From contig NZ_JAFCLG010000021.1 of the NCBI RefSeq assembly GCF_018129685.1, positions 1 through 64,000 on the forward strand: a stretch of DNA of 64,000 nucleotides. The letters run 5' to 3'. The notes beneath the pieces are model-generated. The model was not told the origin of the DNA and did no database searches. It was given only the letters and a program-made list of their open reading frames with translations. A program made the translations under genes and the position numbers. The stretch's first letter is position 1; every line of letters begins with the position of its first letter. The stretch is from Bradyrhizobium manausense. Its GTDB lineage: Bacteria; Pseudomonadota; Alphaproteobacteria; Rhizobiales; Xanthobacteraceae. Below are positions 1 through 64,000 of this stretch, in pieces.

Positions 1-117
1 CGATCGCAAAGCCCCAACACATGCCGGCATCACGACTGGTCACATCCGCGGCATTGCGGCGCTGAGAGAAATCGTGCGAGCACCTTCCCGGTTCGCCTGG
101 CGCTGAGTCTGGTGCCG

Positions 118-2433
118 CTATGCCAGAAAGAGGTCGGTGTGCAGGTGAACCGTATCATTGACCGGCGCTGAGATGACGTGAATCTGCTCGGATCCATACT
201 CAAGGCTGAACCTCGTGATGCCCGAGGGGTCGACAGTCAGCGTCTTGACTGCCGCGAGGCCGAAGCTGTAGTCGACGGCGAGGTGGCTGGAATGCGCATC
301 GACCTTGTAGCCGAGCACGTCGACCTCCTTGAAGGGCGTGCCGGAGGCCAGCATCTGGAACAGCTTCGGGTCGAGATTGAGCTGGGAGAAGTTCAGTTGC
401 AGCGGGTCGAAGGCGACCTTGCCGGCCCCGGCGCCGCTCGACTGGCTGCCGATGTTGAGCGTCTGCGTGTCGCTGAACGAGAAGCTGTCCGGCGCGAACA
501 ATGTGTCGCCGTTCACGGTCAGCATCTTGCCGTTCTGGAGCTCGAACGACACGTAGTAGTGCAGCGAGGACGGACCGGTCTGATTGGACACGCCTGTCGT
601 CGGCAGGGTCAACGGCGCGGTGGCTGAGGATGTCGCCGCTGCCGCCGGGATGCTGGACTCGCCGGAAAGCCAGCTAACATTATGGACCCGGTCCCAGCCA
701 CCGAGATCGGTCGGCGTCGTCGGGAACGAACCGTTCTTGTTCTGGACGTAATCCCGGAGCTGTTCGCGGCCATACTCCAGATCGAGCTGGCTGATGCCGG
801 TGTTGTCGATGGTCAGCGTCTTGCCTGCCACGAGGCCGAAGCTGTAGTCGACGGCGAGGTGGCTGGAATGCGCATCGGTCTTGTAGCCGAGCACGTCGAC
901 TTCCTTGAAGGGCGTGCCTGAGGCGAGCATCTGGAACAGCTTCGGGTCGAGATCGAGCTGGGAGAAGCTCAGATGCAGCGGGTCGAAGGTGACCTTGCCG
1001 GCCCCCGCGCCGCTCGACTGGCTGCCGATGTTGAGCGTCTGCGTGTCGCTGAAGGAGAAGCTGTCCAGCGCGAACAATGTGTCGCCGTCGACGGTCAGCA
1101 TCTTGCCGTTCTGGAGCTCGAACGACACGTAGTAATGCAGCGAGGACGGGCCGGTCTGATTGGACACACCTGTTGTCGGCAGGGTCAACGGTGCGGTGGT
1201 TGAGGATGTCGCCGCTGCCGCCGGGATGCTGGACTCGCTGGAAAGCCAGCTAACGTTATGGACCCGGTCCCAGCCGCCGAGATCGGTCGGCGTCGTCGGG
1301 AACGAGCCATTCTTGTTCTGGACGTAATCCCGGAGCTGTTCGGAGCCATACTCCAGATCGAGCTGGCTGATGCCGGTGTTGTCGATGGTCAGCGTCTTGC
1401 CTGCCACGAGGCCGAAACTGTAGTCGACGGCGAGGTGGCTGGAATGCGCATCAGTCTTGTAGCCGAGCACGTCGACTTCCTTGAACGGCGTGCCGGAGGC
1501 GAGCATCTGGAACAGCTTCGGGTCGAGATCGAGCTGGGAGAAGCTCAGATGCAATGGATTGAACGCGACCTTGCCGGCGCCCGCGCCGCTCGACTGGCTG
1601 CCGATGTTGAGCGTCTGCGTGTCGCTGAAGGAGAAGTTGTCCAGCGCGAACAATTTGTTGCCGTCCACGGTCAGCGTCGTGCCGTTGTAGAGCTGGAACG
1701 ACACGTAGTAATGCAGCGAGGACGGGCCGGTCTGATTGGACACGCCTGTTGTCGGTAGGGTCAACGGTGCGGTGGTTGAGGATGTCGCCGCTGCCGCCGG
1801 GATGCTGGACTCGCTGGAAAGCCAGCTAACGTTATGGAGCCGGTCCCAGCCGCCGAGATCGGTCGGCGTCGTCGGGAACGAGCCGTTCTTGTTCTGGACG
1901 TAATCCCGGAGCTGTTCGGAGCCATACTCCAGATCGAGCTGGCTGATGCCGGTGTTGTCGATGGTCAGCGTCTTGCCTGCCACGAGGCCGAAGCTGTAGT
2001 CGACGGCGAGGTGGCTGGAATGCGCATCGACCTTGTAGCCGAGCACGTCGACCTCCTTGAACGGCGTGCCGGAGGCGAGCATCTGGAACAGCTTGGGGTC
2101 GAGATCGAGCTGGGAGAAGCTCAGATGCAGCGGGTCGAAGGTGACCTTGCCGGCGCCTGCGCCGCTCGACTGGCTGCCGATGTTGAGCGTCTGCGTGTCG
2201 CCGAAGGAGAAGTTGTCCAGCGCGAACAATGTGTTGCCGTCCACGGTCAGCGTCGTGCCGTTGTAGAGCTGGAACGACACGTAGTAATGCAGCGAGGACC
2301 AGTCGGTGTGTGAGGACACGCCTGTTGTCGGCAGGGTCAATGGCGCGCTCATGGGCTGTGTAGGCGTCAGGCCGTCAACGCTGAAGCCGGCAATGTTCTT
2401 GATCCTGTTCCAGCCAAACGAAAAATCCGACAT
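118..2433 (-). CDS. Tandem Hcp-like repeat protein (four units)
   Basis: A 771-residue protein made of four near-identical 192-residue units. Each unit starts with a GW(N/D)R motif, has an Ala/Ser/Thr-rich linker, and then a beta-rich domain of about 125 residues (roughly 49-176, 241-368, 433-560 and 625-752). The domain carries the pattern FSF-G, then GAGKV, then DPKLFQMLASGTPFKEVDV, then LEYG. This resembles the Hcp/DUF796 family of type VI secretion tube proteins, which are normally single domains of about 160 residues. There is no signal peptide or membrane segment. I chose ATG at 2433 over GTG at 2436 because GAGGAG lies 8 bases before it. No other type VI gene is in the window, so a tube, effector or unrelated role is open. 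Confidence 0.6.
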   Translation of the reverse strand: MSDFSFGWNRIKNIAGFSVDGLTPTQPMSAPLTLPTTGVSSHTDWSSLHYYVSFQLYNGTTLTVDGNTLFALDNFSFGDTQTLNIGSQSSGAGAGKVTFDPLHLSFSQLDLDPKLFQMLASGTPFKEVDVLGYKVDAHSSHLAVDYSFGLVAGKTLTIDNTGISQLDLEYGSEQLRDYVQNKNGSFPTTPTDLGGWDRLHNVSWLSSESSIPAAAATSSTTAPLTLPTTGVSNQTGPSSLHYYVSFQLYNGTTLTVDGNKLFALDNFSFSDTQTLNIGSQSSGAGAGKVAFNPLHLSFSQLDLDPKLFQMLASGTPFKEVDVLGYKTDAHSSHLAVDYSFGLVAGKTLTIDNTGISQLDLEYGSEQLRDYVQNKNGSFPTTPTDLGGWDRVHNVSWLSSESSIPAAAATSSTTAPLTLPTTGVSNQTGPSSLHYYVSFELQNGKMLTVDGDTLFALDSFSFSDTQTLNIGSQSSGAGAGKVTFDPLHLSFSQLDLDPKLFQMLASGTPFKEVDVLGYKTDAHSSHLAVDYSFGLVAGKTLTIDNTGISQLDLEYGREQLRDYVQNKNGSFPTTPTDLGGWDRVHNVSWLSGESSIPAAAATSSATAPLTLPTTGVSNQTGPSSLHYYVSFELQNGKMLTVNGDTLFAPDSFSFSDTQTLNIGSQSSGAGAGKVAFDPLQLNFSQLNLDPKLFQMLASGTPFKEVDVLGYKVDAHSSHLAVDYSFGLAAVKTLTVDPSGITRFSLEYGSEQIHVISAPVNDTVHLHTDLFLA
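130..2433. repeat. Four tandem 576-bp units inside the Hcp-like gene
   Basis: The same landmark (tgcgcatc, in the codons before the GYK motif) recurs with an exact spacing of 576 bases at about 295, 871, 1447 and 2023, so the unit is 192 codons. Long stretches are identical between units at the nucleotide level, which points to recent amplification or continuing gene conversion. The unit nearest the C-terminus (low coordinates) is the most diverged. Confidence 0.9.
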
Positions 2434-2809
2434 CACACGATCTCCTCAACAAGGCGTTGGAAAACATTCGATCGAACTGAGTGACGAGACGGCCGCGGGC
2501 TGTGATCCATAAAAAGCGGATGGCCCGTTTCCAGAGAGGACAAGTAGTTTCGTTACACGAAAAGCAGAAGCCGACTGCTAAAAGATCAAACGTCTTGTAT
2601 CCATATACCATTGGAGACCGGGCCAGCGACCGTGTCAACAAATTCGAGCGCGGTTGAAGCTCATCCAATCACAACTCAGGCATGGTGCGAATTCGCAAGT
2701 TCATCCGCTTCATCCAGCGATATCCGCTCATGCGCCGTTGTCGGCAGAGAAGCGGATATCAGGCGCGCCGGAGCTGACCGCTCCCATCAGGCTGGCGGCC
2801 AGGATGGAC
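2434..2809. other. Intergenic region with a 10-bp inverted repeat
   Basis: This holds the upstream region of the Hcp-like gene. A perfect inverted repeat, GATATCCGCT at 2719-2728 and AGCGGATATC at 2751-2760 with a 22-base loop, lies about 50 bases beyond the stop of the DUF2158 gene. There is no T-run, so it is not a standard terminator. I see no convincing gene here. Confidence 0.5.
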
Positions 2810-3019
2810 TTACTCGTCGTCCTCGTCGTCCTCTTCCTCGTCTTCGTCGTCCTCATCCTCTTCGACCTGGACCAGCGTGGCGAGCGGCAGCGTCTCGCGG
2901 AAGAGATCGCCTTCCATGCCCATCCAGAGGCAGAGCACGTCGTCGCCCTTGACCTCCGCCACCGTCAGCGGCTGGCCGCCCGACTTGAGCATCACGATAT
3001 CGCCGGCTTTCAATTCCAT
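2810..3019 (-). CDS. DUF2158 (YodC-like) small protein with acidic tail
   Basis: A 69-residue protein. Residues 1-50 start MELKAGDIVMLKSGG and contain LTVAEV and VLCLWM, the pattern of the DUF2158/YodC family, small beta-barrel proteins of unknown function. The family is usually about 60 residues; here the last 17 or so residues are almost entirely Glu and Asp. I chose ATG at 3019 rather than an earlier start because AAAGGA sits 7 bases upstream and the family begins at this point. No partner gene is adjacent. Confidence 0.75.
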   Translation of the reverse strand: MELKAGDIVMLKSGGQPLTVAEVKGDDVLCLWMGMEGDLFRETLPLATLVQVEEDEDDEDEEEDDEDDE

Positions 3020-3257
3020 GGGTTTGTCCTTTCGAGTTGATCGATCCGGACATGAAACTATCAACTTGTCATGACAGGCCGAACACGAAACGGCGGCCCG
3101 CGAAGGGCCGCTGTGCCCCCGCAGCGATCAAATTCTGCATCGCGGGGCATAATGCGATGGGGCGCGGGCGCACGTCCGCCTCAAGCCCATCACCGGTTCC
3201 TCATCCCGGTGCATTCGACTTGTGGAGGCGCAATCCTCGCGTCCTTCACGAAAAGAG

Positions 3258-4502
3258 TTACTTGGTGGAAAGTGCCACCTGATCGATGTGCGAGTCCATG
3301 ATCGGGCCAAACCCCTCCCAGTGTTCGCCGTTGAAGCGGCTCATTCGCATCTGTTCGATCGGATAAAAATCGGTCGGCGAAGTCTTGACCCGGATACCCG
3401 GACGGAAGGTTTCGAGCGCGAAATCAAGATTAGCGGCCACCTTCATGACGTTCTCACGTGTGAGATTGTCACCGCATCCCTTCAGGACTTCGACCAATCC
3501 CTGCGACAAATTGTAGGCGGCCATCGTACCGCCGTCGGACGTGTCGGCTTCCGGATAATACTTTGCCAGGAAAGCTCGAAAGGTTTGCATGCCGGGGTAG
3601 CTGTCCCACTGCGGATCGGTGACATCCATGTTGTACAGGGCGGTCAGGATTCCCACGGCGTTCTTGACGCCTGCGGGCTTTATGACGCCACCGATCGAGT
3701 TCGAGACGTTCGTCATGATGTGGATCGGATGCCAATCGAGTTCAGCGACTTTCCGGATCGCCTGTGCCGCGTATTTGGGCGTGGCAATATTGATGAAGAT
3801 TTCGGGTTTCGCGGTTCTGATCGCCACGACTTCCGAATCGATGGTCGGCGTGCCGACATCATAGGGCGCGCTGACGATGACGGTCCTGTCGAACTTGTCG
3901 CCAAGCCCGTCCTTCAGGCCTTGAATGTAGTCCTTGCCGAAATCGTCGTTCTGGTAGAGCAGGCCGACCTTGGCGTTCGGATGGTTCGTCAGAATGTAGT
4001 TTGCATAGATGCGTGCCTCCGCGCGGTAGGTCGGCTGCCAGCCCATCGTCCAGGGAAAATGCTCAGGATCGCCAAACCGTGACGCGCCGGTCGACACGAA
4101 TATCTGCGGCACGCGCATCGTATTCATGTATTTCTGGATGGCGGCGTTGGTGGCGGTGCCGAGCGGCGCGAAAATCAGAAAGACTTCGTCGCTCTCGACG
4201 AGCTTGCGTGCCTGTTCCACCGTCTTCGGCGGACTATAGCCATCGTCGTAGGATATGAAGTTGATCTTCCGGCCATTGATTCCGCCGTTGTCGTTGATCA
4301 TCCGAAAATAGGCACTCATCGTCCTGCCGATAATGCCGTAAGCGGACGCGGGTCCGCTATACGGCATGATGTTGCCAATCTTGATTTCGGTATCGGTCGC
4401 ACCAGTATCGTATTTTTTCTGAGCAACTGCGTCGCTTCCGCTGGAAGCAAATAAAATCATGGCGGTCGATAACGCCGCCAATCGTCGCGTGACGAAAGGC
4501 AT
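3258..4502 (-). CDS. Branched-chain amino acid-type ABC transporter substrate-binding protein
   Basis: A 414-residue periplasmic binding protein of the Leu/Ile/Val (Peripla_BP_6) type. It has an N-terminal signal peptide with probable cleavage after AVA near residue 27, followed by the typical opening IKIGNIMPYSGPASAYG. The body includes VGLLYQNDDFGKDYIQGLKDGL, characteristic of the two-lobed fold. Such proteins deliver amino acids, aromatic acids or amides to a membrane permease. No permease or ATPase gene is next to it, so it is an orphan and the ligand cannot be read from the sequence. Confidence 0.9.
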   Translation of the reverse strand: MPFVTRRLAALSTAMILFASSGSDAVAQKKYDTGATDTEIKIGNIMPYSGPASAYGIIGRTMSAYFRMINDNGGINGRKINFISYDDGYSPPKTVEQARKLVESDEVFLIFAPLGTATNAAIQKYMNTMRVPQIFVSTGASRFGDPEHFPWTMGWQPTYRAEARIYANYILTNHPNAKVGLLYQNDDFGKDYIQGLKDGLGDKFDRTVIVSAPYDVGTPTIDSEVVAIRTAKPEIFINIATPKYAAQAIRKVAELDWHPIHIMTNVSNSIGGVIKPAGVKNAVGILTALYNMDVTDPQWDSYPGMQTFRAFLAKYYPEADTSDGGTMAAYNLSQGLVEVLKGCGDNLTRENVMKVAANLDFALETFRPGIRVKTSPTDFYPIEQMRMSRFNGEHWEGFGPIMDSHIDQVALSTK

Positions 4503-4835
4503 TTCGCTTCTCCCTGTGAACGTATGAACGTGCTCGCTTGTGTGGGACCTCTTGTCGGGTCTCGCGTCGAGACTGAACGTCTTTCGTCAATTCCTGTCGC
4601 CGCAGGAGAGCCACATGTCGTCCGCGCCTTGGCGCGATTGGTCAGTATGACTAACCGGCTCGCTCGTACTTGCCGCCGAGGACGTGCGCCGCAAAATTCG
4701 CGACCATGGCATCATGCGCCTGTTTTGCCCGACGGGTCAAGAATTTTTCGCAAAATCCGTAGTCGTGTCCGCGCCTGCGGCAAGCTATTGAATTTGCAGC
4801 AACCGGCTACTGTGCATGGGGTTGTTTTCGCGGGT
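4503..4835. other. Intergenic region containing a dispersed repeat
   Basis: About 330 bases between two minus-strand genes. It contains the upstream region of the binding-protein gene and, at 4806-4829, one copy of a 24-base sequence repeated exactly at 49511-49534. No gene or structured RNA was recognised. Confidence 0.5.
4806..4829 (+). repeat. 24-bp dispersed repeat, copy 1
   Basis: A 24-base string (GCTACTGTGCATGGGG followed by TTGTTTTC) identical to 49511-49534. Here it lies just past the 3' end of the HAD hydrolase gene, on the opposite strand. It is not palindromic. Its function is unknown. Confidence 0.8.
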
Positions 4836-5579
4836 TCAGCGCGGCACCAGCTCGGTCAGCGAGCGGATGATGCGATCGGGCTTGATGGTCGAGCCCTCCG
4901 GCAGGCCATCGCCATGCGCATCGAGCCAGATCGCATAGATGCCGAGGCGCTGCGGGGTGACGACTTCCCATTCCAGATTGTCACCGATCATCCAGGTGTC
5001 CTCGGCGGTGACGCCGAGCGTTTCCATCGCGTGCAGATAGGCGCGCTCCTCCGGCTTGCCGAAACCGTGCTCGCCCTCGATCTGGATGTGGTCGAAGCGA
5101 TGGGCGAGCTCGAAGCGCTCGACCTTGGCGCGCTGCATGTCGGCCGCGCCGTTGGTGACGAGCGCGAGCTTGACGCCGTGGGCCTTGAACGCGTCGATCG
5201 CGTCATGCGCGCCGGGAAAGACGAAGATCGCTTCCTCGCGATAGGTGGTGAAGCGGTCGGCGAGGCGATCGGCGAGATCGTCGGAGAGCGCGCGATGGCC
5301 GCCGGCTGCGAGCGCGGCAAAGCCGCCGCGCACCGTGAGCCGGCGCGCCTCGCCAAGCTTCAGCCGCCAGGCGGCGTCCGCATTGGCCCAGAAGTTTCGC
5401 GCGTAAGCCAGCACGGCGGCTGCAACCTGCTGCGGCGGCAGCGGCGCGAGCTCCGGGGCGAATTCTTCCGCGATCGTGTTCCAGGCGATCTCGGGCCGGC
5501 CGTAGGCCGACAGGATCGTGTCGTCCATGTCGATCAGCATGGCGCGGGGGAGGGGCTTGGCTGCGGGCTTCAGCGTCAT
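4836..5579 (-). CDS. HAD-superfamily hydrolase
   Basis: A haloacid dehalogenase-like hydrolase of 247 residues. Motif I, DMDDT, is at residues 17-21 (nucleophile Asp and acid/base Asp), motif II is VTNG, motif III the GKPE region, and motif IV GDNLEWE. An alpha-helical cap between motifs I and II fits subfamily IA (phosphatases or dehalogenases). The start codon overlaps the hemF stop in an ATGA arrangement, and GGAGGTG lies 8 bases upstream, so I prefer ATG 5579 to ATG 5585. It is last in the trmL-queE-queD-hemF run. The substrate is unknown. Confidence 0.85.
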
Positions 5580-6475
5580 GGCCATTTCACCTCCGGCGGC
5601 AGCGAGGACAGGATCGAGTCGACGTTACCTCCGGTCTTGAGTCCGAAGATCGTACCGCGGTCGTAGAGCAGGTTGAACTCGACATAGCGGCCGCGGCGGA
5701 TCAACTGCTCCTCGCGGTCCTCCGCGGTCCAGGCGCTCGCAAAGTTCCGCCGGACCAGTTCGGGATAGATCTTGAGGAAGGCGCGGCCGACATCCTGGGT
5801 GAAGGCGAGGTCGGCATCCCAGTCGCCGCTGTCATGCCAGTCGTAGAAGATGCCGCCGACGCCGCGCGGCTCCTTGCGGTGCGGCAGATAGAAATACTCG
5901 TCGCACCACTTCTTGTACTTGTCGTAATCGGCAACGCCGTTCGGCCCCGTGCAGGCCTCCTTCATCGCGGCGTGGAAGGCGATTGTGTCCGCGTCCTCCT
6001 GCGTGCGACGGCGGTCGAGCACCGGTGTCAGGTCCGCGCCGCCGCCGAACCACGACTTGGTGGTGACGACGAAGCGCGTGTTCATGTGCACGGCCGGCAC
6101 GTGCGGATTGCGCATGTGCGCGATCAGCGAGATGCCGGAGGCCCAGAAACGCGGGTCCTCGGCGGCACCGGGAATCTGCGCGCGAAACTCCGGCGCGAAC
6201 TCGCCATGCACGGTCGAGCAGTGCACGCCGACCTTTTCGAACAGGCGGCCGTGCATCATCGACATCACGCCGCCGCCGCCGTCCGTGCCGCTGTGATCGG
6301 TGCGCTGCCAGGGCGTGCGTGCAAAGCGGCCCGATACGCCGGGATAAAGGCTTTGCGGCGCCTCATCTTCCAGCCGCTCGAAGCTTGCGCAGATGTCGTC
6401 GCGCAAGCGCTCGAACCAGCTGCGGGCGCGGGCCTTGCGGTCTTCGATTGTGCCGGGGTCCAGTGTGGATGTCAT
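5576..6475 (-). CDS. hemF: Oxygen-dependent coproporphyrinogen III oxidase
   Basis: A 299-residue HemF that decarboxylates coproporphyrinogen III to protoporphyrinogen IX using oxygen, a late step of haem synthesis in the cytoplasm. Family signatures are strong: [44 protein letters not shown] and the C-terminal [14 protein letters not shown](I/K)FGL. Length is normal. It starts 4 bases after the queD stop and its stop overlaps the HAD start, so it is in a translationally coupled operon. Confidence 0.97.
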
Positions 6476-6479
6476 GTCG

Positions 6480-6845
6480 TCAGCCTTGCGGACCGTAATA
6501 GGTACAGCTCTCGTTGCAACTGTCGCGGTGGATGCTGACGCGCGTCACCTTGCCGATATGGGCGAGCCGCTCCCAGACGAAGCGCGACAGGTTTTCCAGC
6601 GTCGGTGTGCCCAGCGCCTCGATCTTGTTGAGGAACTTGTGGTCGAGCATCAGGCGGACATCTTCGATGGCGCGCTGGAGCAGGCCGAGATCGACCACCA
6701 TGCCGGTCTTGGGGTCGGGCGTGCCGCGCACCGTCACCTCGGCGCGGAAGGAGTGGCCGTGAATCTCTTCGCTCGCCGCGCCAAAGGTCGTTCCCGACAG
6801 CGTATGCGCCGCCTCGAAGCGGAACGATTTCGTCAATTCCCACAT
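6480..6845 (-). CDS. queD: QueD / 6-pyruvoyltetrahydropterin synthase-family protein with ExxHGH motif
   Basis: A 121-residue T-fold protein of COG0720. Zinc-binding histidines are His14 (FEAAHTL), His29 and His31 (IHGHSF). QueD makes 6-carboxytetrahydropterin for queuosine, and the gene lies between queE and hemF in one operon, supporting that role. However, the catalytic Cys found in the CxxxHGH motif of classical QueD is absent: the sequence reads ASEEIHGH, which instead matches the Glu-type motif (ExxHGH) described for PTPS-III proteins that can replace FolB in folate synthesis. The assignment to queuosine therefore rests mainly on context. Confidence 0.8.
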
Positions 6846-6859
6846 CTGTCCGTTCAGTC

Positions 6860-7492
6860 CTATCTGATGCCGAGCGATTTATGCGTCTGCACGCTCAGCC
6901 GCCATTGCGGATGGCGCAGGCAATAGTCGATCGCGCGCGCGGTGTTCTCGATCACTTCAGGTCCGTCCATCGGCTGCAGCGAGAAGCGCTCGAAGGCGAG
7001 GCCCTCGAACGCTTCCGGAGCGGCGAGGGCCTGCGGATAGACCAGCTTGAGCTCGTGGCCCCGACGCAGCACGAGCTCGCTGCCGCCCTTCGGGCTGACG
7101 CAGATCCAGTCGAGGCCCGCGGGCGGGGCAACGGTTCCATTGGTCTCGACGCCGATCTCGAAGCCCCTGGCATGGAGTGCATCGACCAGGTCCGCATCGA
7201 CCTGGAGCAGCGGCTCGCCGCCGGTCAGCACGACGTAGCGATTCCCGGCGGAGGCCGTCCATTGCGCGGCGATGGTATCCGCGAGATCCATGGCCGTGGC
7301 GTAGCGGCCGCCGAGCGTGCCGTCGGTGCCGACGAAATCCGTGTCGCAGAACTGGCATGTCGCCTCGGCCCGGTCCGCCTCGCGGCCGCTCCAGAGGTTG
7401 CAGCCGGCAAAACGACAGAATACGGACGCGCGCCCGGCATGGGCGCCTTCGCCTTGCAGGGTCAGGAAGATTTCCTTGACCGCGTAACTCAA
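6860..7492 (-). CDS. queE: 7-carboxy-7-deazaguanine synthase
   Basis: A 210-residue radical SAM enzyme that converts 6-carboxytetrahydropterin to 7-carboxy-7-deazaguanine in the queuosine pathway. The N-terminus TLQGEGAHAGRASVF is typical. The iron-sulfur motif is of the C-x14-C-x2-C type (GCN through CQFC), as in the Burkholderia QueE clade, rather than the usual CxxxCxxC. The start codon is TTG at 7492, supported by a GAGGAGAGAG tract immediately upstream. It sits 14 bases before queD and 13 after trmL. Confidence 0.95.
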   Translation of the reverse strand: MSYAVKEIFLTLQGEGAHAGRASVFCRFAGCNLWSGREADRAEATCQFCDTDFVGTDGTLGGRYATAMDLADTIAAQWTASAGNRYVVLTGGEPLLQVDADLVDALHARGFEIGVETNGTVAPPAGLDWICVSPKGGSELVLRRGHELKLVYPQALAAPEAFEGLAFERFSLQPMDGPEVIENTARAIDYCLRHPQWRLSVQTHKSLGIR

Positions 7493-7505
7493 CTCTCTCT
7501 CCTCG

Positions 7506-7970
7506 TCATATCAAATCGTGCGGGTTCCGGACCTGCCGAAGCGCTTCGCCTGCGGCCATCGCCGCGGTCATGGCGACATTGAGCGACCGCAGTCCGGGCG
7601 CGATCGGGATCACCAGCCGCGCATCCGCGGCCTCCACCACCGCATCGGTGACGCCGGCGCTCTCGCGCCCGAATAGCAGGATGTCCGACGTCTGGTAACG
7701 GAAATCGCGGTAGTCGGTAGCGCCCTTTGTGGTGAACAGCACCAGGCGGTAGCGCTGTGCCGCCCGCCACTCCTCGAATTTCCACCAGGAATCGTGCCTG
7801 ACGATGCTGACGTGGTCGAGGTAATCCATTCCCGCCCGGCGGAAATGCCGGTCGGAGACCGGGAAGCCGGCGGGTTCGATGATATGGGCGTCGATCCCCA
7901 GACAGGCGCAGAGGCGGAGAATCGTGCCGGTGTTCTGGGGAATGTCGGGTTGGAAAAGTGCGATCTGCAT
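7506..7970 (-). CDS. trmL: tRNA (cytidine(34)-2'-O)-methyltransferase
   Basis: A 154-residue SPOUT-class methyltransferase. The start MQIALFQPDIPQNTGTILR and the C-terminal IPIAPGLRSLNVA motif are typical of TrmL, which 2'-O-methylates the wobble base of tRNA-Leu. I chose ATG 7970 because family members begin at this point; an upstream GTG at 8045 would add 25 unrelated residues. It is first in a run with queE and queD, which modify the same anticodon position in other tRNAs. Confidence 0.92.
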   Translation of the reverse strand: MQIALFQPDIPQNTGTILRLCACLGIDAHIIEPAGFPVSDRHFRRAGMDYLDHVSIVRHDSWWKFEEWRAAQRYRLVLFTTKGATDYRDFRYQTSDILLFGRESAGVTDAVVEAADARLVIPIAPGLRSLNVAMTAAMAAGEALRQVRNPHDLI

Positions 7971-8249
7971 GGGCGTCACAGGGGTGGGTGTGGGCCGGAA
8001 ATGTCTCAATAAAACATCGCCGGCCGCGGAATTCGTGCATTGCACGCTCCCGCGCCGTTAGCGGGCTTGCGCTCGCCCTGCAAGGGTGCCAATAGAACGA
8101 TTCTGGACTGCTGTTTTCGCCTTGTTTTGGCGGCGACGAGCGAAGTTCTGCCGCCGCGGGGGGCCGCGGGCGCCGGCAGCGCTGTTCCGGGGACCTTGGG
8201 GGCTCCTGGAGCGGTTCCACCGGCAGCATAAGAAGAAAGGGTTGGAATC

Positions 8250-8780
8250 GTGACGACAGCGTCTTCGGCGGACCATCCGACACGCCGTGATTTCTTATTC
8301 GTTGCAACGGGGGCAGCTGCAGCAGTAGGGGGCGCAGCTGCGCTCTGGCCCTTTGTTTCTCAAATGAATCCGGACGCCTCGACGATCGCCGCCGGTGCGC
8401 CGATCGAGGTCGATCTGAGCCCGGTTGCCGAGGGACAGGACATCAAGGTGTTCTGGCGCGGCAAGCCGATCTATATCAGCCACCGCACCAAGAAGCAGAT
8501 CGACGAGGCGCGCGCCGTTCCGGTCGCGAGCCTGCCCGATCCGCAGGCCGACGAGGCCCGGGTCAAGTCCGGCCACGACCAGTGGTTGGTCGTGATCGGC
8601 ATCTGCACCCATCTCGGCTGCATCCCGATCGCCCATGAAGGCAATTACGACGGGTTCTTCTGCCCCTGCCATGGTTCGCAGTACGATTCGTCCGGCCGCA
8701 TCCGCCAGGGGCCCGCGCCCGCGAATCTGGCGGTGCCGCCGTACACTTTCGTTTCCGACACCAAAATCCAGATCGGCTGA
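8250..8780 (+). CDS. petA: Ubiquinol-cytochrome c reductase Rieske iron-sulfur subunit
   Basis: A 176-residue Rieske protein (FbcF in Bradyrhizobium nomenclature). A twin-arginine motif RRDFLF lies at residues 12-17, followed by one membrane anchor. The 2Fe-2S ligands are in CTHLGC and CPCHGSQ. It transfers electrons from ubiquinol to cytochrome c1 in the bc1 complex. The start is GTG at 8250 with an AAGAAAGG site upstream. It is 62 bases before fbcH, and the two form the fbcFH operon. Confidence 0.97.
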
Positions 8781-8842
8781 GCTTCGGACCCGCGTCCGAA
8801 GCTTCGCGCCGTCTCGTCGTTTTATTTCCTCAGGATCGCATC

Positions 8843-10903
8843 ATGAGCGGACCATCCGACTACCAGCCGAGCAATCCGGCCCTGCAATGGATCGAGCGGC
8901 GTCTGCCGATCATTGGCCTCGTCCATTCCTCGTTCGTCGTCTATCCCACCCCGCGCAACCTGAACTACTGGTGGACCTTCGGCGCCATCCTCTCCTTCAT
9001 GCTGGGGATGCAGATCCTGACCGGCGTGATCCTGGCGATGCACTACACGCCGCATGCCGATCTCGCCTTCAAGTCGGTCGAGCTGCTCGTCCGTGACGTC
9101 AACTACGGCTGGCTGCTGCGCAACATGCACGCATGCGGCGCCTCGATGTTCTTCTTCGCAGTCTACATCCACATGCTGCGCGGCCTCTATTACGGTTCCT
9201 ACAAGGAGCCGCGCGAGGTTCTCTGGATCCTCGGCGTGATCATCTACCTCCTGATGATGGCGACGGGCTTCATGGGCTACGTGCTGCCCTGGGGCCAGAT
9301 GAGCTTCTGGGGCGCCACGGTCATCACCAATCTGTTCTCGGCCATTCCCTATGTCGGCGAGAGCATCGTGACGCTGCTGTGGGGCGGCTATTCGGTCGGC
9401 AACCCGACCTTGAACCGGTTCTTCTCGCTGCACTATTTGCTGCCGTTCCTGATCGCGGGCGTCGTCGTGCTGCACGTCTGGGCGCTGCACGTCGCCGGCC
9501 AGAACAATCCTGATGGTGTCGAGCCGAAGACGGAAAAGGACACGGTGCCGTTCACGCCGCATGCGACCATCAAGGACGGCTTCGGCGTCGCCTGCTTCCT
9601 GCTGCTCTATGCCTGGTTCATCTTCTATATGCCGAACTATCTCGGCGATGCCGACAACTACATTCCGGCGAACCCGGGCGTGACGCCGCCGCACATCGTG
9701 CCGGAATGGTATTACCTGCCGTTCTACGCGATCCTGCGTTCGATCCCGAACAAGCTCGCGGGCGTGATCGGCATGTTCTCGGCGATCATCGTGCTTGTGT
9801 TCCTGCCCTGGCTCGACAGCGCAAAGACGAGGTCGTCGAAGTATCGCCCGCTGGCCAAGCAGTTCTTCTGGATCTTCGTGGTGGTCTGCATCCTGCTCGG
9901 CTATCTCGGCGCGCAGCCGCCGGAAGGTATCTATGTGATCGCCGGCCGTGTCCTCACGGTCTGCTACTTCGCCTACTTCCTGATCGTGCTGCCGCTGCTC
10001 GCGCGTATCGAGACGCCGCGGCCGGTGCCGAACTCGATCTCGGAGGCGATCCTCGCCAAAAGCGGCAAGGCCGTCGCGTCGATCGCTGTCGCGCTCGTCG
10101 CGGCAGGTGCGCTGTTCGTCGGTTCGCTCGGGGATGCCCGCGCTGAAAGTGATCAGAAGCCGCCGTCGAACAAGTGGTCGTTCGCGGGTCCCTTCGGAAA
10201 GTATGACCGGGGTGCGCTCCAGCGAGGCCTCAAGGTTTACAAGGAAGTCTGCTCTAACTGCCATAGCCTGAACTACATCGCGTTCCGAAACCTGGCCGAT
10301 CCTGGTGGTCCCGGCTACTCGGTGGCACAGGCGGCTGCATTCGCGGCCGACTACAAGGTTAAGGACGGCCCGAACGAGCAGGGAGACATGTTCGAACGTC
10401 CGGGCCGTACAGCGGATTACTTCCCGTCACCTTTCGCGAACGAGCAGGCAGCTGCTGCAGCCAACGGCGGCAAAGCGCCACCGGACCTCTCGCTGATCAC
10501 CAAGGCGCGTTCCTATGAACGCGGATTTCCTCAGTTCATTTTCGACTTCTTCACTCAGTTCCAGGAGCAGGGACCGAACTACGTCGATGCGCTTCTTCAA
10601 GGCTTCGAAGAGAACCCGCCGGCGGGGGTCACGGTTCCGGAAGGGACGTACTACAACAAGTACTACCCCGGCCACGCCATCAAAATGCCGAAGCCGCTCA
10701 GCGACGGTCAGGTGACCTATGACGACGGTTCGCCGGCGACCGTTGCGCAGTACGCTCACGATGTCACCACGTTCCTGATGTGGACCGCCGAGCCGCACAT
10801 GGAAGCGCGCAAGCGCCTCGGTTTGCAGGTGTTCGTTTTCCTGATCATCTTCGCATTCCTGATGTACTTCACCAAGAAGAAGGTCTGGGCCGACTCGCAC
10901 TGA
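8843..10903 (+). CDS. fbcH: Cytochrome b/c1 fusion precursor of the bc1 complex
   Basis: A 686-residue polyprotein. Residues 1 to about 410 are cytochrome b, with several membrane helices, the haem histidines and the Qo-site sequence [13 protein letters not shown]. After an internal signal-like hydrophobic segment ending near DARAES comes cytochrome c1, with the haem c motif CSNCHS, and a C-terminal membrane anchor. This fused arrangement, cleaved after translation into b and c1, is known from Bradyrhizobium japonicum, whose protein is almost the same length. A rho-independent terminator follows 27 bases after the stop. Confidence 0.98.
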
Positions 10904-10930
10904 GCGGCCTGACGCGAACCGAAAATGAAG

Positions 10931-10957
10931 AAGCCCCCCGCATGGGGGCTTTTTTTA
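10931..10957 (+). terminator. Rho-independent terminator of petA-fbcH
   Basis: AAGCCCCC at 10931-10938 pairs with GGGGGCTT at 10944-10951 around a 5-base loop, and the stem runs into a T-tract. It lies directly after the fbcH stop codon. Confidence 0.93.
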
Positions 10958-11055
10958 TTGGACACGCGCGTGTGTTGTCCGGCGCGATTGCCTATCGCGC
11001 CGGTACCCGCCAGAATGCCGCCAACCGCTCCCCACAACATCGTCGGAGGACCACC

Positions 11056-11730
11056 ATGGGAACCACCATCACGTTCAAGCGCCCGGACGGCAAGGACGCC
11101 TCGGGCTATCTCGCCAACGCCGCACGCGGCAATGCGCCGGGCGTGGTCGTGATCCAGGAGTGGTGGGGCCTGTCGGACCAGATCAAGGGCCTGTGCGACC
11201 GCTTCGCGCTTGCCGGCTTCGATGCGCTCGCGCCCGATCTCTACAAGGGCAAGGTGGTGCCGTATCACGACACGGACGCCGCCGGCAAAGAGATGAACTC
11301 GCTCGATTTCATGGACGCCACCACGCAGACCGTGCGCGGCGCCACGCAATATCTGTCGCGCAACGGCGCCAAGGTCGGGCTGACCGGTTTCTGCCTCGGC
11401 GGCGCCGTCACGATCATCGGCGCGGTGCATGTGCCGGAGCTCGCCGCCGGCGTCGTGTTCTACGGCATTCCGCCGGAGCAGGCGGCCAGGCCCGCCGACG
11501 TCAAGATCCCGCTACAGGCCCATTTCGCCAAAAAGGACGATTGGTGCACGCCCGAGCTGGTCAACGGCTTCGAGAAGGCCATGAAGGCGGCCGGAAAGTC
11601 GCTCGAGCTGTTCCGCTATGACGCCGAGCACGCCTTCGTCAACGAGCAGCGCCAGGCCGTGCACGACCGCGAAGCCGCCGAACTCGCCTGGGGCCGGGCG
11701 ACGGAGTTTTTCAGGAAGCATCTGGGATAA
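11056..11730 (+). CDS. Dienelactone hydrolase family protein
   Basis: A 224-residue alpha/beta hydrolase. The sequence VVVIQEWWGL near the N-terminus, nucleophile motif GFCLGG (Cys), KDDW (Asp) and AEHAF (His) make the Cys-Asp-His triad of dienelactone hydrolases. These open dienelactones in chlorocatechol breakdown, but many chromosomal members have unknown ester or lactone substrates and no aromatic-degradation genes lie nearby. The start ATG 11056 is preceded by GGAGGA. It is separated from fbcH by the terminator. Confidence 0.9.
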   Translation: MGTTITFKRPDGKDASGYLANAARGNAPGVVVIQEWWGLSDQIKGLCDRFALAGFDALAPDLYKGKVVPYHDTDAAGKEMNSLDFMDATTQTVRGATQYLSRNGAKVGLTGFCLGGAVTIIGAVHVPELAAGVVFYGIPPEQAARPADVKIPLQAHFAKKDDWCTPELVNGFEKAMKAAGKSLELFRYDAEHAFVNEQRQAVHDREAAELAWGRATEFFRKHLG

Positions 11731-11797
11731 TTGTCGGTAACCGCGAGGGGGCGGCGCCCTTGACGCCGTCCCCGCGCCATGGTGAGTATCCGCTCCT

Positions 11798-11845
11798 ATG
11801 AGCACCGCAGCCTGCCCATCCCGTCATTGGTGGCGCACCTCCTAA
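11798..11845 (+). CDS. trpL: trp leader peptide
   Basis: A 15-codon open frame encoding MSTAACPSRHWWRTS, with two adjacent Trp codons at 11828-11833, ends 115 bases before trpE(G). The Trp codons and stop lie inside or next to potential hairpins (CGCACC 11834-11839 with GGTGCG 11855-11860; CACCTC 11836-11841 with GAGGTG 11846-11851). A short peptide with tandem Trp codons in front of trpE(G) is the standard architecture for ribosome-mediated attenuation; rhizobial trpE(G) genes are known to be controlled this way. Confidence 0.85.
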   Translation: MSTAACPSRHWWRTS

Positions 11846-11853
11846 GAGGTGGC

Positions 11854-11920
11854 CGGTGCGATTTATTCTCCCAAAATCGTCTGAGGTCGCCAGCACAGCG
11901 CGGCGGCCTGATCGTTTCTC
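11854..11920 (+). promoter_or_regulatory. trp attenuator region
   Basis: Downstream of the leader peptide, TGCGATTT (11857-11864) can pair with AAATCG (11874-11879) as an antiterminator-like stem. AGGTCGCC at 11884-11891 pairs with GGCGGCCT at 11902-11909 (one G-T pair) as the likely terminator stem, followed by a weak T-tract (TCGTTTCTC). The order of leader codons, alternative stems and terminator fits transcription attenuation. The terminator is weaker in T-content than a textbook one. Confidence 0.65.
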
Positions 11921-11960
11921 CTGTGTGGCGTTCCCTCGGCAAGTTTCGTAAGAGGACGAC

Positions 11961-14126
11961 ATGAACAGGACGGTCTTTGCTCTTCCCCCCAGAAGCGATT
12001 ACGTCACCCGCGCAGGTCTTGCGATCACGCGCGTGGCGGAGCAGTTTACCGGCGGCGCCAATCGGCTGGATGATCTCGTCAGCCTGCTCGACCGCCGCCG
12101 CGGTGTGGTGCTGTCCTCGGGCACGACCGTGCCGGGCCGCTACGAGAGCTTCGACCTCGGCTTCTCCGATCCGCCGCTCAAGCTCGAGACCGTTGGCATC
12201 AATTTCAGGCTCGAGGCGCTCAACGAGCGCGGGCAGGTGCTGATCGCATTCCTCTCGGAGGTGCTGCGCGAACCCTGCGTCGTGATCTCCGAAAAGACCG
12301 CCACGCGGCTTGCCGGTCACATCATTCGCGGCGATGCGCCTGTTGAGGAAGACCAGCGCACGCGCCGCGCCAGCGTGATGTCGCTGGTGCGCGACCTCGT
12401 CGCCGCCTTCGCCGCCAATGACGACGGGCTGCTCGGCCTGTTCGGCGCCTTCGCCTACGATCTCGTCTTCCAGATCGAGGACCTCGTGCAGAAGCGCCCG
12501 CGCGAAGATGACCAGCGCGACATCGTGCTCTACGTCCCCGATCGCCTGCTCGCCTATGACCGCGCCACGGGGCGCGGCGTCGTGCTCAGCTATGATTTTG
12601 CCTGGAAGGGCAAATCGACCGACGGCCTGCCGCGCGAGACGGCCGAGAGCCCCTATGTGAAGACGCACCGCCAGGGTTTTGCCGATCACGCGCCGGGCGA
12701 ATATCAGGCCACCGTCGAGACCGCGCGAGCGGCCTTCGCCCGCGGCGATCTGTTCGAGGCCGTGCCGGGCCAGCTGTTCGCCGAGCCCTGCGACCGCTCG
12801 CCGGCCGAAGTGTTCCAGCGCCTCTGCGTCATCAACCCGTCGCCCTATGGCGCGCTGATGAATCTCGGCGAGGGCGAATTCCTCGTCTCGGCTTCGCCGG
12901 AAATGTTCGTGCGCTCCGACGGACGCCGCGTCGAGACCTGCCCGATCTCGGGCACGATCGCGCGCGGCCTTGATGCGATCGGCGACGCCGAGCAGATCCG
13001 CCAGCTCCTGAACTCGGAGAAGGACGAGTTCGAGCTCAACATGTGCACCGACGTCGATCGCAACGACAAGGCGCGCGTCTGCGTGCCCGGCACGATCAAG
13101 GTGTTGGCGCGCCGGCAGATCGAGACCTATTCAAAGCTGTTCCACACCGTCGACCATGTCGAGGGCATGCTGCGCCCCGGCTTCGATGCGCTCGACGCCT
13201 TCCTCACCCATGCCTGGGCCGTCACCGTGACAGGTGCGCCGAAGCTGTGGGCGATGCAGTTCGTCGAGGATCACGAGCGTTCGCCGCGGCGCTGGTATGC
13301 CGGCGCGATCGGCGCGGTGAACTTTGACGGCAGCATCAACACCGGCCTCACCATCCGCACCATCCGCATGAAGGACGGTCTCGCCGAAGTCCGTGTCGGT
13401 GCCACCTGCCTGTTCGATTCGGATCCGGCCGCGGAAGACCGCGAATGCCAAGTCAAGGCCGCCGCCCTGTTCCAGGCGCTGCGCGGCGATCCGCCGAAGC
13501 CGCTGTCGAGTTTCGCGCCGGATGCCACCGGCTCGGGCAAGCGCGTGCTGCTGATCGACCATGACGACAGCTTCGTCCATATGCTGGCCGATTATTTCCG
13601 TCAGGTCGGCGCCAGCGTCACCGTGGTCCGCTATGTGCATGCGCTCGACATGCTCAAGCAGAAGAGGTGGGATTTGCTGGTGCTTTCGCCCGGCCCGGGC
13701 CGGCCTGAAGATTTCGGGATCAAGAAGACCATCGAGGCGGCTCTGGAGAACAGGCTGCCGGTGTTCGGCGTCTGTCTCGGCGTGCAGGCGATCGGCGAAT
13801 ATTTCGGCGGCGAGCTCGGCCAGCTCACCCATCCCGCCCACGGACGGCCCTCGCGGGTCCAGGTGCGTGGCGGACGCCTGATGCGCAATCTGCCGAACGA
13901 GATCGTGATCGGCCGCTACCACTCGCTGTTTGTCGAGCAGGATAGCATGCCTGACGTGCTCAACGTCACCGCCAGCACCGAGGACGGTGTCGCCATGGCG
14001 CTGGAGCACAAGACCCTGCCGGTCGCCGGTGTGCAATTCCACCCGGAGTCGCTGATGTCGCTCGGGGGCGAGGTCGGCTTGAAGATCGTCGAGAATGCGT
14101 TCCGGCTGGATGCGCCGGTCAATTGA
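11961..14126 (+). CDS. trpE(G): Anthranilate synthase, fused TrpE-TrpG
   Basis: A 721-residue fusion. The N-terminal part, to about residue 505, is the chorismate-binding component, with SASPEMFV, CPISGTIARG, NEKDEFEL-type and GAPKLWAM signatures. From about residue 520 comes a class I glutamine amidotransferase domain: LLIDHDDSF, GVCLGVQAIGEYFGG with the nucleophile Cys, and GVQFHPES with the catalytic His and Glu. It makes anthranilate from chorismate and glutamine, the first step of tryptophan synthesis. Fused TrpE(G) is typical of rhizobia. It is preceded by the trpL attenuator. Confidence 0.97.
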   Translation: MNRTVFALPPRSDYVTRAGLAITRVAEQFTGGANRLDDLVSLLDRRRGVVLSSGTTVPGRYESFDLGFSDPPLKLETVGINFRLEALNERGQVLIAFLSEVLREPCVVISEKTATRLAGHIIRGDAPVEEDQRTRRASVMSLVRDLVAAFAANDDGLLGLFGAFAYDLVFQIEDLVQKRPREDDQRDIVLYVPDRLLAYDRATGRGVVLSYDFAWKGKSTDGLPRETAESPYVKTHRQGFADHAPGEYQATVETARAAFARGDLFEAVPGQLFAEPCDRSPAEVFQRLCVINPSPYGALMNLGEGEFLVSASPEMFVRSDGRRVETCPISGTIARGLDAIGDAEQIRQLLNSEKDEFELNMCTDVDRNDKARVCVPGTIKVLARRQIETYSKLFHTVDHVEGMLRPGFDALDAFLTHAWAVTVTGAPKLWAMQFVEDHERSPRRWYAGAIGAVNFDGSINTGLTIRTIRMKDGLAEVRVGATCLFDSDPAAEDRECQVKAAALFQALRGDPPKPLSSFAPDATGSGKRVLLIDHDDSFVHMLADYFRQVGASVTVVRYVHALDMLKQKRWDLLVLSPGPGRPEDFGIKKTIEAALENRLPVFGVCLGVQAIGEYFGGELGQLTHPAHGRPSRVQVRGGRLMRNLPNEIVIGRYHSLFVEQDSMPDVLNVTASTEDGVAMALEHKTLPVAGVQFHPESLMSLGGEVGLKIVENAFRLDAPVN

Positions 14127-14135
14127 GAGGTGCCA

Positions 14136-14675
<540 letters not shown>

Positions 14676-14688
14676 GCGGCTGCGATCG

Positions 14689-15021
14689 TTAGATTGCCTG
14701 TGCCTTTAGCTCCGCCTGCCAATGCAGCGCGCGCTCTTTCAGGAGCGCATTCCTGACGTAAGCAGTTTCCTCATCCTCCAGCCGCTCGCACTCGCCAAAT
14801 GTCAGGCCGGCCTCGCCATGCGTGTTCCACGCGGCCTGGAGGCTGCGGCAGGGGTGGCCGCCCCGGCGTAGCGTGAACCAGATGCGGTTCTTGATGGTCT
14901 CGAGGTTCGGAGCCTGGCCGACCCAGGCCTCGCCCGAAGCCGCGCAGCGGACCACATAGATGCCCGCAATGGTCTTCCGCTCCTTGTAGGCGGCGATGGC
15001 TGCTTTCCGGTCGGTGCTCAC
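14689..15021 (-). CDS. GIY-YIG nuclease family protein
   Basis: A 110-residue protein. Residues 19-31 read AGIYVVRCAASGE and are followed by WVGQAPNLETIKNRIWFTLRRG, the GIY...(Y/W)VG...R pattern of the GIY-YIG nuclease fold. Members of this small stand-alone type have unknown function; catalytic activity cannot be assumed. It is convergent with apt. Confidence 0.75.
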   Translation of the reverse strand: MSTDRKAAIAAYKERKTIAGIYVVRCAASGEAWVGQAPNLETIKNRIWFTLRRGGHPCRSLQAAWNTHGEAGLTFGECERLEDEETAYVRNALLKERALHWQAELKAQAI

Positions 15022-15111
15022 GGGGAGAGGGCCTTGCTGAGGGACGCTGCTGCGCAGCCCTTGTTAGCGGCCGATCCCGTCCACGTCAATATTATCCGGG
15101 TAAAATATTCA

Positions 15112-15777
15112 CTACCGTTGCAGGATCAGGCTCAGCTCGAGCTCGCGGAAGGCGAGGTAATTCCGCCGGATCCACTGGTGCAGCTCGGTCGAGGAGTCCT
15201 TCTCCTGGCGCAGATAGCCGGTGAAGGAGAAGTTCAGCCGGTCGATATAGGTCTTGAGGAACCCGGGCAGCGCCGGCAGGCGCAACAACCGGCCCTCGGC
15301 CATCGCTGGCGGCAGCTCGCCGCGGATGATGAATTCGTTGTCGACGGTGATCAGGTTGATCCGCGGGATCTGCTCGCGCAGCATCGCATGGGCCCGGGCC
15401 GAGACGCGGTCGGTGTCGGCGACGAACAGGATCATGGGCGCGACATGACGGCGTGCCGCTTCCTTGAGCAGGCCGATCTCGTCCGTCATCTTGAAGAACT
15501 CATCGAAGGCGTGGAAGCCGAGGTCGATGACTTTGGCGAGCCCGTCATCGACGATGACGCGGTCCATCAGCTGCATCTTGCCGTAGGTGTCGTTCACGTC
15601 TGCGGTCTCGGTCACCTTCGGCAGGTAATCGAGCAGCGACGGCTCCTTCAGATTGACGTCGAAGGCCGCGACGTTGCCGTTCTTGAGCAGCAGGAATTCG
15701 ACGAGGAGCCGCGCCAGCAGCGTCTTGCCGACCTGCGGGCGGGGCGAGCAGATGATGTAAAGGGGCGTCGCGGGCAT
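15112..15777 (-). CDS. ParA/MinD-like P-loop ATPase, divergent
   Basis: A 221-residue protein with a deviant Walker A (CSPRPQVGKT, residues 10-19) near the N-terminus, then AAFDVN where ParA-type proteins have the switch Asp, and ILFVADTD later. This suggests a SIMIBI-class ATPase, but it lacks the KGGVGKT form. It lies 60 bases downstream of a second P-loop ATPase with the canonical motif, and the two are probably cotranscribed. Function unknown. ATG 15777 is preferred over the adjacent GTG 15780. Confidence 0.6.
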   Translation of the reverse strand: MPATPLYIICSPRPQVGKTLLARLLVEFLLLKNGNVAAFDVNLKEPSLLDYLPKVTETADVNDTYGKMQLMDRVIVDDGLAKVIDLGFHAFDEFFKMTDEIGLLKEAARRHVAPMILFVADTDRVSARAHAMLREQIPRINLITVDNEFIIRGELPPAMAEGRLLRLPALPGFLKTYIDRLNFSFTGYLRQEKDSSTELHQWIRRNYLAFRELELSLILQR

Positions 15778-15837
15778 CACGCCATTATCTGAGCGAACTT
15801 ACCGCCCAATCCAGCCGTATCAGCCCTGCAAGCGCAA

Positions 15838-16587
15838 CTATTTTTCGCTGTTGCGGGCGGGCTTGGACCCGACGATGTCGGTCAGATGGATGCGGTCGAA
15901 CTCGCTCCAGACGTTGGCCAGCCAGTGCCGGACATAGCCGCGCAGCACGAACGAGTAGTTCGCGGCTTCGTCGTGGATGCCCTTGTTGGCGACGAATTTC
16001 AGGAACGGAACGGACGAGACCTCCACCTGCTCATAGGCCATTTCGTTGAGCTTCGGGATTGTCAGCTCGGTCGCGTCCTTGATGCGATGGAAATAGGAAT
16101 TGTAGGTCGCCTGGTCCCACTGGAAGAACTGGGTGTCGTTGATGAAGTTCTTCACCAGGAAATATTTTGCACCGGTCATGAAGCCCGCCGTCTCGGCGAT
16201 CTCGTCCAGCGAGGCGATCGAGGGTCCGAGGATGTGGAACACCGCGAAGGTGATCTGGCCGGCCTTGGCGGCGTCGAGGAAACCGATGTCGCGCAGCGAC
16301 GCCAAAGCGGGTGAGAGCAGGCCGGCGCGGACGTCGATCACGGTCACCGACGGGCTAGTCGCATTGAGCGTATCGAAAATCTTCATCTGATCGGCCGTCG
16401 TCGTCATATCGACGATCTCGGTGATGTCAGGGTGGAAGCGCTTCAGCGTGCCCCGCGGCGATTCCGTATCGAAGGCGCGGGTCGGCACGTTGTTGGCGGA
16501 AAAATAATCGAGCAAGGTGCGCGATACCGTGGTCTTGCCGACCCCGCCCTTGTCCGCGCCCACCACAACCACTGCCGGCTTTGCCAT
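15838..16587 (-). CDS. ParA-family P-loop ATPase
   Basis: A 249-residue protein with a canonical deviant Walker A, GADKGGVGKTT, at residues 9-19, then RAFDTESP in place of the usual switch segment and VTVIDVRAG as Walker B. This is the ParA/MinD/ArsA-type fold used in partitioning or positioning of cargo. There is no ParB gene or parS site beside it, so it is unlikely to be the chromosomal segregation ParA. ATG 16587 follows GAGGGGA; an upstream in-frame extension is not supported. It heads a pair with the ATPase at 15112-15777. Confidence 0.75.
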   Translation of the reverse strand: MAKPAVVVVGADKGGVGKTTVSRTLLDYFSANNVPTRAFDTESPRGTLKRFHPDITEIVDMTTTADQMKIFDTLNATSPSVTVIDVRAGLLSPALASLRDIGFLDAAKAGQITFAVFHILGPSIASLDEIAETAGFMTGAKYFLVKNFINDTQFFQWDQATYNSYFHRIKDATELTIPKLNEMAYEQVEVSSVPFLKFVANKGIHDEAANYSFVLRGYVRHWLANVWSEFDRIHLTDIVGSKPARNSEK

Positions 16588-16794
16588 TGCTGTCCCCTCA
16601 CGCGCGCCCCCGATCGCGAGGTCGCAATCGGCCGGGCCCCAAATCGATGTCCCAAGGATAATCCCGAGTCTGCTGTTGGGCGCGAACATGGCAGAAACAA
16701 GGGAGAATTCAAATCTCTGCCGGCCGCTTGCGGCAATTCCCGGAGTTTTTCCCAAAGGCAGTGAAACAGGCCCAAGGTACGACGTATTCTGTGC

Positions 16795-18039
16795 CTAGTG
16801 GCGGCCCCACGGACCCATGGGATTGCCGATCGGATTGGGCAGGGGATTGCCGGCCGCGGTTCCGGAAGCGCTTGGGGCAGGGACTGGCGGCGGAATGGCC
16901 CGGCCGCCCGTATCGTTCCACGGACCCTGCGGAAGCGGCGGCGGCGCTGTGTCCTGCTGATCGGCCTCGGGTTCTTGCGCGGCGGGCTGCTCCGTCTCGT
17001 CAGGAGGCGGCGGCAGCGGACCGGGATCGTGGCCGCCGGCGAATTTGACCAGCGCGTCGACGCGGGACTGCACGGAAGGGTGGGTCGCGAACAGATCGGA
17101 AAAACCTTCGCGCGGATTGTCCAGGCACAGCTCCATCACCGCGGAGGTTGCGCCGGGAAGCTCGCCGCGGCCCTCGATCTTGCGTAGCGCCGAGATCATG
17201 GCATCGGGATTTTTCGTCAGTTCGACCGAGCCGGCATCGGCCAGATATTCGCGCGAGCGCGAAAGCGCGAGCTTGACCACTTGCGACACCAGCCAGGCCA
17301 CCACGATGAGCACGACCGCGATGATGATCACGATCACCGCGCCACCGCCCGAATTCTTGCTGTCGCTCGATGACGAGGACGATCGTGACGACGAAGAGGA
17401 GCCGGACGACCACGATCCGCCACCCGAGCTCCAGCTCAGATTCGTGAACAGGCGGAAGAACAGCTCGCCGAAGAATCCGACCACGCCGGCGATGATGACG
17501 GCGACCACCATCAACTGCACGTCCCCGTTCTTGATGTGGGTGAGCTCGTGGCCAAGCACCGCCTCGATCTCCTGGTCGTCAAGCGCCTTCAGGAGACCCG
17601 TGGTGACGGTCACAGCGTATTGCCGCGGATTGAGCCCGGTCGCGAACGCGTTGAGCGCCGGTGAGTCCATGATCTTCAGCTTCGGCATGGTGATGCCGCG
17701 GGAGATGCAGAGGTTTTCGAGCAGATTGTAAAGGCGCGGCTCCTCCTGCCTGCTGACGTCATGGCCGCCTGTCACCGCGTCGATCATCGACTGATGGAAG
17801 AAATAGGCGATGACGATCCAGGCGACGGCCGCAATCGTCGCGAAGGGAAAGGCGACAATGAGGTCGTGGAAGCCCCGGTTCAAATAATCGGCAACGGTCT
17901 GATTGCCGTCGGTGACGACTTCGGCGACCAGCGCGCCGGCGAAGACCAGCACATAGACCAGCGCGAACAGGCCGGCGAGCAGCAGCATCGAACGAAACTT
18001 GTTCGAGGCGATGTGCGTGTAGAGACCATACGCGGCCAT
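16795..18039 (-). CDS. M48 family membrane metalloprotease (HtpX-like)
   Basis: A 414-residue inner-membrane zinc protease. Two N-terminal membrane helices (about 18-40 and 62-82) precede the zinc motif HELTH at 164-168, and two more hydrophobic segments flank a Ser/Gly-rich stretch of about 30 residues near 205-235. The C-terminal 75 residues are rich in Pro, Glu and Gln and probably disordered. M48 proteases act in membrane protein quality control. It lies just downstream of a LemA gene, a pairing seen in many bacteria. Confidence 0.92.
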   Translation of the reverse strand: MAAYGLYTHIASNKFRSMLLLAGLFALVYVLVFAGALVAEVVTDGNQTVADYLNRGFHDLIVAFPFATIAAVAWIVIAYFFHQSMIDAVTGGHDVSRQEEPRLYNLLENLCISRGITMPKLKIMDSPALNAFATGLNPRQYAVTVTTGLLKALDDQEIEAVLGHELTHIKNGDVQLMVVAVIIAGVVGFFGELFFRLFTNLSWSSGGGSWSSGSSSSSRSSSSSSDSKNSGGGAVIVIIIAVVLIVVAWLVSQVVKLALSRSREYLADAGSVELTKNPDAMISALRKIEGRGELPGATSAVMELCLDNPREGFSDLFATHPSVQSRVDALVKFAGGHDPGPLPPPPDETEQPAAQEPEADQQDTAPPPLPQGPWNDTGGRAIPPPVPAPSASGTAAGNPLPNPIGNPMGPWGRH

Positions 18040-18071
18040 GACGCGCTGCCCTGCCGGCCCGTCAGCTCAGA

Positions 18072-18632
18072 TCAGAACTTCACCTGAGGGGCTGCCTCGA
18101 CTTCGGTGCGGCTTGCGCCGAGATCGAAGAAGTCCTTCTTGGTGAAGCCGAACATGCCGGCGAACAAAGCGGCGGGCATCTGCTGGATGCCGGTATTGTA
18201 TTCCTGGACCGCGTTGTTGAAGAAGCGGCGGCTCGCCGCGATCTTGTTTTCGAGGTCTGAGAGCTCGGATGCGAGCTGCTGGAAGTTGGCGTTGGCCTTG
18301 AGGTCGGGATAGGCCTCCGACAGCGCGATCAGCCGGCCGAGCGCGCCGGATAGCTGGTTCTCGGCGGCGGACACCTGCGCCGGCCCTTGCGCCGACATCG
18401 CCGAATTGCGCGCCTTGATGACCTCGTCGAGCGTGCCGCGCTCATGCGAGGCATAGCCCTTCACGGTCTCGACCAGATTCGGGATCAGGTCGTGACGCTG
18501 CTTGAGCTGCACGTCGACATCGGCAAAGGCCTGGCCGACGCGCTGCCCAAGCGCCACCAGCCGGTTGTAGGCGCTGAACGCCAAGAACACGAGGACGGCG
18601 ATGACGCCGAGAACGATCCAGCCGGTCGACAT
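18072..18632 (-). CDS. lemA: LemA family protein
   Basis: A 186-residue protein with one N-terminal membrane helix (GWIVLGVIAVLVFLAFSAYN) followed by helical segments with the LemA signatures DVQLKQRHDLIPNLVETVKGYASHE and FNNAVQEYNTGIQQMP. Function is unknown, but LemA is regularly encoded beside M48 proteases, as here, with 32 bases between the two. ATG 18632 follows AGGAG, whereas longer in-frame starts lack a ribosome site. Confidence 0.93.
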   Translation of the reverse strand: MSTGWIVLGVIAVLVFLAFSAYNRLVALGQRVGQAFADVDVQLKQRHDLIPNLVETVKGYASHERGTLDEVIKARNSAMSAQGPAQVSAAENQLSGALGRLIALSEAYPDLKANANFQQLASELSDLENKIAASRRFFNNAVQEYNTGIQQMPAALFAGMFGFTKKDFFDLGASRTEVEAAPQVKF

Positions 18633-18767
18633 GGAGAACTCCTGAAAGGGAATTGGAGCGGACAGCCTAAACCAAAATGGAGCCGGGGAAGAGCCCCGCG
18701 CGGAGGGAAGGTAAGACTTGGTCGGATCACGAACCATCCAAGTTCAAGGCAAAAGCGGGAAACGAGG

Positions 18768-19745
18768 TTAACTTTCGGACATGACGGCATCGCCCCAGCG
18801 CCAGCGGCGGGCGCTTGCATAGGCGGCCTTGTCACGTCGCGGGACCCTGGCAAGTTCGACGCCGTCCTTGGTGCAGAGCTTTGCCGTGATCTCGGCCTTG
18901 CCGATATCCGGCGGCGCCAGCACGCGTGCGACGCGGCTCGCCGGTGGCGTGCGGGTCAGGGCGAGGTAGATGAAGCGCTCGTCCTCGAACGGCACCTCGG
19001 CGCCTTTGATCTGACGGTGTGCCTGCGAGCGTGGCAGGCGCTGGCTGAAATGGCACCAGTCAGGGGCGACGAGAGGGCAGGACTTCTCATGCGGGCAGGG
19101 CGCGGCGACGAAAGCGCCCAGCTCCGTCAGCTGCTGGCGCAGCGCGAGGATGCGGGCATAGCCGGCGGGCGTGCCAGGCTCGATCACGACCAGTGCGTGG
19201 CGCGCTTTGGCCCACATGGTCTCGGCGAGTTTGCGTTGGTCGCTCTCTGCGAGCTCGCCGACGATGTAGCTTGCGACGACGAGATCGGCCTGCGAGACCT
19301 CGGCGAGATTGGCGGCGGCATCGCCGGGCAGGTAGCGGCAATCGGCCAAACGCGTGCTGTCGCGTGCAAGTTCGAGCGCGAGCCGGCTCAGCACGGTATT
19401 GGCATCGAGCAGGGTGAAATCCTGCAGCGAGGAGAAGGCCTCCGCGGCAGCCCAGCTGGCGGTGCCGGGACCTGCGCCAACGTCGAGCAGCGTTTCGGGA
19501 GCAAAGTCCGGCGCGATCTCGGCGAGCGCGCTCAGGCTTGCGGCGACGGCGGCATAAGTCGCCGGCATGCGCGCCAGCGCATAGGCGAGCGCATCTGCTT
19601 CGGACTTGATCGTGCCGGAGCCGCCGCCGGCGCGATAAGCCGTCGAGATCTTCTGCGAGCGCTGCGCAGCGTCAGTGCGTGAAAAGCCCTGCAGCTTGGC
19701 GTCGAGCGCGGCCTTGAGTTCAGGAGGGAGTATGGGCGAGATCAT
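18768..19745 (-). CDS. Rsm22-like small ribosomal subunit methyltransferase
   Basis: A 325-residue protein with a Rossmann methyltransferase signature LLDVGAGPGTASWAA (about residues 90-103) and VVASYIVGEL, followed by the cysteine cluster CPHEKSCPL and DWCHFSQR, which is typical of the Rsm22/Mettl17 family associated with small-ribosomal-subunit assembly. The role in bacteria is not well established. Starts at TTG 19751 and ATG 19745 are both possible; no clear ribosome site decides, and I take the ATG. Confidence 0.85.
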   Translation of the reverse strand: MISPILPPELKAALDAKLQGFSRTDAAQRSQKISTAYRAGGGSGTIKSEADALAYALARMPATYAAVAASLSALAEIAPDFAPETLLDVGAGPGTASWAAAEAFSSLQDFTLLDANTVLSRLALELARDSTRLADCRYLPGDAAANLAEVSQADLVVASYIVGELAESDQRKLAETMWAKARHALVVIEPGTPAGYARILALRQQLTELGAFVAAPCPHEKSCPLVAPDWCHFSQRLPRSQAHRQIKGAEVPFEDERFIYLALTRTPPASRVARVLAPPDIGKAEITAKLCTKDGVELARVPRRDKAAYASARRWRWGDAVMSES

Positions 19746-19755
19746 CGACAACTCG

Positions 19756-19848
19756 CGTCATTCCGGGGCGCGCGAAGCGCGAACCCGGAATCCAGAGCTT
19801 GTAGCGCGAGATTCCGGGTTCGATGCTGCGCATCGCCCCGGAATGACG
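19756..19848. repeat. Compound intergenic palindrome
   Basis: A nested inverted repeat. The outer arms CGTCATTCCGGGGCG (19756-19770) and its complement (19834-19848) are perfect, as are the inner arms GAACCCGGAATC (19781-19792) and its complement (19810-19821). It sits between the smc stop and the Rsm22 start and belongs to the large class of GC-rich palindromes scattered through Bradyrhizobium-type intergenic DNA. Confidence 0.9.
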
Positions 19849-19858
19849 GTCAATCTTC

Positions 19859-22800
19859 TCACGCCACGTTCTGGTCGAGAATGTCGACGGCTTCGGACAG
19901 GCTCACCGAGACGAGCTGGGAGACGCCGCGCTCGGCCATGGTGACGCCGAACAGCCGGTTCATGCGCGCCATCGTGATGGGATTGTGCGTGATGATGATG
20001 AAGCGGGTGTCGGTCGAGCCGGTCATTTCGTGCAGCAGGTTGCAGTACCGTTCGACGTTGTGGTCGTCGAGCGGCGCGTCGACTTCGTCCAGCACGCAGA
20101 TCGGCGAGGGATTGGTCAAGAACACTGCGAAGATCAGCGCCATCGCGGTCAGTGCCTGCTCGCCGCCCGACAGCAGCGACAGCGTCTGCGGCTTCTTGCC
20201 CGGGGGCTTGGCGATGATTTCCAGGCCGGCTTCGAGCGGATCGTCGCTCTCGATCAGGTGCAGCGCGGCCTCACCGCCGCCGAACAGCTCGACGAACAGG
20301 CGCTTGAAGTGGTTGTTGACGACCTCGAACGAGGTCAGCAGCCGCTCGCGCGCTTCCTTGTTGAGGCTCTGGATGCCCTGGCGCAGCCGCTTGATGGCCT
20401 CGACCAGGTCATCGCGCTCGGTGACCAGGCCCGTGTGCTGGGTCTCGACCTCGCGCAGCTCTTCCTCGGCGCGCAGGTTCACGGCACCAAGGCGTTCGCG
20501 GTCGCGGCGCATCTTTTCGAGGTCTTCCTCGATCTCGTGCAGCGGTGGCAGCTCGGCACCGGGTTCGATCTCGGCGAGGCCGGCGACGGCCTGCGGCTCG
20601 ACTTCGAGCATGTCGCGGATCTCGCGCTCGATGTCCTCGAGCCGGCGCCGCGCGCTTTCCATGCGCTCTTCGGCGCGGGCGGTGGCCTCGCGCGAGCTGG
20701 ACAGCGCCTCCAGCGTCAGCTTGGCGACGCGATCGGTCTCCGCCATCGCGGTCTCGGCGGTGGCGAGCGCGTCGGCGGCCATACGGCGCTCGTTCTCGGC
20801 GTACTCGATCTCGGTGATCAGCGCGCTGCGCTTCTCGGCGAAGAGAGCGGGCGCGTTCTCGAGTTCGCCGCGCTCGATCGTGAGCTCGGCAATGCGCGCC
20901 TGGATGGTGTCGATGTGGGAGGCCGCGCTCTCCTTGCGGTTCTGCCACTCGGTGCGTTCGGCGAGGATCGCCTGGACGCGGCGGTCGGCGAGCTCGGCCT
21001 CGCGCGCCAGGGCCTGCGCCTCGGCGCGGACCTGGGCGGCGATGCGGCGATGGTTCTCGATGTCGCTGCGGACGGCGGCAAGACGGGTCTCGGTGTCCTC
21101 GCTCGACGGCAGCTCGCTGATGCCGGCCTCGGCGTATTCGCAGGCGGCCTCGGCCTCGGCGCGGTCGGCGGCAAGACGGCTGTGCGCCTCCGACAGCGTC
21201 GCCTTGCGGGCGGCGTGACGGCTGATCTCACGTTCGGCGGCGGCGTGGCGTTCGCGCGCGGTGTTGAGCTCGCGCTGCGCCGCACGCATGGCTTCGCGGC
21301 TGGCGCCTTCGGTGCTGGCCGCCATCTGCAATTCGGACTCGGCATTCTCCAGCGCCTGACGCTTGATCTGCGCGTCGATGCGGGCCTGCTCGAGCTCGTT
21401 CTCGATGTCGACGAGACGGGCGCGCTCGGCCAGGCGCCGCGCGGCGCCGGTCGGCGCGTGAGCGGCGGCAACAAAACCGTCCCAGCGCCAGACGTCGCCT
21501 TCGGGCGAGACCAGCCGCTGGCCGGTCTTCAGCTGCGAGACCAGCTCGGCGCCGCGCTCGCGCGGCACCACGCCGATCTGCGCCAGGCGGCGCGCCAGCT
21601 CGGCCGGCGCCTGAACGTGGTTGGAAAGCGGGGTGACACCTTCGGGCAGCTCCGGATCGCCGTCGGTGACGCCGACATTGGTCCAGCGCATCGGCGCCGA
21701 GGGGTCGATCGGCGCATCGAGATCGTCACCGAGCGCGGCGCCGATCGCCTTTTCGAAACCCTTGTCGACGGTGATGCCGTCGATGATCGGCGGCCACAGA
21801 TTCTTGGTCTCGCCGTTGACGATCTTGGAGATCGTGCGCGCCTCGGTGTCGAGCCGCTGCACGCGCTTGTCGGCTTCGACCAGCGGCGAGCGCGAGGATT
21901 CCAGCGTCTGGCGGGCGGCGACATGCGCAGCTTCGCTCGCCTGCGCGGCGGCTTCCGCAGCTGCCAGCGTCTGCTCGGCGGTCTCGACCGCCGCGGTCAG
22001 CTCGTCGAGGTCGCCGAAGCCGCCGGTGTCGGCGGCAAGCTTCTGCTCTTCAGCCGTGACATTCGCGATCTCCTGATCGAGGCGCGCGAGCTTGTCGCGA
22101 TGGGTGCGAACGTTGGCTTCCAGTTGGTTGCGCTTGGCGGTGAGGTCGGCGAGCGCGGTGGTGAGCTCGGCGAATTGCTGCTCGGTCTCGGTCAGCACCG
22201 CCTCGGCTTCCGCGACGCGCTCGTCGACGCCGGAGCGCTTCTCGACGCGCGACTTGATCTCTTCCTTCAGCTCGGCGTCCTCGGTGTCGAGCCGCTGCAA
22301 GGCGACGTCGGCATCCATGGTTTGCTGCTGAGCACGGGAAATGTCGCCTTCGAACTGCGCGAGACGACGCTCGAGCTCGGCAACGCGCTCCTTGGCGCGC
22401 TCTTCCTCGCGGTCGAGCAACTCACGGGCATTGGTCAGGCGCTGAAGACCTGCAGCAGCACGCGCTTCGGCATCGCGCAGTGCCGGCATTTCGGCAGCGC
22501 GGATCGCCTGGATGCGGGCGGCTTCGGCCTGATGCTGGGTGCGCTCGGCCATCTCGCGGACGGCGAGATCGTGGGTCTGGCCGGATTCGTTGACGTCGGC
22601 ATGGGCGCCGATCCAGCGCAGGTGAAACAGTGTGGCTTCGGCCTTGCGGACCTTGGCGGCGACCTCGCGATAGCGCACGGCCTGGCGCGCCTGCTTCTTC
22701 AAGCCTTCCATCTGGCCTGCGAGCTGGCCGATCACGTCCTCGACGCGGGTGAGGTTGGTTTCGGCCGCCTTCAGCCGCAGCTCGGCCTCGTGGCGGCGGG

Positions 22801-23323
22801 CATGCAAGCCGGCGACACCGGCGGCGTCTTCCAGCACGCGGCGGCGCTGCTCGGGCTTGGCCTGAATGATCTCGCCGATCTTGCCCTGGTGGACGAGGGC
22901 CGGCGAACGCGCGCCGGTGGCGGCGTCCGCAAACAGGATCTGCACGTCGCGCGCACGCACGTCGCGGCCGTTGATGCGATACACGGAGCCGGCTTCGCGC
23001 TCGATGCGGCGGGAGATTTCCAGCAGCTGGCTGTCGTTCATCGCCGCAGGCGCGGTGCGATCGGCATTGTCGATCGTCATCGTCACTTCGGCATGGTTGC
23101 GCGCGGGACGGTTGCCGGAGCCCGCGAAGATCACCGCGTCCATATCGGCGGCGCGCAAGCTCTTGTAGGAGGTTTCACCCATCGCCCAGCGCAGCGCTTC
23201 GACGAGATTCGACTTGCCGCAACCGTTGGGTCCGACCACGCCGGTCAAGCCGGGCTCGATGACGAAGTCCGTCGGCTCAACGAAGGACTTGAATCCGTGT
23301 AGGCGCAGGCGGGTGATTTTCAT
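19859..23323 (-). CDS. smc: Chromosome segregation protein SMC
   Basis: A 1154-residue SMC ATPase, the core of the condensin that compacts and segregates the chromosome. The N-terminal head has Walker A GPNGCGKSN at about 30-38 and the C-terminal head has signature LSGGEQALTAMALIFA and Walker B ICVLDEVDAPLDD. Two long Glu/Ala/Arg-rich coiled coils flank a hinge near residues 500-620. I chose ATG 23323 (MKITRL) over GTG 23329 because SMC proteins start here. No scpA or scpB gene is adjacent. Confidence 0.97.
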   Translation of the reverse strand: MKITRLRLHGFKSFVEPTDFVIEPGLTGVVGPNGCGKSNLVEALRWAMGETSYKSLRAADMDAVIFAGSGNRPARNHAEVTMTIDNADRTAPAAMNDSQLLEISRRIEREAGSVYRINGRDVRARDVQILFADAATGARSPALVHQGKIGEIIQAKPEQRRRVLEDAAGVAGLHARRHEAELRLKAAETNLTRVEDVIGQLAGQMEGLKKQARQAVRYREVAAKVRKAEATLFHLRWIGAHADVNESGQTHDLAVREMAERTQHQAEAARIQAIRAAEMPALRDAEARAAAGLQRLTNARELLDREEERAKERVAELERRLAQFEGDISRAQQQTMDADVALQRLDTEDAELKEEIKSRVEKRSGVDERVAEAEAVLTETEQQFAELTTALADLTAKRNQLEANVRTHRDKLARLDQEIANVTAEEQKLAADTGGFGDLDELTAAVETAEQTLAAAEAAAQASEAAHVAARQTLESSRSPLVEADKRVQRLDTEARTISKIVNGETKNLWPPIIDGITVDKGFEKAIGAALGDDLDAPIDPSAPMRWTNVGVTDGDPELPEGVTPLSNHVQAPAELARRLAQIGVVPRERGAELVSQLKTGQRLVSPEGDVWRWDGFVAAAHAPTGAARRLAERARLVDIENELEQARIDAQIKRQALENAESELQMAASTEGASREAMRAAQRELNTARERHAAAEREISRHAARKATLSEAHSRLAADRAEAEAACEYAEAGISELPSSEDTETRLAAVRSDIENHRRIAAQVRAEAQALAREAELADRRVQAILAERTEWQNRKESAASHIDTIQARIAELTIERGELENAPALFAEKRSALITEIEYAENERRMAADALATAETAMAETDRVAKLTLEALSSSREATARAEERMESARRRLEDIEREIRDMLEVEPQAVAGLAEIEPGAELPPLHEIEEDLEKMRRDRERLGAVNLRAEEELREVETQHTGLVTERDDLVEAIKRLRQGIQSLNKEARERLLTSFEVVNNHFKRLFVELFGGGEAALHLIESDDPLEAGLEIIAKPPGKKPQTLSLLSGGEQALTAMALIFAVFLTNPSPICVLDEVDAPLDDHNVERYCNLLHEMTGSTDTRFIIITHNPITMARMNRLFGVTMAERGVSQLVSVSLSEAVDILDQNVA

Positions 23324-23539
23324 AAGCACGCATCTCTGTTGGCAGGCGCGAATCCCCCTGCCGGGACAATACCATGGAAGGCAATGCCACTCTCTGGGCG
23401 AGTCGCGCGGGGCGCCTCATGCGGCGGACAATGGCCGCGGTGCGCCACGAGGGCAACCAGCCAAAGCCGCTTTTCCCAAGGGATTTATGCCGGGAAAGAT
23501 ACGGCTTTCGAGATGCGAATCAGGATCTTGACGCCCGAA

Positions 23540-24211
23540 TCAGCTCTTCAGCAGCGGATTGATCTTCTTGGCGAACTCCTCGAACGAGGCCTCGCCCTTG
23601 ATCTTCTCGCCGTTGATGAAGAAGGTCGGCGTCGAATCCACCTTCAGCACGTCGCTCGCATATTTCTGGTCGGCGGCGATCTTGTCGAGCAGTGCCTGGT
23701 CCTTCAGGCAGGCTTCGACCTGCTGCTGGGTGAGGCCAGCCTGCTTGCCGATCCGCGTCAGGGTCTCGGTGGTGTTCTTCACCACCCAGTCGTTCTGCTG
23801 GCGGAACAGCATGTCGGTGACGGCGAAGTACTTCGGCGCATCGCCGTTGGCGATACAGCGCGACAGCATCGAGCCGGCGGCGGCCTTGATGTCGAGCGGG
23901 AACTCGCGGAAGACGTAGCGCACCTTGCCGGTGTCGATGTATTCGGACTTGATCTTGGGGAACACCTGCTCGTTGAAGGCCGCGCAATGCGGGCAGGTCA
24001 TCGAGGCGAATTCGGTGATGGTGACGGCGGCGTCCTTGGGGCCGAGCGCCATGTCGGGCAGCGACACCGGCTTGGCGACATCGCCGGCGGCCTGCGCCTT
24101 TGCTTCAGGGATCATGGCCTCGGAGATGAACCGCAGCGGCGAGAGCCCGGCGATCGCGGCGAGACCGGTCAGCGACAGCATCGTGGTGAAGGCGCGGCGG
24201 GTGATGATCAA
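23540..24211 (-). CDS. DsbA-family thioredoxin-like periplasmic protein
   Basis: A 223-residue exported protein. It has an N-terminal signal with a twin-arginine-like RRAF and cleavage probably after AKAQA near 41. The thioredoxin fold carries the active site CPHC in EFASMTCPHCAAFNE (about residue 73) and the cis-Pro segment VDSTPTFFING. This is the BdbD/DsbA-like 'thioredoxin_4' type, involved in disulfide formation or isomerisation in the periplasm. It lies between smc and the DciA-like gene, all on the same strand. Confidence 0.92.
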   Translation of the reverse strand: MIITRRAFTTMLSLTGLAAIAGLSPLRFISEAMIPEAKAQAAGDVAKPVSLPDMALGPKDAAVTITEFASMTCPHCAAFNEQVFPKIKSEYIDTGKVRYVFREFPLDIKAAAGSMLSRCIANGDAPKYFAVTDMLFRQQNDWVVKNTTETLTRIGKQAGLTQQQVEACLKDQALLDKIAADQKYASDVLKVDSTPTFFINGEKIKGEASFEEFAKKINPLLKS

Positions 24212-24347
24212 GGTCGGCTCCCGAATTGGCGTGGTCTCGACCCGAGCTTTACCTGAAGGTTCCCGGGCGGCCTGTCGCTAGCTTGAAACGTGGTTTGAGG
24301 CAATGGCGAGCGGCAAGGCCGGGTCCAGATTGGCGCAGGAATGAGGC

Positions 24348-24839
24348 TCAATTTCGCTTGATGGCGGCCCCGAGCCGCGCCAGCGCCGTCTTCAATTCTT
24401 CATCTTCGATATCGCCCAGGCTTTCCGCCACCTTGGCGACGGCCTTGGGGTCCGGCGGGGCGGGCCGCACCGGGCGATGGGGCCGCGCCAGGGGGGCCTG
24501 GCGGAAGGCAAGCTTGCCGACCGCGCTCCAGCCGAAGAAGCGGTTGACCCGCTCCAGGATGACGTCGGCCGAGTGCTGGATCTCCAGCGCCATCGGCCCC
24601 TCGACCCGCAGCACCAGCGTGGCCGGCTCCTGCGGCTGCCCCTCCACCGGTCGCGGCCATTGCATCTTCAGCGGCTCGGCATGGGCGGCGATCTCGGGCC
24701 CGGCGATCTCCCCCCAACGCGTCACCAGCTCGCGCGCGGCAAAACCCTGCTTGGCATACGCCTCGGCAAAGACGTCGTTGAGCAGGATCCCGAGCGGCTT
24801 GGCGCTGATGGGGCCGGGTTTGGGGGGAAATTTGGCCAT
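24348..24839 (-). CDS. DUF721 / DciA-like protein
   Basis: A 163-residue protein whose N-terminal 110 residues (LLNDVFAEAYAKQGFAARELVTRWGEIAGPEIAAHAEPL and later VEGPMALEIQH) match DUF721, the family of DciA, the DnaB helicase loader found in bacteria lacking DnaC. The C-terminal tail, from about 125, is charged. It is upstream of the DsbA-like gene on the same strand and divergent from mutY. Confidence 0.85.
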   Translation of the reverse strand: MAKFPPKPGPISAKPLGILLNDVFAEAYAKQGFAARELVTRWGEIAGPEIAAHAEPLKMQWPRPVEGQPQEPATLVLRVEGPMALEIQHSADVILERVNRFFGWSAVGKLAFRQAPLARPHRPVRPAPPDPKAVAKVAESLGDIEDEELKTALARLGAAIKRN

Positions 24840-24934
24840 GGGGCCTTATAGCACTCCGGCGCGCCGCGCGCTGCCTCTTGGCGGCCGTCAAGGCCGGGGC
24901 GGTCCGAAGGACGGCGTCGCGTGCGCTCGCCTAT

Positions 24935-25000
24935 GTCCCGGCCATCCACGTTCTTTGACGAAGAAAGGCGTGGATGCCCGCGACGAGCGCTGGCATGACG
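24935..25000. repeat. Intergenic palindrome in front of mutY
   Basis: An inverted repeat with core arms CATCCACG (24943-24950) and CGTGGATG (24969-24976) inside CCGGC...GCCCG flanks. The same core recurs in the larger palindrome at 28613-28698. It lies in the divergent region between the DciA-like gene and mutY. Confidence 0.75.
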
Positions 25001-25036
25001 TGGAGAGGTCGGTGCGTTGCCGCTACAGTGCGGGGC

Positions 25037-26134
25037 ATGAACCCCAAATCCGCCCTTAAGGCCGAGCCGGAATCAGCTCAGTCTGCAGTTTCGGCTCGTC
25101 CTATATTGCTGCTCGCCTGGTACGACCGCCACCGCCGCAGACTGCCGTGGCGCGCTGCGCCTGGAGAGACCTCCGATCCCTATCGCGTCTGGCTGTCGGA
25201 GATCATGCTCCAGCAGACCACGGTGAAGGCGGTCGGGCCCTACTTCGAAAAATTCGTCGCGCGCTGGCCTGATGTCGAGGCGTTGGGGAACGCCTCGCTG
25301 GATGACGTGCTGAGGATGTGGGCCGGGCTCGGCTATTATTCCCGCGCGCGCAATCTCCATGCCTGCGCGGTTGCGGTGACGCGCGAGCATGGCGGTGCTT
25401 TTCCCGACACCGAAGAAGGCCTGCGGGCGCTGCCGGGCATCGGGCCCTACACGGCGGCGGCAATTGCGGCGATCGCGTTCGATCGGCACACCATGCCTGT
25501 TGACGGCAATATCGAGCGCGTGGTGTCGCGCCTGTTCGCGGTGGAAGCGGAGCTGCCGCAGGCAAAGCCGCTGATCCAGCAGATGGCAACGACGTTGCTC
25601 GCCAACTCCCGCGCGGGCGACAGTGCCCAGGCTCTGATGGATCTGGGCGCCTCGATCTGCACACCGAAGAAGGCAGCCTGCTCGCTGTGCCCATTGAACG
25701 AGGATTGCGCGGCGCGCCTGCAGGGGACGCAGGAGACATTTCCGCGCAAGGCACCGAAGAAAAGCGGCACGCTCCGGCGTGGCGCAGCCTTCGTCGTCAC
25801 GCGCGGAGATGAACTGCTGGTCCGCTCAAGGCCCGAAAAAGGCCTGCTCGGCGGCATGACCGAAGTGCCGGGCTCGGACTGGCTCGCCGGACAGGAAGAC
25901 GCGACGGCCAAACAACAGGCGCCCCGCTTGAATGGTCTGTCGCGCTGGCACCGCAAGCTCGGCGTGGTCACCCACGTCTTCACGCATTTCCCGCTGGAAC
26001 TGGTGGTCTACACCGCGAGGGCCGAAGCCCGCACGCGCGCGCCCGCGGGCATGCGCTGGGTGCCGATCGCGACCCTTGCCGACGAGGCGTTGCCCAACGT
26101 CATGCGCAAGGTGATCGCGCATGCGCTGGACTGA
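25037..26134 (+). CDS. mutY: A/G-specific adenine DNA glycosylase
   Basis: A 365-residue base-excision repair enzyme that removes A opposite 8-oxoguanine. It has SEIMLQQT with the catalytic Glu, the helix-hairpin-helix LPGIGPYTAAAIAAIAF, VDGNIERV with the catalytic Asp, and the 4Fe-4S ligands as C-x6-C-x2-C-x5-C (CTPKKAACSLCPLNEDC). The C-terminal third is the Nudix-like 8-oxoG recognition domain. ATG 25037 gives the family N-terminus; further upstream sequence is the palindrome. It ends 4 bases from the convergent diguanylate cyclase gene. Confidence 0.97.
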   Translation: MNPKSALKAEPESAQSAVSARPILLLAWYDRHRRRLPWRAAPGETSDPYRVWLSEIMLQQTTVKAVGPYFEKFVARWPDVEALGNASLDDVLRMWAGLGYYSRARNLHACAVAVTREHGGAFPDTEEGLRALPGIGPYTAAAIAAIAFDRHTMPVDGNIERVVSRLFAVEAELPQAKPLIQQMATTLLANSRAGDSAQALMDLGASICTPKKAACSLCPLNEDCAARLQGTQETFPRKAPKKSGTLRRGAAFVVTRGDELLVRSRPEKGLLGGMTEVPGSDWLAGQEDATAKQQAPRLNGLSRWHRKLGVVTHVFTHFPLELVVYTARAEARTRAPAGMRWVPIATLADEALPNVMRKVIAHALD

Positions 26135-26138
26135 CGGC

Positions 26139-27884
26139 TCAGGCGGCGCGCGCGGCGCGTTCGTCGGTTGCGGGCATCAGGAAAGTGCGGTTGCGCCCGG
26201 TTTTCTTGGCGACATAGAGGCCCTGGTCGGCGCGCTCGATCACGTCCTGCACGTCGCGGTCGTTCTCGTCGAACAGAGCGAGCCCGACCGAGACGGTGAT
26301 GGGAATGACGGTGTCGCCATGGCGCACGGTCGCACCCGCGATCGATGTCCTGATGCGCTCGGCGAGCAGAAGCGCTGTCTCCTGGTCGATCTCGCGCAGC
26401 AGGACAACGAATTCCTCGCCGCCGAACCGGGCCGCCTTGTCTGTGGTACGGATCGACTGGCTGATGACGTCGGCGATGCTCTTGATGGCGTCGTCGCCGG
26501 CCGCGTGTCCGTAGGTGTCGTTGATCTTCTTGAAGTGATCGATGTCGATCATCAAGGTCGCCATGTTGCGCCTGTAGCGGCGGCTGAACGCAACGGCGTC
26601 GTCGGCGACGGCGAGGAAGGAGCGGCGGTTCATCAGGCCGGTCATGAAATCGGTGTCGGCGAGATGCCGCAGCTTCAGCATGTCCTCCTGGAGCTGCATC
26701 GCATTCTCGGTTGCGCGCATCTCGGCTTCCTTGGTGCGTTCCTCGGCATGGCCGATACGTCGCAGCAGCGAGCGCAGCGCGCGTGAGAGCTGGACGACTT
26801 CGACCGAGCCGCTCTGCCGTGCCAGCATGGTCGGGCCGTGGGCGCGTCCGATGCGGTCGGCTTCCTGCGTCAGGGCGATGATCGGAGCGGCGATCCGGCG
26901 CGAGACCAGCAGGGCCAGAGACAGCGCGATCAGCGCGATGACCGCTCCGATCGTCAAGATCATCTGCGCGGAGGAGATCGCTGCCTTTAGCGCCACGCTC
27001 GCCGGCTGGCTCGCGGTGACGATCCAGTTCAAGCCCTGGTAGTCGCGATAGCCGTAACCGACGTGGAATGCGGTCAGCATCTGCTGGCCGTCGACCGTTT
27101 CGCGGAAGGTGCCGTCGCGGGCCTTCAGCATGCCGGCGAGCTGATCGCCGCCGTAGCGGATGGTTTCCTTCTGCGGGCCGACGAGGACCATGCCGCCCTT
27201 GCTGAGGATCGATAGCCGCGTGTCGGTATTGCCGTCATTGGCCTCGACGTCCTTGATCAAATTGCTGGCCCATGACCAGTCCAGATGCCCGCCAAGCACG
27301 CCGACCACTTTGCCGGAGGCATCGCGCACGGGCAGGGCGATATCGACGAAGCGATAGGGTTCGTTGTTGGCGCGCTGGGTGAGCAGCGACGACAGCAGGA
27401 TGGCCTCGTGCACGTCGCCGACCACGACATTTTCGAGACCCTGCTTGAACCATGGTCGCTCCAGCACGGATTTGCCCTGCAACAGGCCGCCGGTCGACGC
27501 GACAACGTTGGCATTGAGGTCGGCAAAACCGATCCAGGTAAATTCGAAATTGCGCTGAAGCGCCTCGAGCGCGCTGCGCAGCTCGTTCGGGTCGCCCTGC
27601 CACAGCCGTTGCATCGGCTCGAGCTCGGTGAACAGCTTCATCTCCTGCTGCCGCGTCGCCATGAAACGCTCGAGCCGGGCGGAGGTGCTGGATGCGATCC
27701 CGGCGACGCTGCTCTCGATGAGAGCCGCCGTGTGTCTGTAACTGATGAGGGCGGCGCCGGCGGCCAGGGTGCCCACCAGCACGATGGACATCACCGCAAC
27801 GGCAGCAGCGATCTGCGTCCGTACGGTCAGTCGATCTTCGATCGCGTGCAGGCGGTTGGCCGCCTGTTGCAAAAGGGCTCGCAT
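26139..27884 (-). CDS. Membrane-bound diguanylate cyclase with Cache-type sensor
   Basis: A 581-residue protein. An N-terminal membrane helix (about 23-48) and a second helix (about 285-310) bracket a periplasmic sensor resembling a dCache domain. A HAMP-like segment and short coiled coil follow, and the C-terminal 170 residues form a GGDEF domain with the active-site motif GGEEF (ARFGGEEFVVLLREID). It makes cyclic di-GMP in response to an unknown extracellular ligand. I do not see an EAL domain. RxxD-type product inhibition is not obvious. Confidence 0.93.
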   Translation of the reverse strand: MRALLQQAANRLHAIEDRLTVRTQIAAAVAVMSIVLVGTLAAGAALISYRHTAALIESSVAGIASSTSARLERFMATRQQEMKLFTELEPMQRLWQGDPNELRSALEALQRNFEFTWIGFADLNANVVASTGGLLQGKSVLERPWFKQGLENVVVGDVHEAILLSSLLTQRANNEPYRFVDIALPVRDASGKVVGVLGGHLDWSWASNLIKDVEANDGNTDTRLSILSKGGMVLVGPQKETIRYGGDQLAGMLKARDGTFRETVDGQQMLTAFHVGYGYRDYQGLNWIVTASQPASVALKAAISSAQMILTIGAVIALIALSLALLVSRRIAAPIIALTQEADRIGRAHGPTMLARQSGSVEVVQLSRALRSLLRRIGHAEERTKEAEMRATENAMQLQEDMLKLRHLADTDFMTGLMNRRSFLAVADDAVAFSRRYRRNMATLMIDIDHFKKINDTYGHAAGDDAIKSIADVISQSIRTTDKAARFGGEEFVVLLREIDQETALLLAERIRTSIAGATVRHGDTVIPITVSVGLALFDENDRDVQDVIERADQGLYVAKKTGRNRTFLMPATDERAARAA

Positions 27885-28134
27885 GGAAAGGCTCCGGTTT
27901 CACCGTCGCTCGTGCCACGTCGTAACTTCCAGCCGCTTACCGCCCGATTGCTTAATTGGATCGTATTGAATCGGTCGTGAAACCGGTTGGTTGAAGTCGG
28001 CTTAATCGCTGGCGAAATGCCCTGAATCCGTACAGTTTCCGTAAATCCCGGAAGTTTGCGTTGTCGCGGATCGCCTGCTGCCATGAAGCTGTCAGCAGAC
28101 CGGGACTATCAGTTCGACGGCAACGGAGGTTCGC

Positions 28135-28554
28135 ATGGTCAAGACCGCGCTCGATAACTTCAAGAGGCCGCCCTGTGCCGAACTGCTCGGATGGCGGCTG
28201 CTCGATGTCCGACCGGAGGAGGGGTGGATCAAACTCGGCTTCGAAGGCAGGCCGGAGTTCTGCAACCCGGCCGGTTTTATCCAGGGCGGCATGCTTTCGG
28301 CCATGCTCGACGACACGATGGGCCCTGCGGTCCTCGTGATGAGCGAGGGCCGGCTCTACACCACCACGATCAGCATGACGGTGAATTTTCTCAGCCCCGC
28401 CAGGCCCGGCCCGATCATCGGCGAGGCCAGGGTGACGCAGCTCGGCAAGACCATCGCGTTCGTCGAGGCCAGGCTGATGGCGGAGGATGGCACGGTGCTG
28501 GCAACGGCGACTGCGAGCGAGCGACTGCTGGAGGCGGCTAGGGTGGTGAAGTAG
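28135..28554 (+). CDS. PaaI family hotdog-fold thioesterase
   Basis: A 139-residue single-domain hotdog protein. It shows the PaaI-type pattern NPAGFIQGGMLSAMLDDTMGPAV with the catalytic-region Asp, then TISMTVNFLSPARPGPIIGEARV. Such enzymes hydrolyse acyl- or aroyl-CoA thioesters; the substrate cannot be read here. ATG 28135 follows GGAGGTTCGC. It is divergent from the diguanylate cyclase gene and alone in its unit. Confidence 0.88.
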   Translation: MVKTALDNFKRPPCAELLGWRLLDVRPEEGWIKLGFEGRPEFCNPAGFIQGGMLSAMLDDTMGPAVLVMSEGRLYTTTISMTVNFLSPARPGPIIGEARVTQLGKTIAFVEARLMAEDGTVLATATASERLLEAARVVK

Positions 28555-28612
28555 GGCGATTGCTTTCCGCTTCGCGTGCGATGTCTGCGTTCGAGCGCCC
28601 AAGCTTCCGCGT

Positions 28613-28698
28613 CGTCATGGCCGGGCTTGTCCCGGCCATCCACGCCTTGCCAAGCGGAATGAAGAACGTGGATGCCCGGGACAAGCCCGGGCATGACG
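28613..28698. repeat. Large intergenic palindrome, 32-base arms
   Basis: Arms at 28613-28644 and 28667-28698 are complementary at 30 of 32 positions around a 22-base loop. It lies between the convergent ends of the thioesterase and monooxygenase genes, so it could act as a bidirectional terminator hairpin. It shares the CATCCACG/CGTGGATG core with the repeat at 24935-25000. Confidence 0.92.
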
Positions 28699-28732
28699 AA
28701 CCTCAGAAATCCGCATTAAGTGCGAATGAAAT

Positions 28733-30010
28733 TCACACCTGCACCCGCGCGTCCCCGCTCACGATCGGCGGCTTGGCGTTCAGCGCCTCGACCTGAAACC
28801 CCGCAACGCGCTTGTAGTTCGACGCGATGTCTTCCAGCTCCTTCTGCGACAGCACGTCGGTGACGACCTTGTAGCCGTCAGGTGCGCGTTCTTCGACGAG
28901 CTGCATCACCTGCTCGGGGCCGTTCTTGCGATTGAGCAAGACAAGGTCGGTGGTCGCCGGCCGCCGCTCGGCCTCATAGGCGAGCAGCGCTGCGGTCGTC
29001 GGACCATGCGCCAGGATCTCGCGCGTGATGGTGCGGGCGTCCAGGATCGCCTGCGAGGCACCGTTCGAGCCGATCGGGTACATCGGATGCGCGGCATCGC
29101 CCATCAGCGTGACCTTGCCGAACGTCCATTGCGACACCGGATCCCGATCGACCAGCGGGTATTCATAGGCGTGCGGGCAGTTCCGGATCAGGCTGGGGAC
29201 ATCGAGCCAGTCGAATGTCCAGCTCTCGAACCAGGGCAGAAACTCCTCCAGCCGGGCGGTGCGGTTATAGTCCTCGCGACGCCACTGATAGGTCGGCGGC
29301 ATGTGGCGTTCGGCGACCCAGTTGATCAGGTGATTGCCCGCGGCGTCGGGCTCCTTGGAAATGGGATAGCAGACGAATTTCAGGATTTCGTGGCCAGCCA
29401 TGATCATGGTGCGGCCGGTGAGGAAGGCCTTTGAAGGCGTGACGCCGCGCCAGAGGATGCGGCCGTTCCAGATCGGCGGGCCTTCGTTGGGATAGAGCTT
29501 TTCTCGCGCGGCGGAATGGATGCCGTCGGCAGCGATCATGATCGTGCCGTCGTAGGTCCCGGCAGGCTTGCCGCTCGCCCTGTCGATGAAGTCGGCGCGC
29601 ACGCCGGTGGTCGTCTCGGTCCAGCCGTTGAGGTGATGGCTGGTCAAAATGTTCTCGCGGCCGAGCCGCTCGACTGCAGCATCGAGCAGGATCTGTTGCA
29701 GCGTGCCGCGGTGGATCGAGAACTGCGGCCATTTGTAGCCGGCCTCCAGCCCGCGCGGCTCGCTCCAGATCGGCTTGCCGTGCTTGGAGAAATAGGCGAG
29801 CTCGCGGGTGCGCACGCCGCTTGCGTCCAGCTTGTCCAACAGACCGAGCTCGATCAGCTCGCGTACCGCATGCGGCAGCACGTTGATGCCGACGCCGAGC
29901 GGCTTCAGTTCCGCGACGCTTTCGAACACTTTTACGGGAACGCCGATTCCGTGCAGGCTGAGCGCAAGCGTCAAGCCGCCGATGCCGCCACCGGCGATGA
30001 GTACCGTCAT
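28733..30010 (-). CDS. FAD-dependent monooxygenase (flavin-dependent oxidoreductase)
   Basis: A 425-residue class A flavoprotein monooxygenase. The N-terminal FAD motif MTVLIAGGGIGGLTLALSL, the central DG motif (MIAADGIHSAAREKL) and the second FAD motif VTLMGDAAHPMYPIGSNGASQAI are all present. These hydroxylate aromatic substrates using NAD(P)H and oxygen; the pattern resembles the PhzS/salicylate hydroxylase-like group. The substrate is unknown. ATG 30010 follows GGAGGGG. It is divergent from a glutathione S-transferase gene. Confidence 0.9.
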   Translation of the reverse strand: MTVLIAGGGIGGLTLALSLHGIGVPVKVFESVAELKPLGVGINVLPHAVRELIELGLLDKLDASGVRTRELAYFSKHGKPIWSEPRGLEAGYKWPQFSIHRGTLQQILLDAAVERLGRENILTSHHLNGWTETTTGVRADFIDRASGKPAGTYDGTIMIAADGIHSAAREKLYPNEGPPIWNGRILWRGVTPSKAFLTGRTMIMAGHEILKFVCYPISKEPDAAGNHLINWVAERHMPPTYQWRREDYNRTARLEEFLPWFESWTFDWLDVPSLIRNCPHAYEYPLVDRDPVSQWTFGKVTLMGDAAHPMYPIGSNGASQAILDARTITREILAHGPTTAALLAYEAERRPATTDLVLLNRKNGPEQVMQLVEERAPDGYKVVTDVLSQKELEDIASNYKRVAGFQVEALNAKPPIVSGDARVQV

Positions 30011-30137
30011 GACAAACCCCTCCGATTGCGGGCGTCTTGGCACAGGCGGGCGGATGTGGGCAACTGCGAAGAGAATGTCGTGCTATAGACCACGGGGACG
30101 ACAGCGGTTATTTTCCGGTTTTCCCATGAGGTCCGAC

Positions 30138-30758
30138 ATGCTCAAGCTCTACTACGCCACCGGCACCTGCGCGCTCGCCACCTACATGGCCCTGGAGGAG
30201 GCCGGCGCCGACTACACGGCTGAACGGCTGAGCTTCAAAGACAACCAGCAGAACAGCCCGGCCTATCTGGCCATCAATCCCAAGGGCCGTGTGCCGGCGC
30301 TGGTCACCGATCGCGGCGTCCTCACCGAGACGCCGGCGATGCTGGCCTATATCGCGCAAGTGTTCCCCAAGGCGAAACTCGCGCCGATCGATGATCCCTT
30401 CGACTTCGCCCAGGTGCAGTCGTTCAACTCCTATCTCTGCTCGACCGTGCACATCAACCATGCCCACAAGATGCGTGGCGCGCGCTGGGCCACGCAGGAG
30501 AGCTCGTTCGCCGACATGAAGGCGATGGTGCCGAAGACCATGGGCGCCTGCTTCAAACTGATCGAGCAGACGATGTTCAGGGGGCCGTGGGTGATGGGCG
30601 ATCAGTTCACGGTCTGCGATCCCTATCTCCACACGCTCTCGCACTGGCTCGAAGGCGACAGCGTCGATATCAACGCGACGCCGAGGATTGCGGATCATTT
30701 CAAGCGCATGATGGACCGCCCGGCGATCCGCAAGGTGATGGACGCGCAGAAGGCGTGA
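30138..30758 (+). CDS. Glutathione S-transferase family protein
   Basis: A 206-residue protein with an N-terminal thioredoxin-like domain (MLKLYYATGTCALATYMALEEAG, then NPKGRVPALV and LTETPAMLAYIA) and an all-helical C-terminal domain. The Cys in TGTCALA fits the bacterial beta-class active site. Such enzymes conjugate or reduce with glutathione. ATG 30138 follows GAGG by 6 bases. Its neighbour, a flavin monooxygenase, makes an aromatic or detoxification context plausible but unproven. Confidence 0.92.
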   Translation: MLKLYYATGTCALATYMALEEAGADYTAERLSFKDNQQNSPAYLAINPKGRVPALVTDRGVLTETPAMLAYIAQVFPKAKLAPIDDPFDFAQVQSFNSYLCSTVHINHAHKMRGARWATQESSFADMKAMVPKTMGACFKLIEQTMFRGPWVMGDQFTVCDPYLHTLSHWLEGDSVDINATPRIADHFKRMMDRPAIRKVMDAQKA

Positions 30759-30767
30759 CACCCTCGT

Positions 30768-30814
30768 GTCGTCCCGGCCCAGTTGCGCAATTGCGCACGG
30801 GGCGCCGGGACGAC
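30768..30814. repeat. Hairpin between convergent GST genes
   Basis: GTCGTCCCGGC (30768-30778) is complementary to GCCGGGACGAC (30804-30814), with a second palindrome TGCGCAATTGCGCA (30784-30797) in the loop. It lies between two converging genes and could terminate both. Confidence 0.85.
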
Positions 30815-30860
30815 GCCATTTGCCTTGAAGCTGCGTCTATCCAACGCGGCGCTCTTATGA

Positions 30861-31541
30861 TCAGGCGACTTTCGTCGTCATGTGCTTGAACATGTTGGCG
30901 CGCGCCTCATCGTCCATCTCGGCCTTGAAGGTGAACTTGTCCTTCAGCGCGATCGCGCGGGCGGCTGCCGGCCGCGCCGAGATCTCGTCGATCAGCCGCT
31001 TCACGTTAGGATAGCGCGCAAACGCGTCGTCGCCGAGCTTGAACGGCACCATCCGTGCCCAGCCCCACAACGCCATGTCGACGATCGAATAGTCGTGGCC
31101 GACCATATAGCGGCGGCCGGCGAGATGTGCGTCGAGAATCCTGTAGTGACGATCGGTCTCGTACTGGTAGCGGTTGTGGGCGTAATCGTGGTTCTGATCC
31201 TTTGGCGCAAAATGCTTGAAGTGCACGGCCTGACCCGAATACGGCCCGACGCCTGTTGCCACGAACATAAGCCAGGACAGCAGCTCGGCGCGGTTGGCGG
31301 GCAGGAATTTTCCGGTCTTCTCGGCGAGATAGAGCAGGATGGCGTTCGAATCGAACACGATCGTGCCGGCGTCGTCGATCGCCGGCACCTTGCCGTTCGG
31401 ATTGATCTTCAGATAGTCCGGCGCGAACTGCTCGCCCTTGCGGGTGTCGATCTTCACCGGCTCGAACGGCAGGCCGGCCTCCTCGAGGAAGAGCGCGACC
31501 TTGGTCGGGTTCGGCGATCCGTTGAAATAGAATTTGAGCAT
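30861..31541 (-). CDS. Glutathione S-transferase family protein
   Basis: A 226-residue GST with the N-terminal domain MLKFYFNGSPNPTKVALFLEEAG and the glutathione-binding segment NPNGKVPAIDD...VFDSNAILLYLAE. The Ser/Asn positions near residue 8-11 resemble theta/Ure2-like (YfcG/YghU) GSTs, which often act as disulfide-bond oxidoreductases. It converges on the other GST and is not obviously in an operon. The substrate is unknown. Confidence 0.92.
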   Translation of the reverse strand: MLKFYFNGSPNPTKVALFLEEAGLPFEPVKIDTRKGEQFAPDYLKINPNGKVPAIDDAGTIVFDSNAILLYLAEKTGKFLPANRAELLSWLMFVATGVGPYSGQAVHFKHFAPKDQNHDYAHNRYQYETDRHYRILDAHLAGRRYMVGHDYSIVDMALWGWARMVPFKLGDDAFARYPNVKRLIDEISARPAAARAIALKDKFTFKAEMDDEARANMFKHMTTKVA

Positions 31542-31780
31542 CGTTGGTCTCCCCAGTGCTGCATGTTTGAGGCTGACTCTGCAGGTGCGGCGCCTGCGGT
31601 TGGTCTATCTGCGTCGGTTCCACCGCGTCTGCAAGCGAAGACTTCGTGACTGCGGCATGATGGAAACGCAAGGGTGATCTCAAGCAAGAATTTACTTTGC
31701 AAAGCGTCAACAAAAGGTAGTGCCTTGTCGCCAATGCACCTTCGTCGTATTTCCCCACGAGGTTTTGCGGAGCGTGCAGG

Positions 31781-33487
31781 ATGGTCGAGGCGAAGAGCTG
31801 TTTCCGATTTGCGTCGGCGTGCTTGATTGCTGCGGCAATGTCGCTTGGCAGTTCCGCATGCGCGCAGCAGCCACAATCCGTCGGAGAACGGGTCCTGCTT
31901 GGCCGCCTGTACGCGGGGACCGATCTGACTAGGTACATGACGCAGTTGCGTGAGGAGTTCTTCCAGCTCGATGCGGACCGCGATGGTAAACTGACCGAGC
32001 GCGATTCGGCGCTTCACGCGCAGATGGAGGCGCCGCAGGCCAGGATCGCTCCGTTGCTGCAGGTCATGCGCTTCGACATCGACGGCGATGGCGTGGTGAC
32101 CGAGGACGAGGTAAGGCAGGTTACGCGATACGAGCAAAGAACCATACTCGTGCAGCCGGCGGAAAGCAGGCCGCCGATCGGCCGGCTAGAGGAGGAAGTC
32201 GAGCGGGTCGTCAAAACGATCATGGCGTTCGACGCCGACAAGGACGGCAAGATCACCCTGGCTGAGGGCTACAGGCCGGCTCCGAATCCTCCCCGCCTAT
32301 CCAACAACGGCTACGCGCAACGGGTGCGAGATGCGCTGACGCTTGATGCTGCGAATTCGGGCGAGCTGTCGCTGGCCAGCTATCAGGCAGCCGGCGAGAT
32401 GCTGTTTCGCACCATTGATACCGATGCCGACAGCAAGATATCCCAGCAGGAGCTGACGGACTTTCGTCGCAAAACCACGGATGCCGCGAACGAAGAGGCG
32501 CGGCTGCGAAAGCTGCGGGAACAAGCCGAGATCGCGCGCAAGAAACAAGAAGCGATCGACGCCGAGCGCGCGGCCTGTGCTATTCCGAAAGCCTCCGAGA
32601 CGAGCAAGGTCGTGCTATTGGGCGTCTACCAGACGGACGCGCTGTCGAGCGTCACCATCGGCTCGCAGGACAATGAAGTGCGGGCCGGTCGTATCGTGGT
32701 CGAGCCCGGCAGCGAACCGATCTACGTGGTGATCGCGAGCTATGACCCGACGATCTGGCAATTCAGCGGTGCCGTCGAGCGTGTCGAGCGCTTGGTGATG
32801 ACGAGCTCGCGTACCGGTCCGGACGCCGGTGATCCGAAGCAGCCGTCTCTTGTCGGCGCCACGGGAATCCCGCGTGAGCGCATCACACTGCTGGCACGAT
32901 CGAACTGCTTCGGCTATTTCAGCGAAGCGCCGTCCAGCGCGTCGCTGCAGGCGGCGGCCTTTGTCAACACCTCAGCCGGCAAGCAGCCGGACTTGGTTGC
33001 GACCAGATATTCGCTCGCAAGCGTCAGTATCCCCTCGGGGGCGATCGAGTCCACTGCGGATCAGCGTCAGAAGCTCGTAATCCGCAAGAGCGAGGGGACG
33101 CTCAATATCATCGGAAATCTGGCTAACGTCCTTATCCAGTCCGGTCCCAGCCGGGCCAAGGAGGAGATGGAGCGCTTCTTTCCTGGCGGCGTGACCGAGA
33201 TCGACCCGAATGCCGTGATCGCCAGTGCCCCTGTGACGCCCTATGACGTGCTACCCTCGCAGGCCGGTTTAGTCCAGCTGCTGGCCAAGGGCCAGATCAG
33301 CCAGAACCGCGCCGGCGAATATGTCGTACGCGAGAAGATCCGGTTTCCGGCGCGGCTGACCGGCGCCCATTCCGTCACGTTTCTCATCATGAAGGGCGTG
33401 CCGTATCCCGACGGCGACCCAGGCCATTCCTGCGTCATTGTCGAAGGAAGCGGAGAGAGCAAGGGCGCCGGTTGTCCCTCGCGTTGA
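31781..33487 (+). CDS. Exported EF-hand protein
   Basis: A 568-residue protein with a signal peptide (about 1-29, ending SSACAQQ). Residues 60-235 hold four EF-hand calcium loops: DADRDGKLTERD, DIDGDGVVTEDE, DADKDGKITLAE and the less perfect DTDADSKISQQE. A short Glu/Arg-rich coiled segment near 240-270 leads to a C-terminal domain of about 290 residues that I do not recognise. Likely periplasmic and calcium-binding. The start is ATG 31781 in AGGATGG context with a weak ribosome site. Confidence 0.8.
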   Translation: MVEAKSCFRFASACLIAAAMSLGSSACAQQPQSVGERVLLGRLYAGTDLTRYMTQLREEFFQLDADRDGKLTERDSALHAQMEAPQARIAPLLQVMRFDIDGDGVVTEDEVRQVTRYEQRTILVQPAESRPPIGRLEEEVERVVKTIMAFDADKDGKITLAEGYRPAPNPPRLSNNGYAQRVRDALTLDAANSGELSLASYQAAGEMLFRTIDTDADSKISQQELTDFRRKTTDAANEEARLRKLREQAEIARKKQEAIDAERAACAIPKASETSKVVLLGVYQTDALSSVTIGSQDNEVRAGRIVVEPGSEPIYVVIASYDPTIWQFSGAVERVERLVMTSSRTGPDAGDPKQPSLVGATGIPRERITLLARSNCFGYFSEAPSSASLQAAAFVNTSAGKQPDLVATRYSLASVSIPSGAIESTADQRQKLVIRKSEGTLNIIGNLANVLIQSGPSRAKEEMERFFPGGVTEIDPNAVIASAPVTPYDVLPSQAGLVQLLAKGQISQNRAGEYVVREKIRFPARLTGAHSVTFLIMKGVPYPDGDPGHSCVIVEGSGESKGAGCPSR

Positions 33488-33520
33488 TCCGTTCGCAGCT
33501 CCTGCTGGCGTGACACATGC

Positions 33521-33847
33521 TCAGCCCGAACAGGCACTTCCGATCGCAGCCGCGATGATCATGGCGAGGCCCATGGCCTCCAGCCGCAGCCCCAGCCTGG
33601 TCGCAAGATGCACGTCCGAGGCCCTCGCCTTCCGCTGCGATTCGCGCGCATAGCCGTGCACGATGGCGTCTTGATTGAATTCGTCATGCGCCTCGTTGCT
33701 GCTGGCAAGCCCGACGCAGATCACGAGCACGCCGAACAGAGCGAGCCCGAAAAAGCCGAGCAGGGCGATCAGAAACATCGGGAACATACCGATCAGGAAG
33801 ATCGGCAGCAGCGGCAACACCAGCAATATCTCGGACTGTTTTCGCAT
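33521..33847 (-). CDS. Small membrane protein of unknown function
   Basis: A 108-residue protein. Residues 4-45 form two closely spaced hydrophobic segments (LLVLPLLPIFLIGMFPMFLI and following), and the C-terminal end (GLAMIIAAAIGS) is a third. The middle is soluble and charged. It matches no family I recognise. An upstream in-frame start at 33913 is possible but reaches into repeat DNA; I take ATG 33847. Confidence 0.5.
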   Translation of the reverse strand: MRKQSEILLVLPLLPIFLIGMFPMFLIALLGFFGLALFGVLVICVGLASSNEAHDEFNQDAIVHGYARESQRKARASDVHLATRLGLRLEAMGLAMIIAAAIGSACSG

Positions 33848-33917
33848 GGCGGACCCGCCGGTCGGGACACGGACTGGTCCAACGTATGTAGTCCCGGCTG
33901 TTGCGGCGTTCAAGGAG

Positions 33918-34010
33918 CCGTAGGGTGGGCAAAGCGAAGCATGCCCACCAAAGCTCTATTGCCGGGAGAGATGGTGGGCACGGCGCTTCGCGCCTTTGCC
34001 CACCCTACGG
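33918..34010. repeat. TAGGGTGGGCAAAG palindrome, copy 1
   Basis: Outer arms CCGTAGGGTGGGCAAAG (33918-33934) and the perfect complement at 33994-34010, with inner arms TGCCCACCA (33942-33950) and TGGTGGGCA (33972-33980). A second copy of the same family is at 59987-60075. It ends 13 bases beyond the ccrM stop codon. Confidence 0.92.
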
Positions 34011-34022
34011 GGTCGCGGAAAA

Positions 34023-35569
<1,547 letters not shown>

Positions 35570-36502
35570 ATGCGCTACGATGATTTCCGCCGCAGCGACG
35601 ACATCGAGGATCGTCGCGACGACAGTGGCGGCGGTGGTGGCGGCGGATTCGGCCTTCCCATGGGTGGGGGCGGCCTCGGCATCGGCACCATCATCGTGCT
35701 TGGCCTGGTCGGCTATGCCTTCGGCATCGATCCGCGTATTCTGATCGGCGGCGCCGAGATCCTCACCGGTGGCGGCAGCCAGGCGCCGAGCTACCAGAGC
35801 GACCGTCCGTCCCAGGCCAAGCGCGGCGCGCCGACCGACGAGATGGGCAGCATGATCTCGGGCATCCTCGGCGAGATCGACGATCGCTGGAGCGAGCAGT
35901 TCGCGGCCAGTGGCAAGTCCTACACCGGTCCGAAGGTCGTGCTGTTCCGCAACGCCACCAATGGCGGCCGCTGCGGCCGGGCGGAGTCGGCGATGGGACC
36001 GTTCTACTGCCCGCCGGACCGCACCATCTTCCTCGACACCGGTTTCTTCCGCGAGGTCGAGACCCGCTTCCATGGCTGCCAGGGCAACGCGTGTAAATAC
36101 ACCTCCGCCTATATCATCGCGCATGAGGCTGGCCATCACATCCAGAACCTGCTGGGCATCATCCCGAAGGTGACGGAGTTGCAGCAGCAGGCCGGCAGCA
36201 AGGCCGAAGCCAACGCGCTGCAGGTGAAGGTCGAGCTGCAGGCCGATTGTCTCTCCGGCATGTGGACCAATCTTGAACAGAAGAAGCGCCCGAACTTCCT
36301 CGAGGCCGGCGACATCGATGCCGCGCTGACCACGGCGTCTGCGATCGGCGACGATACGCTGCAGCGCCAGGCCACCGGCCGCGTGGTGCCCGACTCCTTT
36401 ACCCACGGCTCGGCCGCGCAGCGCAAGCAGTGGTTCATGACCGGCTATCAGCAGGGCACCCTGAACGCCTGCAACACCTTTGCGCCGGGCGCGGTGCGGT
36501 AG
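35570..36502 (+). CDS. Neutral zinc metallopeptidase (YpfJ family)
   Basis: A 310-residue protein of the YpfJ/PF04228 family. The N-terminus is charged and then Gly-rich (residues 15-40), followed by one membrane helix (GTIIVLGLVGYAFGI). The zinc motif HEAGH is in YIIAHEAGHHIQNLLG, and the QADCLSGMW segment supplies a third zinc-side residue. It is probably an inner-membrane-anchored peptidase facing the periplasm. Role unknown. Confidence 0.93.
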   Translation: MRYDDFRRSDDIEDRRDDSGGGGGGGFGLPMGGGGLGIGTIIVLGLVGYAFGIDPRILIGGAEILTGGGSQAPSYQSDRPSQAKRGAPTDEMGSMISGILGEIDDRWSEQFAASGKSYTGPKVVLFRNATNGGRCGRAESAMGPFYCPPDRTIFLDTGFFREVETRFHGCQGNACKYTSAYIIAHEAGHHIQNLLGIIPKVTELQQQAGSKAEANALQVKVELQADCLSGMWTNLEQKKRPNFLEAGDIDAALTTASAIGDDTLQRQATGRVVPDSFTHGSAAQRKQWFMTGYQQGTLNACNTFAPGAVR

Positions 36503-36523
36503 TTATCCGTCACGGGCCGTTGT

Positions 36524-36569
36524 CCGTCATCCCGGGACGCACGCACTTGCGTTCGTCCCGGGATGACGG
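36524..36569. repeat. Perfect 16-bp inverted repeat before moaB
   Basis: CCGTCATCCCGGGACG (36524-36539) pairs perfectly with 36554-36569. It lies between the metallopeptidase stop and moaB, on the transcribed strand of both, and could attenuate readthrough. It belongs to the CGTCATCCCGGG-type palindrome class seen at 19756. Confidence 0.9.
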
Positions 36570-36600
36570 CGGCGGGTGCGGAAACAGGAGTGAAACCGCA

Positions 36601-37161
36601 ATGTCGATCGACGAATCCAGACAGTTCATCCCGCTCAATATCGCAGTGCTCACCGTCTCCGACACGCGTGCGCTTGCAGATGACAAATCCGGCCAGACGC
36701 TCGTCGATCGTCTCACGGCGGCCGGCCATCATCTCGCCGCGCGCGAACTCGTCACTGATGATGTCGAGGCGATCCGCGCCGTCATCCGCCGCTGGATTTC
36801 GGACGCCGGCGTCGACGTCGTCATCACCACGGGCGGCACCGGCTTCACCGGGCGCGATGTCACGCCGGAAGCGATCGAGCCGCTGTTCGAGAAGCGCATG
36901 GATGGTTTCTCCATCGCCTTCCACATGCTGAGCCACGCCAAGATCGGCACGTCGACGATCCAGAGCCGCGCCACCGCGGGCGTAGCTGGTGCGACCTACA
37001 TCTTCTGCCTGCCGGGTTCGCCCGGCGCCTGCCGCGACGGCTGGGACGGCATCCTCGCGGCGCAGCTCGACTACCGCACGCGTCCCTGCAATTTCGTCGA
37101 GATCATGCCGCGCCTCGACGAGCATCTGCGGAGGCCGAAGGCGCAAGGCGCGACGGTATGA
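36601..37161 (+). CDS. moaB: Molybdenum cofactor biosynthesis protein B
   Basis: A 186-residue MoaB/MogA-fold protein. It carries VLTVSDTR near the N-terminus, the substrate motif TTGGTGFTGRDVTPEA, and the LPGSPGACRDGWD segment. MoaB adenylylates molybdopterin or an equivalent step in molybdenum cofactor assembly. ATG 36601 follows AGGAG. It converges on the MarR-GNAT gene. No other moa gene is nearby. Confidence 0.95.
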   Translation: MSIDESRQFIPLNIAVLTVSDTRALADDKSGQTLVDRLTAAGHHLAARELVTDDVEAIRAVIRRWISDAGVDVVITTGGTGFTGRDVTPEAIEPLFEKRMDGFSIAFHMLSHAKIGTSTIQSRATAGVAGATYIFCLPGSPGACRDGWDGILAAQLDYRTRPCNFVEIMPRLDEHLRRPKAQGATV

Positions 37162-37186
37162 GCACTCCTCTTCTCGTCTCGCGCAG

Positions 37187-38116
37187 CTACAGATCCCGCT
37201 CCCAGGTCTCGCCGATCAGGTCCTGCCCGAAGCTGCGATGCGGTTTCGTCGCGACCAGCTCGAACCCGGCGCTCTTGTAGATGCCGCGCGCGGCGACCAG
37301 AATGCTCTGCGTCCACAGCGTCATCCTGCGGTAGCCGCGCTCGCGCGCGCCATTGATGCACTGCTCGACCAGGGCGCGGCCGACGCCGAGGCCGCGTGCT
37401 TTCTTCTCCACCTGCAACAGGCGGAGTTTTGCGACCTCGTCCGTGGCCTTGACCAGAAACACCGAGCCGACCGGCTCACCACCGACTTCCGCGATCCAGC
37501 AGTGTTCGCGTGCGGCATCGTAGGTCTTGATGAACTGCGCGCAGATCTCGGCGACCAGCGCCTCGTAGCTGATGTCCCAACCGTAGTCCGCGGCATAGGC
37601 AGCCGCCTGCCTGGAGATGACCCAGCCCATGTCGCCGACGCGATGGCTGCGCAGCACGACGGTCGCCGGCTGGCTCTGGCGTTGCTCGAGCAACGTCTCG
37701 ATGGTCGCCATCGCCTGCGTGAGCCGCGTCGCATCGCCGGCCGATAGCGGGGCCAGCAGGGCGGCGACCTCATTCTGCGAGCCTTGGTCCAGCTTGGCGA
37801 AGGTCTGGCGACCCTTCGCAGTGAGGCTGAGCTGGTACTGCCGGCGATCCGCGGGCAGGGGCGTTCGTGTGATCAGCCCTTTTTCGTCGAAGCCTTGGAC
37901 GATGCGGCTGAGATAGCCGGGATCGAGCCCGAGTTCGGTGCCGATCTCCTTTGCCGCAACCTCGTCGCGATGGGCGAGCTCATAGAGCACCCGCGCCTCG
38001 CTGAGCGAGAACGGGCTCTGTCCAAGGTGCTGGTCGAGCACGCCAAGCTTGCGGGTGTAGAAGCGGTTGAAGGCGCGAACCGCGGCGATCTGGTCGTCGG
38101 GACCGGTATCAGGCAT
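37187..38116 (-). CDS. MarR-type regulator fused to GNAT acetyltransferase
   Basis: A 309-residue two-domain protein. Residues 1-145 form a MarR winged helix (ARVLYELAHRDEVAAKEIGTELGLDPGYLSRIVQGFDEKGLI, then the wing). Residues 150-309 form a GNAT N-acetyltransferase with the acetyl-CoA signature KKARGLGVGRALVEQCI. This fusion is widespread but its ligand and acceptor are unknown. A nested perfect dyad 15-52 bases upstream is a likely operator for autoregulation. Confidence 0.92.
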   Translation of the reverse strand: MPDTGPDDQIAAVRAFNRFYTRKLGVLDQHLGQSPFSLSEARVLYELAHRDEVAAKEIGTELGLDPGYLSRIVQGFDEKGLITRTPLPADRRQYQLSLTAKGRQTFAKLDQGSQNEVAALLAPLSAGDATRLTQAMATIETLLEQRQSQPATVVLRSHRVGDMGWVISRQAAAYAADYGWDISYEALVAEICAQFIKTYDAAREHCWIAEVGGEPVGSVFLVKATDEVAKLRLLQVEKKARGLGVGRALVEQCINGARERGYRRMTLWTQSILVAARGIYKSAGFELVATKPHRSFGQDLIGETWERDL

Positions 38117-38130
38117 GGGGACACCTCGAT

Positions 38131-38168
38131 ACTTGCCATTGTCAAATAACTATTTGACTTTAGCAAGT
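38131..38168. promoter_or_regulatory. Nested dyad operator of the MarR-GNAT gene
   Basis: A perfect 18-base palindrome, GTCAAATAACTATTTGAC at 38141-38158, shares its exact centre with outer arms ACTTGC (38131-38136) and GCAAGT (38163-38168). It lies between the divided promoter space of the MarR-GNAT gene and the glycosyltransferase stop. Symmetric AT-rich dyads of this size are typical MarR binding sites. Confidence 0.75.
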
Positions 38169-38178
38169 ATTAGATGCG

Positions 38179-38754
38179 TCACCCGACCATGACGATCCGG
38201 CTGCGCAGCAGTGTTCGGGAGGAGCGGCCGAGCCGCCTGAGCAGCCGCGCTTCGGACCGGCGGGCCTGCGGCGGATAGCCGCCGAGCCGGTCATAATGGT
38301 CGCGCGCGATCAAAAGCCCCTCATCGCCGAGAGGGCCGACCAGCTTGCGCGCCACGGACCAGAGGATATCGCGGAACCCGGTATCGGCGTAGGGCGAGCG
38401 CGCGTAACGGAAGACGGCGGCGCGATCCCGGCCGCTGGCCGCGACGGCCTGGATGAACTGGGTGGTCTCCTCGATCCAGCCGGTGTCCAGCACGGCGCCG
38501 GCAGGCAGGAACATCAGCCAGGGCGAACGGGCCTGGAGCGCGCCGGCGGCCAGCGCGGCGCCTTGCGAATGTCCCTCGTAGCCGATGAAACGGCAGCCGG
38601 CGACGTCGGCAACGCGCTCGATGACGCCATTGCGGGTGCCGTCGACCAGCAGAACTTCCTTGATCAGGCCCGCAGCGGCGCCGGGGACCAGTGCGGCCAG
38701 AGTTGCGACCGCCGTCTGTTCGACGCCTTCGGTCGGAATGATGACGCTCAGCAT
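38179..38754 (-). CDS. Glycosyltransferase family 2-like protein
   Basis: A 191-residue protein. The N-terminus MLSVIIPTEGVEQTAVATLAAL and EVLLVDGTRNG follow the GT-A glycosyltransferase 2 pattern, then GAALAAGALQARSPWLMFLPAGAVLDTGW carries a modified acidic motif (usually DxD). The loss of a clear DxD and the short length make activity uncertain. The C-terminal 20 residues are rich in Arg. It stands 62 bases upstream of the MarR-GNAT gene on the same strand. Confidence 0.7.
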   Translation of the reverse strand: MLSVIIPTEGVEQTAVATLAALVPGAAAGLIKEVLLVDGTRNGVIERVADVAGCRFIGYEGHSQGAALAAGALQARSPWLMFLPAGAVLDTGWIEETTQFIQAVAASGRDRAAVFRYARSPYADTGFRDILWSVARKLVGPLGDEGLLIARDHYDRLGGYPPQARRSEARLLRRLGRSSRTLLRSRIVMVG

Positions 38755-39087
38755 TGAGACTTCGATGTCCGCACTTCGGGAGAAGCGTAGCTCGTTATGA
38801 TATTGTCATAAACACGCTGCGGTGCCGAGCGCAAATTTCCACCAGCCTTTGGCCATGCGATGGTAAACCGCCGCCAGTCCATCGCAGCCGAATGTGTCGC
38901 CTGCAGGGTGGTCATGTTGCCGAATGTTTCGGGCTATTCCGCCCCCCGTGAGCCCAACCTGGCGCTTTCTTTCCACTGATCTCGCCAGGGCGAGGCTGTA
39001 CTTTTCGCAAGGCTGCATTGGCAGTCTGACATAGACCCTCGACGGGAAAAACATGCATTCGCCGATGCCCAGAACGAGATATGTCCC
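38755..39087. other. Intergenic region with a TTATGA dyad
   Basis: A 333-base region between the divergent glycosyltransferase and Rmd1-like genes. TTATGA (38795-38800) and TCATAA (38806-38811) form a 6-base inverted repeat with a 5-base spacer, 41 bases upstream of the glycosyltransferase start. Nothing else was recognised. Confidence 0.5.
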
Positions 39088-39927
39088 ATGAATGCCGATC
39101 AACTTTCCGTTGGTGCGCCGTCACCATCGCCGAAGCCGGAGGCGGCGCCGACCTTGCGGATCCGCGCCGTGATGCTGGGCGAACGCATCAATGCGTCGGG
39201 ACTCGAGATCGGTCCGGTGGTGTCCTCGACGCCCGCCGCCTTTCGGGTCCATGCCGGCCTCGCCGTGATCTTCCGCTACGGTGTCGTGGTGCTGATCGGT
39301 CTGCTTCCCTCGGAAGAGAAGGTATTGCTCGACAGCCTGAAGTCCCGCGTCACCGGCGAACTCAGCCCTCATGAAGAAGAGACCGCGCAAGCGCAGCTCT
39401 GCAAGGACGAAAACGCCGAGGCGATCCAGCCGGGCGGACCGATCAATCTCTCGAAATTTTCCGACGAGCGTTTGCTGCTGATCGCGGACGCACTCGCCAA
39501 GAGCACGTCGCTGGCGCGCGACGAGCGGCGCGTCGCTGCCGTTTTCGATGTCATCGAACCCTTTGCGCGCGAACTCGCGGAGAAAGGCCGGACCTCGCGG
39601 CGCCGCAAGGGCATCCTGCAACTGATCGGCAATGCGTTGCTGGTGCAGCAGCGGGTCGCCGGCCGTGTCGCGGTTGCCGAAAAGCCGGACGCGCTCTGGG
39701 AAAGGCCGCAGCTCGACCGTCTCTATGCGCGCCTTGAAGACGAATACGAGCTGAAGGAGCGCCTCGATACGCTCGAGCGCAAGATCACGGTCATCGCGGA
39801 AACCGCAGATGCACTCACTGACATCATCGACACCCAGCGCTCGCTGCGCCTCGAAATCGCGGTGGTGGTGCTGATCGTGATGGAGGTTGTGATCGGCTGC
39901 TTCCAGATCTTTGCCGGGATTCACTGA
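39088..39927 (+). CDS. Rmd1/YagE family (DUF155) protein
   Basis: A 279-residue protein of the Rmd1/RMND1/YagE family. The central FRYGVVVLIGL segment and the C-terminal signature YARLEDEYELKERLDTLERK, then LTDIIDTQRSLRLEIAVVVLIVMEVVIGCFQI, are typical, and the end is a membrane helix. Eukaryotic members work in mitochondrial translation; the bacterial role is unknown. Its last 205 bases are duplicated, in damaged form, at 43598-43800. Its stop overlaps the convergent PPDK-like gene by 7 bases. Confidence 0.9.
   Translation: MNADQLSVGAPSPSPKPEAAPTLRIRAVMLGERINASGLEIGPVVSSTPAAFRVHAGLAVIFRYGVVVLIGLLPSEEKVLLDSLKSRVTGELSPHEEETAQAQLCKDENAEAIQPGGPINLSKFSDERLLLIADALAKSTSLARDERRVAAVFDVIEPFARELAEKGRTSRRRKGILQLIGNALLVQQRVAGRVAVAEKPDALWERPQLDRLYARLEDEYELKERLDTLERKITVIAETADALTDIIDTQRSLRLEIAVVVLIVMEVVIGCFQIFAGIH
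39723..39927 (+). repeat. Direct repeat, intact copy (Rmd1 3' end)
   Basis: The last 205 bases of the Rmd1-family gene, from CTATGCGCGCC to the stop codon, are repeated at 43598-43800 in the same orientation with about 94 percent identity by eye. The two copies bracket the two-gene cassette. Confidence 0.93.
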
Positions 39928-41534
39928 GACGCGTCGGCGCATGCCGAGTGTGGATCGTCGGCGTGCGCCCGCCATGTCGCGATCTCGGCCAGCTCGGCCT
40001 CCGGCCGCGTCTGCGACGTCTGACAGCGTCCGAGATAGATCCGTCCCGCATCGCCCTCGATCGTGAGCCAGTCGCCCTCGTGCAGCGCGGCCACACCGAG
40101 CCGGGCCTGGCGCGTGGCGGCATCGATCTTGAGCTCGCTGCAGCCGACCACGCATGGCTTGCCCATCTGACGCGCCACCAGCGCCGCATGCGAAGTCCGG
40201 GCGCCGACTGCGGTGACGATGCCGGTCGCCACCGCAAAGCCCGCGACATCGGCCGTGCTGGTGTCGGGACGCAACAGAATGACCGGCTCGCCGGCCGCTG
40301 CAAGGCGCTTGGCGCCGTCTGAATCGAATGCCGCGCGGCCGACACCGATACCGCCGGAGGCGCCGATACCGCACGTCGCCGGCGTGCCGGAGGATACCAG
40401 CGAGATTTCGACAAGCGAGGCGAGGTCGAGGCCGGCGAGGCGAGCCAGCGCTTCGTCCTTCGCGATCAATCCCTCACGCACGAGGTCGATGGCGATCCTG
40501 ACCGCTGCGCGCGGCGTCCGCTTGGCCGTGCGGGTCTGCAAGATCCACAGCTTGCCGTCCTCGACCGTGAACTCGACATCCTGCACGTCGCCAAACTCGC
40601 CCTCGAGCCGTTTCAACACCGCGCCAAGCTCGTCCCGGATCGTCGGCAGCGCACGGGCGATCGCATCGTCCGTATCGGGCGTGCGGCGGCCGGACACGAC
40701 GTCCTCGCCCTGCGCGTCCAGCACGAGATCGATCATCGCCCGGGGCGCCCCGGTCGAAGGATCGCGCGAGAATGCCACGCCGGCACCTGAAGAAAGGCCG
40801 CCATTGCCGAACACCATGGCTTGTACGGTGACGGCGGTCCCTTCGAGGTCGTCGAGCTGCTGGAGCCTGCGATAGGTCTGAGCGCGCTCGCTCATCCAGG
40901 ACTGATAGACCGCTCGCGCCGCCGCCTCGAGCTGGGCGACCGCATCGTCGAGCCAGCCGTCGGCGCGATCCTCGACCAGCGCCTGCTCCGAGGCGGCAAG
41001 CCGCTCCAGCGCTTCGCCATCGAGCTCGCGGTCGTTGGCGACGCCCTCAGCCCCGACCAACTCGGAGATGCGCGCGGCGAACGGCGCGGGATCGAGCCCA
41101 AGCACGGTCTCGCCAAAACTCTCCAGGAAACGCCGCCGGCAATCCCATGCGAGCCGCGGCCGACCGGTCGCGCGGATCAGGCCGTGCACGGCATCCGGCG
41201 TGCAGCCGACGTCGAGAACGGTATCAAGCATGCCCGGCATCGATCGTGCCGCGCCTGACCGTACCGACACCAGAAGCGGTCGCCTGCGATCGCCGAAGCG
41301 CTTGCCGGTCACGCTCTCCAGGAACGTCAGGCCTTCCTTCAGGCCGTCGCGCAGATGCTGCGCCGCATTGGCATGGCCGGAAATGATTTCGGAGCAGAGC
41401 TTGACCGGCAGCACGAAGGCGGGCGGCACCGGCAGACCGAGCGCGGCCATCCGGGCGAGATTGGCGGCCTTGGCCCCGATCTCCTCGGCGGGCCGAAATT
41501 CGGTTGCCTCGGCGCCGATACGAACGATACGCAT
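39921..41534 (-). CDS. PPDK/PEP synthase-like protein lacking the C-terminal domain
   Basis: A 537-residue relative of pyruvate phosphate dikinase. The N-terminal nucleotide-binding part has LLVSVRSGAARSMPGMLDTVLDVG and GTAVTVQAMVFGN...GVAFSRDPSTG, and the phosphohistidine swivel domain has GARTSHAALVARQMGKPCVV with the catalytic His near residue 450. Complete PPDK is about 880 residues; the entire C-terminal PEP/pyruvate-binding barrel is absent. It can be expected to bind ATP and phosphorylate its His, with no obvious acceptor. Its last codon and stop lie inside the Rmd1 repeat. It starts 10 bases after the 642-residue partner gene. Confidence 0.85.
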   Translation of the reverse strand: MRIVRIGAEATEFRPAEEIGAKAANLARMAALGLPVPPAFVLPVKLCSEIISGHANAAQHLRDGLKEGLTFLESVTGKRFGDRRRPLLVSVRSGAARSMPGMLDTVLDVGCTPDAVHGLIRATGRPRLAWDCRRRFLESFGETVLGLDPAPFAARISELVGAEGVANDRELDGEALERLAASEQALVEDRADGWLDDAVAQLEAAARAVYQSWMSERAQTYRRLQQLDDLEGTAVTVQAMVFGNGGLSSGAGVAFSRDPSTGAPRAMIDLVLDAQGEDVVSGRRTPDTDDAIARALPTIRDELGAVLKRLEGEFGDVQDVEFTVEDGKLWILQTRTAKRTPRAAVRIAIDLVREGLIAKDEALARLAGLDLASLVEISLVSSGTPATCGIGASGGIGVGRAAFDSDGAKRLAAAGEPVILLRPDTSTADVAGFAVATGIVTAVGARTSHAALVARQMGKPCVVGCSELKIDAATRQARLGVAALHEGDWLTIEGDAGRIYLGRCQTSQTRPEAELAEIATWRAHADDPHSACADASQ

Positions 41535-41544
41535 GGTGTGTCCC

Positions 41545-43473
41545 TCAGGCTGCGAGATCGATCATGATGTGGCGGCGGAGCAGGTGACCGAACGCGGCGA
41601 AGCGATCGGTGGCGCGCTCGATGGCGCGGGCAAGCTCGATGACTGACAGCGAGGTCGCAACGTCAAAGCCGCCGCGAAAGACGAGCGTGGTGATGGCACG
41701 TTCCGTGGTGTCGGCGGCATGTTCGGCATCGATCAGGCGCGCGACGGCGGCCAGCGCGTCCTCGGAATCGATCCGTTGTCCTTCCGGCACATCCATCGCA
41801 GCCGCGACGCCGCTCGCCGCCGTTTCCGTCGCGGTCGCGGCCACCAAGCAGAGCTCGGCCAGCGACGCCAGCAAGGCTGCCTCGGTGAGCTCGGGAAGCA
41901 GCGAGCCGATAAAGGCCGCCTGCTCCAATTCGTCGATCGCCTCCTCGGCGCGGTCGATCAACTGCCCGATCACGGGCCGGGCCTCGAGGCGGTCGACCTC
42001 GTTGCGGCTCTCCAGCGCGATGCGGTCGGCCTTCTGCTCGATCGCGGCGCAACGTCCCGCCAGCAGCTTGCCGTCGGCAGGCTGGCCGGCCCCGAGCGCC
42101 GCAATATGGCGCGCGATCGCGGTAACGAGATCATGGGCCAGGCCGACCTGGCGCAGCACGGCTGCAAGCAGCGCCCCGTTGACGCGGTCGAGATGCCGCA
42201 CCAGATCGGCCTCGATCTGGTCGCGGACCGTCCTGACCGAGCGGCCCGCAAGCAGCGCCTCGGTGGAGGCCCGCAGCGCCGCCTTCAGGAAGTCGATCGC
42301 GGCCGCGCGCCCGAGCGCCTGGTCGAGGCGCTCGCCGAAGCCGATCCGCGACGGTGCAGCGTTCCTGACCGCGGAGCTGAGCAGTTCGTTGCCGCCAAGC
42401 TCGAGAAAGCCGCGATGGCCGATCCGTTTGCGGGCCGCCCATTCCAGGATGCGCGCTGCGTCGTCCTTGGCGACCCAGGTCCGCAGCAGCTTGCGGGCCT
42501 TGTTCCAGTCGATCAGGAAAACCAATGCCGCGCCAACGGCCGCGAGGAATTCGTTGCGATCGGTGGCATGATCTGCCTGAAACTGGCCGGTGACGAGATA
42601 GAACGAATTGTCTTCGCCGAGACCTGCGGCGGTGTGACGATCGAGCCCGCTCCATGTCGCCTCGAATTTGTCGAACAGCGAGATGAAGAATTTCGCCCGC
42701 GCCAGGTGCACGTCGGTGTAGGTGATGGTGACCGCGTTCTTCTTCACGGCGATCACGACGACATGGGCATCGGTGGTGCCGATGTCGTTCTGGATCAGGA
42801 GCCGTCCGCCCGCCCGTGTCGCCATGGTGTCGAGGCCGGGATGATTGAACTTGAGGCCGCGCGTGCTGTTCAGCCCCTTCATGAAGGCCGCAACCGCGGC
42901 GCGGTCCTCGCCATGCAGCGCGAAGACATGCGCGCCGTCGAGCGCTTCTTCCGAGCAGCTCGCCGCAAGCTTGTTGAGCTGCTTGTGCAGATCCATGACC
43001 AGCCGGTGCAGACTGTCTCCGGCGGTGTCGGTCACGCCGGTCAGGCGTGCGATCCGGGCGATCTCGATCTCGCCGGCGGAATCGAGCAGGCCTGCACCGC
43101 GGAACGTCTCGAGCCGCGCATTCGCTTTCCGGCCTTCATCGCCGGCGCCGGCGTCGACGGCGCGAATCATGGTCGCGGCGTCGTCCTGTATCTCATTCAT
43201 CAGCTTCGCGAGGTTCGGCGCGGCAAGCCGGTCCTGCCCGATCATATGCGCGCCGCCGATCAGCGTCGCGATTGCGGCAGGGGCAATGCCGGCGGTCTGA
43301 CTCTCAATGCCGAGATCGCTCGCGGGCCGGTCCGGGTTCCGCGCATGCTGGGCCGCTGCCTGCAGGGCACTCATGCGCACCTTGATGCGGTCATTGGCGG
43401 CGAGCCCTTCCGCCACGAGGTTCGGCAACAGAATGTCGCCCTGTCCGAGCTCTTCGATGATCTGGGTCTTCAT
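41545..43473 (-). CDS. 642-residue protein with possible DUF47-like C-terminal part
   Basis: I do not recognise this protein as a whole. The first 170 residues are helical; 190-330 look mixed alpha/beta, and include ITYTDVHLARAKFFISLFD. The last 200 residues are long helices with EQKADRIALESRNEVDRLE and EHAADTTERAITTLVFRGG, reminiscent of the DUF47/PhoU-like phosphate regulator family, but this is weak. It has no signal peptide or membrane segment. It is directly upstream of the PPDK-like gene (10-base gap), so the two very probably work together, perhaps as kinase and target. That is inference. Confidence 0.6.
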   Translation of the reverse strand: MKTQIIEELGQGDILLPNLVAEGLAANDRIKVRMSALQAAAQHARNPDRPASDLGIESQTAGIAPAAIATLIGGAHMIGQDRLAAPNLAKLMNEIQDDAATMIRAVDAGAGDEGRKANARLETFRGAGLLDSAGEIEIARIARLTGVTDTAGDSLHRLVMDLHKQLNKLAASCSEEALDGAHVFALHGEDRAAVAAFMKGLNSTRGLKFNHPGLDTMATRAGGRLLIQNDIGTTDAHVVVIAVKKNAVTITYTDVHLARAKFFISLFDKFEATWSGLDRHTAAGLGEDNSFYLVTGQFQADHATDRNEFLAAVGAALVFLIDWNKARKLLRTWVAKDDAARILEWAARKRIGHRGFLELGGNELLSSAVRNAAPSRIGFGERLDQALGRAAAIDFLKAALRASTEALLAGRSVRTVRDQIEADLVRHLDRVNGALLAAVLRQVGLAHDLVTAIARHIAALGAGQPADGKLLAGRCAAIEQKADRIALESRNEVDRLEARPVIGQLIDRAEEAIDELEQAAFIGSLLPELTEAALLASLAELCLVAATATETAASGVAAAMDVPEGQRIDSEDALAAVARLIDAEHAADTTERAITTLVFRGGFDVATSLSVIELARAIERATDRFAAFGHLLRRHIMIDLAA

Positions 43474-43597
43474 GATCTGTCCGCGCGACGTGGGGTGTCG
43501 GCATTATGCCCGCAACGCGACGGCGCGCCGTTGCGCCAGATCATTCATGTATTCGTCACAAACATCCGCGGTCATGGGGCATGCCGGCGCAGAGGCG

Positions 43598-43800
43598 CTA
43601 TGCGCGCCTCGAAGACGAATACGAGCTGAAGGAGCGCCTCGATACGCTCGAGCGCAAGATCACGGTCATCGCGGAAACCGCAGGCGCTGACCGACATCAT
43701 CGACACCCGGCGCTCGCTGCGGCTCGAAATCGCCGTGGTGGTGCTGATCGTGATGGAGGTTGTGATTGGGTGCTTCCAGATCTTTGCCGGCCTTCACTGA
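43598..43800 (+). pseudogene. Broken duplicate of the Rmd1-family 3' end
   Basis: A 203-base fragment matching the last 205 bases of the gene at 39088-39927. The coding frame is kept through AETA, then a net loss of two bases (GGCGCTGACCGAC against GATGCACTCACTGAC) shifts it out of frame, so the terminal membrane helix cannot be made. Identity resumes to the stop codon and ends there. No 5' part of the gene is present. Confidence 0.93.
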
Positions 43801-43924
43801 GCCGCGGCTGTGCGCGTCGGCGGGCTGGGCCGCCGCTGATCGCGTCGAGCGGCGGCCACGCCAAGACTTCTTCAGCCGTGGGTCACGTGCAATCACGCCT
43901 CCAGTCGTGGCGGTCGGCGCCTAT

Positions 43925-44626
43925 TCATTCGGGCAGGATTGCCTTGGCATTGTCACGGGAAAAAGCCGCCGGCACGTCGAACTTGCCCGTCTGGAGGTCG
44001 TAGCGGCAGCGCCAGCCGTTCACGACGCCCGTCCGCTCCCGCTTGCGTCCCTTGACGTCGGCTTCTCCCGAGAGGCTGATCAGAAGATAGCGGTTCGCGG
44101 GCCAGTCGACGCCCAACTCGCGATAGCTCTCGTCCAGTCCTTTCACCGGATACGCCGAGATATGATACTCCGGCTTCTTCACGATTTTTCGCCACTCGGG
44201 CGTTGTCTTCATATAGTCCCAGGCGAGGTCGCCGAGTGGCTTGCTGGTCGCGGGCCGAAAACCGCGCGGCGTGAGTTGGTAGAGATATAGCGTCGCCTCG
44301 CCCGAGCCGTACTTTTGTACGCGGACGATCCAGTTGAGGTCGTTGGTGAAGGTAAACTCGGAAGGATAGCCGGCCGGCTCCGGATCGAGCAGCGTGAACG
44401 TGTCCTGCCGGCGCGCCCAGAACTGCCACTTCCAGTCGTCATCCTCATCCTTGTTGACATATTGCTCGATGGTCGTCTTACCGTCCGGCGATGTGCGGGT
44501 CCATTTCTCGACGATCTGGTAACCTGCCGGAGGAGCCGTCGGCTGCGCGGCGCGGCATAGGCCGATGCTGCAGGCCAGAAAGAGTCCGATCCAGGAAGTT
44601 CTGAACAAGGCTTTCCTGGTCCTCAT
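43925..44626 (-). CDS. Exported protein of unknown function
   Basis: A 233-residue protein with an N-terminal signal peptide (about 1-27, ending LCRAAQ). The mature part is rich in aromatic and charged residues (DEDDDWKWQFWARR, ITNDLNWIVRVQKYGSG) and probably beta-structured. It matches no family I recognise. It is downstream of a TPR gene on the same strand, 45 bases apart, and may be cotranscribed with it. Confidence 0.7.
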   Translation of the reverse strand: MRTRKALFRTSWIGLFLACSIGLCRAAQPTAPPAGYQIVEKWTRTSPDGKTTIEQYVNKDEDDDWKWQFWARRQDTFTLLDPEPAGYPSEFTFTNDLNWIVRVQKYGSGEATLYLYQLTPRGFRPATSKPLGDLAWDYMKTTPEWRKIVKKPEYHISAYPVKGLDESYRELGVDWPANRYLLISLSGEADVKGRKRERTGVVNGWRCRYDLQTGKFDVPAAFSRDNAKAILPE

Positions 44627-44671
44627 TGTCGCGCCTGTCTTCGTCTCGCCGGCCCACCCGACGCCCGCCTG

Positions 44672-45511
44672 TCAACGGCCGCTCAGCGCCTTTGTGACGC
44701 GCTCGACCGCCCTCGGACCGTCCGGATGGGACGGGGCCAACTCGGCGAACTTCTTGAAATCCGCCAATGCGCGTTGCAGATCGTGCTTCCGTTCCCATGA
44801 CAGGCCGCGATTGTAGAACGCACCTGCGAGATTCGGATCGAGCCGGATCGCCTCGTTCAGATCCTCGATGGCGCGGTCGAACTGACCGGTGAGGGCGTAG
44901 GAAAGCCCGCGATTGTTGAATGCTCCTGCGTATTTCGGATTGAGCCGGATCGCCTCGCTGTAATCCGCGATCGCCCGGTCGAGGTGCTGTTTGTGCCGAT
45001 AGGCGATGCCCCGGTTGTAAAACGCATCCGCGAGGTCCTGATTGAGCCTGATCGCCTGGCTCAAATCCTCGATGGCGTGATCGTATTGGCCCATATTGTT
45101 ATAGGCGAGGCCGCGGTTGCTCAGCAGGTCTGCGTCGTTCGGATGCAGCCGGACGGCCTCGTTCAGGTCCTCGATCGTGCGGTCATATTGGCGCCTGGTG
45201 TAATAGACGTGGGCGCGGTTGCTGAATGCATCTGCGTCGGTTGGATCAAGCTGGATCGCCCGGCTGCAATCGGCAATGGCCTTGTCACCTTGTTCGTCGC
45301 TCCATTCGGCGCAACGATTTGTCAGGAGGGCAACAAGATCGCGACCGCCATATCGACCGGAATCGATGGCGCGCGTGCACGCGGCGACCGCCTTGTCGGC
45401 GGAAGCGTTCGCACAGGTCTCGAGATCGTCGGCTGCGGCCGGCACCGCCGTCAGCCAGAGCGCCGACGCGAAGGCCAAAGCCAACGGCATGCCCCGCAAA
45501 ATGGACCTCAT
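44672..45511 (-). CDS. Exported TPR repeat protein
   Basis: A 279-residue protein with a signal peptide (about 1-28, AVPAAADD). From residue 60 it consists of about six 34-residue tetratricopeptide repeats (for example AFNNRGLSYALTGQFDRAIEDLNEAIRLDPN). These form a helical scaffold for protein contacts in the periplasm. The start ATG 45511 follows AAAGGGGA. Partners are unknown; the exported neighbour at 43925-44626 is a candidate. Confidence 0.9.
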   Translation of the reverse strand: MRSILRGMPLALAFASALWLTAVPAAADDLETCANASADKAVAACTRAIDSGRYGGRDLVALLTNRCAEWSDEQGDKAIADCSRAIQLDPTDADAFSNRAHVYYTRRQYDRTIEDLNEAVRLHPNDADLLSNRGLAYNNMGQYDHAIEDLSQAIRLNQDLADAFYNRGIAYRHKQHLDRAIADYSEAIRLNPKYAGAFNNRGLSYALTGQFDRAIEDLNEAIRLDPNLAGAFYNRGLSWERKHDLQRALADFKKFAELAPSHPDGPRAVERVTKALSGR

Positions 45512-45814
45512 GAAAATCCCCTTTCAAAAAGCTGTTACCGCCTCGAGTCGCGTCTGCGACCGCAGCCGGGGATGCCGCAGGCGATGAACAGGCCAATCGA
45601 CGAAGTCGTGATACCGCTGTCCTGGCCCGTCATCATCCGGCTCGCTCGATCCGTTCATGCGATTAGTCGCGCATGTCCCGTTCAAGTTCGCGGCAGTGAA
45701 CCTCTCCGGTCCGTCCACCGACGAATGACCGCGATCACTGCATGAGCGAGTGCGGATAGAGACCCGCCCGGCGCTTCGCGCCGCCTTCTCGTAAGAAGGA
45801 AGAGCAGCCGACGT
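45512..45814. other. Intergenic region with hairpins after ackA
   Basis: About 300 bases between two minus-strand genes. CCTTCT (45784-45789) and AGAAGG (45794-45799) form a small hairpin, and a GGCGC/GCGCC hairpin lies beside it, 15-50 bases beyond the ackA stop, without a T-run. They may slow transcription. No gene was recognised. Confidence 0.45.
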
Positions 45815-46993
45815 TCAACTCACCAATAGCGCGGCACAGTGCCGTGCCATCGTCACTTCCTCATTGGTTGGGATCACGAGGACACTCACGGCGCTGTCTT
45901 CGGCATTGATCCGCTCGTTCGCCGCATCGTTCGCCGCAACATCGATCCGCACGCCGAGCCAGGCGAGTCGCTCGCCGATCGCGGCCCGGATCTGCTTCGC
46001 ATGCTCGCCGATACCGCCGGTGAAGACGAGGCCGTCGAGCCCCCCGAGCGTGTTCGCCATCACCGCGATCTCCTGCGCCGCACGGAAGGTGAAGAGATCG
46101 ATCGCCTCGCGTGCCCAGGGCTCGCTGCTCGCAAGCAGCGTCCGCATGTCCGCGGAGAGGCCGGAGACGCCGAGCAGGCCGGACTCGTGGTAGAGCAGAT
46201 GCTGCAAATCCTCGGCCGACATCTTTTCATGCTGCAGCAGATAGAGCAGCACGCCGGGATCGATCGCGCCGCAGCGCGTGCCCATGACGAGGCCGTCGAG
46301 TGGTGTCAGTCCCATCGTGGTGTCGACGCTGCGCCCGTCGCGCAAGGCGCAGAGGCTGGCGCCATTGCCGAGATGGGCAATGACGGTGCGTTTGGCTGCA
46401 AATTCCGGTGCGATCTCGATGAGACGGCTGGCGACATATTCGAACGAGAGCCCGTGGAAGCCGTAGCGCCGCAAGCCCAGTGCTTCGTAGCGTCGAGGAA
46501 TCGCGACGCGGTTCGCCGGCGGTGTCATGCCGTGATGAAAGGCGGTGTCGAAGCAGGCGATCTGCGTCAGGGCGGGACGGATGGCCTTGATGGGACGAAC
46601 CGGTGCAAGGCACCGCGGCTGATGCAGCGGCGCCAGCGGCGTCAGTGCCTCCAGCTTCGCGTAGATATCTTCGGTCAGCTCGACCGGACCCGAATAGTCC
46701 GGTCCGCCGTGGACGATGCGGTGGCCGACAGCACGCAAGCGGTGATCGCCGAAACGGTCTTCGATGAGGGTCAGCACATCGGCGAACAGATGGCCGCCGT
46801 CGCCATCTGATGCGTCCCTTTGCGTCTCGAACATCGTCTCGCCAGATGGGCTCTTGGCGACGAGCCGCGGCTTCGCCTCGTGCTCGTCGAGAAGGCCGTT
46901 GCAGAGCAGGGCAGGCTCGCCCGCCGAAATATCGAACAGGCCGAACTTGATGCTCGACGAGCCTGCGTTGAGGACGAGGACTGACGCCGTCAT
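45815..46993 (-). CDS. ackA: Acetate kinase
   Basis: A 392-residue acetate kinase that makes ATP from acetyl phosphate. It has the N-terminal [58 protein letters not shown] and the C-terminal FTGGIGEHA signatures. Its ATG overlaps the xfp stop (ATGA), so it is translated with phosphoketolase, which supplies acetyl phosphate. No phosphotransacetylase gene is adjacent. Confidence 0.97.
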
Positions 46994-49377
46994 GCCGCCT
47001 TGCCTGGCCAGGCCCAGTCACGGATCGCTGGCATGTCCTCGCCATGCTCGCGCACGTAACGCGAATGCGCGATCAGGGCGTCGCGGAATTGCTGCTTCAC
47101 ATGTGCGGCCTTGGTCGCAAGATCAGGGACGCGCTCGATCGCCTCGATCGCGAGGTGATAGCGGTCGAGCTCGTTGAGCACGACCATGTCGAACGGCGTC
47201 GTCGTCGTGCCTTCCTCGGCAAAGCCGCGCACATGCAGGCCGGCATGGTTGGTACGATTATAGGTGAGGCGGTGGATCAGCTGGGGATAGCCGTGATAGG
47301 CGAAGATCACGGGCTTGTCCTTCGTGAACAGGCTGTCGAAATCGCGATCGGAGAGGCCATGCGGATGCTGCTCCTTCGGCTGCAGCGTCATGAGATCGAC
47401 GACGTTGACGACGCGAATCCTGAGGTCCGGCAGCGCCCTGCGCAGCAGATCGACGGCTGCGAGCGTCTCCAGCGTCGGCACGTCGCCGGCACAAGCCATC
47501 ACCACGTCGGGCTCGTTGTCGGCGTCTTCGTTGCCGGCCCAGGTCCAGATGCCGATGCCGGCATCGCAATGCGTCGCCGCCTCCTGCATCGACAGCCATT
47601 GCGGCGCCGGTTGCTTGCCGGCCACGATCACGTTGATGCGGTTATAGGTGCGCAGGCAGTGATCGGCGATCCACAGCAATGTATTGGCGTCAGGCGGAAA
47701 GTAGATGCGGACGATATCGGCCTTCTTGTTGGCGACGAGATCGACGAAGCCAGGATCCTGATGGCTGAAGCCGTTATGGTCCTGCCGCCACACATGCGAT
47801 GTCAGCAGATAGTTCAGCGAGGCGATCGGCCGACGCCACGGCAGGTGCCGCGTCACCTTCAGCCATTTGGCGTGCTGGTTGAACATGGAATCGACGATGT
47901 GGATGAAGGCCTCATAGCAGGAGAAGAAGCCGTGCCGCCCCGTCAGCAGGTAACCTTCCAGCCAGCCCTGGCAGAGATGTTCGCTCAGCACCTCCATCAC
48001 GCGGCCGTCTTGCGCCAGATGCACGTCGTAAGGCTCGATCGGCTCCATCCAGACGCGTTCGGTGGCGTCGAACACGGCATCCAGCCGGTTTGACGCGGTT
48101 TCGTCCGGCCCCATGATGCGGAAATTGCGCTCGGCAGCGTTGAGGCGGATGACGTCGCGCAAAAATTTGCCGAGCTCGCGCGTGGCTTCACCCGTGACGG
48201 CGCCGGGCCCTGGAACCTCGACCGCAAAACTGCGGAAGTCCGGCAGCTTCAGCTCCTTCTTCAACAGCCCGCCATTGGCGTGTGGATTGGCGCCCATGCG
48301 CCTGATGCCTTCAGGCGCGAGGGCCTGAAGCTCCGGAACGAGCGCGCCGCTCTTGTCGAACAGCTTTTCCGGCTCGTAGCTGCGCATCCAGTCTTCGAGA
48401 ATTTTCAAGTGGGCCGGGTTCTCGCGGCAATTCGCGACCGGCACCTGATGCGCCCGCCAAAATCCTTCGACCTTCTTGCCGTCGACCTCCTTTGGGCCGG
48501 TCCAGCCCTTCGGGCTGCGCAGCACGATCATCGGCCATCGCGGCCGCTCGATCGTCTTGCGCCCGTCGCGGGCGTGCTGCTGGATCGAGCGGATACTGGC
48601 GATTGCAACGTCGAGCGCATCGGCCATGGCCCGATGCATCAGCTGGGGATCGTCGCCCTCGACGAACAGCGGCTCGTGGCCGAACCCGTGGAAGAGGTCG
48701 CGGATCTCGCTGTCGGGCATCCGCCCGAGCACGGTCGGATTGGCGATCTTGTAGCCGTTGAGATGCAGGATCGGCAGCACCGCGCCGTCATGCGCGGGGT
48801 TGAGGAACTTGTTCGAGTGCCAGGATGCGGCGAGCGGGCCGGTCTCGGCCTCGCCGTCGCCGACGACGCAGGCGACGATCAAATCGGGATTGTCCAGCGC
48901 CGCGCCATAGGCATGCACCAGCGCGTAGCCGAGCTCGCCGCCTTCATGGATCGAACCCGGTGTTTCCGGCGCTGCGTGGCTCGGGATGCCGCCGGGGAAG
49001 GAGAACTGCCTGAACAGTTTCCGCAATCCGTCCGCATCGCGCGGAATGTTTGGATAGATCTCGCTGTAGCTGCCTTCGAGATAGGTGTTGGCGACCATGC
49101 CGGGGCCGCCATGGCCGGGGCCGCAGACATAGAGCACGCTCAGGTCCAGCGCGCGGATGACGCGGTTGAGGTGGGCGTAGATGAAGTTCAGCCCTGGCGT
49201 GGTGCCCCAATGGCCGAGCAAACGCGGCTTGATGTGCTCGGGCCGCAAGGGCTCGCGGAGCAGCGGGTTGTCGAGCAGATAGATTTGTCCGACGGAGAGA
49301 TAGTTCGCGGCGCGCCAGTAGCGATCGAGGAGAGCGAGGTCGCTGCTTGCAGCGGACGATTGTCGTTGATTTGTCAT
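46990..49377 (-). CDS. xfp: Phosphoketolase
   Basis: A 795-residue thiamine diphosphate enzyme that splits xylulose 5-phosphate (and possibly fructose 6-phosphate) to acetyl phosphate. Family features include [26 protein letters not shown] near residue 150, [12 protein letters not shown] with the thiamine-binding GDGE motif, and [15 protein letters not shown]-type sequence. ATG 49377 is preferred over GTG 49395; the ribosome site is not decisive. With ackA it forms an ATP-yielding bypass of glycolysis, common in soil rhizobia. Confidence 0.96.
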
Positions 49378-49510
49378 ATTGCAGCCGATCTCCACCAGGG
49401 ATCGTCATCAACCGAGTTCCGGTGAGATCGATCCTTCCGCGGCATCAAACGAGATTGCGATGAGGCGGTGTTGCGTGAGGTCAAAAGTCGGCGCGCGAAG
49501 TTTGGGCAGT

Positions 49511-49534
49511 GCTACTGTGCATGGGGTTGTTTTC
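49511..49534 (+). repeat. 24-bp dispersed repeat, copy 2
   Basis: Identical to 4806-4829 over 24 bases. Here it ends 15 bases before the LexA-type box and 53 bases before the radical SAM start codon, so it lies at or near that promoter. Confidence 0.8.
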
Positions 49535-49549
49535 TCGCTTTTGATTCTT

Positions 49550-49564
49550 GTTCTTGATTTGTTC
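49550..49564 (+). promoter_or_regulatory. LexA-type SOS box
   Basis: GTTCTTGATTTGTTC is an exact match to the alphaproteobacterial LexA direct repeat GTTC-N7-GTTC. It ends 23 bases before the start codon of the SplB-like radical SAM gene, so it would lie over the core promoter, where LexA represses. Confidence 0.75.
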
Positions 49565-49587
49565 TTTTTTCATGCTATCTTGATTGC

Positions 49588-50760
49588 ATGAGTCCAGCTT
49601 CTTCTGCTCTCAAGCACCCGCCGGTCACGGCGCCCTCCGAGCCGGCGGGTGCGCTCGCCGATATTGCCGCCGACTTCCCTGAGCTGGCTGTTGCCATCGA
49701 CCGCCAGCGCAAGCGAGGGCGGGGTGCGCAATCCAACGCCAGCGGTCGCTATGAGGCCGAGGCGCGCATTGCTTTCGACGATGGCTGGCAGAGCCTGGAA
49801 GAGCTGCCGCCGTTCAAGACCACCGTCGGATTGGACACTTCGCGCAAGGTGATCACCCGCAACGAGTCTCCCGACATCGGCTTCGACCGCTCGATCAATC
49901 CCTATCGCGGCTGCGAACATGGCTGCGTCTATTGCTTCGCGCGGCCGACGCACGCTTATCTCGGCCTGTCGCCGGGGCTCGACTTCGAGTCAAAGCTGTT
50001 TGCCAAACCGGAGGCGCCTGCGCTGCTCGAGAAGGAGCTCGCGGCCTCGGGCTACGAGCCGCGGATGATCGCGATCGGCACCAACACCGACCCCTATCAG
50101 CCGATCGAGCGCGAGCGCAAAATCATGCGCGGCATTCTGGAGGTGCTGGAGCGCACCTCGCATCCCGTCGGCATCGTCACCAAATCCGCGCTGGTTGTGC
50201 GCGACATAGACATTCTCGCGCGGATGGCCAAGCGCAACCTTGCCAAGGTCGCGATCTCGGTGACCACGCTCGACCCGAAGCTCGCACGCACCATGGAGCC
50301 GCGCGCCTCGACGCCGCCGAAACGGCTGGAGGCGTTGAAGCAGCTGTCGGACGCGGGCATTCCAACCACCGTGATGGTCGCTCCCGTGATCCCCGCGCTG
50401 AACGATTCCGAGATCGAGCGCATCCTCGATGCCGCTGCCCATGCCGGCGTCAAGGAAGCCTCCTATGTGCTGCTGCGGTTGCCGCTGGAGGTGCGCGATC
50501 TCTTCCGCGAATGGCTGATGGCGAATTATCCGGACCGTTATCGCCACGTGTTCACGCTGATCCGCGACATGCGCGGCGGCCGCGACTACGATTCGAAATG
50601 GGGCGAGCGGATGAAGGGCACCGGTCCCATGGCCTGGACCATCGGCCGCCGCTTCGAGCTCGCCTGCGATCGGCTCGGCCTCAACAAGCGCCGCGCAAAG
50701 CTGACGACCGATCATTTCGCCAGGCCGAAGAAGAACGGTGAGCAGCTCAGCCTGTTCTGA
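49588..50760 (+). CDS. PA0069-family radical SAM protein (SplB-like)
   Basis: A 390-residue radical SAM protein. The cluster motif is C-x3-C-x2-C in RGCEHGCVYCFARPTHAYLGLSPGLDFE, which matches the PA0069/spore photoproduct lyase-like group. These may repair DNA photoproducts, but in non-sporulating bacteria the reaction is not established. The Asp/Glu-rich region IGTNTDPYQPIERE and the C-terminal helical end are typical. A LexA-type box upstream supports a DNA-damage role. It is followed by a VOC gene 24 bases later. Confidence 0.92.
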   Translation: MSPASSALKHPPVTAPSEPAGALADIAADFPELAVAIDRQRKRGRGAQSNASGRYEAEARIAFDDGWQSLEELPPFKTTVGLDTSRKVITRNESPDIGFDRSINPYRGCEHGCVYCFARPTHAYLGLSPGLDFESKLFAKPEAPALLEKELAASGYEPRMIAIGTNTDPYQPIERERKIMRGILEVLERTSHPVGIVTKSALVVRDIDILARMAKRNLAKVAISVTTLDPKLARTMEPRASTPPKRLEALKQLSDAGIPTTVMVAPVIPALNDSEIERILDAAAHAGVKEASYVLLRLPLEVRDLFREWLMANYPDRYRHVFTLIRDMRGGRDYDSKWGERMKGTGPMAWTIGRRFELACDRLGLNKRRAKLTTDHFARPKKNGEQLSLF

Positions 50761-50784
50761 GGCGCGGATCGAACGAGGTGTGCG

Positions 50785-51240
50785 ATGAGTAAGGAACTGA
50801 CGGCTCCGGTGCCACGACTCACGGTCATCACGCTGGGCGTGCGCGATATCCGCGCCAGCATCGCCTTCTACGGTGCACTCGGATTTTCGCGCCGGCTGAA
50901 GGCAACTGGCGAGGTCGTTGCGTTCTTCGACACCGGCGGTCCGGTGCTCGGCCTCTTTCCCTGGGACCAGCTCGCTGATGATGCCAAGCTGCCGGACCAG
51001 CCGAGGCCTGCGACCTTTCGCGGCGTCACGCTCGCATGGAACTGTGCCTCGCGCGAGGAGGTCGACATGGTGCTGGCGTTAGCGCTCCGTAAAGGCGCGA
51101 AGCTGCTGAAGTCCGCGCACGAGACCGATTATGGCGGCTATTCCGGTTATTTTGCCGATCCCGACGGCCATCCCTGGGAGGTCGTTGTCGCGCCCGGCAT
51201 CGAGGTCGGTGACGACCGACGGGTGCATCTGGCGGACTAG
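50785..51240 (+). CDS. VOC family (glyoxalase-like) protein
   Basis: A 151-residue single-polypeptide vicinal oxygen chelate protein. It has the beta-alpha-beta-beta-beta start LTVITLGVRDIRASIAFYGALGFSRR and the C-terminal GYSGYFADPDGHPWEVVVAPG, with a His/Glu metal-ligand pattern. VOC proteins include glyoxalases, dioxygenases and resistance proteins; the substrate is not readable. It is 24 bases after the SOS-controlled radical SAM gene and may share its promoter. Confidence 0.88.
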   Translation: MSKELTAPVPRLTVITLGVRDIRASIAFYGALGFSRRLKATGEVVAFFDTGGPVLGLFPWDQLADDAKLPDQPRPATFRGVTLAWNCASREEVDMVLALALRKGAKLLKSAHETDYGGYSGYFADPDGHPWEVVVAPGIEVGDDRRVHLAD

Positions 51241-51318
51241 GACAGGCTCACCTGAATAACGGGAATTGCGCGGTGTTCCCGGTTGCGCGAACACTGCTGC
51301 TTGCGCACGATCCCGGCC

Positions 51319-52104
51319 ATGATTCGGGACAGGTCCGCCACCAAGCCAACCAAAGACGCGCCGGCGAAGGCCGCTGCAAAGAAGGCCGCGCCAGCCAAGG
51401 CGAGCTTCCGCCGCGAGCGTGCGCTGATCAAGCGCGGCATCTGGCCGATTGCCGGTTGCGACGAGGCCGGCCGCGGGCCGCTTGCCGGTCCCGTGGTGGC
51501 GGCTGCGGTGATTCTCGACCCCGACCGCATCCCGCGCGGCATCGACGATTCCAAGCGGCTGACGGCGGAAGAGCGTGAAAGACTGTTCGACAGGATCTGC
51601 GCCACTGCGCAGGTCTCGGTCGCCGTCGCCTCGCCGGCGCGCATCGACCGAGACAACATCCTGCGTGCGTCGCTCTGGGCGCTGAAGCGCGCCGTGGTGG
51701 CGCTGCCGGAGGCGCCAAGGCACGTCTTCGTCGACGGCCGTGATCGGCTCGACACGCCTTGCGACTGCGAGGCCGTGATCGGCGGCGACGGCATCGTGCT
51801 GTCGATTGCGGCCGCCTCCATCGTCGCCAAGGTGACGCGTGACCGGCTGATGTGCGCGCTGGCGCAGGATTGTCCAGGTTACGGCTTCGAGCAGCACAAG
51901 GGCTACGGCGTGCCCGAGCACCTCGACGCGCTCGACCGCCTCGGCCCCACGGTCCACCATCGCAGCTTCTTCGCCCCCGTCGCGGCTGCCCGCGCCAAGC
52001 ACATGCCCTGGACGGTCGAGCCGGTGCCGGATTTGTTCGAGGTCGCCGTGGTCGAGGTGCAGGCCGAGACGCCGGTTGAAATCGACGCGCCAGCGGGCCT
52101 CTAG
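51319..52104 (+). CDS. rnhB: Ribonuclease HII
   Basis: A 261-residue RNase HII that removes single ribonucleotides and RNA-DNA hybrids. The catalytic acidic motif is in [21 protein letters not shown], followed by VDGRD and the conserved [17 protein letters not shown] segment and GYGVPEHL. The first 45 residues are an Ala/Lys-rich extension ([16 protein letters not shown]) not needed for the fold. ATG 51319 is the first good start. Confidence 0.96.
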
Positions 52105-52203
52105 CCTAGACTGTCGTTGCCACGGCGCGTCGCGCCCATTATCAAAAAGCTGTGGAGCGAATAGGGCCGGCTGGACGGGTTGGCTGCATCTTGCGGGCGT
52201 TGC

Positions 52204-53712
52204 ATGCGGTTTACTTCCCTGGTCATCGAGCTCATTCGCGCCCGGCCGCGGCTGATCGTCTGGATTGTCGTGCTGCTCCAGGCCGCGATGTGGCTGCTGG
52301 TGGCGCTGCTGTTCTATCGCAGCCCGCCCGGCAGCCTTGCGACCCTGCTGGCCTTCGGCAGGGAGTACCAGGTCGGCACTGATCTCGGCCCGCCTCTGTC
52401 GGTCTGGCTCGGAGACATCGCCTATCGCATCGCGGGCGGCCACATGTTCGGCGTCTACGTCCTCGCCGAGCTCTGCGAGATCGCGACCCTCGTCACCCTC
52501 TATTATCTCGCGCGCGCCGTGGTCGGCGCTCAGCAGGCGGTGCTCGCCGTGCTGCTGACCATGACGGTGCTCGCCTTTTCCTCGTCGGCGCTCGACTTCG
52601 GCCCTCTCGTGCTGGCGCGGCCGCTCTGGGCGCTGTTGCTGCTGCATTCCTGGCAGATCATCGGCCAGCGCCGCGGCAATGCGTGGTTTGCCTGGTCGAT
52701 CGAGGCTGGCCTGCTGCTCCTGACCACGCCGGCTGCGATCTTCCTGCTCGCGTTGCTCGTGATCTTTGCGCTTTCGACCGCCGGCGGCCGCCGGACCTTG
52801 CGTGCGCTCGATCCGCTGTTTGCGCTTGTAGTCGTCGCCGTGCTGGCCCTGCCGTATGCCGTCTGGCTGATGCGGGCCGAGACGATTGCGCTGCCGGCCT
52901 TGCCGCAAGTAGCCGACCTCGGCGCGCGCGCGATCCACGCCGCCTGGCTGCTCGGCGGGCTCGTGCTTGGTGCGATCGCGGTTCCCGTACTGACTTTCCT
53001 CAATACGCCGCTGTTCGCCGGCAAGAGCGAAGAGGCGCCGATCATCTACCGGCCGCCGGTCGAATCGCTCGCGCGCAACTTCGTCTATTTCTTCGCGCTG
53101 GTGCCGCCACTCGGCGCCGTCCTGATCTCCGGACTGTTCGGTTTTGATTCTGTCGTTGGCGGCGCGGGTGTCGTGCTGATGATGTCGGGCCTTGCCATGG
53201 TCGTGGTGGCTGGCGATCTCATTGCGATGCGCCGGGCGCGGATGTTGCGCACGGTGTGGGCCGCTTCTGTCGTGGCGCCTGCGGCCGGCGTAGTGCTGGC
53301 CGTGCTGTTCATGCCCTGGACCGGCACCGGCGAGATTGCGACCTCGATGCCGGCGCACGCGATCTCGGATTTCTTCGACGAGAGCTTTGCCCGCCGCACC
53401 AACCATCGCCTGCGCGCCGTCGCCGGCGAGACCCAGCTTGCGAGCCTGATCGCGCTGCATTCCGGCCGGCCGCATCTCTTCATCGATGCCAATCCTGCAC
53501 GCACGCCGTGGATGTCGCAGGCCAAATTCAGCGAGAGCGGCGGCGTCGTGGTCTGGCGCGCCGCTGACACCGCCGGCACGCCGCCGCCGGACATCCTCGC
53601 GCGCTTCCCCGGCATCGTGCCTGAAGTGCCGCGCGCTTTCGAATGGCTGGTGACGGGACGCCAGCAATTGCTCCGCATCGGCTGGGCCATCGTGCGGCCG
53701 AAGGGAAGCTAG
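52204..53712 (+). CDS. GT39-like membrane glycosyltransferase
   Basis: A 502-residue integral membrane protein with about ten hydrophobic helices followed by a soluble C-terminal part of 120 residues. The start TSLVIELIRARPRLIVWIVVLLQAAMWLL and the segment YQVGTDLGPPLSVWLGDIAYRIAGG resemble the GT-C fold glycosyltransferase 39/PMT group that uses polyprenyl-phosphate sugars. The specific sugar acceptor is unknown. ATG 52204 is preferred over an earlier TTG. Confidence 0.8.
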   Translation: MRFTSLVIELIRARPRLIVWIVVLLQAAMWLLVALLFYRSPPGSLATLLAFGREYQVGTDLGPPLSVWLGDIAYRIAGGHMFGVYVLAELCEIATLVTLYYLARAVVGAQQAVLAVLLTMTVLAFSSSALDFGPLVLARPLWALLLLHSWQIIGQRRGNAWFAWSIEAGLLLLTTPAAIFLLALLVIFALSTAGGRRTLRALDPLFALVVVAVLALPYAVWLMRAETIALPALPQVADLGARAIHAAWLLGGLVLGAIAVPVLTFLNTPLFAGKSEEAPIIYRPPVESLARNFVYFFALVPPLGAVLISGLFGFDSVVGGAGVVLMMSGLAMVVVAGDLIAMRRARMLRTVWAASVVAPAAGVVLAVLFMPWTGTGEIATSMPAHAISDFFDESFARRTNHRLRAVAGETQLASLIALHSGRPHLFIDANPARTPWMSQAKFSESGGVVVWRAADTAGTPPPDILARFPGIVPEVPRAFEWLVTGRQQLLRIGWAIVRPKGS

Positions 53713-53738
53713 ATCACAGCAGGCATTGGGGGCTCGTG

Positions 53739-54338
53739 ATGGATTTCAATCCGCCGACCGGCTCGGAGATCTCGATCAGGCGAGGTGACCAGGGCCCCGT
53801 CATCATCATTCCGGCAAAGGGAAGTCCGACGCGATACTTCGGCGGCCTGTTCCTGCTGTTCTGGCTGGGAGGCTGGGCTTTCGGCTTCAAATCGGTGCTG
53901 ACGCAGCTGCTGTCCGGAAACGGCAACGCTTTTGAGGTTTTTTGGCTCGGCGGCTGGACAGTCGGCGGAGCGATGGCAGCCTACACCGCGTTTCGGATCT
54001 TTCGTCCCACCGTGCCCGAGACGCTCCTGCTCAAGCGTGGTGCCATCGACTACGATACCGGAATTCCGCCGCTAGAGCTGAACTCATATCAGAAAAGAAA
54101 GAACTACTGGGGCTCGGTTTTTGCGAAGCGGCTTCTCACCGAGTTCGGTCGCCAGGAGCTCATATCGCTCCGCCTGCGCGAAACGGAAGAGGGCAATCGG
54201 TTGACCGTCGATATCGGTGCCAAACGTGTCGAACTCGCATCGCAGGCGAGCGAGGTCGAAAGGGAATGGCTGGCTCGCCTGTTGGCGGACCGCTATGCGC
54301 TTCCGCAGGTCATGTTGGGCGCAGCGGACAAGACCTGA
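53739..54338 (+). CDS. Membrane protein of unknown function
   Basis: A 199-residue protein with two membrane helices (about 33-53 and 66-85), and a C-terminal cytoplasmic part with repeated charged beta-strand and helix features (LLLKRGAIDYDTGIPPLEL, SLRLRETEEGNRLTVDIGAKRVEL). The arrangement resembles bPH-like membrane proteins, but I do not recognise a family. ATG 53739 follows GGGGGCTCG. It follows the GT39-like gene 26 bases later. Confidence 0.65.
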   Translation: MDFNPPTGSEISIRRGDQGPVIIIPAKGSPTRYFGGLFLLFWLGGWAFGFKSVLTQLLSGNGNAFEVFWLGGWTVGGAMAAYTAFRIFRPTVPETLLLKRGAIDYDTGIPPLELNSYQKRKNYWGSVFAKRLLTEFGRQELISLRLRETEEGNRLTVDIGAKRVELASQASEVEREWLARLLADRYALPQVMLGAADKT

Positions 54339-54343
54339 CAGAG

Positions 54344-55141
54344 TCAGCCCGCCAGCACCTTCGCGATCGACCGCAGATCCTGCCAGGCCAGCCGCTTGTA
54401 GGACGGCGAGCGCAAGAGATAGGCCGGGTGGAAGGTCGGCAGCGCGCGGATGGTGCGCTGGCCGGTCTCGTACTCGAACCAGCGTCCGCGCGTGCGCATG
54501 ATGCCCTCGCGGGTCGAGAGCAGTGTCTGCGTCGAGGGATTGCCGAGCGTCACCAGCACGTCGGGATTCACCAGTTCGATATGGCGCTGGATGAAGGGCA
54601 GGCAGATCTGCGTCTCCTGCGGCGTCGGCGTGCGGTTGCCGGGCGGCCGCCAGGGAATGACGTTGGTGATGTAGGCCGTGGTGCGATTGAGGCCTATGGC
54701 ACCTATCATCAGATCAAGCAGCTTGCCGCTGCGTCCGACGAAAGGCAGTCCCTCGATGTCCTCGTCACGGCCCGGCGCCTCCCCGACGAACATGATGCGC
54801 GCCTGCGGATTGCCATCGGCGAACACCAGCCGCGTCGCGGTGTGCTTGAGCGCGCAGCCCTCGAAGTTCTGCATCAGCTCACGGAGCGCCTCGAGCGTCG
54901 GCGCGGTTCGCGCGGCCTCGCGCGCCGAAGCGATCGCGACGTCGGGCGCAGGCGCGGCTTCGCCGCGCAGTACCGCAGGCGCGGCGACAGGCCGCGGTGC
55001 CTCGACCGGCGCGGCGCGCGGCGCCGGGGCGTCTAATTCCGCCAGGCGGTCGACCGGTTCCTCGGCGAGCGCGCAATCGACGCCGGCCTCCAGATAGAAG
55101 GCGAGAAGCTCTCGGACGGTGGGCGTGGGCTCTGGGATCAT
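54344..55141 (-). CDS. Family-4-type uracil-DNA glycosylase, Fe-S ligands incomplete
   Basis: A 265-residue protein. The C-terminal 175 residues follow family-4 UDG closely: [54 protein letters not shown] and FHPAYLLR. Family-4 enzymes use four Cys for a 4Fe-4S cluster. Here only two remain (in FEGCAL and QICLPF); the first Cys of the C-x2-C pair is Phe and the KCRPP Cys is Trp (IPWRPP). So the cluster is probably lost. The N-terminal 85 residues are Ala/Pro-rich. It converges on the membrane-protein gene. Confidence 0.88.
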
Positions 55142-55278
55142 TTGGGAAAGTCAGACTATTAGTTCATCTTAGGGCGCCTTGCATCCCAGCGGAACGCATT
55201 TCCGTGGTTGTCCTACCCGGAAAAATCGGAAACAAGGGGGCGCAAACGACAAGGAACCGTCTCAAGGGCTGAGATCAG

Positions 55279-56940
55279 ATGAGCACCGAAGAACTTCCCC
55301 CGCGCGAATCCATGGAATTCGACGTCGTCATCGTCGGCGCAGGCCCCTCGGGCCTGGCTGCGGCGATCCGGCTGAAGCAGATCAACGCCGATCTCAACGT
55401 CGTCGTGGTGGAGAAGGGCTCCGAGGTCGGTGCGCACATTCTCTCCGGCGCCGTGATCGATCCGGCCGGACTCGACAAGCTGATTCCCGACTGGCGCGAG
55501 GATTCGGATTGCCCGCTGAAGACGAAGGTCAAGGATGACCGCTTCTACTGGATGACCGCCGGCGGCGCGATCAAGCTGCCGAACTTCTTGATGCCGCCGC
55601 TGATGGACAATCATCACTGCTATATCGGCTCGCTCGGCAATGTCTGTCGCTGGCTGGCGCGCAGGGCCGAGGCGCTCGGCGTCGAGATCTATCCAGGCTT
55701 TGCCGCCGCCGAAGTGCTCTATGACGAGAAGGGCGCGGTGAAAGGCATCGCCACCGGCGACATGGGCATCGGCCGCGACGGCAAGCCGAAGGATTCCTTC
55801 ACCCGCGGCATGGAGCTGCTCGGCAAATACACGCTGTTCGCCGAAGGCGCGCGCGGCAGCCTGACCAAGCAGCTCATCGCGAAGTTCGCACTCGATGCCA
55901 AGAGCGAGCCGCCGAAGTTCGGCATCGGCCTGAAGGAAGTCTGGCAGATCGATCCCGCCAAGCATCAGAAGGGCCTGATCCAGCATTCGTTCGGCTGGCC
56001 GCTCGACCTGAAGACCGGTGGCGGCTCGTTCCTCTATCATTACGACGACAATCTCGTTTCCGTCGGCTTCGTCGTGCATCTGAACTATGACGATCCATAT
56101 CTGTCGCCGTTCGACGAGTTCCAGCGCTTCAAGACGCACCCGTCGATCCGCGGCACCTTCGAAGGCGCCAAGCGCCTCGCTTATGGCGCGCGCGCCATCA
56201 CCGAAGGCGGCTACCAGTCGGTGCCGAAGCTGACTTTCCCTGGCGGGGCGCTGGTTGGCTGTGCGGCTGGCTTCGTCAACGTGCCGCGCATCAAGGGCGT
56301 GCACAATGCGATGGGCACCGGCATGTTGGCTGCCGAGCATGTCGCCGCCGCGCTGGCGGCGGATCGCGCCGGTGACGAGGTCATCGACTACGAGAATGCC
56401 TGGCGGTCCTCGTCGGTCGGCAAGGATCTGTTCCTGGTCCGCAACGTCAAGCCGCTGTGGTCGAAGTTCGGCACGGTGCTCGGCGTCGCGCTCGGCGGCT
56501 TCGACATGTGGTTCAACACGCTGTTCGGGACCTCCCTGTTCGGCACCCAGTCGCATGCCAAGCCCGATCGCGCGACGCTCGATCCGGCCAAGCAGCATGC
56601 GCCCAGGAACTATCCGAAGCCGGACGGCAAGATCTCGTTCGACAAGCTGTCCTCGGTGTTCCTGTCCAACACCAATCATGAGGAGGATCAGCCAGTCCAT
56701 CTCAAGGTGGCCGACATGAACCTGCAAAGGACCTCGGAGCATGACGTCTTCGCGGGGCCGTCGAACCGCTATTGCCCGGCCGGTGTCTATGAATGGGTGG
56801 AGGAAGGTTCCGCTCCGCGCTACCAGATCAACGCCCAAAACTGCGTCCACTGCAAAACCTGCGACGTGAAGGACCCCAACGGCAACATCACCTGGGTTCC
56901 CCCGGAGGGCGGCGGCGGACCGAACTACGAGGCGATGTAA
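55279..56940 (+). CDS. Electron transfer flavoprotein-ubiquinone oxidoreductase
   Basis: A 553-residue ETF-QO that passes electrons from ETF to ubiquinone. The N-terminal FAD motif DVVIVGAGPSGLAAAIRLK, the internal GCAAGFVNVPRIKG segment and a C-terminal 4Fe-4S domain (CPAGVYEW, then QNCVHCKTCDVKDP, then the PEGGGGPNY end) are all present. The length matches the mature mitochondrial and bacterial enzymes. It is a membrane-associated respiratory component linked to fatty acid and amino acid oxidation. No etfAB genes are adjacent. Confidence 0.97.
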   Translation: MSTEELPPRESMEFDVVIVGAGPSGLAAAIRLKQINADLNVVVVEKGSEVGAHILSGAVIDPAGLDKLIPDWREDSDCPLKTKVKDDRFYWMTAGGAIKLPNFLMPPLMDNHHCYIGSLGNVCRWLARRAEALGVEIYPGFAAAEVLYDEKGAVKGIATGDMGIGRDGKPKDSFTRGMELLGKYTLFAEGARGSLTKQLIAKFALDAKSEPPKFGIGLKEVWQIDPAKHQKGLIQHSFGWPLDLKTGGGSFLYHYDDNLVSVGFVVHLNYDDPYLSPFDEFQRFKTHPSIRGTFEGAKRLAYGARAITEGGYQSVPKLTFPGGALVGCAAGFVNVPRIKGVHNAMGTGMLAAEHVAAALAADRAGDEVIDYENAWRSSSVGKDLFLVRNVKPLWSKFGTVLGVALGGFDMWFNTLFGTSLFGTQSHAKPDRATLDPAKQHAPRNYPKPDGKISFDKLSSVFLSNTNHEEDQPVHLKVADMNLQRTSEHDVFAGPSNRYCPAGVYEWVEEGSAPRYQINAQNCVHCKTCDVKDPNGNITWVPPEGGGGPNYEAM

Positions 56941-57267
56941 GGGCGCGCCGGAAGGCCAAACCGGCCTGCAGGGTGATGGTGCGCACGTTCGCGTGAGGCC
57001 GGGAGCACAACAGGTACCCCTGGGAGCGCCACGGGGAGCCCCGGTCACGATAAGGCCATAGTAGCGGGGTCTTGGGGCTCTCGTGAACGCTTACTTGGCC
57101 GATTTGAGGCGTGCGGAGCGGAACGCCCGGTCCGAATCCTTGCGGCGAAGCGCCAAAAGCGGCATTGTCCGGACCTGACGGTTCCGGGTCCATGTCGCCG
57201 GCCGCGTTCGCGTGCGAGACGGCCTTTTGCTTCGAACCCAGGCACTACCAACTCAAGGCGAGCCCTG
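56941..57267. other. Intergenic region between ETF-QO and the TPR gene
   Basis: About 325 bases between two plus-strand genes. It is GC-rich with several short self-complementary stretches but no T-run terminator and no coding frame I trust on either strand. The TPR gene promoter probably lies in its second half. Confidence 0.4.
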
Positions 57268-59064
57268 ATGTTTTCAAATCGTTTTAACTGCTGGACTGCT
57301 GCTGCCATCGCCCTTGCCGGCTCTGCGATCGTGGCGGTCCCCGGCGCGGTCCTGGCGCAGACGCCGGACCATCCGGCCGACACGGCGGCGCAATATCCGA
57401 CCCGAAACGATCTGAAGTCGCTCACCACCGCCGGCAGCTATCTCGCCGCCCGCCACGCCAGCGTCGAGCGCGACGCGACCTCCGCCGCCGCCTTCTACCG
57501 CTCCGCGCTGCGGACCGATCCCAAGAACAACGAGCTGCTCGATCGCGCCTTCATTTCCTCCGTCGACGATGGTGACATAGAGGAGGCGGTCAAGCTCGCC
57601 GAGCGCATCCTCACCATCGACAAGACCAACCGCGTCGCGCGCCTCGTCGTCGGCGTCCATGACCTGAAGCTGAAGAAATATCCGAGCGCGCAGAGCAACA
57701 TCAACCAGTCGATCCGCGGCCCGATCACCGATCTCGTCGCTACGTTGCTGTCCGGCTGGGCCGCCTATGGTGCAGGCGATGCCAAGGGCGCAGTTGCGAC
57801 CATCGACAAGCTGGCGGGCCCGGAATGGTATCCGCTGTTCAAGGATCTGCACGCCGGCATGATTCTCGAGAACGCCGGCAAGGAGAAGGAGGCGGGCGTC
57901 CGCTTCGAGCGCGCCTACAAGCTCGACGATTCCATGCTGCGCGTCAGCGAGGCCTATGCGCGCTGGCTGTCGCGCAACAAGGATGCGGCCTCGGCGACCG
58001 CGATCTATGAAGCCTTCGACAAGAAGCTCGCCCGCCATCCGCTAATCGTGGAAGGTCTGCGCGAGACCAAGGCCGGCAAGAAGATGCCGTCGCTGGTCGA
58101 TTCCGCGCAGGCCGGCGCGGCCGAGGCGCTCTACGGCATCGGTGCCACGCTGACCCGCCGCGGCGGCGAGGATCTTGCGCTGGTCTATCTCCAGCTCGCG
58201 CTCTATTTGCAGCCCAGCCACCCGCTGGCCTTGCTGTCGCTCGCCGATCTCTACGAATCGGTGAAGCGGCCACAGATGGCGATCAAGATCTACGAGCGCG
58301 TTCCGTCTTCATCGCCCCTCAAGCGCAATGCGCAGATCCAGCTTGCCATTGACCTGGATTCCGCCGACCGCAGCGACGAGGCGATCAAGATCCTCAAGGG
58401 CGTGATTTCCGAAGATTCCAAGGACATCGAAGCCATCATGGCGCTCGGCAACCTCGAGCGCGGCCGCAAGAAGTTCTCCGATTGCGGTGCAACCTATTCG
58501 CAAGGCATCAACGTGCTGCCCGCAGGCAACGACAAGGCCAACAGCGTCTGGTACTATTACCGCGGCATCTGCGAGGAGCGCTCCAAGCAGTGGGGCAAGG
58601 CCGAAGCCGACATGAAGAAGGCGCTCGAGCTGCAGCCCGACCAGCCGCATGTCCTGAACTATCTCGGCTATTCCTGGATCGACCAGGGCGTGAACCTCGA
58701 CGAAGGCATGAAGATGATCAAGCGCGCCGTCGAGCAGCGTCCCGACGACGGCTACATCGTCGACTCCCTCGGCTGGGCCTATTACCGCATCGGCAATTAC
58801 GAAGAGGCGGTCAAGAACCTCGAGCGCGCGATCGACCTGAAGCCCGAGGATCCCACCATCAACGACCATCTCGGCGACGCCTATTGGCGCGTCGGTCGCA
58901 CGCTGGAAGCCAAGTTCCAGTGGGCCCATGCCCGCGATCTCAAGCCCGAGCCGGACGATCTGCCGAAGATCGAAGCCAAGATCGCCAACGGCATGACCGA
59001 CGACAACTCGAACGCTTCGGCCGCGCAGGCGGATAAGAAGAAAGACGACGACAAGGGCGGCTAG
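57268..59064 (+). CDS. Large exported TPR protein
   Basis: A 598-residue protein with a signal peptide (about 1-29, cleavage near VLAQT). It is built almost wholly of tetratricopeptide repeats (for example YYYRGICEERSKQWGKAEADMKKALELQPDQ and DGYIVDSLGWAYYRIGNYEEAVKNLERAIDLKPED) and ends in a short Lys/Asp-rich tail. Proteins of this type in alphaproteobacteria are periplasmic scaffolds of unknown partner. The start of ispE is 27 bases after its stop. Confidence 0.92.
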   Translation: MFSNRFNCWTAAAIALAGSAIVAVPGAVLAQTPDHPADTAAQYPTRNDLKSLTTAGSYLAARHASVERDATSAAAFYRSALRTDPKNNELLDRAFISSVDDGDIEEAVKLAERILTIDKTNRVARLVVGVHDLKLKKYPSAQSNINQSIRGPITDLVATLLSGWAAYGAGDAKGAVATIDKLAGPEWYPLFKDLHAGMILENAGKEKEAGVRFERAYKLDDSMLRVSEAYARWLSRNKDAASATAIYEAFDKKLARHPLIVEGLRETKAGKKMPSLVDSAQAGAAEALYGIGATLTRRGGEDLALVYLQLALYLQPSHPLALLSLADLYESVKRPQMAIKIYERVPSSSPLKRNAQIQLAIDLDSADRSDEAIKILKGVISEDSKDIEAIMALGNLERGRKKFSDCGATYSQGINVLPAGNDKANSVWYYYRGICEERSKQWGKAEADMKKALELQPDQPHVLNYLGYSWIDQGVNLDEGMKMIKRAVEQRPDDGYIVDSLGWAYYRIGNYEEAVKNLERAIDLKPEDPTINDHLGDAYWRVGRTLEAKFQWAHARDLKPEPDDLPKIEAKIANGMTDDNSNASAAQADKKKDDDKGG

Positions 59065-59090
59065 GCTGCGTAACTGGGGGCGTATTGCCG

Positions 59091-59975
59091 ATGCCGGCGT
59101 TGATTGAAGAAGGGCGCGCGAAGGTCAATCTGAGCCTTCGCGTGATCGGCCGTCGCGCCGATGGCTATCATGATCTCGAAAGCGTGGTTGCATTTGCCGA
59201 TTGTGCCGACCGGCTCACGCTGGAGCCGGGTGGCGAGCTCAGGCTTGCGACCACGGGGCCACTCGCGGCGGCTTGCGGCGAGATGTCGGACAATCTCGTG
59301 TTCAAGGCAGCGAAGCTGCTGGCCGAAGCGGTACCGAATTTGAAGCTGGGCGCCTTCGCGCTCGACAAGGTTTTGCCGGTCGCGGCTGGTATCGGCGGCG
59401 GCTCGGCCGACGCCGCGGCGGCGCTGCGCCTGCTGGCGCGTCTCAACGATCTGTCGCTTGACGATACCAGACTGCAGAAAGTCGCGCTTGCGACCGGCGC
59501 CGATGTGCCGGTGTGCCTGCTCTCGCGCGCCTGCGACATGACGGGCGTCGGCGAACAGTTGTTGCCGCTGGCGCTGCCGAGCATGCCCTGCGTCATGGTC
59601 AATCCGCGCGTGCCGGTCGCGACCAAGGACGTGTTCCAGGCGCTTGGCCTGCGCAACGGCGAGCTTCTGGTCGGTGCGACCGACGTGCTCGAGGCTCCGG
59701 CCTGGCCGGAGGCGGGCGGGTCGATCGCCGACTGGGTCGAGGTTCTCGAAACCGTTGCCAACGACCTTGAGGCTCCCGCGCTGCGGATCGAGCCAGTGAT
59801 CGGTGACGTGCTGGAAGCTTTGCGCTCTTCGGCCGGCGTCAAGCTGGCGCGGATGTCCGGCTCGGGCGCGACATGCTTTGCGATCTATGGCGCGGCAACA
59901 GACGCGCACGCCGCCGCCGACAAGATCCGTCGCGACCATCCCGGCTGGTGGGTGCATGCGGGGACGCTGAGCTAG
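59091..59975 (+). CDS. ispE: 4-(cytidine 5'-diphospho)-2-C-methyl-D-erythritol kinase
   Basis: A 294-residue GHMP kinase of the non-mevalonate isoprenoid pathway. The start PALIEEGRAKVNLSLRVIGRRADGYHDLESVV is the family's substrate-binding end and VLPVAAGIGGGSADAAAALRLLARL the ATP motif. The C-terminal MSGSGATCFAIY segment completes the family pattern. I chose ATG 59091; an in-frame TTG lies 6 bases before. The polyprenyl synthase at the window end belongs to the same isoprenoid branch. Confidence 0.96.
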   Translation: MPALIEEGRAKVNLSLRVIGRRADGYHDLESVVAFADCADRLTLEPGGELRLATTGPLAAACGEMSDNLVFKAAKLLAEAVPNLKLGAFALDKVLPVAAGIGGGSADAAAALRLLARLNDLSLDDTRLQKVALATGADVPVCLLSRACDMTGVGEQLLPLALPSMPCVMVNPRVPVATKDVFQALGLRNGELLVGATDVLEAPAWPEAGGSIADWVEVLETVANDLEAPALRIEPVIGDVLEALRSSAGVKLARMSGSGATCFAIYGAATDAHAAADKIRRDHPGWWVHAGTLS

Positions 59976-59986
59976 CCAACACTGCG

Positions 59987-60075
59987 GTAGGGTGGGCAAA
60001 GGCGCGTAGCGCCGTGCCCACGATCCATCAATGATAGCGACAGATGGTGGGCACGCTTCGCTTTGCCCACCCTAC
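59987..60075. repeat. TAGGGTGGGCAAAG palindrome, copy 2
   Basis: GTAGGGTGGGCAAAG (59987-60001) pairs with 60061-60075, with inner arms GTGCCCAC and GTGGGCAC. It is the same family as 33918-34010. It lies between the convergent ends of ispE and the hydrolase, and its right arm ends 11 bases short of the hydrolase stop codon. Confidence 0.92.
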
Positions 60076-60085
60076 GGCTGCAAAA

Positions 60086-60958
60086 CTAATTCGCGCCGTC
60101 CGCCAGCCCCAAAAACTTCCGGATCTCGCTCAGCACTTCCTCCGGCTTGTCGTGCTGCAGCCAGTGCCCGGCGCCGGCGATGGTTTCGATGCGCGCCTGC
60201 TGGAAATAGCGCTCCAGGCCTGCCGACCGGGCACCCGCGAGAAAGCTTTCCCCGGCGTTGAGCAGCAGTGTCGGACACGCAATACGCGACCACAGCGCGA
60301 CGTGGTCGTCCGGCCAGAGCCGGTGCGGTGCGGAGGCGCGCTGGTAGGGATCGAACTTCCAGCTATAGGTGCCGTCCTCATTCTGCCGCGCGCCATGCGT
60401 TGCAAGATGTAACGCGAGCTCGCGGTTGAGACGCTTGTTGTGAAGCACCATCTGCGCAGCCGCATCCTCGAGGGTCGCATAGCGGCGCGGCGTGCGGTCG
60501 TGCAGCCTGTCGAGCTGGCCGACCCATCTGCTGATGCGCTCGTGCACTGGGGGCTTCGGTGAATCCGGCAGCATCGTCACGCCGTCGAGCACGACGAGCT
60601 TCGAGACCAGTTCGGGGAACGCCCCCGAAAAGATCAGGCTCACCATGCCGCCCATCGAATGGCCGATGAGCGTCACGTGAGACGCCGCGACGCTGCGAAC
60701 GAGCTGGGCGAGATCGTAGACATATTCGGTCAGTGCGTAGCTGCCGCCTCGGGTCCAGTCGGAATCGCCGTGGCCGCGCAGGTCGGGCGCGATCACATGA
60801 AAATGCGGTTGCAGCGATCGCGCGATGGCGTCCCAGCTCCGGCAATGATCGCGGCCGCCATGGACCAGGATGAGAGGCGCCGCGTCCGCATTGCCCCAAT
60901 CGGCGTAATGCAGCTGCAGGCCGTGAGATTGATAGAAGCGGCTTTGTGGGACGAGCAT
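60086..60958 (-). CDS. Alpha/beta hydrolase
   Basis: A 290-residue alpha/beta-fold hydrolase. It has LILVHGGRDHCRSWD (oxyanion HG), PDLRGHGDS, the nucleophile motif GHSMGG (Ser), and AGHWLQHDKPEEV with the catalytic His. It belongs to the large epoxide hydrolase/esterase/haloalkane group; the substrate is unknown. It stands alone on the minus strand, between the palindrome and the fabF-like gene. Confidence 0.9.
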   Translation of the reverse strand: MLVPQSRFYQSHGLQLHYADWGNADAAPLILVHGGRDHCRSWDAIARSLQPHFHVIAPDLRGHGDSDWTRGGSYALTEYVYDLAQLVRSVAASHVTLIGHSMGGMVSLIFSGAFPELVSKLVVLDGVTMLPDSPKPPVHERISRWVGQLDRLHDRTPRRYATLEDAAAQMVLHNKRLNRELALHLATHGARQNEDGTYSWKFDPYQRASAPHRLWPDDHVALWSRIACPTLLLNAGESFLAGARSAGLERYFQQARIETIAGAGHWLQHDKPEEVLSEIRKFLGLADGAN

Positions 60959-61110
60959 CAGGTCGCGATCCCCAGGACTGACGGCAGATGCCTTGAACTA
61001 GCCTGCTGCCGGCCATTCGACAAGCAATCGCTCACGCTCGCTTCGGAATCGTTCCGTCGCCAGACATCGGCCCACGGACCGAGCCCCTGCGCGATTGCAA
61101 GGCCAGTCGC

Positions 61111-62373
61111 CTAGCCCATGCGGCGGAAGATCGCGCTGGCGTTCACGCCGCCGAAGCCAAAGCCGTTGGAGATGGCGTTCTGCATCGGCATGGGCCGCGC
61201 GCTTCCAGCGACGATGTCGATGCCGTCAGCGGCAGGATCGGGGGTTTCGAAATTGAGCGTCGGCGGTGCGATCTGGTCGCGCAAGGCGAGCACGGTGAAG
61301 ATCGCCTCGAGGCCGCCGGCCGCGCCGAGCAGATGGCCCGTGGCTGATTTGGTTGCGCTTACCGCGATGGACTTGTTGCGGCCGAACAGCGCGCCGATCG
61401 CGCCGAGCTCGCTCTCGTCACCGGCCGGCGTCGAGGTCGCATGTGCGTTGAGGTGCTGCAGATCTGCGGGCGCAAGTTTCGCCTGCTGGAGTGCGATCTC
61501 CATGGCGCGACGGGCGCCGTCGCCATCCGGCGGCCCCGACGTCATGTGATAGGCATCGGCCGTGGTGCCATATCCAATGATCTCCGCCATCGGTGAGGCG
61601 CCGCGCGCGAGCGCATGCTCCAGCTCCTCGATCACCAGGATGCCGGCGCCTTCGCCCATGACAAAGCCGTCGCGATCGCGATCGAACGGGCGCGAGGCGC
61701 GTGCCGGTTCGTCGTTGAAGCCGCTCGACAGCGCGCGGGCAGCGGCGAAGCCGCCGAGGCTGACGATGTCGATGCAGGCTTCCGCGCCGCCGCAGATCGC
61801 GACATCGGCCTCGCCAGCGCGGATCATGCGTGCGGCATCGCCGATCGCCTGAACGCCGGCGGCGCATGCGGTGACCGGCGTGCCCAGCGCGCCCTTGTAG
61901 CCGTATTTGATCGAGACGTGGCCGGCGGCGAGATTGGCAAGGAACGAGGGGATCGTGAACGGCGACAGCCGGCGCGGGCCACGCTGTTCGGTGATGCGCA
62001 CCGCTTCCGCCATCGCCGGAAAGCCGCCGACGCCGGAGCCGATGATCGTCGCGGTCCGCTCCAGCGATGCCGCATCCTGCGGCGTCCATTTCGCCTGCGC
62101 GATCGCCTCTGCAGTCGCGAGCAGCGCGAACAGGATGAAGCGGTCCATCTTGCGCTGGTCCTTTGGCGCGGCGGCGTCGGCAGGATCGAAGCCACCGTCC
62201 GCATCGTCGGCCTTGTCGGGCACGAGGCCGGCAATGCGTGCGGGCAGCGCCTGCGACCATTGGGGCAGAGGACGCAAGCCACTTTGGCCGGCAAGCAGCC
62301 GGCGCCACGAAGTCTCGACACCACAGCCGAGCGGCGACACCGCGCCCATTCCCGTCACGACGATACGACGCAT
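61111..62373 (-). CDS. fabF: Beta-ketoacyl-ACP synthase II-like protein
   Basis: A 420-residue condensing enzyme. It has VTGMGAVSPLG at the start, TACAAGVQAIGDA with the nucleophile Cys, HATSTPAGDESE and SATGHLLGAAGG with the two catalytic histidines. It elongates acyl-ACP with malonyl-ACP. It is not next to acpP or other fab genes, so it is probably a secondary FabF rather than the main elongation enzyme. It begins one base after the stop of an HxlR regulator gene. ATG 62373 follows GGAG by 6 bases. Confidence 0.92.
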   Translation of the reverse strand: MRRIVVTGMGAVSPLGCGVETSWRRLLAGQSGLRPLPQWSQALPARIAGLVPDKADDADGGFDPADAAAPKDQRKMDRFILFALLATAEAIAQAKWTPQDAASLERTATIIGSGVGGFPAMAEAVRITEQRGPRRLSPFTIPSFLANLAAGHVSIKYGYKGALGTPVTACAAGVQAIGDAARMIRAGEADVAICGGAEACIDIVSLGGFAAARALSSGFNDEPARASRPFDRDRDGFVMGEGAGILVIEELEHALARGASPMAEIIGYGTTADAYHMTSGPPDGDGARRAMEIALQQAKLAPADLQHLNAHATSTPAGDESELGAIGALFGRNKSIAVSATKSATGHLLGAAGGLEAIFTVLALRDQIAPPTLNFETPDPAADGIDIVAGSARPMPMQNAISNGFGFGGVNASAIFRRMG

Positions 62374-62374
62374 G

Positions 62375-62890
62375 TCAGTCTCCGGCCGGCGCAACGGCCG
62401 GGTTCATGGCTTTGAGCGAGGTCAGCCGCTGCCGCATCAAGCGGCTGGCGCGGGGCCCTGCGATCACCACCGCATTGGCGAGCGTGATCGGTTGCTTGTC
62501 GGCCGCATCGACCAGGACCGGATCGAATGGCCGACGATCGTCCCGGTTCGCCAGCAAGATGGATTCCCCCTTTGGCGCGAGGTGCTTGTTGCCCCAGGCG
62601 AGCAAGGCCGCGATGACGGGAAAGAAATCCCGCGCCTTGTCCGTCAGCACATATTCGTAACGCGGCGGTCGCTGCTGATAGCGGCGGCGGACGAACATCC
62701 CGGTGTTGGAGAGATGGGCGAGGCGCCGCGACAGGATGTTCGGCGCGATGCCAAGATTGCGCTCGAACTCGTCAAACCGCGTCGAGCCCTGCAACGCATC
62801 CCGCAGGATCAGGATGCTCCACCATTCGCCGACCGTCTCCACGGCGCGGCCGACCGGGCATTCCTGGATCGAGGGGGATTTGGGCTGCAT
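62375..62890 (-). CDS. HxlR-family transcriptional regulator
   Basis: A 171-residue winged-helix regulator. The family opening SIQECPVGRAVETVGEWWSILILRDAL has the N-terminal Cys found in redox- or aldehyde-sensing HxlR proteins, followed by RFDEFERNLGIAPNILSRRLAHL and the wing RYEYVLTDKARDF. It is directly coupled to the fabF-like gene. A small dyad upstream is a candidate binding site. ATG 62890 gives the family N-terminus; the ribosome site is weak. Confidence 0.92.
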   Translation of the reverse strand: MQPKSPSIQECPVGRAVETVGEWWSILILRDALQGSTRFDEFERNLGIAPNILSRRLAHLSNTGMFVRRRYQQRPPRYEYVLTDKARDFFPVIAALLAWGNKHLAPKGESILLANRDDRRPFDPVLVDAADKQPITLANAVVIAGPRASRLMRQRLTSLKAMNPAVAPAGD

Positions 62891-62912
62891 GGCAGGGAAG
62901 GTAAGGGAGTGG

Positions 62913-62927
62913 CTTGCAAAATGCAAG
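62913..62927. promoter_or_regulatory. Candidate HxlR operator
   Basis: CTTGCAAAATGCAAG is an inverted repeat with 6-base arms and a 3-base spacer, 23 bases upstream of the HxlR start. HxlR regulators commonly bind such short dyads at their own promoters. Confidence 0.55.
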
Positions 62928-63027
62928 TTACTGGACCTCACGGTGCGGGTGGGGCGAACCACGAGACCTCGAATCTGTCGCTGGGGTCCGAATGCTGGTT
63001 TGTGGACGACGCCGTGAACACCTTGCT

Positions 63028-63109
63028 CCGTCATTGCGAGCGCAGCGAAGCAATCCAGACTGTTTCCGCGGAAGGATTCTGGATTGCTTCGCTGCGCTCG
63101 CAAAGACGG
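63028..63109. repeat. Intergenic palindrome with 32-base arms
   Basis: Arms at 63028-63059 and 63078-63109 are complementary at 31 of 32 positions around an 18-base loop. The arms start CCGTCATTGCGAGCGC. It belongs to the class of long palindromes common in Bradyrhizobium-type intergenic DNA. Confidence 0.92.
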
Positions 63110-63141
63110 TGTTGATGCAGTGGTGACGCTATCCCACAGGC

Positions 63142-63282
63142 GTCGTCCCGGCGAAGGCCGGGACCCATAACCACAGCAAGTAGCTTGACGAAGACTAGTG
63201 GTGAAGATGTCTTCGCGCGATACGCGCATCCGCGGTCACCGATGGATCACGCGGTATGGCTCCCGGCCTTCGCCGGGACGAC
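63142..63282. mobile_element. MITE-like element with 28-base terminal inverted repeats
   Basis: Terminal arms at 63142-63169 (GTCGTCCCGGCGAAGGCCGG then GACCCATA) and 63255-63282 are complementary at 27 of 28 positions and enclose 85 bases with no coding frame. A target duplication is not evident. It may be a small non-autonomous element or just a long palindrome of the same class as its neighbour. Confidence 0.55.
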
Positions 63283-63310
63283 ACTGATGTTGCCGCAGTA
63301 CGCGATAAAA

Positions 63311-64000
63311 CTAATGCGACCGTGCCAGGCAGAACGCCACCACCTGCTCCAGCGCGCTCTTCATCGGCGAGGGCGGGAACAGCGCCAGCGCGTCCACCGC
63401 CATGGCGCCGTAGTGCTGGGCGCGGCTCAGCGTGTCCTCGAGCGCGCGGTGCTTGTTCATCAGGCCGATGGCATGATCGAGATCGCTGTCGCCGATCTCG
63501 CCGCGCTCGAGCGCCTTGATCCAGAACGCGCGCTCGGTGTCGTTGCCGCGGCGGAAGGCGAGCACCACCGGCAGGGTGATCTTGCCCTCGCGGAAATCGT
63601 CGCCGGTGTTCTTGCCGAGCTTTGCGCTCTTGCCGCCATAGTCGAGCACGTCATCGACGAGCTGGAAGGCGATACCGAGATTCATGCCGACCGAGCGGCA
63701 GGCGGTCTGCTCGGCCTTAGGGCGGTTGGCGATGACAGGACCGACCTCGCAGGCCGCCGCAAACAGCTCGGCAGTCTTGCCGCGGATCACCGCGAGATAT
63801 TCGTCCTCGGTGGTCGCGGTGTTCTTGGCGGCGGCGAGCTGCATCACCTCGCCTTCGGCGATGGTGGCGGCGGCGGCCGAGAGGATGTCGAGCGCGCGCA
63901 GCGAGCCGACCTCGACCATCATGCGGAAAGCCTGTCCCAGCAGGAAGTCGCCGACCAGCACGCTCGCCTCGTTGCCCCAGAGCATACGCGCGGAGAGCTT
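63311..64000 (-). CDS. Polyprenyl diphosphate synthase, 5' end outside the window
   Basis: The C-terminal 229 residues of a trans-isoprenyl diphosphate synthase. It reads KLSARMLWGNEASVLVGDFLL at the window edge and includes the second Asp-rich motif FQLVDDVLDY and GKNTGDDFREGKITLP. These match octaprenyl diphosphate synthases that make the ubiquinone side chain. The first Asp-rich motif lies beyond the window. The frame is open to the last base. Confidence 0.9.
   Translation of the reverse strand, partial: KLSARMLWGNEASVLVGDFLLGQAFRMMVEVGSLRALDILSAAAATIAEGEVMQLAAAKNTATTEDEYLAVIRGKTAELFAAACEVGPVIANRPKAEQTACRSVGMNLGIAFQLVDDVLDYGGKSAKLGKNTGDDFREGKITLPVVLAFRRGNDTERAFWIKALERGEIGDSDLDHAIGLMNKHRALEDTLSRAQHYGAMAVDALALFPPSPMKSALEQVVAFCLARSH

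Follow-up and report, generated by a model that had tools for sequence, protein, structure and literature searches.

A repeated Rmd1 gene end in Bradyrhizobium manausense as the likely product of a head-to-tail fusion between two alleles

The repeated gene end and its surroundings

The 3′ end of a gene of the Rmd1/RMND1 family stands twice in a locus of Bradyrhizobium manausense (genome G000), on either side of two other genes, and the question is how such an arrangement arose. The window, i.e., the whole stretch of DNA analysed, comprises 64,000 nucleotides of contig NZ_JAFCLG010000021.1, and the features of the locus are listed in Table 1. The last 205 nt of the Rmd1 (DUF155) gene recur on the same strand as a copy of 203 nt with 94% identity (E = 6e-84), the two copies being 3670 nt apart. 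In a DNA search of the whole genome with E up to 0.001, the left and the right copies were the only two matches. The right copy differs from the left one by 11 substitutions and one 2-nt deletion, and this deletion breaks the reading frame. The direct repeat of a 205-base gene end with a 2-base net deletion, described in the sequence-only reading of this DNA as a good and a broken copy, was thereby confirmed, the left copy being in frame and the right one frameshifted.

Table 1. Features of the Rmd1–xfp locus in the window (positions are those of the window).
Feature	Position	Strand	Basis
Rmd1/RMND1-family gene, intact (DUF155, PF02582)	39088..39927	+	Pfam, E 5.8e-35
Left copy of the repeat, in-frame Rmd1 3′ end	39723..39927	+	DNA search
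PPDK-like gene, 537 aa; nucleotide-binding and phosphohistidine domains	39921..41534	-	PF01326, PF00391
P642, 642 aa, C-terminal PhoU-like domain (about residues 421–640)	41545..43473	-	Family profiles and predicted fold
P642–ackA spacer, cassette-plus type	43474..43555	.	Aligned with G244, G264, G034, G163 and others
Stub of a lost ackA, covering its final 13 codons plus the stop (RLCAGMPHDRGCL)	43556..43597	-	Cf. RHCAGMLRDREDL in G034
New joint between the ackA stub and codon 212 of Rmd1	43597..43598	.	1 nt certain overlap
Right copy of the repeat, Rmd1 3′ end with broken frame; presumed start of the cassette-minus allele	43598..43800	+	DNA search
P233 protein	43925..44626	-	No Pfam or NCBIfam match
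TPR protein	44672..45511	-	Pfam TPR families
Stretch like the Rmd1–ackA intergenic DNA of some minus genomes	45735..45790	.	Similarity over 55–60 nt
ackA, intact; 9 residues from RHC motif to stop	45815..46993	-	PF00871
xfp, phosphoketolase, operon head	46990..49395	-	PF09364, PF03894, PF09363

The two genes between the copies, referred to below as the cassette, are the PPDK-like gene and P642. No recombinase was seen, in agreement with the earlier remark that an integrase is lacking. The PPDK-like protein matches the PPDK model (865 positions) at 17–524, so its C-terminal part seems to be lacking; the scores of TIGR01828 and NF004531 were both below the cut-offs. The P642 protein of the window has no Pfam or NCBIfam match of its own. 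DUF47/PhoU_div is recognised in 27 of 36 members of the P642 family (E up to 0.1, lowest value 2.9e-8), the window protein not being one of them. A C-terminal PhoU fold is seen in the predicted structure (mean pLDDT 89; 3l39, Z 24.3, rmsd 2.7 over 205 residues), and the fold comparison beyond residues 421–642 returned weak rows only. A role of P642 in phosphate or PEP metabolism can be guessed at.

The pairing of the two genes is conserved. Of 79 P642 loci, which come from Proteobacteria and a single Acidobacteriaceae genome, 78 have the PPDK-like gene directly downstream; in the remaining one the contig ends. In the Bradyrhizobium-type loci fetched, the pair forms the distal end of an xfp–ackA–P642–PPDK operon convergent with Rmd1. 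A PPDK orthologue was counted in 64 of 265 genomes of the genus (own genome included, rows of at least 680 bits), and a P642 match was found in 40 of 146 genomes, again including the own one. A literature search on this operon in Bradyrhizobium brought up work on a methanotroph.

The GC and GC3 values of the PPDK-like gene (0.69 and 0.81) and P642 (0.67 and 0.83) fall within the range of the flanking genes CcrM–Rmd1 and AckA–SPL (GC 0.63–0.70, GC3 0.78–0.87). The foreign composition of the cassette that a comparison with the flanks might have revealed was therefore rejected. The values for P233 and the TPR gene are lower (GC 0.61–0.62, GC3 0.75–0.78). Among 100 genomes, the closest relative of P233 was found in G014 (79% aa), where a C-terminal piece of the TPR protein adjoins P233 too. 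P233 has a match in 37 of the 100 genomes searched and two paralogues in its own genome (G000:C1:1016255-1016929 and G000:C36:1522-2190, with 70% and 49% aa identity). The stretch at 45735–45790 is 78% identical to G140 and G018 and 76% identical to a minus-like piece of G061, and may be a dispersed repeat. At 37187–38116, MarR regulator and GNAT acetyltransferase domains are found on one protein.

Cassette-plus and cassette-minus loci in relatives

The corresponding loci of 62 relatives were compared; they were picked for closeness or for carrying the pair and form a non-random sample. The PPDK-like gene and P642 are present at the same place in 33 of these loci (cassette-plus) and absent in 29 (cassette-minus), and the latter supply the Rmd1 gene with a single 3′ end and without the cassette that had been proposed as a check. 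A second full-size Rmd1 end was found within 9 kb downstream in none of the 33 other cassette-plus loci; one 17-nt match to the Rmd1 end, in G034, is probably fortuitous. Among the 29 minus loci, 25 have an intact-looking ackA as the next mapped gene (in G206 after a PPDK scrap), ackA is broken in G036, and it was not found in G017, G173 and G189. The PPDK scrap in G206 and a P642 scrap in G017 mark some of the minus states as losses. A partial P642 DNA match was also observed in the minus genome G126. In G173 and G189, xfp is absent (with a partial DNA match at most in G189), and Rmd1 is followed by SPL as the next conserved gene.

On a flank tree of 63 chosen genomes, the cassette state changed at least 12 times; in 500 shuffles, the mean was 21 and the minimum 14. 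Genome G134 falls inside the window clade for PPDK and P642 (support 1.0) and far off on the flank tree; the cassette has thus moved between lineages.

The sister of the window genome on the flank tree is G244 (support 1.0), and this grouping recurs with high support in the single trees of MarR+GT2 (0.997), Rmd1 (0.999), PPDK (0.984) and the far part of xfp (0.999). It is low for P642 (0.338) and SPL (0.118). G244 carries the cassette, has no right copy and shows an internally deleted ackA. Its PPDK-like frame is interrupted by a stop (TAG), which, together with the ackA deletion, is a sign of operon decay. The ratio of PPDK to flank divergence between the window genome and G244 is 1.53, nine other pairs giving 0.75–1.95; the P642 ratio is 1.76, compared to 0.76–1.42 in the nine other pairs. 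The high P642 ratio and the low support for the grouping suggest that parts of P642 may have been exchanged. Most simply, the cassette is old in the window lineage, with a possible later exchange within P642. Plain insertion of the cassette from outside into an empty site was rejected, since the sister already carries the cassette.

In the AckA tree, the window genome stands beside the plus genomes G264 and G061 with a support of 0.283. The near part of xfp has lost its closeness to G244 and groups with G036, G264 and G061 (0.901), so G244 may be the odd one there. A foreign block reaching up to 47.9 kb, suggested by sliding identity, is not claimed here, as the tree of this stretch leaves G244 possibly odd.

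The joint, the two copies and their origin

The left side of the arrangement contains no new joint, and the layout from Rmd1 to the PPDK-like gene is that of the plus relatives. On the other side, P642 is followed by the plus-type spacer, a 42-nt ackA end on the minus strand and then an abrupt switch to Rmd1 codon 212; an intact ackA lies 2.2 kb beyond this joint. The overlap between the ackA stub and Rmd1 implies little homology: a microhomology of 5 nt, taken from the end of a BLAST match, shrank on inspection to 1 certain nucleotide. An assembly artefact is, by reasoning only, unlikely, the joint lying in non-repeated DNA and the copies being different.

Counted from the RHC motif onwards, AckA ends after 13 residues in 30 of the 32 ackA-bearing plus relatives (including G029, G257 and G260, counted by eye because of an altered motif), the exceptions being G014 (14 residues) and G089 (17). 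Tails of 7–16 residues were found in 25 minus genomes. In this comparison, made after the fact, the stub of the window has a tail of 13 residues and the intact ackA a tail of 9.

The two copies of the Rmd1 end also carry a record of their history. Nine of the 11 substitutions between them are located at third codon positions (binomial P = 0.0014), and in the second part of the repeat the count is 8 of 10 (P = 0.0034), which indicates that the copies diverged as working genes. One substitution falls in the first 86 nt and ten in the rest (Fisher P = 0.026); this value is weak evidence, as the 86-nt boundary was picked after the fact. In the first 86 nt, the right copy has the states of the lineage of G000 and G244, so the minus allele was either already a mosaic or was converted later by the left copy. 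At the 14 columns in which left and right differ, gap columns included, G244 agrees with the left copy in 10 and with the right one in 2. At seven of the 11 substitutions, 20 or more of the 62 relatives have the base of the right copy; at one it is present in 11 relatives and at two in 3. The repeat tail is too short to give a supported tree.

The locus is likely a tandem fusion of a cassette-plus and a cassette-minus allele. Its left part would be a plus allele, Rmd1–PPDK–P642–ackA, cut 42 nt inside the ackA 3′ end, and its right part a minus allele cut at Rmd1 codon 212 and running from the Rmd1 3′ end through P233, TPR and ackA to xfp. The changeover from plus to minus would lie at 43597/43598. 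A single illegitimate joint, almost devoid of homology, would connect the alleles, and the second exchange would have been an ordinary homologous recombination in the shared flank, leaving no scar. Homology-facilitated illegitimate recombination produces this pattern, as would an illegitimate exchange between two chromosome copies with different alleles. The repeat, the ackA stub, the abrupt joint and the occurrence of both allele types among relatives are observed; from these we infer that the right-hand block is the minus allele and that the joint was made by one event. The own genome harbors two Ku genes over the cut-off and a protein with a Competence domain (PF03772), which makes end joining possible without proving it.

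Several findings weigh against the fusion. The predicted empty site, which would represent the unfused minus allele (Rmd1, then the DNA at 43801, P233 and TPR), was absent among the matches listed for 265 genomes of the genus. The AckA tree, with its support of 0.283, does not favour a minus-type ackA in the window, and a tail of plus length is found in 6 of the 25 minus genomes as well. The own-lineage states at the start of the right copy, the strong divergence of P642 from G244 and the possible dispersed-repeat nature of 45735–45790 also count against it. In addition, ackA is lost in G244, and the right-copy base G at 39836 occurs in none of the 62 relatives.

This last base would fit a duplication within one genome, in which, with no second allele involved, the end of Rmd1 was copied next to that of ackA and then decayed, as would the near identity of the first 86 nt and the frameshift of the right copy. 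Simple duplication and decay, however, predicts differences blind to codon position, and the excess at third positions is not what it predicts. Neither does this course account for the seven right-copy bases that are common among the relatives, nor for the presence of both an ackA stub next to P642 and an intact ackA with a different tail, and we regard it as improbable. Still less probable is the layout proposed at first sight, a mobile or integrative element that brought PPDK and P642 into the 3′ end of Rmd1 and rebuilt the gene from a copy of its own. A good left copy, a broken right copy, their direct orientation and the patchy distribution of the cassette on the flank tree are what such an element would leave. 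However, no recombinase is seen between the copies, the same genes stand at the same place in the 33 plus relatives without a second full-size Rmd1 end, they continue into ackA and xfp, and the right copy adjoins an ackA stub instead of an element end. The single Rmd1 ends of the other carriers and the membership of the genes in the xfp operon led us to reject an integrated element; the companion suggestion, that recombination rather than an active element was at work, is supported. The PPDK-like stop codon (39921–39923) does fall within the left copy, as had been pointed out, but it is no trace of an insertion: the same end-to-end overlap of Rmd1 and PPDK is present in G034, G163 and G264, which are cassette-plus and have a single Rmd1 end.

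Within the fusion reading, either allele may have been the resident and the other the incoming one. Both directions fit, G244 being nearest on both sides, with SPL alone at 0.118. One possible course, to which we would give somewhat less than an even chance, is that a cassette-minus resident took the cassette back from a plus donor related to G244. A single crossover near 39809 would then explain the step in identity without an extra conversion, and the cassette has moved between lineages, as G134 illustrates. On the other hand, the sister G244 has the cassette, and the PPDK ratio of 1.53 is as vertical inheritance predicts, although the P642 ratio of 1.76 does not fit it. The reverse course, in which a cassette-plus resident received a minus-allele block from the Rmd1 end to ackA, seems to us just as possible. 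It agrees with a G244-like left copy and PPDK, with an intact ackA that has no usual plus tail and with the near xfp that is no longer close to G244. Against it stand the own-lineage states in the first 86 nt of the right copy and the fact that near xfp still groups with G036, G264 and G061, where G244 may be the odd one.

Similar scars and comparison with known systems

Two further genomes carry traces of a related kind. In G061, an intact Rmd1 is followed by about 200 nt of minus-like intergenic DNA, then by some 32 nt of a decayed Rmd1 tail and by PPDK. The 200-nt piece starts near the Rmd1 stop and resembles what lies between the genes in G140, G018 and G106, all minus genomes; G264, the neighbour of G061, has a plus allele without such a scar. 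This type of intergenic DNA looks repeat-like, and an insertion is therefore an alternative reading of G061. In G014, a decayed ackA 3′ piece beside P642 is followed, in this order, by P233, a scrap of TPR, another copy of the ackA 3′ end and the intact ackA. At 7640–8000 of the G014 locus (turned orientation), a tandem duplication of a repeat-like element and the ackA 3′ end precedes the intact ackA. The scars of G061, with its mirror order, and G014 suggest repeated fusion. Tentatively, the Rmd1–ackA junction can be viewed as a recurrent fusion site at which illegitimate joins arose several times and in both orders within the genus: plus–minus in G000, minus–plus in G061 and another plus-type stub in G014. 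Allele fusion, with no mobile elements, would on the same tentative reading be a regular route of gain and loss for the two distal genes of the operon.

If the fusion reading is right, the locus shows how, in wild bacteria, an operon can gain or lose an accessory gene pair with no mobile element involved, and both parental versions are still recognisable, the scar retaining one end of each parental allele. A duplicated gene end then need not mean an integrated element, which corrects the natural guess. The length of the AckA tail may serve as a rough marker of the allele type.

The process itself has known counterparts. Homology-facilitated illegitimate recombination is reported in naturally competent species and in E. 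coli conjugation (PMC3240628). The likeness lies in a scarless homologous side combined with a joint of almost no homology; in our case, however, only the evolutionary product is seen, and it consists of two alleles of one locus. The arrays of orphan immunity genes of the Vibrio cholerae T6SS (PMC5361080) resemble the locus in that a new module stands before the displaced older 3′ end, and a process similar to homology-facilitated illegitimate recombination has been proposed for them by the authors. The modules there are effector–immunity pairs, whereas a central-metabolism operon is concerned here, and nothing evident would select for retention of the displaced end. The small variable segments of bacterial genomes (PMC2884548) are likewise blocks present or absent at fixed places; most do not resemble known mobile elements, and they are ascribed to illegitimate recombination, possibly homology-assisted; unlike them, the window locus retains pieces of both alleles in tandem. 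Merodiploids formed in transformation (PMC3784515) share the tandem duplication and the unequal exchange between chromosome copies, but there the duplications span about 100 to 900 kb and arise by pairing of homologous repeats, whereas 203 nt and an illegitimate joint are found here. We judge the locus to be a good case of a known process.
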